15,044 bases of DNA from an uncultured Alphaproteobacteria bacterium. GTDB lineage: Bacteria > Pseudomonadota > Alphaproteobacteria > Rhizobiales > Hyphomicrobiaceae. This document shows, piece by piece, positions 1-15,044 of this stretch. The stretch covers positions 1-15,044 of the forward strand of contig CALFEM010000065.1 in NCBI GenBank assembly GCA_937950105.1. The letters are read 5' to 3'. The position numbers were made by a program, and so were the translations under genes. Positions within the stretch are counted from its first letter, which is position 1. Each line of letters starts with the position of its first letter. The notes beneath the pieces were generated by a model that had not been told where the DNA came from, did not search any database, and saw only the letters and a list, made by a program, of their open reading frames with translations.

Positions 1-19
1 CTGCATATCGCAAGACGAA

Positions 20-365
20 TGGTGCTGCCGGTGAGGATTGAACTCACGGCCTCTCCCTTCATCACACTGCCCGTTTCGGGCCGCTGACCTCCGCGTGAGG
101 CGAGCGTTCGTGCGCTGGACCATCCCTTCATCATCAGTTCGCGACCGAGGTCCCGAACCCTTAGATGCCACCCGTCTGGCCTCTACACCTTCCCTCGCGA
201 GCAGTGCTCGGTTCGGGCTTGGCTCGGGATTGGCGTGGGGCCGTCGGCGCTGGTGCGCTTCTGGCCCGTTAGCTTTCCCCGAATTTGGGTGGTGTTGCCC
301 CGACCGTTTCCGGCCGGGCTGGCAAAATCTACCAAGGGAGTGCTCTACCACTGAGCTACGGCAGC
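20..365 (-). tRNA. tRNA-Thr(GGT), interrupted by a group I intron
   Basis: Read on the minus strand, 365-331 gives the 5' half (7-nt acceptor strand GCTGCCG, D arm GCTC/GAGC, anticodon strand CTCCC, loop TTGGT). Positions 59-20 give the 3' half (AA, GGGAG, variable AGGCC, T arm GTGAG-TTCAATC-CTCAC, acceptor CGGCAGC, discriminator A, encoded CCA). Joined, they make a complete cloverleaf with every stem fully paired and anticodon GGT, which decodes ACC/ACU threonine codons. The halves are separated by 271 nt inserted between T36 and A37, so the gene works only if the intron is removed. The insertion point matches the known tRNA-Arg(CCU) and tRNA-Ile(CAU) bacterial introns, which also follow a U at position 36. 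A damaged copy of the 5' half lies just upstream. Identity is very well supported; whether this is the cell's only GGT isoacceptor cannot be told from the window. Confidence 0.93.
60..330 (-). ncRNA. Group I self-splicing intron in tRNA-Thr
   Basis: The 271-nt insertion begins after a T and ends in G, the standard group I boundaries. P1 pairs 5'-exon UUGGU with intron nt 8-12 (GCCAG), giving the required U.G at the splice site; the UUUU just before it can pair with 3'-exon AAGG as P10. Core elements appear in family order: an 8-bp hairpin with GAAA loop (P2); CCACCC with GGGTGG (P3); AATTCGGGGAAAGC and AATCCCGAGCC (P and Q, forming P4); GTAGAGGCCAGACGG (R) and AAGGGATGGTCCA (S), forming P7 as GGCCA/UGGUC; a P8 hairpin of GTTCGGGACC with GGTCGCGAAC; and a terminal hairpin around GAAA. 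Compared with the Azoarcus tRNA-Ile intron as I remember it (GACUA/UAGUC), P7 differs on both strands yet still pairs. The core resembles subgroup IC3. There is no internal ORF, so it encodes no homing endonuclease. Splicing activity is inferred. Confidence 0.93.
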
Positions 366-379
366 TTATTTCCTTCGTT

Positions 380-403
380 CTGCTACCCCGGCTGCTACCC
401 CGG
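380..403. repeat. 12-bp tandem direct repeat (two copies)
   Basis: The unit CTGCTACCCCGG occurs at 380-391 and again, identically, at 392-403 (CCGGGGTAGCAG on the minus strand). It lies between the intact tRNA-Thr and the partial tRNA copy. Short adjacent direct repeats beside a tRNA-derived attachment site could be integrase arm-type sites left from a lost element. That is inference only; no integrase gene is present here. Confidence 0.6.
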
Positions 404-462
404 AGCCTTCGTGAAACTCTCAAGTCCTTGTAACGACTGCATAAACGCAGGATAGATCATCC

Positions 463-501
<39 letters not shown>

Positions 502-852
502 GAGGGGCGAGGGAGCGGAACCGCATCGAGCGGAGACAATACCCTGCCGGTTCGAGTCGGCGTGGCCGGCTCGAAGCGGGCGCACACTGCCACAAGCCTC
601 CCCCTCGGGCAAGCCGCAACGATAGCCTCTTTCGCCAAGTCCACATTCATCCACTGTTGATGCGTCCGGGCCGCTGCGATCGCCGCGGATCATGGTAAGG
701 AAGGCCAAATCAGCGGTGCTGGCCCGGTGTTTGCTTCAGCAGGCCGCCTGCACACGGGGCGCTCCGCCCGCGCGGTAGGTCGTGTCGGGGGGCATCGGCT
801 GGCGAGGCGCCATGAGGCGGCATGCGGGGTGGTGCTGCGACTGGAGGAATGC
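502..852. other. Intergenic stretch, no gene recognised
   Basis: Short overlapping ORFs exist on both strands, but none has a convincing start, ribosome site or recognisable composition. The segment near 550-565 (GGTTCGAGTC) resembles a tRNA T loop, but its flanks do not form a 5-bp T stem and no cloverleaf surrounds it. I see no terminator with a T run. Confidence 0.5.
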
Positions 853-1038
853 ATGGCGCCGGAGGATGCCGGCTCGGGCGGGCCCAAGCGCCGTCCGACA
901 CGGGAACAGCGGCTCGAGGCGGAGTTGAGGGCCAATCTCAAGCGCCGCAAGGAGCAGTCGCGTGCTCGTGCGGGCGGCCCGGCTGGTCCGCCGGACGACG
1001 GCGGGCAGGGGGCCGGTAAGGACGGGGACGGGGAGTAA
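853..1038 (+). CDS. Small basic hypothetical protein upstream of murA
   Basis: This is a 61-residue ORF. ATG 853 is chosen because GGAGGA lies 4 nt upstream; the longer reading from 727 adds an arginine/glycine-rich leader that looks like translated non-coding DNA. The middle (about residues 13-38: KRRPTREQRLEAELRANLKR and on) is a strongly basic, helix-prone segment. The tail is Gly/Asp-rich and looks disordered. There is no signal peptide, membrane segment or cysteine. From memory, similar short proteins with a lysine/arginine-rich 'ENLKRRK' core often precede murA in Hyphomicrobiales, which supports a real gene. The function is unknown; the charge would allow nucleic-acid or ribosome contact, but nothing shows this. 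It ends about 96 nt before murA and could be cotranscribed with it. Confidence 0.65.
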   Translation: MAPEDAGSGGPKRRPTREQRLEAELRANLKRRKEQSRARAGGPAGPPDDGGQGAGKDGDGE

Positions 1039-1134
1039 CGGCGCCGGAGCCGAGGTTCGGCGACCCGTGTAGCGTTTCACGACAAATCACAGGCTGAGAG
1101 ACAGCGGGCCGCCGTTCTGCGCCGCCCGCAATGG

Positions 1135-2439
1135 ATGACGGACATGGATCGCATCAGGATTACCGGCGGCAACAAACTCAACGGCGTCATCCCGATCTCG
1201 GGCGCCAAGAACGCGGCGCTGCCGCTGATGATCGCGTCGTTGCTGACGGCGGACCGGCTGACCTTGAAGAACGTGCCGAATCTCGCCGACGTCAACCTGC
1301 TGGCGCGCATTCTGCGCAATCACGGCGTCGATCTGGCGGTCGACGGCAAGCGTCCCGGTGTCACGCCGCATCTCGGCGAGACCTTCCACCTGACCGCCCG
1401 CGACATCGTCGACACGACCGCGCCTTACGAGATGGTCAGTCGCATGCGGGCGAGCTTCTGGGTGCTCGGCCCGCTGATCGCGCGCATGGGCCAGGCCAAG
1501 GTGTCGCTGCCGGGCGGCTGCGCCATCGGTACGCGCCCGGTGGACCTCCACCTCGACGGCCTCAAGGCGCTCGGCGCCGAGATCGACATCGACGCCGGCT
1601 ACGTGCTGGCCAAGGCCCCGCGCGGCGGCCTCAAGGGCGCCCGCATCCTGTTTCCGAAAGTCTCGGTCGGCGCTACGCACAACGTGCTGCTGGCAGCCGC
1701 GCTGGCCAAGGGCGAGACCGTGATCGAGAACGCGGCGCGCGAGCCGGAGATCGGCGATGTCGCCAACTGCCTCGTGAAAATGGGCGCCGAGATCGAGGGC
1801 ATAGGCTCCTCGACGCTGCGCATCCAGGGCCGCGACCGCCTCGAAGGCGCCGTGCATGCCGTGCTGCCGGACCGCATCGAGACGGGCACCTTCGCCTATG
1901 CCGTCGCCGCGACCGGAGGCGATGTGACCCTCGAGGGCACGCGCATGGATCTGCTGGAGACGGCACTCGCCGTGCTGCCGCAGATCGGCGCGACGGTGAC
2001 GCCGACCGCGAACGGCATCCGCGTCACGCGCAACGGCTCGGGTATCGAGCCGATCAGCATCGAAACGCAGCCCTTCCCCGGCTTCCCGACCGACCTGCAA
2101 GCACAACTCATGGCGCTGGTGACGACCGCGCACGGCACCAGTGTGATCCGCGAAACCATTTTCGAGAACCGCTTCATGCACGTGCAGGAGCTGGCGCGCC
2201 TCGGTGCCGACATCCGTCTGCATGGCGATACGGCGACCATCAAGGGCGTGCCGAAGCTGACCGGCGCGCCGGTCATGGCGACGGACCTGAGAGCCTCGGT
2301 GTCGCTGGTCATCGGCGGTCTCGTCGCCGAAGGCGAGACCATGATCAACCGCGTCTATCACCTCGATCGCGGCTTCGAGCGGCTGGAGGAGAAGCTGACC
2401 CGTTGCGGCGCCGCCATCGAGCGCATCTCGGCCGGCTGA
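1135..2439 (+). CDS. murA: UDP-N-acetylglucosamine 1-carboxyvinyltransferase MurA
   Basis: MurA transfers enolpyruvate from phosphoenolpyruvate to UDP-GlcNAc, the first committed step of peptidoglycan synthesis, in the cytoplasm. The 434-residue product is close to the usual length (about 420-430). The N-terminus [12 protein letters not shown] followed by SGAKNAALP (Lys25, equivalent to substrate-contacting Lys22 in E. coli) is diagnostic. Cys129 in [15 protein letters not shown] is the catalytic cysteine attacked by fosfomycin, so sensitivity rather than a Cys-to-Asp resistance form is expected. The C-terminal half holds the second EPSP-synthase-like lobe, with [11 protein letters not shown] and [13 protein letters not shown]. 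The start could be ATG 1135 or ATG 1144 (MDRIRI, the commoner family start); neither has a strong ribosome site. The stop codon is followed at once by ten G residues. A small ORF precedes it and a repeat element follows, so its link to the downstream hisD row is broken here. Confidence 0.97.
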
Positions 2440-2449
2440 GGGGGGGGGG
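2440..2449. repeat. Run of ten G residues directly after the murA stop
   Basis: Starting with the base after the TGA stop of murA there are 10 consecutive G on the plus strand. This is the longest homopolymer I noticed in the window. It is outside any coding frame, so length change would not alter a protein. It could be a site of slippage or sequencing error. Confidence 0.8.
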
Positions 2450-2474
2450 CGGCACGCGTGCCCCGTTCGCCAAC

Positions 2475-2607
2475 GTCATCCCGGCCTCGGGCCGGGACCC
2501 AGACACTTCGAACCGAAGCGCGACAGTGCCGCTCGGACAGCGTGAGTGGTGCCGCCGATGCCCGAACCGCGAGCGTATCTGGGCCCCGGCCCGGAGGCCG
2601 GGGTGAC
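2475..2607. repeat. Palindromic intergenic repeat (REP/MITE-like)
   Basis: Two arms of about 30 bp, 2475-2504 (GTCATCCCGGCCTCGGGCCG...) and 2577-2607, are near-perfect inverted copies: the reverse complement of the right arm reads GTCACCCCGGCCTCCGGGCC and ends GGGCCCAGAT, against GGGACCCAGAC on the left. About 72 bp of unrelated sequence lies between them. Each arm is itself partly palindromic (CCCGGCCTCGGGCCGGG). The form GTCATCCCGG...GGGACCCAG is, from memory, common to dispersed intergenic repeats in Alphaproteobacteria. No transposase is encoded, so any mobility would depend on an enzyme elsewhere. As RNA it would fold strongly and may end or protect the murA transcript. Confidence 0.8.
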
Positions 2608-2692
2608 GGTGTGGTTGACAGCATTCATCGTTGGCCTGCGGCGCCGCTATCAAGCGAATCTCGGCCGGTTAGGGCCAAGATGCGCACCGCGA

Positions 2693-2881
2693 CTACTCGC
2701 GGCCTTTCAGCTCTGCGACGATAAGAGCGATCGCCGCAGCAGCGTGCGAGCAAAGCTCCCAATCGCCGTACTCTACGCCCTCTACGCATCGTTGGCCTGG
2801 GTCTGCCGGTCCCACGCTATATTCGTCGGCCGACCGAACGCCGAACTTTCGGCCACACTTCTTGCAGACGGCTAGTGTCAT
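2693..2881 (-). CDS. Small hypothetical protein with paired cysteines
   Basis: This 62-residue ORF on the minus strand begins at ATG 2881, with AGGGAG about 10 nt upstream. A longer upstream reading in the same frame exists but is low in recognisable content. The product starts MTLAVCKKCGRKFG, with a CxxC pair at about residues 6 and 9, and has two more cysteines near the middle and C-terminus (QRCVEG, ELCSH). It ends in a helix (AAAAIALIVAELKG). The spacing suggests a small zinc-binding or redox knuckle, but I do not recognise a family. Base composition is visibly less GC-rich than the flanking housekeeping genes, and it is antisense to them within the insertion separating murA from DUF2948, hinting at acquisition. 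It could be a chance ORF; the clean ribosome site and plausible protein argue that it is real. Confidence 0.5.
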   Translation of the reverse strand: MTLAVCKKCGRKFGVRSADEYSVGPADPGQRCVEGVEYGDWELCSHAAAAIALIVAELKGRE

Positions 2882-3057
2882 GTGAGGGTTCTCCCTGTAG
2901 ACGCGTGCACCGACGCAGCTTTCACCGTGTTGCGTTAAAAGACGCCTTGCAGTCGGAATTGCTTCGCTGCCGTTGCCTCCCTTCCACAGCTTCGGTATCA
3001 CTCCCCGCCTGATCCCCGACCGCAGTTTCCTGAACCACCGCACGGCGGTAACCGACG
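2882..3057. other. Non-coding gap between the small ORF and DUF2948 gene
   Basis: This stretch carries the ribosome site of the minus-strand small ORF and the leader of the plus-strand DUF2948 gene, so promoters of both could lie here. I could not find a convincing -35/-10 pair, operator or terminator. Confidence 0.4.
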
Positions 3058-3525
3058 ATGTCAGAAGACCCGCAGCCGCTCCGCCTGATCGCGCTCGATG
3101 CCGACGACCTGGCAATCCTGTCCGCTCATCTGCAGGATGCGGTCGTGCGCGTGGGTGATCTCGCCTACATGCCGCAGGAGCGGCGTTTCGCGACGGTCCT
3201 CAACCGCTTCAACTGGCTCGGCGCGCTGCTGGCCGGGGAGACGGCGCGCGCCAACGAGCGCCGCCGCGCCGGCCTGCGCTTCGAGCGCGTCACCCACGCC
3301 CGCCTGCAGAATATCGACCTCAAGGCCAGGGACGCGGTGCTGTCGCTGCTCGCGGTCACCTTTGCCGGCACGGGCGAGGACGAGCCGGGCGGCACCGTCA
3401 CCCTGCATTTCTCGGGCGGCGCCGGCATCGAGCTCGCAGTCGAGTGCATCGAGGCAGAGCTGAAGGACCTCGGCGCCGCCTGGCACGCCCGCCACCGGCC
3501 GGACCATCGTGAAAAGGCCGGTTGA
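3058..3525 (+). CDS. DUF2948 family protein
   Basis: This is a 155-residue soluble protein of unknown function. Near the start the sequence LRLIALDADDLAILSAHLQDAVVRVGDL and then RRFATVLNRFNW match the DUF2948 family as I know it, a domain confined largely to Alphaproteobacteria and habitually placed before hisD. No membrane segment, signal peptide or obvious catalytic motif is visible. The N-terminus fits ATG 3058, although the upstream ribosome site is weak. It lies 118 nt ahead of hisD on the same strand and is probably transcribed with it. Its usual contact with murA is interrupted here by a palindromic repeat and a small opposite-strand ORF. Family assignment is confident; the role is unknown, and a link to histidine synthesis would rest on context only. 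Confidence 0.88.
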   Translation: MSEDPQPLRLIALDADDLAILSAHLQDAVVRVGDLAYMPQERRFATVLNRFNWLGALLAGETARANERRRAGLRFERVTHARLQNIDLKARDAVLSLLAVTFAGTGEDEPGGTVTLHFSGGAGIELAVECIEAELKDLGAAWHARHRPDHREKAG

Positions 3526-3643
3526 CGCCGCCGCCGCAAGCCCCGACAAACCGAGCCTCAGCGCCGGCCGCAGCCTCACCCGGCGCGGCTCGCAAACGAG
3601 AAACGAGCGAGGAGCGGTCCCCCGCGGATCGATCGATAAGCCG

Positions 3644-4951
3644 ATGCCGAAACGACTGACGACCGCCGCGCCCGACTTCGAGACCGCCTTCCAGGCGTTT
3701 CTGGCCGAGAAGCGCGAGATCTCGGACGACGTCGATCAGGCCGTGCGCGCCATCATCGCCGAGGTGCGCCGTGATGGCGACAAGGCCCTGATTGCCCTGT
3801 CGCGCAAGTTCGACCACGTCGATCTCGAAAAGCTCGGCCTGCGCGTCACCGCCGCGGAAATCGCCGCCGCGCGGGCGTCCTGTTCTGCGGAAACGCTCGC
3901 CGCGCTCGAGCTGGCGCGCGACCGCATCGCCGAGCATCACCAGCGCCAGTTGCCCGCCGACGATCGCTATCGCGATGCGCTGGGCGTCGAACTCGGGCAT
4001 CGCTGGACGGCGGTCGAGTCGGTCGGCCTCTATGTGCCGGGCGGGCTCGCCTCGTATCCGAGCAGCGTGCTCATGAACGCGGTGCCGGCGAAGGTGGCAG
4101 GCGTGCCGCGCATCGTCATGGTGGTGCCGTGCCCGCGCGGCGAGCTGAACCCGCTGGTGCTGGCGGCGGCCGAGATCGCCGGCGTCAGCGAGATCTACCG
4201 CATCGGCGGTGCTCACGCTGTCGCCGCCCTCGCCTACGGCACCGAGACCATCCGCCCGGTGGTCAAGATCGTCGGGCCGGGCAACGCCTGGGTCGCCGCC
4301 GCGAAGCGCCAGGTGTTCGGCACCGTCGGCATCGACAGCATCGCCGGCCCGTCCGAGTTGCTGGTCATCGCCGACAAGGACAGTGATCCGGAGTGGATCG
4401 CCGCCGATCTGCTGGCGCAGGCCGAGCATGACACGGCTGCGCAGTCGGTGCTGATGACGGACGACGCCGACCTCGCCGCCGCCGTCGAGCGCGCGGTCGA
4501 GCGTCAGCTGGCGACGCTCGCGCGCGGCAACATCGCCGGCGAGAGCTGGCAGGTGTACGGCGCCACGATCGTGCTGAGGTCACTCGACGAGGCGCCGGCG
4601 CTGGCGGACCGTTTCGCCGCCGAGCATCTCGAGATTGCGACCGCCGACGCGGAAGCCCTCGCCGCGCGCGTGCGCAACGCGGGCGCGATTTTCATCGGCC
4701 ACCACACGCCGGAAGTGATCGGGGATTATGTGGCGGGCTCCAACCACGTGCTGCCGACCGCCCGCAGCGCCCGCTTTTCTTCGGGTCTCGGTGTGCTCGA
4801 CTTCATGAAGCGCACCTCTCTTCTGAAACTCGACGCGGGCGCGCTGGCGAGCCTCGCGCCCGCTGCCATGGCGCTGGCCCGCGCCGAAGGCCTCGAAGCT
4901 CACCGCCGCTCCGTCGAGATCCGTCTCGAGCAACCGCGCAAGGACACCTGA
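3644..4951 (+). CDS. hisD: Histidinol dehydrogenase HisD
   Basis: HisD carries out the last two steps of histidine synthesis, oxidising L-histidinol through histidinal to L-histidine with NAD+ and a zinc ion, in the cytoplasm. ATG 3644 (MPKRLTTAAPDFE) gives 435 residues, matching the family's usual length; the upstream extension to 3509 is arginine-rich and unlike HisD. The zinc ligands line up with E. coli: Gln259 and His262 in LLAQAEHD, Asp361 in IGDYVAG, and His420 in GLEAHRRS. The catalytic Glu-His pair is 327-328 (AAEHLE). The signature around IDSIAGPSELLVIAD and the VGLYVPGG and GPGNAWV segments are intact. Its TGA shares bases with the ATG of the next gene (TGATG), so translation of the UPF0262 gene is likely coupled to hisD. 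Confidence 0.97.
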   Translation: MPKRLTTAAPDFETAFQAFLAEKREISDDVDQAVRAIIAEVRRDGDKALIALSRKFDHVDLEKLGLRVTAAEIAAARASCSAETLAALELARDRIAEHHQRQLPADDRYRDALGVELGHRWTAVESVGLYVPGGLASYPSSVLMNAVPAKVAGVPRIVMVVPCPRGELNPLVLAAAEIAGVSEIYRIGGAHAVAALAYGTETIRPVVKIVGPGNAWVAAAKRQVFGTVGIDSIAGPSELLVIADKDSDPEWIAADLLAQAEHDTAAQSVLMTDDADLAAAVERAVERQLATLARGNIAGESWQVYGATIVLRSLDEAPALADRFAAEHLEIATADAEALAARVRNAGAIFIGHHTPEVIGDYVAGSNHVLPTARSARFSSGLGVLDFMKRTSLLKLDAGALASLAPAAMALARAEGLEAHRRSVEIRLEQPRKDT

Positions 4952-5448
4952 TGTCAGGCAATCAAAACGCCGAGCAACCGAGCCGCGCTCGCCTGTACTC
5001 GATCGAGGTCGACGAGAAATCGCTGGCCCGCAACAGCGCCAATGTCGAGCACGAGCGCGAGGTGGCGATTTTCGATCTGCTCGATGGCAACTCGTTCGAC
5101 GTGGTCGGCCGCGAGGACGGTCCATTCCGCCTCGTCATCTCGCTGGTCGAGCAGCGCCTGCAGCTGGCGATCGGCACCAATGCCGAGCCGGAGGTCGTCA
5201 CGCATCAGCTGTCGATGACGCCGTTCAAGCGCATCATCAAGGACTACTTCATGATGTGCGACAGCTACTACGAGGCGATCCGCACGGCGCCGCCGGCCAA
5301 GATCCAGGCCATCGACCAGGGCCGTCGTGGCCTGCACGACGAGGGGAGCCGGCTGCTGATGGAGCGGCTCGACGGCAAGGTCAACGTCGACTTCGATACC
5401 GCGCGTCGCCTGTTCACGCTCATCAGCGCGCTGCACTGGAAGGGCTGA
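4951..5448 (+). CDS. UPF0262 family protein
   Basis: This is a 165-residue soluble protein of the uncharacterised UPF0262 family, which is found in Alphaproteobacteria next to hisD. Recognisable stretches are LYSIEVDEKSL, EREVAIFDLL, DGPFRLVISLVEQRL, PFKRIIKDYFMMCDSYYEAI and the C-terminal DFDTARRLFTLISALHW. The length is close to the family norm. The start ATG overlaps the hisD stop (TGATG), which fixes the start and points to translational coupling. No catalytic motif, metal site or membrane segment is evident. It ends the plus-strand row: a strong hairpin lies about 70 nt downstream. In related genomes, as I recall, a low-molecular-weight phosphatase gene and infA come next; here that position is taken by a long non-coding stretch and signalling genes. 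Confidence 0.92.
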   Translation: MSGNQNAEQPSRARLYSIEVDEKSLARNSANVEHEREVAIFDLLDGNSFDVVGREDGPFRLVISLVEQRLQLAIGTNAEPEVVTHQLSMTPFKRIIKDYFMMCDSYYEAIRTAPPAKIQAIDQGRRGLHDEGSRLLMERLDGKVNVDFDTARRLFTLISALHWKG

Positions 5449-5514
5449 GGAAGCCCGTCGGCGCTGCCGGCGCCCGGCTGCATTGCGCGCGCCGCTGCTG
5501 CCGCCCGAAATGGC

Positions 5515-5547
5515 GAGCCCCGCTCCGGGGGGGACAGAGCGGGGCTC
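5515..5547 (+). terminator. GC-rich hairpin, candidate terminator after UPF0262
   Basis: GAGCCCCGCTC (5515-5525) and GAGCGGGGCTC (5537-5547) form a perfect 11-bp stem with an 11-nt G-rich loop, 67 nt after the UPF0262 stop. No T run follows, so it is not a classical intrinsic terminator. Hairpins of this strength without a U tract are often found at operon ends in GC-rich genomes. Confidence 0.55.
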
Positions 5548-5891
5548 GGGGGCCGAGTGCGCGGGCGGTCAGGGGGGATGCACTCGGCGGAACGGCGCAC
5601 GGCCAAGGGTTCGAACGGCGATCGGCTGCCAGGAGAGCGGCGGAGCGAGCCTGAACCCGTCGCATGCCGCCACGACGTTTCATCGACGAGGTCCGGCTCA
5701 CTCCGCCAGCGGCAACCCCCGCTGCCGTATCCTGTTCGGTGGGACGTGGCTCCCCTGGAAATCTCGGGCACGGGCGCCTGCGTGTTCCATCGTCTGACCT
5801 TATCGATCTGTCATGACACGCTGGGCGTCAGGCTCGCAAAGCGGATTCTGTGCGGATTTGTCGTATTTCCGATGCCGGGTAGCGCCACGCC
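5548..5891. other. Non-coding stretch upstream of the hybrid kinase
   Basis: About 340 bp without a credible gene; the ORFs that cross it have no ribosome site and are arginine-rich. It should hold the promoter of the kinase, but I cannot pick a reliable one. A slightly AT-richer patch near 5795-5860 (around CTTATCGATCTGTCATGAC) is the likeliest area. No remnant of a phosphatase or infA gene could be recognised. Confidence 0.4.
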
Positions 5892-5940
5892 TGTCGTGAG
5901 GATAGGCTTTTGCCGCCAGGGAGGCAGAAGCCTTGCGACA
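5892..5940 (+). promoter_or_regulatory. Two-tier hairpin enclosing the kinase RBS and start
   Basis: An inner 10-bp stem pairs GGCTTTTGCC (5905-5914) with GGCAGAAGCC (5923-5932), with one U.G pair. An outer 5-bp stem pairs TGTCG (5892-5896) with CGACA (5936-5940). The ribosome site AGGGAGG (5918-5924) sits in the apical loop and the first bases of the inner stem, and the TTG start (5933-5935) lies in the internal loop between the stems. The fold would control access to the start region. It resembles no riboswitch class I know. Function is inferred; the pairing is seen. Confidence 0.5.
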
Positions 5941-8900
5941 CGAGCCATCGATCCCGGTTTCGGGCCCGGTATCGGGCAACGCCGAGCGCGCGCCGGGCCG
6001 CAGCGGAGCGGCATCGGAGCCCGTGCATGCGATCGATCGTGCGGCAGCCGGCCAAGCCGTTCGTAAACGTGGCCTGACCGCCGCGGTGCCGCGCGGGGTG
6101 CAAGTGGCGCGAAGTTGGCCACTGTGGCGGCGACTCGCGCTCGGAGGCGTGATCGCCGCCGCTGCCGTCACGTTGCGGCAGTTCATCGACGAACCGCTCA
6201 CCGACCAGCACCTCTATGCCACCTTGCTTCCTGCGGTTGCGATGGCTGCAGTGCTGGGTCGCCGGTCCGCCGGACTTCTGGTGGTGGGAGTCGCGGCGGC
6301 GCTGACCCATGTCTTCATCGCACCGCTCGCTCTCGTCACCGACTGGCTGACGCTGGCCGCGTTCGTCATCGGATCGCTGGTGATCGTCGCCGCGGCTGGA
6401 GTCCTGCATGCGGCGCTCGACGAACTCGAGGAGCGCAAGGCCGCCGACGCTTCGACCGCAGCGCAATCGCAACTTGCCGCCATCGTCGAGTCGACCAGCG
6501 ATGCCGTCATCGGCTTCGACAACACGGGCCGCATCTTCAGCTGGAACCCGGCCGCCGAACGGCTGTTCGGCTACACCGCGGACGAGGCGATCGGACGCAA
6601 TGCCGACCTGCTCGTCGCGCCGCTCGGCCAGATTCCGTCGGGAGAAACCGCGCGCGGCGCCCTCGATCTGGCGCTCGGCGGCGAACGGTTCGCCAGCGAT
6701 ACGCGGCGGGTGGCGAAGGACGGCACGGTGATCGATGTGGCGCTGACGGCAACACAGATCCGTGACCGCGAAGGTCGCGTGCTCGGCGTATCGGCGATCA
6801 TGCGCGACATCCGCGAACGACGCCGGTCGGAGCTGGCATTGCGGCAGAGCGAGGATCGCTTGCAGCGCTTCGTGACGGATGCGCCGGCGGCCATTGCAAT
6901 GCTGGATCGCGGTATGAACTATATCGCCGCCAGCCGGCGATGGGTCGACGCCTACGGCCTCGACCCGGCGAACTTCATCGGCCGCTTCCACTCCGAGCTG
7001 CACCCCGACCTGCCACCTCATTACAAGGACGTTCACAAGCGCGCTCTGGCCGGAGAGGTTGTCCGCGCCGAAGAAGAATTCCTGCCTCTGCGCGACGGCA
7101 CCCTGCGCTGGGTCCGCTGGGAGGTTCGCCCCTGGCACGAGGCGGACGGAAATGTCGGTGGCATCGTCATTCTCAGCGATGACGTGACCGCGCGCGTCGA
7201 AATGGTTCGGGATCTGCGCGAAAGCCGGCAGAATCTCGCCCGCGCGCAGTCGATCGGCCGTATCGGCAGTTGGCGGCTCGACGTGACGCGCAATGCGCTC
7301 GACTGGTCGGAGGAAAACCATCGCATTTTCGGCGTCCGGCCCGGGAAGCCGATGAGCTATGACGGCTTTCTCGCGATCGTACATCCGGACGACCGGGCCT
7401 TTGTCGACGAGGCATGGAAGCGGGCCCTGGCGGGCGAGGCCTATGACATCGAGCACCGGATCGTCGTCGACGGCGCCATCCGCTGGGTGCGCGAACGCGC
7501 CGAGCTGGAGTTCGGTCCGCAAGGCCGGCTGCTCGGCGGCTTCGGTACCACCCAGGACATCACGGAGAAGAAGGAAGCCGAGGCGAGGCTGGCGGAACGC
7601 GAGGCGCAGTTGCGGTTTGCGCTGAGCGGTGCACGCGCCGCCGCCTGGCGGTGGAACATCCGCACGGGTGAGCAGCAGTGGTCACCTGAGGGTTACGTTC
7701 TGCACGGTCGCGATCCGGCGCTCGGCTCGCCGAGCTACGCCGACTGGATGTCCTGCCTGCACCCCGACGATCGCGTCCCGCTCGAAGACGTGCTCGCCCG
7801 GGCCGCCAAGCAGTCGGACCCGAGCTTTCGCAGCGAGTATCGCGTCATCCTGCCGTCGGGCGAAGTGCGCTGGCTCGCCTCGCTCGGACGCATCGAATTC
7901 GGCGCCGATGGTGCCGCTATCAGCATGTCGGGCATCAATCTCGACGTAACCGAGCGGCGCAGGACGCAGGAAGCATTGGCGCTCGCCAAACAGCAGCTCG
8001 AAGCTCACATCGATAACTCGCCACTGGCCGTCATCGAGTTCGACCGCGAGTTTCGTGTCGTGCGCTGGTCGGCGGGCGCCGAGCGGCTGTTCGGTTGGTC
8101 GGCGGCGGAGGTCTGCGGCAAGCTCGTCACCGATCTGCGCTGGGTCCACGAAGCCGACAGCGTCGCCGTCACAGACATCATGGAGCGCATGAAGACCGGA
8201 GACAGCTTCCGCAACGTCACCGTCAATCGCAACTATCGCAAGGACGGCTCCATCGCCGACTGTCAGTGGTACAACTCCGCCGTCTACGATGCGCAGGGCA
8301 ACCTCGCCTCGATCCTCAGTTCTGTACTCGACGTGACGGAGCGCAATCGCGCCGAGCGCGAGTTGCGCAAGAGCGAAGAGCGCCTGCGCATGTCGACAGA
8401 GGCGGGTGGTATCGGGACGTTCACCGTCGACGTGCCGAGCGGGAACGCGGAGTTCTCTCCCGAAACCTCCGTCATGGTCGGTTTTCCCGCCATGTCCGGT
8501 GCGCCCATCTCGGAAGTTTTCGCGCGGGTGCATCGCGACGATCTGGCGATGGTGCGCCAGCACTACGAGGCGGCGCTCGATCCGTTGCGGGGGGGCCACC
8601 TGCGCGTCGAGTTGAGGTTCGTTCAGCCCGGTGGCGCAGTCCGCTGGATGACGTGGAGCGGCAGGGTCGAGTTCACTGACGAGGACAACGCTCGCCGGCC
8701 GTTGCGGCTGCTCGGCATCTGCGCCGATACGACGGAACGGCGTCAAGTGCTCGAGGAGCTGCGGCTCGCGAAGGAAGACCTGGAGCGGCGGGTGGCCGAG
8801 CGCACGGCCGAGCTGCAGGATGCGATGCAGCGGCGCCAGGAAGCCCAGGAGGCCCTCGCCCACTCGCAGCGGCTCGAAGCGCTCGGCCGTCTCGCCGGTG

Positions 8901-10000
8901 GACTGACGCACGACTTCAACAACACACTCGCGGCGATCGGCGCCCATATCGAGCTGGCGGCCGCACGCACACCGGATGAACTGGCGCGTGACTATCTCGG
9001 CAAGGCGCTCGACGCTGTCGCGTCGAGCGCAGGGCTCAACTTGCGGCTGCTGAGCTTCACACGCCGCAAGGCGCTGCCGCGCGAGGTGGTCGACACCCGC
9101 CAGGTTCTCGCCAATTCCGTCGAGATGGTGCGGCGGACGATCGATGGCGGAATAACCCTGACTGCAGATATTGACGACGACCTCTGGCCGACGATCGTCG
9201 ATGTGAGCGAGGTGCAAAGTGCGATGCTCAATCTCGCGATCAACGCGTGCGACGCCATGAGGGACGGTGGCACCCTCAGCATCCGGGTCGAGAACGCTGT
9301 CGTCGGTGCGTCGCCGGATGACGCGCAACTCGAAGGCAACTCCGCTTCGGGCGGACAATTCGTGCGCGTGGTCGTTGCTGACGACGGCGAAGGCATGTCT
9401 CCAGAGGTGCTGGCGCGGGCCGGCGAGCCGTTCTTCACCACCAAAAGCGTCTCGAAGGGGACCGGGCTCGGCCTCAACAGTGTGCGCGAATTCGTGCGGG
9501 CGATCGGCGGCTTCATGACCATCCGCAGCCAGCTCGGCAAGGGGACTGTGGTCGCGATCTACCTGCCATCGGCAGTCGGGCAGCAACCGCAACATCATCT
9601 GCCTGCCGATCGCTCGATCGTTTCTCTCGGGGATGGCGAGACCGTGCTGCTGGTCGAGGACGACGAGCGCGTGCTGGAAGCGACGCACGCTCTCATCGAG
9701 GGACTCGGCTATGCGGTCATCGATGCGCGCAGCGGCGAGGAAGCACTGCGACTTCTGGCGTCCGACGCGCATGTCGCCGTCGTGTTGAGCGATGTCGTCA
9801 TGCCCGGCCAGATTTCGGGCTACGACGTGGCGAGGACCGTCAAGCGTGACCACCCGAACGTCGGTATGGTGCTCGCCTCGGGCTATGATGCCGAAGAGCA
9901 GCGCGGGTCAGAAGCCGTGCCGGGGGTTCGATCGCTGCGCAAGCCGTTCACGCGCGCCGCGGTCGCCGAAGTGTTGCGCAAGGCTATGGCGCCGGGCTGA
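5933..10000 (+). CDS. Membrane hybrid histidine kinase with six PAS domains
   Basis: This 1355-residue sensor would autophosphorylate on histidine and pass the phosphate to a receiver. The order is: basic N-tail (1-65); DUF4118/KdpD-like membrane region with several helices (about 66-162); six PAS domains (about 178-296, 305-421, 440-545, 558-674, 685-803, 813-935), several of the PAS_3 type with HPDDR-like motifs; coiled coil (935-985); HisKA with His993 in GGLTHDFNN; HATPase with N-box Asn1104, DDGEGM near 1150, FFTTK and GTGLGL at 1176-1181; and a receiver with acidic pair in VEDDER (1241-1246), phospho-acceptor Asp1287 and Lys1337. All key residues are present. TTG 5933 is supported by AGGGAGG 8 nt upstream; no in-frame ATG occurs before residue 103. 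Its 3' end overlaps the convergent response-regulator gene by 17 nt. No HPt domain is present. The signal is unknown; PAS cofactors cannot be told from sequence. Confidence 0.93.
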   Translation: MRHEPSIPVSGPVSGNAERAPGRSGAASEPVHAIDRAAAGQAVRKRGLTAAVPRGVQVARSWPLWRRLALGGVIAAAAVTLRQFIDEPLTDQHLYATLLPAVAMAAVLGRRSAGLLVVGVAAALTHVFIAPLALVTDWLTLAAFVIGSLVIVAAAGVLHAALDELEERKAADASTAAQSQLAAIVESTSDAVIGFDNTGRIFSWNPAAERLFGYTADEAIGRNADLLVAPLGQIPSGETARGALDLALGGERFASDTRRVAKDGTVIDVALTATQIRDREGRVLGVSAIMRDIRERRRSELALRQSEDRLQRFVTDAPAAIAMLDRGMNYIAASRRWVDAYGLDPANFIGRFHSELHPDLPPHYKDVHKRALAGEVVRAEEEFLPLRDGTLRWVRWEVRPWHEADGNVGGIVILSDDVTARVEMVRDLRESRQNLARAQSIGRIGSWRLDVTRNALDWSEENHRIFGVRPGKPMSYDGFLAIVHPDDRAFVDEAWKRALAGEAYDIEHRIVVDGAIRWVRERAELEFGPQGRLLGGFGTTQDITEKKEAEARLAEREAQLRFALSGARAAAWRWNIRTGEQQWSPEGYVLHGRDPALGSPSYADWMSCLHPDDRVPLEDVLARAAKQSDPSFRSEYRVILPSGEVRWLASLGRIEFGADGAAISMSGINLDVTERRRTQEALALAKQQLEAHIDNSPLAVIEFDREFRVVRWSAGAERLFGWSAAEVCGKLVTDLRWVHEADSVAVTDIMERMKTGDSFRNVTVNRNYRKDGSIADCQWYNSAVYDAQGNLASILSSVLDVTERNRAERELRKSEERLRMSTEAGGIGTFTVDVPSGNAEFSPETSVMVGFPAMSGAPISEVFARVHRDDLAMVRQHYEAALDPLRGGHLRVELRFVQPGGAVRWMTWSGRVEFTDEDNARRPLRLLGICADTTERRQVLEELRLAKEDLERRVAERTAELQDAMQRRQEAQEALAHSQRLEALGRLAGGLTHDFNNTLAAIGAHIELAAARTPDELARDYLGKALDAVASSAGLNLRLLSFTRRKALPREVVDTRQVLANSVEMVRRTIDGGITLTADIDDDLWPTIVDVSEVQSAMLNLAINACDAMRDGGTLSIRVENAVVGASPDDAQLEGNSASGGQFVRVVVADDGEGMSPEVLARAGEPFFTTKSVSKGTGLGLNSVREFVRAIGGFMTIRSQLGKGTVVAIYLPSAVGQQPQHHLPADRSIVSLGDGETVLLVEDDERVLEATHALIEGLGYAVIDARSGEEALRLLASDAHVAVVLSDVVMPGQISGYDVARTVKRDHPNVGMVLASGYDAEEQRGSEAVPGVRSLRKPFTRAAVAEVLRKAMAPG

Positions 10001-10742
10001 CGCGCGTCACCGGTGCCGCGAACACATAGCCGACGCGCCACACGGTCTTGATGATGCGTGGATTGGCGATGTCCGGCTCGATCTTCTTGCGCAGGCGCGC
10101 GATGTGGCCGTCGAGCGTGCGATCGGTCGGCGACCACAGGCGGCCCTTGGTCATCATGGTCAACTCGTCGCGTGACAGCACGCGCATGGGGTTGCGCAGG
10201 AACGCGATCAGCAGATCGAACTCGGCGTCGGTCAGATCGAGGCGTTCTCCGCTCGAGGTTCGCACCGAGCGCTGCTTGACGTCGGTCACGCCGACCTCGC
10301 ACTCGTAGGTTTCCGCCGCCTCGCCGTGATCGTTCGCCTCGTTCGAACGCTCGAGTTCATAACGGCGCAGCACCGAGTGGATGCGCATCAGGACTTCGCG
10401 GATGTGGAACGGTTTGACGATGTAGTCGTCGGCGCCATGCTCGAGCCCGGTGACACGATCGACCGGATGGGTGAGCGCCGTGATCATCACGATCGGCACG
10501 TTGCGCTTGGCGCGGATCTCGCGGGCGAGCTGCAGACCGTTCTCCTCGCCGAGCAGGAGGTCGAGCGTGATCAACTCAATCGGTGGTTGCCGGTCGAGTC
10601 GGGCGAGCAGGGCGGCCTTGTTGCCGGCTTCGCTGACGATGAAGCCACCTTCGGCCTCGAGGCCGCTGCGCAGCGCCGAGCGCACGGAAGGCTGGTCGTC
10701 GACGATCAGAACCTGAACGGGCGGTTTGTTCGTACTGGTCAA
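9984..10742 (-). CDS. OmpR/PhoB-family DNA-binding response regulator
   Basis: The product is a 252-residue two-component transcription factor. The N-terminal receiver (about 9-125) has acidic residues Asp15-Asp16, phospho-acceptor Asp61 in ITLDLLLG, Thr88/Ala89 in MITAL and Lys110 in DYIVKPF. The C-terminal winged helix (about 150-245) shows LDLTDAEFDLLIAFLRNP, the recognition-helix region RTLDGHIARLRKKIE, and the wing IIKTVWRVGYVF. The start is TTG 10742, with GAGG about 8 nt upstream; no ATG is available before the receiver core. The gene is convergent with the hybrid kinase and their ends overlap by 17 nt, so they are not cotranscribed, but partnership is plausible. The kinase's own receiver might instead act alone or divert phosphate. 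A candidate promoter lies in the AT-rich gap upstream. Target genes are unknown. Confidence 0.95.
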   Translation of the reverse strand: MTSTNKPPVQVLIVDDQPSVRSALRSGLEAEGGFIVSEAGNKAALLARLDRQPPIELITLDLLLGEENGLQLAREIRAKRNVPIVMITALTHPVDRVTGLEHGADDYIVKPFHIREVLMRIHSVLRRYELERSNEANDHGEAAETYECEVGVTDVKQRSVRTSSGERLDLTDAEFDLLIAFLRNPMRVLSRDELTMMTKGRLWSPTDRTLDGHIARLRKKIEPDIANPRIIKTVWRVGYVFAAPVTRVSPAP

Positions 10743-10780
10743 AGTGCGGGCCTCGTTTTGCTGAGTGACCGCGTCAAAGA

Positions 10781-10809
10781 AATATCATTTAATCTTCATT
10801 CCACGCCAA
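10781..10809 (-). promoter_or_regulatory. Candidate sigma-70-type promoter for the response regulator
   Basis: On the minus strand TTGGCG (10809-10804) and GATATT (10786-10781) are separated by 17 nt, each matching 4 of 6 consensus bases. They lie in the most AT-rich patch of the region, about 40 nt before the TTG start. This would let the regulator be expressed apart from the cyclase gene upstream. It is a prediction by eye. Confidence 0.4.
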
Positions 10810-10818
10810 CGGAGCGTC

Positions 10819-10834
10819 CTTGAGATCGGTCAAG
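10819..10834. promoter_or_regulatory. Short inverted repeat upstream of the response regulator
   Basis: CTTGA-GATCGG-TCAAG is a perfect 5-bp inverted repeat with a 6-nt spacer, lying upstream of the predicted -35 element and 7 nt beyond the cyclase stop. It could be a dimer binding site or a weak hairpin at the end of the cyclase transcript. Such short repeats also arise by chance. Confidence 0.25.
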
Positions 10835-10840
10835 CCTCTG

Positions 10841-12181
10841 CTAACGCAAGGGCGAGTGTTCGTCGAGGCCAGAAGCACGTGCCGGAACATTGCGTGGACC
10901 GATCAGATAGTAGGTTTCGCGCACGCCGACGCCCTTGATGTCCAGCTCGCCGCGGCTTTCGAGTTCGAAGAGAGTCACGAGGCGTTCGCGGCATTCCGGG
11001 CAGACGTGGACGCGCCCCGGCGTGCTGCGATTTTCGAGCCGCGCGGCGAGGTTCACAGTGTCTCCCCACACGTCGTAACTGAACTTCTGCGAACCGATTA
11101 CGCCGGCCATCACAGGACCGGTGGCGATGCCGATGCGCAATTGAACATCGATCCCGGTGTCGTTGCGCAGCTTCTCGATCGCGCGCAGCATGTCGAGCGC
11201 GAGCCGGGCCACGCGCACCGTCGGTTGCTCCACGGGCAACGGCACGCCGGCGGCTGCCATGTAGGCGTCGCCGATGGTCTTGATCTTTTCGACGCCATGG
11301 CGCCGTGCCAGAGCGTCGAACTCCAGCACGATGCGATTGAGCAGCGCCACCACCTGCGCGGCGCCGAGTTCGCGCGCCAGCGGCACGAAGCCCGAGATGT
11401 CGGAGAAGAGGATGGCGGTTTCCGCGAACGTGTCGGCGATGGGCTCGTCGGGCCGCAGCTTCAGCCGTTCGACGACGCTGTCGGGCAGGATGTTGCGCAG
11501 CAGCCGGTCGGTTTCGGCCTTGGCGTTCTCGACCAGACGGAAGGCATACCAGACTGTCACGCCGATCAGACCGAAGGCGGTGATCGCGCTCTGCGTGTAG
11601 AGGTCGTTGAGGATGCGCGGGTCGGCCCGGATCAGGGCGAGTTCCGGTGGATGCGCGAACCACGTGTAGAGGTGCAGCACGAGCCCGCCGACCGCGACCG
11701 ACAGCGCCAGCCCGATGCGCGCCAGACCGAACACGAAGAATGGTGCCGCCGCGCCGATCACGAACATCAGCGGTGTACCGCCGTTGCGGCCGAGGTAGGC
11801 GCTGATGGTGGTGAGGGCGACGAACTCCGTGATGACGATCAGCAGCCCGCCGGCGATGTCGTTGATGCGGTGCGCGAGCGGCACCAGGGCGACGACCGCG
11901 GCGATGACGAGGTTGATGACGACGAGCGGGCGATACTGCGCGCCCTCGGTCAGGCCGTACTGCAGCGCGAACCCGACCGTGGTCAGGATCACGAGATAGG
12001 CGAACATGTTGAGGATCATCAGCCGGCGCTTGATGTCCGGGGCATAGCCGTGCGTGCCCGCCTCGGCGAGGCGTCCGAGCGGGGCGAGAATGGCAGCGAC
12101 GCCGGGCACTCTGGCGAGGCGCCGGAGCCTTGCTGCCGTTACTCGCAACGTGCGCATCGAAAAACGGTCCCCACTGCTCAT
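10841..12181 (-). CDS. Membrane class III adenylate cyclase
   Basis: This enzyme makes cAMP from ATP with two bound metal ions. Taking ATG 12181 as residue 1 gives 446 residues; GTG 12277 adds an arginine-rich stretch that looks untranslated, and ATG 12157 (GGGGA about 10 nt upstream) is a good alternative. The N-terminal half has about six hydrophobic helices (residues about 50-215). The C-terminal cyclase domain (about 245-420) contains the metal aspartates Asp261 (ILFSDISGF) and Asp305 (KIKTIGDAYM). It also has the adenine-selecting lysine of KIKT with Asp370 (YDVWGDTVN), and Asn377 and Arg381 (NLAARLE) for transition-state binding. The Lys/Asp pair indicates ATP rather than GTP. The gene lies between a Crp-like regulator upstream and an OmpR regulator downstream on the same strand. 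The hydrophobic sensor part resembles no ligand domain I can name. Confidence 0.94.
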   Translation of the reverse strand: MSSGDRFSMRTLRVTAARLRRLARVPGVAAILAPLGRLAEAGTHGYAPDIKRRLMILNMFAYLVILTTVGFALQYGLTEGAQYRPLVVINLVIAAVVALVPLAHRINDIAGGLLIVITEFVALTTISAYLGRNGGTPLMFVIGAAAPFFVFGLARIGLALSVAVGGLVLHLYTWFAHPPELALIRADPRILNDLYTQSAITAFGLIGVTVWYAFRLVENAKAETDRLLRNILPDSVVERLKLRPDEPIADTFAETAILFSDISGFVPLARELGAAQVVALLNRIVLEFDALARRHGVEKIKTIGDAYMAAAGVPLPVEQPTVRVARLALDMLRAIEKLRNDTGIDVQLRIGIATGPVMAGVIGSQKFSYDVWGDTVNLAARLENRSTPGRVHVCPECRERLVTLFELESRGELDIKGVGVRETYYLIGPRNVPARASGLDEHSPLR

Positions 12182-12197
12182 CGGGCGTGCGTGACAG

Positions 12198-12218
12198 GGC
12201 GGCCCGGATCGGTCCGCC
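12198..12218 (-). other. GC-rich hairpin between crp-like and cyclase genes
   Basis: GGCGGCCCG and CGGTCCGCC flank a 3-nt loop and form a 9-bp stem with one mismatch. It lies in the 120-nt gap between the two minus-strand genes, 17 nt before the chosen cyclase start. It has no T run. It may attenuate or tune cyclase expression, or be incidental in GC-rich DNA. Confidence 0.3.
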
Positions 12219-12301
12219 GCGCGCCGCCAGACGATAGCACGTGACGGCGCGAGTCTCCCGGAGGCGCGGGTGGCCACCGGATTAAGCTCTGTGCAGCGAT
12301 A

Positions 12302-13000
12302 TCAATCGACGCCAGCCGTCAGGATCAGCTCGGCAAGGTCGCAGCTCAGCTTGTTGCCCTGCCGGGTTATCGCACCGCTGGCTTCGAGCATCGACAGCGC
12401 GGTATTGACCTTCGGGCGGCTGGCGCCGATCAGCAGCGCGAGTTCGCCCTGCGACATGCCGAGATCGATGCTGACGCTTCCTTCGCTGGCGTCCGGTTTC
12501 TTCTGGCGCGCGGCAGCGAGGAAGAAGCGTGCCAGCCGCACTTCGATCGGGAACAGCGCGATCGCCTCGAGCTGCTGGTCGGCTTCACGGATACGTCGGC
12601 AGAGGAAGCGGACGACGGCGTCGACGAGATGCGGCCGCGTTTCGGCGAGGCGCATGAACGCCGCGCGCCCGAGGCTCATGGCCTGCGTCTTGACGACGGC
12701 GGTGGCGTCCGCCGTGCGCGGGCCGCTGTCGAGCATGGCGATCTCGCCGAACACGGCTCCGGGCTCGGCGTGCGCGAACGACAGTTCGCGTCCCTCCGCC
12801 GTCAGCACCGACAGGCGAACGCGCCCCGCCGTCACCAGGTAGATGTCGCGGCCCGCGTCGCCCCGGGTGAAGATCACCTGCCCGGCGTCGAACGACACCT
12901 CGCGCATCTCCTGCAGCAGGGCCCGGCGATCCGAATCATCGAGCGGTTCGAACAGCGGCGCCTGCCGCAGCAACGTCAGCATTTTCTCGTCGAGGGCCAT
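12302..13000 (-). CDS. Crp/Fnr-family transcription regulator
   Basis: The product is a 232-residue regulator with an N-terminal cyclic-nucleotide-binding fold (about 15-125), a dimer helix (about 125-150) and a C-terminal helix-turn-helix (about 180-207, LGMSQGELALLIGASRPKVNTAL). The phosphate-binding cassette FGEIAMLDSGPRTADATA keeps Glu86 and Arg95-Thr96, corresponding to Glu72 and Arg82-Ser83 of E. coli CRP, so cAMP or cGMP binding is credible. There is no cluster of N-terminal cysteines as in Fnr. It reads from ATG 13000, though the ribosome site is weak. The adenylate cyclase gene follows 120 nt downstream on the same strand, which suggests that the pair form a local cAMP circuit. The recognition helix (ASRPKVN) differs from CRP, so its DNA target probably differs too. 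Confidence 0.93.
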   Translation of the reverse strand: MALDEKMLTLLRQAPLFEPLDDSDRRALLQEMREVSFDAGQVIFTRGDAGRDIYLVTAGRVRLSVLTAEGRELSFAHAEPGAVFGEIAMLDSGPRTADATAVVKTQAMSLGRAAFMRLAETRPHLVDAVVRFLCRRIREADQQLEAIALFPIEVRLARFFLAAARQKKPDASEGSVSIDLGMSQGELALLIGASRPKVNTALSMLEASGAITRQGNKLSCDLAELILTAGVD

Positions 13001-13293
13001 CGGGAAACCATCGTTTGAAACCTATGGGGAGGGCGGATCGGCTCGGAGGCGGACACCAGCCTCGCACAGGATGATCCTGACAGAAAACGCATCTTCGCGC
13101 CTGTTCCCGGCGAAACGTGGCGGATGCGGAACCAGCAGGTTGTGGACGGGCGGTCGCGCGGCCGGGTAGCACGAGCGTCCGACAGACGAGCGGCCCGCGC
13201 GGCCCTTGCCTTTCCGCTCGCCTCTGCGGCATGCTCCGCGCCGCATGCACGGGCGCCGGCAGGTTGCCGGGCACGCCCTGATCCGGAGACTCC
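13001..13293. other. Divergent intergenic region between crp-like gene and maf
   Basis: These 293 bp separate the minus-strand Crp-like gene from plus-strand maf and must hold promoters for both directions. I found no clear CRP-type palindrome (TGTGA-N6-TCACA) or -35/-10 pair. No infA, which often precedes maf in related genomes, is encoded here. Confidence 0.4.
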
Positions 13294-14028
13294 ATGACCT
13301 CCCTTCTGAACGTCCTGCGCCGAACCGAAGGCCCGCGCCGGCAGACGCTGCGGCAGGACATGGCGCGGGCGCGCGCCGCCGCGCCCGCCGAGCCGACGCA
13401 GCCGAAGCTGGTGCTGGCGAGCGGCAGTCCGCGACGGCTCATGCTGCTGTCGCAGGTCGGCGTGACGCCGGACGCGGTGCGCCCGGCCTCCATCGACGAG
13501 ACGCCGAAGCGCGGCGAGATGCCGAGAGGGCTGGTGGCGCGGCTGGCACGGGCCAAGGCCGAGGAAGCGCGCGACCAGATCGCCGACGATCGCAGCATCG
13601 CCGATGCGCACGTTCTGGCGGCCGATACCATCGTCTCGGTCGGCCGGCGCGTGCTGATGAAGCCGCAGTACGTCGAGGAGGCGATCGCCTCGCTGCAACT
13701 GCTGTCGGGGCGCGCCCATCGCGTGCTGACCGGGCTCTGCCTCATCACGCCGGATGACAAGCTGCGCACCAAGATCGTGGATACGCGCGTTCGCTTCAAG
13801 CATCTGTCGCGGGCCGAGATCGAGGCCTACATCGCCTCGCGCGAATGGCGCGGCAAGGCCGGCGGCTATGCCATCCAGGGCCTCGCCGGTTCGTTCGTGC
13901 AGCGCATCGTCGGCTCGTACACGAACGTCGTCGGGCTGCCGCTGACCGAAGTGACGACAATGCTCGTCGGCGAAGGTTTCCCCGTGCACTTCAACTGGGC
14001 ACGGGCCGCTGATCTCGAGCCGGAATGA
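13294..14028 (+). CDS. maf: Maf-family nucleoside triphosphate pyrophosphatase
   Basis: Maf proteins hydrolyse non-canonical or pyrimidine nucleoside triphosphates to monophosphates and pyrophosphate, limiting mutagenic precursors. The core begins at [15 protein letters not shown] (about residue 38), followed by DETP, the metal/catalytic [10 protein letters not shown], and [16 protein letters not shown] then [11 protein letters not shown] near the end. The GGYAIQG and NVVGLPL form is that of the YhdE (dTTP/UTP) subgroup rather than YceF. ATG 13294 has CGGAG 5 nt upstream and gives 244 residues, about 35 more than a typical Maf. The extra N-terminal segment is basic and Ala/Pro-rich; ATG 13360 inside it would give a shorter protein. 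It is followed by yacG after 45 nt on the same strand, an order common in this group. Confidence 0.93.
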
Positions 14029-14073
14029 TGCCGGCGCCTTGCGCAGCCGCTGCTGCAACCCGATCGTGATGCC

Positions 14074-14295
14074 ATGAGTGAAAAGCCGGCCAGCGCGGGC
14101 AAGTGCCCGATCTGTTCCAAGCCGACAGTCGCCGGGTTTCGGCCGTTCTGTTCGCGCCGCTGTGCCGACGTGGACCTGTCGCGCTGGCTCGGCGGCGTCT
14201 ACGCGATTCCGGTGACAGACGCCGACGACGACGAGGACGGCGACGGTGGCGAGGTAGCGCCACAGGAGCGCGGTGGCGGGCGAAGCGATCACTGA
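14074..14295 (+). CDS. yacG: Zinc-binding DNA gyrase inhibitor YacG
   Basis: This 73-residue protein carries the YacG zinc motif: Cys11 and Cys14 (CPIC), Cys26 and Cys30 (FCSRRC), followed by the signature ADVDLSRWLGGVYAIP. In E. coli YacG binds the C-terminal part of GyrB and blocks DNA binding by gyrase. The C-terminal 25 residues are Asp/Glu/Gly-rich and probably disordered, as in many alphaproteobacterial members. It lies 45 nt after maf on the same strand and is probably in the same transcript; the ribosome site is weak. In E. coli, yacG is linked instead to coaE. Confidence 0.95.
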   Translation: MSEKPASAGKCPICSKPTVAGFRPFCSRRCADVDLSRWLGGVYAIPVTDADDDEDGDGGEVAPQERGGGRSDH

Positions 14296-14414
14296 GTGCT
14301 CCATCGCGCGCTTCCTTATCCGCCTTCGCCCGGGCCGGCCTCCGTGCAATTCCTCCGCTGCCGGTGTAGCCTCGTCGCGGGGTTGGGGCACGGGCGGCTG
14401 GGATAGCTCTCGAC

Positions 14415-15044
14415 ATGGCGGTGATGGCGCAGTCCGCGGCGGGCATCGCCGCGATTCTTCTATTCGTCTGGCTGATTTCGGAAGATCGCAAAGAGCTCGG
14501 CACGCGCCGGGCGCTCACCATCATCGCCGGTACGCTGGCCTTGCAGTTGACGTTGGCCCTGGCGCTGCTGAAACTTCCGGGAATGCGCGAGGCCTTCGCG
14601 CTGCTGGGCGACGGCGTCATGGCACTGCAGCGGGCCACGGAAGAAGGCGCGCGGCTGGTGTTCGGCTATCTTGCGGGCGGGCCGGCGCCGTTCGAGCGGC
14701 CGGCGCCGCAGCATGATTTCATCATTGCCTTTCGCGTGCTGCCGATCATCCTGGTGCTCAGCGCGCTGGTGCGGCTGCTCTACTATTGGGGCGTGCTGCA
14801 GCGGGTGGTGCGAGCGTTCGCTTTCGTATTGCGCCGGCTGATCGGCATCGGTGGGCCGCTGGCGACGGTGTCGGCGGCATCGCTGTTCCTCGGCCTCGTC
14901 GAGGCGCCGCTGCTGATCCGGCCGTATCTCGCGAGCCTCGGGCGTGGCGCGCTGTTCGCGATGATGGTGGTGGTGATGTCGACCATCGCCGGCACCGTGA
15001 TGGCGCTGTACGCCTCGCTGCTGGCGCCCGCGCTTCCGGGTGCG
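14415..15044 (+). CDS. NupC-type concentrative nucleoside transporter (partial)
   Basis: The first 210 residues of a membrane protein that continues past the window edge. Family features are the N-terminal hydrophobic helices (about 7-21, 32-53), a conserved segment LPIILVLSALVRLLYYWGVL (about 109-128), and LFLGLVEAPLLIRPYL (about 157-172), then a further hydrophobic stretch with ST-AGTVMALYA. Members of this CNT family import nucleosides coupled to Na+ or H+. In the nucleobase-contact motif, usually GQTEAP, the Gln and Thr are replaced by Leu161 and Val162 while Glu163 is kept, so substrate choice may differ. ATG 14415 is chosen; ATG 14424 is an alternative and neither has a strong ribosome site. 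It starts 119 nt after yacG. Confidence 0.9.
   Translation, partial: MAVMAQSAAGIAAILLFVWLISEDRKELGTRRALTIIAGTLALQLTLALALLKLPGMREAFALLGDGVMALQRATEEGARLVFGYLAGGPAPFERPAPQHDFIIAFRVLPIILVLSALVRLLYYWGVLQRVVRAFAFVLRRLIGIGGPLATVSAASLFLGLVEAPLLIRPYLASLGRGALFAMMVVVMSTIAGTVMALYASLLAPALPGA

Follow-up and report, generated by a model that had tools for sequence, protein, structure and literature searches.

A tRNA-Thr(GGT) gene at the left end of the window (the whole analysed stretch of 15,044 nt, from an uncultured member of the Hyphomicrobiaceae) is split directly after its anticodon by an insertion that the evidence supports as a group I intron, and this intron-bearing gene is probably a replacement borne by an integrated element that broke the native tRNA-Thr(GGU) gene. 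A 5' half, presumably of the native gene, lies beside the intron-bearing copy. This half was absent from the initial annotation of the sequence, and it changes the meaning of the find.

The intron-split tRNA-Thr(GGT) gene

With introns allowed, ARAGORN called the gene on the minus strand at window positions 365-20, with an intron of 271 nt (330-60) between a 5' exon holding tRNA bases 1-36 (365-331) and a 3' exon holding bases 37-76 including CCA (59-20). The coordinates and the junction TTGGT/AAGGG coincide exactly with those proposed in the initial annotation, whose placement of the insertion between bases 36 and 37 also holds in standard tRNA numbering (counted by hand, with one D-loop position absent). 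The 5' exon is identical in three related genomes (G097, G096, and G081). Default ARAGORN, with introns off, called no tRNA in the window, and Rfam at its gathering cut-off gave no match over the whole window; this intron-split gene is thus one that both tools miss at default settings. A high score with the Rfam Intron_gpI model (RF00028) had been proposed as a check. With an opened threshold, the model did give the best match, spanning window positions 340-115 (24.6 bits; E 4e-4 over 620 nt), but this score lies below the gathering score of 50, which is a search cut-off and not a biological feature. Introns of the tRNA-Leu(UAA) type in this family likewise fall under that cut-off, at 46-49 bits. 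When the intron was folded with one exon base, 4 of 200 shuffles did as well (z -2.65). Assignment to a group I intron in tRNA-Thr(GGT) is supported by covariation, insertion position, the U-G pair at the splice site, the terminal G, and the occurrence of related introns at this site in eight other genomes.

Intron structure and covariation

The structure was drawn on the window sequence, all on the minus strand, and examined in an alignment of nine tRNA-Thr introns. The exon supplies the 5' strand of P1 (UUGGU, 335-331, with U331 as the 5' splice site), and the internal guide GCCAG (323-319) pairs its GCC with the anticodon GGU and its G with the splice-site U. There follow the P2 hairpin with a GAAA loop (318-299), the 5' strands of P3 (292-287) and P4 (282-278), the 3' strand of P4 (228-224), the 5' strand of P7 (GGCCA, 181-177), the 3' strand of P3 (173-168), P8 (167-129, pairing 167-164 with 132-129), the 3' strand of P7 (UGGUC, 122-118), P9 (114-63, pairing 114-110 with 67-63 and carrying GAAA near its tip), and the terminal G at position 60. 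The group I core, P3-P8 with P7 crossing P3, together with P4-P6, is present. P3, P4, P7, and P8 had been noted from the sequence in this order, and P3, P4, P6, P7, and P8 are paired in 100% of cells across the nine introns. All nine likewise keep the terminal G and the U at the 5' splice site paired with the guide G, the latter also in the 11 of 11 rows of a joint alignment with tRNA-Leu introns.

Of the 414 cells that the 46 drawn pairs make up over the nine introns, 96.6% are paired, and 12 pairs have changed on both sides. None of five covariation measures was reached by shuffles (0 of 500), and sliding the partners by 1-3 columns lowers pairing to 24-43%, a control that favours the drawn structure since this was drawn on the window sequence. 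When seven Thr introns were aligned with four tRNA-Leu introns, 96.0% of 506 cells were paired and 20 pairs had changed on both sides, with one of the five measures (further pair types) reached by 111 of 500 shuffles. In the Thr introns, P2, P3, P5, P6a, P8, and P9 each contain at least one pair changed on both sides, and P7, which had been said to pair still, remains paired, with G-U and A-U among its variants and one change from C-G to U-A. The P4 and P6 pairs are invariant in all nine and, never varying, carry no evidence either way.

The initial annotation held that the guide fits this exon, and GCC indeed pairs with the anticodon GGU in nine of nine Thr introns. Guide and exon change together, with GGU/GCC in Thr and CUU/GAG in Leu next to a constant splice-site U-G. 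The full P1 drawn as UUGGU/GCCAG fared less evenly: its three anticodon pairs are kept in all, whereas the two outer pairs form together in the window, G097, and G092, singly in G106, and in none of the other five. P10 pairing (AAG with UUU or CUU) is possible by eye. In IC3 introns, the GAAA loops of P2 and P9 dock into P8 and P5. Both places read GAAA in all nine Thr introns. Three introns lack a pair to close the P9 loop, and the P9 GAAA of the window, G097, and G096 has a C on either side. The tRNA-Leu and tRNA-Arg introns akin to that of the window are ones that we take to be of subgroup IC3, and a core shared with these bacterial introns, together with features known from this subgroup, would place the window intron there as well.

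Distribution of related introns

The initial annotation had proposed to seek the same insertion in relatives, and related introns were found at this site in eight other genomes. The family surveyed was that of G001 (Hyphomicrobium sp.), with 103 genomes, of which six are carriers by DNA search with the intron (G097, G096, G092, G035, G036, and G106); the junction is identical in every one of them. The same six came back as clear matches to a model of the 5' part, along with four weaker matches that are Leu-type introns. A sample of the order yielded 47 intron matches in 45 of 397 genomes; 30 had loci, all of them typed by reading the exons by eye, and gave Thr introns in G096, G035, G257, and G281 and otherwise Leu(UAA) and Arg(CCU) hosts. 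Among the 17 untyped matches, G321 and G220 may hold further Thr introns. ARAGORN misnames several intron-split tRNAs in this sample.

More widely, a model trained on Thr introns (R1) gave 41 matches in 38 of 385 genomes sampled from the class, 30 with loci and 29 typed (L390 lacks a tRNA call). Exons read by eye identified Thr(GGT) introns in seven of the 385 (G553, G839, G654, G602, G749, G762, and G566), the loci of G553 and G566 being cut off before the 3' exon. In the phylum sample, there were 27 matches in 27 of 398 genomes, each with a locus, and none in tRNA-Thr(GGT) among the 26 typed (L413 has no call). Since the model was trained on Thr introns, hosts other than Thr are undercounted. 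Three loci of the class scan (L385, L387, and L388) have group I introns in tRNA-Lys-like genes, with anticodons CUU and UUU by eye, a host outside the list of the initial annotation. Two further loci are recorded here in their own right. One is a tRNA-Leu-like gene with a group I intron (L089, in G012, 1476-1835) that reads the anticodon UGA with a mismatch in the anticodon stem, which may be an error, a pseudogene, or a real change. The other is contig C36 of G006, another Hyphomicrobiales genome, where two strong group I matches (L081 and L082; 89 and 82 bits) lie about 1.5 kb apart.

A tree of intron cores (151 columns) divides the Thr introns into two groups plus G281, and the Hyphomicrobiaceae Thr group with G257 adjoins seven of eight Arg(CCU) introns, with weak deep support, a long-branch warning, and a bootstrap that had not settled. 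The tree holds 50 rows, left from 88 loci after a core-pattern requirement and removal of duplicates; G566 was dropped. A host jump from Arg(CCU), whose introns share the insertion position, is a possible origin on these sequences.

Records of plasmids and phages gave no match to the window intron. Virus-borne Thr introns were sought in a targeted scan of viral contigs, which returned five stretches, none an intron-bearing tRNA-Thr. In a wider scan of the viral contigs (loci L218-L337), at least 25 of at least 123 places with the intron core motif lie inside tRNA genes that ARAGORN calls as intron-split, for instance L258, L309, L246, L306, L235, and L261. Among the matches listed, the hosts are tRNA-Leu(UAA) and tRNA-Arg(CCU) and, by name or look, tRNA-Arg(UCU), tRNA-Asn, and tRNA-Lys. 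Phage introns known by 2014 lay in protein genes, according to the part of a review available (PMC3984707).

An orphan tRNA-Thr(GGT) half beside the intron-bearing gene

On the same strand, window positions 501-466 hold an orphan 5' half of tRNA-Thr(GGT), the presumed remnant of the native gene, which equals the intron-bearing copy in 35 of 36 bases and differs at base 6. Beyond TTGGTAA, the 7-nt anticodon loop (471-465, minus strand), the tRNA reading is lost, and the half with its following sequence gives only a sub-threshold Rfam tRNA match (17.6 bits, E 0.82). The spacer between half and intron-bearing gene (464-366, minus strand) contains the 12-base direct repeat CTGCTACCCCGG twice (380-403, plus strand), candidate arm sites of an integrase; similar repeats, judged by eye, stand behind the intact tRNA-Thr genes of G062, G089, and G084. 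Many shuffled sequences fold at least as well as half plus spacer (z -0.39 in the window, -1.39 in G097). The native locus is marked by murA (1135-2439, plus strand), the usual neighbour of tRNA-Thr(GGT) in these genomes. This site is usually intact: 60 of 80 murA loci of named genomes have an intronless tRNA-Thr(GGT), and the other 20 show no tRNA-Thr(GGT) within the stretch fetched. Farther along the window, positions 5933-10000 encode a protein of 1355 aa with many PAS domains, a kinase ATPase, and a receiver domain, adjoined by a convergent response regulator (10742-9984).

The block of half, spacer, and intron-bearing gene is common to the window, G097, and G096. In raw alignments, the spacer matches the window at 94 of 100 positions in G097 and 81 of 98 in G096. 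For the intron, G097 agrees with the window at 252 of 271 aligned positions (23 gap columns) and G096 at 231 of 253 (33 gap columns), against a murA DNA identity of 81.6% and 77.4%. The three sequences diverge within a few bases past the tRNA. Identities of the upstream flank (75 of 102 and 65 of 94) are inflated because the aligner leaves end gaps free and opened many gaps. A MurA tree of 37 rows joins the window to G081 (91% identity) and G097 to G096. G081, nearest to the window by MurA, has an intronless tRNA-Thr(GGT) with exons identical to those of the window. The intron label needs four changes on this tree, of which several deeper forks are open. The contrast between spacer or intron and murA suggests, without proving it, that the block spread by horizontal transfer; a structured RNA may also evolve slowly and so widen that contrast.

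A different reading of the block is that the intron-bearing gene is itself native and the upstream half a decayed tandem duplicate, with no mobile element involved. Tandem intact tRNA-Thr(GGT) genes are known in L064, the exons in the window are those of the native gene in its nearest relative, there is no integrase in the window, and the weak Rfam tRNA match over the half and the sequence after it would suit a decaying copy. Against this, the block recurs in G097 and G096, yet MurA pairs the window with the intronless G081 and those two with each other.

Cut and uncut sites in two related genomes

The comparison of G095 with G096 bears most directly on the origin of the block. G095 has the same tRNA-Thr whole and intronless, and its DNA is about 92% identical to that of G096. 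On the left, its flank matches contig C79 of G096 for 5461 nt (91.9%), a match that stops with the last base of TTGGTAA; on the right, its flank matches contig C56 for 981 nt (92.9%), beginning with the first base of TTGGTAA, and the two matches overlap by 7 nt. Since the flank matches end and start at this motif, the native gene of G096 was opened exactly at the anticodon loop. The 5' half in G096 has CTCCA in place of CTCCC, and the 3' half on C56, starting TTGGTAATGGAG, would pair with it (CTCCA/TGGAG). Beside this 3' half lie a tyrosine integrase with an arm-binding domain (4243-5505), AlpA, and a VapE-domain protein. On its other side is folE, which the 981-nt match to G095 spans; of 135 loci searched, that of G086 alone has folE next to tRNA-Thr, so that the native downstream neighbour varies. 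At its left end, the G096 island shows the 5' half followed by sequence that is not tRNA and then the whole intron-bearing gene, which starts 98 nt inside; behind that gene on C79 is an open reading frame with weak AAA ATPase matches. PADLOC, run on four proteins of the island, gave weak matches to the AAA protein only, and relatives of the integrase were found in one of 103 family genomes, G096 itself (at a cut-off of E 1e-60).

The G095/G096 pair thus indicates that the native gene was disrupted by an island, which brings along a replacement with the intron. G096 has the split target with a short shared core, and a tyrosine integrase at an end, as in tRNA-gene genomic islands; restoration of the target by an island fragment was not found in it. 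A decayed duplicate is less likely after this comparison, since the matching 3' half of G096 lies on another contig beside an integrase and the gene is uncut in G095, and we consider that reading unlikely. For the window, which ends 19 nt past the tRNA and where only the left end of the putative island is visible, the island and its crossover core at TTGGTAA are proposed by homology to G096. Among the matches listed for G097, there is no displaced 3' half; contig C170 has an 18-nt match.

Other elements at tRNA-Thr(GGT)

The tRNA-Thr(GGT) gene is a busy integration target in the family genomes. In G084 and G010, a displaced 3' half accompanies an intact gene. In G035, G042, G024, and G090, another type of integrase adjoins an intact gene, with a displaced 5' half in G035, G042, and G090; the integrases of G042, G024, and G090 are 38-40% identical to that of G035. 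The G035 element (L116, 1931-12780; 10.5 kb) encodes a tyrosine integrase, a resolvase, and a D12-class DNA methylase. Its insertion is at the 5' exon of the tRNA, at TTGGTA, in the order 5' half, element, and intact intron-bearing tRNA-Thr. In G036, the intron-bearing gene directly adjoins the same radical-SAM gene as in G035. A viral contig (L340, 6376) has a tRNA-Thr 5' half ending at TTGGTAAAGG and then non-tRNA sequence, resembling an attachment site.

The geometry in G035, with its counterpart in G036 and its related integrases, makes conceivable that the window arose in another way, a native intron-bearing tRNA-Thr having been struck by an element of this second type, which carried a 5' half, restored the gene, and was then mostly lost, with half and spacer left behind. 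We consider such a course of events quite improbable: the spacer repeats in the window resemble by eye those behind intact tRNA-Thr genes, among them that of G084, which has a displaced 3' half, and G096 retains both native halves as well as both exons of the intron-bearing gene. Since G092, G106, G035, and G036 lack the half-spacer-gene block and have the intron in an apparently native gene, the intron itself is independent of such an island.

Probable function of the intron and of the proposed replacement gene

In the proposed mechanism, an element would have entered the native tRNA-Thr(GGU) next to murA at its anticodon loop and left the native 5' half as a fragment (501-466). The element's own intron-bearing gene would then have the same orientation and lie some 100 nt farther inside, within reach of the native promoter, which presumably reads through half and spacer; window positions 1-800 showed no sigma-70-like consensus promoter and no terminator. 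In the transcript, the guide GCC would pair with the anticodon GGU, the U36-G wobble would mark the 5' splice site, guanosine would bind P7, and the exons would be joined to an ordinary tRNA-Thr. The intron most likely excises itself, to judge from its sequence, and the gene is presumably expressed and spliced. Self-splicing in vitro and in vivo is reported for BbgpI, a related Arg(CCU) intron (PMC7717549, in excerpt).

For all six family carriers, tRNA-Thr(GGT) was called solely in its intron-bearing form, with no intact copy (30 of 41 matches typed over eight genomes, two of them intronless; 11 without a locus). Nor was one called in G257, G281, or the seven class carriers, G566 having a 73% full-length match to tRNA-Thr (L435) that was not called a tRNA. 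Intact copies may be hidden in missing parts of the assemblies. If carriers have none, splicing is needed for growth. That the intron has decayed and lost splicing, another tRNA serving the ACU and ACC codons, appears highly improbable: the changed P9 tip of the window, G097, and G096 introns would fit such decay, but exons, splice-site pair, and core are intact and covarying, and no intronless tRNA-Thr(GGT) was called in the six family carriers.

Replacement of the native gene raises a further, tentative idea, which we regard as doubtful though possible, that the intron insulates the island's replacement tRNA against the island's own integrase. The integrase would recognise the anticodon stem-loop, and a plain replacement about 100 nt from the island end would itself be a target and invite self-destruction. 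The intron would split the target in DNA and be removed in RNA, so that the replacement would work as a tRNA and not as attB. If true, the ribozyme would be an immunity device of a mobile element. A general shield against integration was also considered and is contradicted by the G035 element at TTGGTA of an intron-bearing gene; the intron thus does not block all integrases.

Comparison with known systems

In the openly licensed literature searched, the reported bacterial tRNA hosts of group I introns are those that the initial annotation listed, tRNA-Leu(UAA), tRNA-fMet, tRNA-Ile(CAU), and tRNA-Arg(CCU), and no such intron in tRNA-Thr(GGU) was found there, which is not proof of absence. The present case would add this tRNA to the list. 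Introns of 22-49 nt claimed for cyanobacterial Arg, Gly, and Lys tRNAs (PMC5733544, in excerpt) are in our view too short for group I. The Arg(CCU) introns, BbgpI among them, resemble the window intron in their core and in being inserted after an anticodon ending in U36; in the part of the source available (PMC7717549) they differ in host and guide, here Thr(GGU) and GCC, and the intron described here is probably borne by an island. The tRNA-Leu(UAA) introns of the same family (L086-L089) have the core and helices of the Thr introns and differ in their insertion after U34 and a guide matched to ACUU.

Islands in tRNA genes, as catalogued by Islander, likewise have a tyrosine integrase, a crossover in the anticodon loop, and a displaced 3' fragment, but restore the gene by a fragment (PMC4383910, in excerpt). 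In the present case the native gene would be left broken and the element would supply a complete one. Closer are prophages of Sinorhizobium meliloti, which in two strains broke tRNA-Leu(UAG) and supply a similar gene; tRNA-Thr(GGU) is an integration hot spot in that species too, and the excerpt available mentions no intron in the replacement tRNA, which here bears one (PMC11476347). An island whose replacement tRNA carries a group I intron was not found in the openly licensed literature searched; the parts would thus be of known kinds and their combination, of intron host and island replacement, new.

Archaeal tRNA introns are spliced by proteins and are not ribozymes, and so differ from the window intron. 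The idea of a mobile element bringing an intron into a tRNA gene is shared with the archaeal model of Sugahara et al. (2012), in which attP brings the intron into an intron-free gene (PMC8371274 and PMC4390854, both in excerpt). Randau and Soll proposed that introns may guard tRNA genes against integration (cited in the available part of PMC4390854). G095 and G096 form a clean before-and-after pair, in which a tRNA gene was broken by an island that provides a substitute with an intron, and this pair makes the old proposal directly testable in bacteria. The find also suggests a route by which group I introns could move between hosts.
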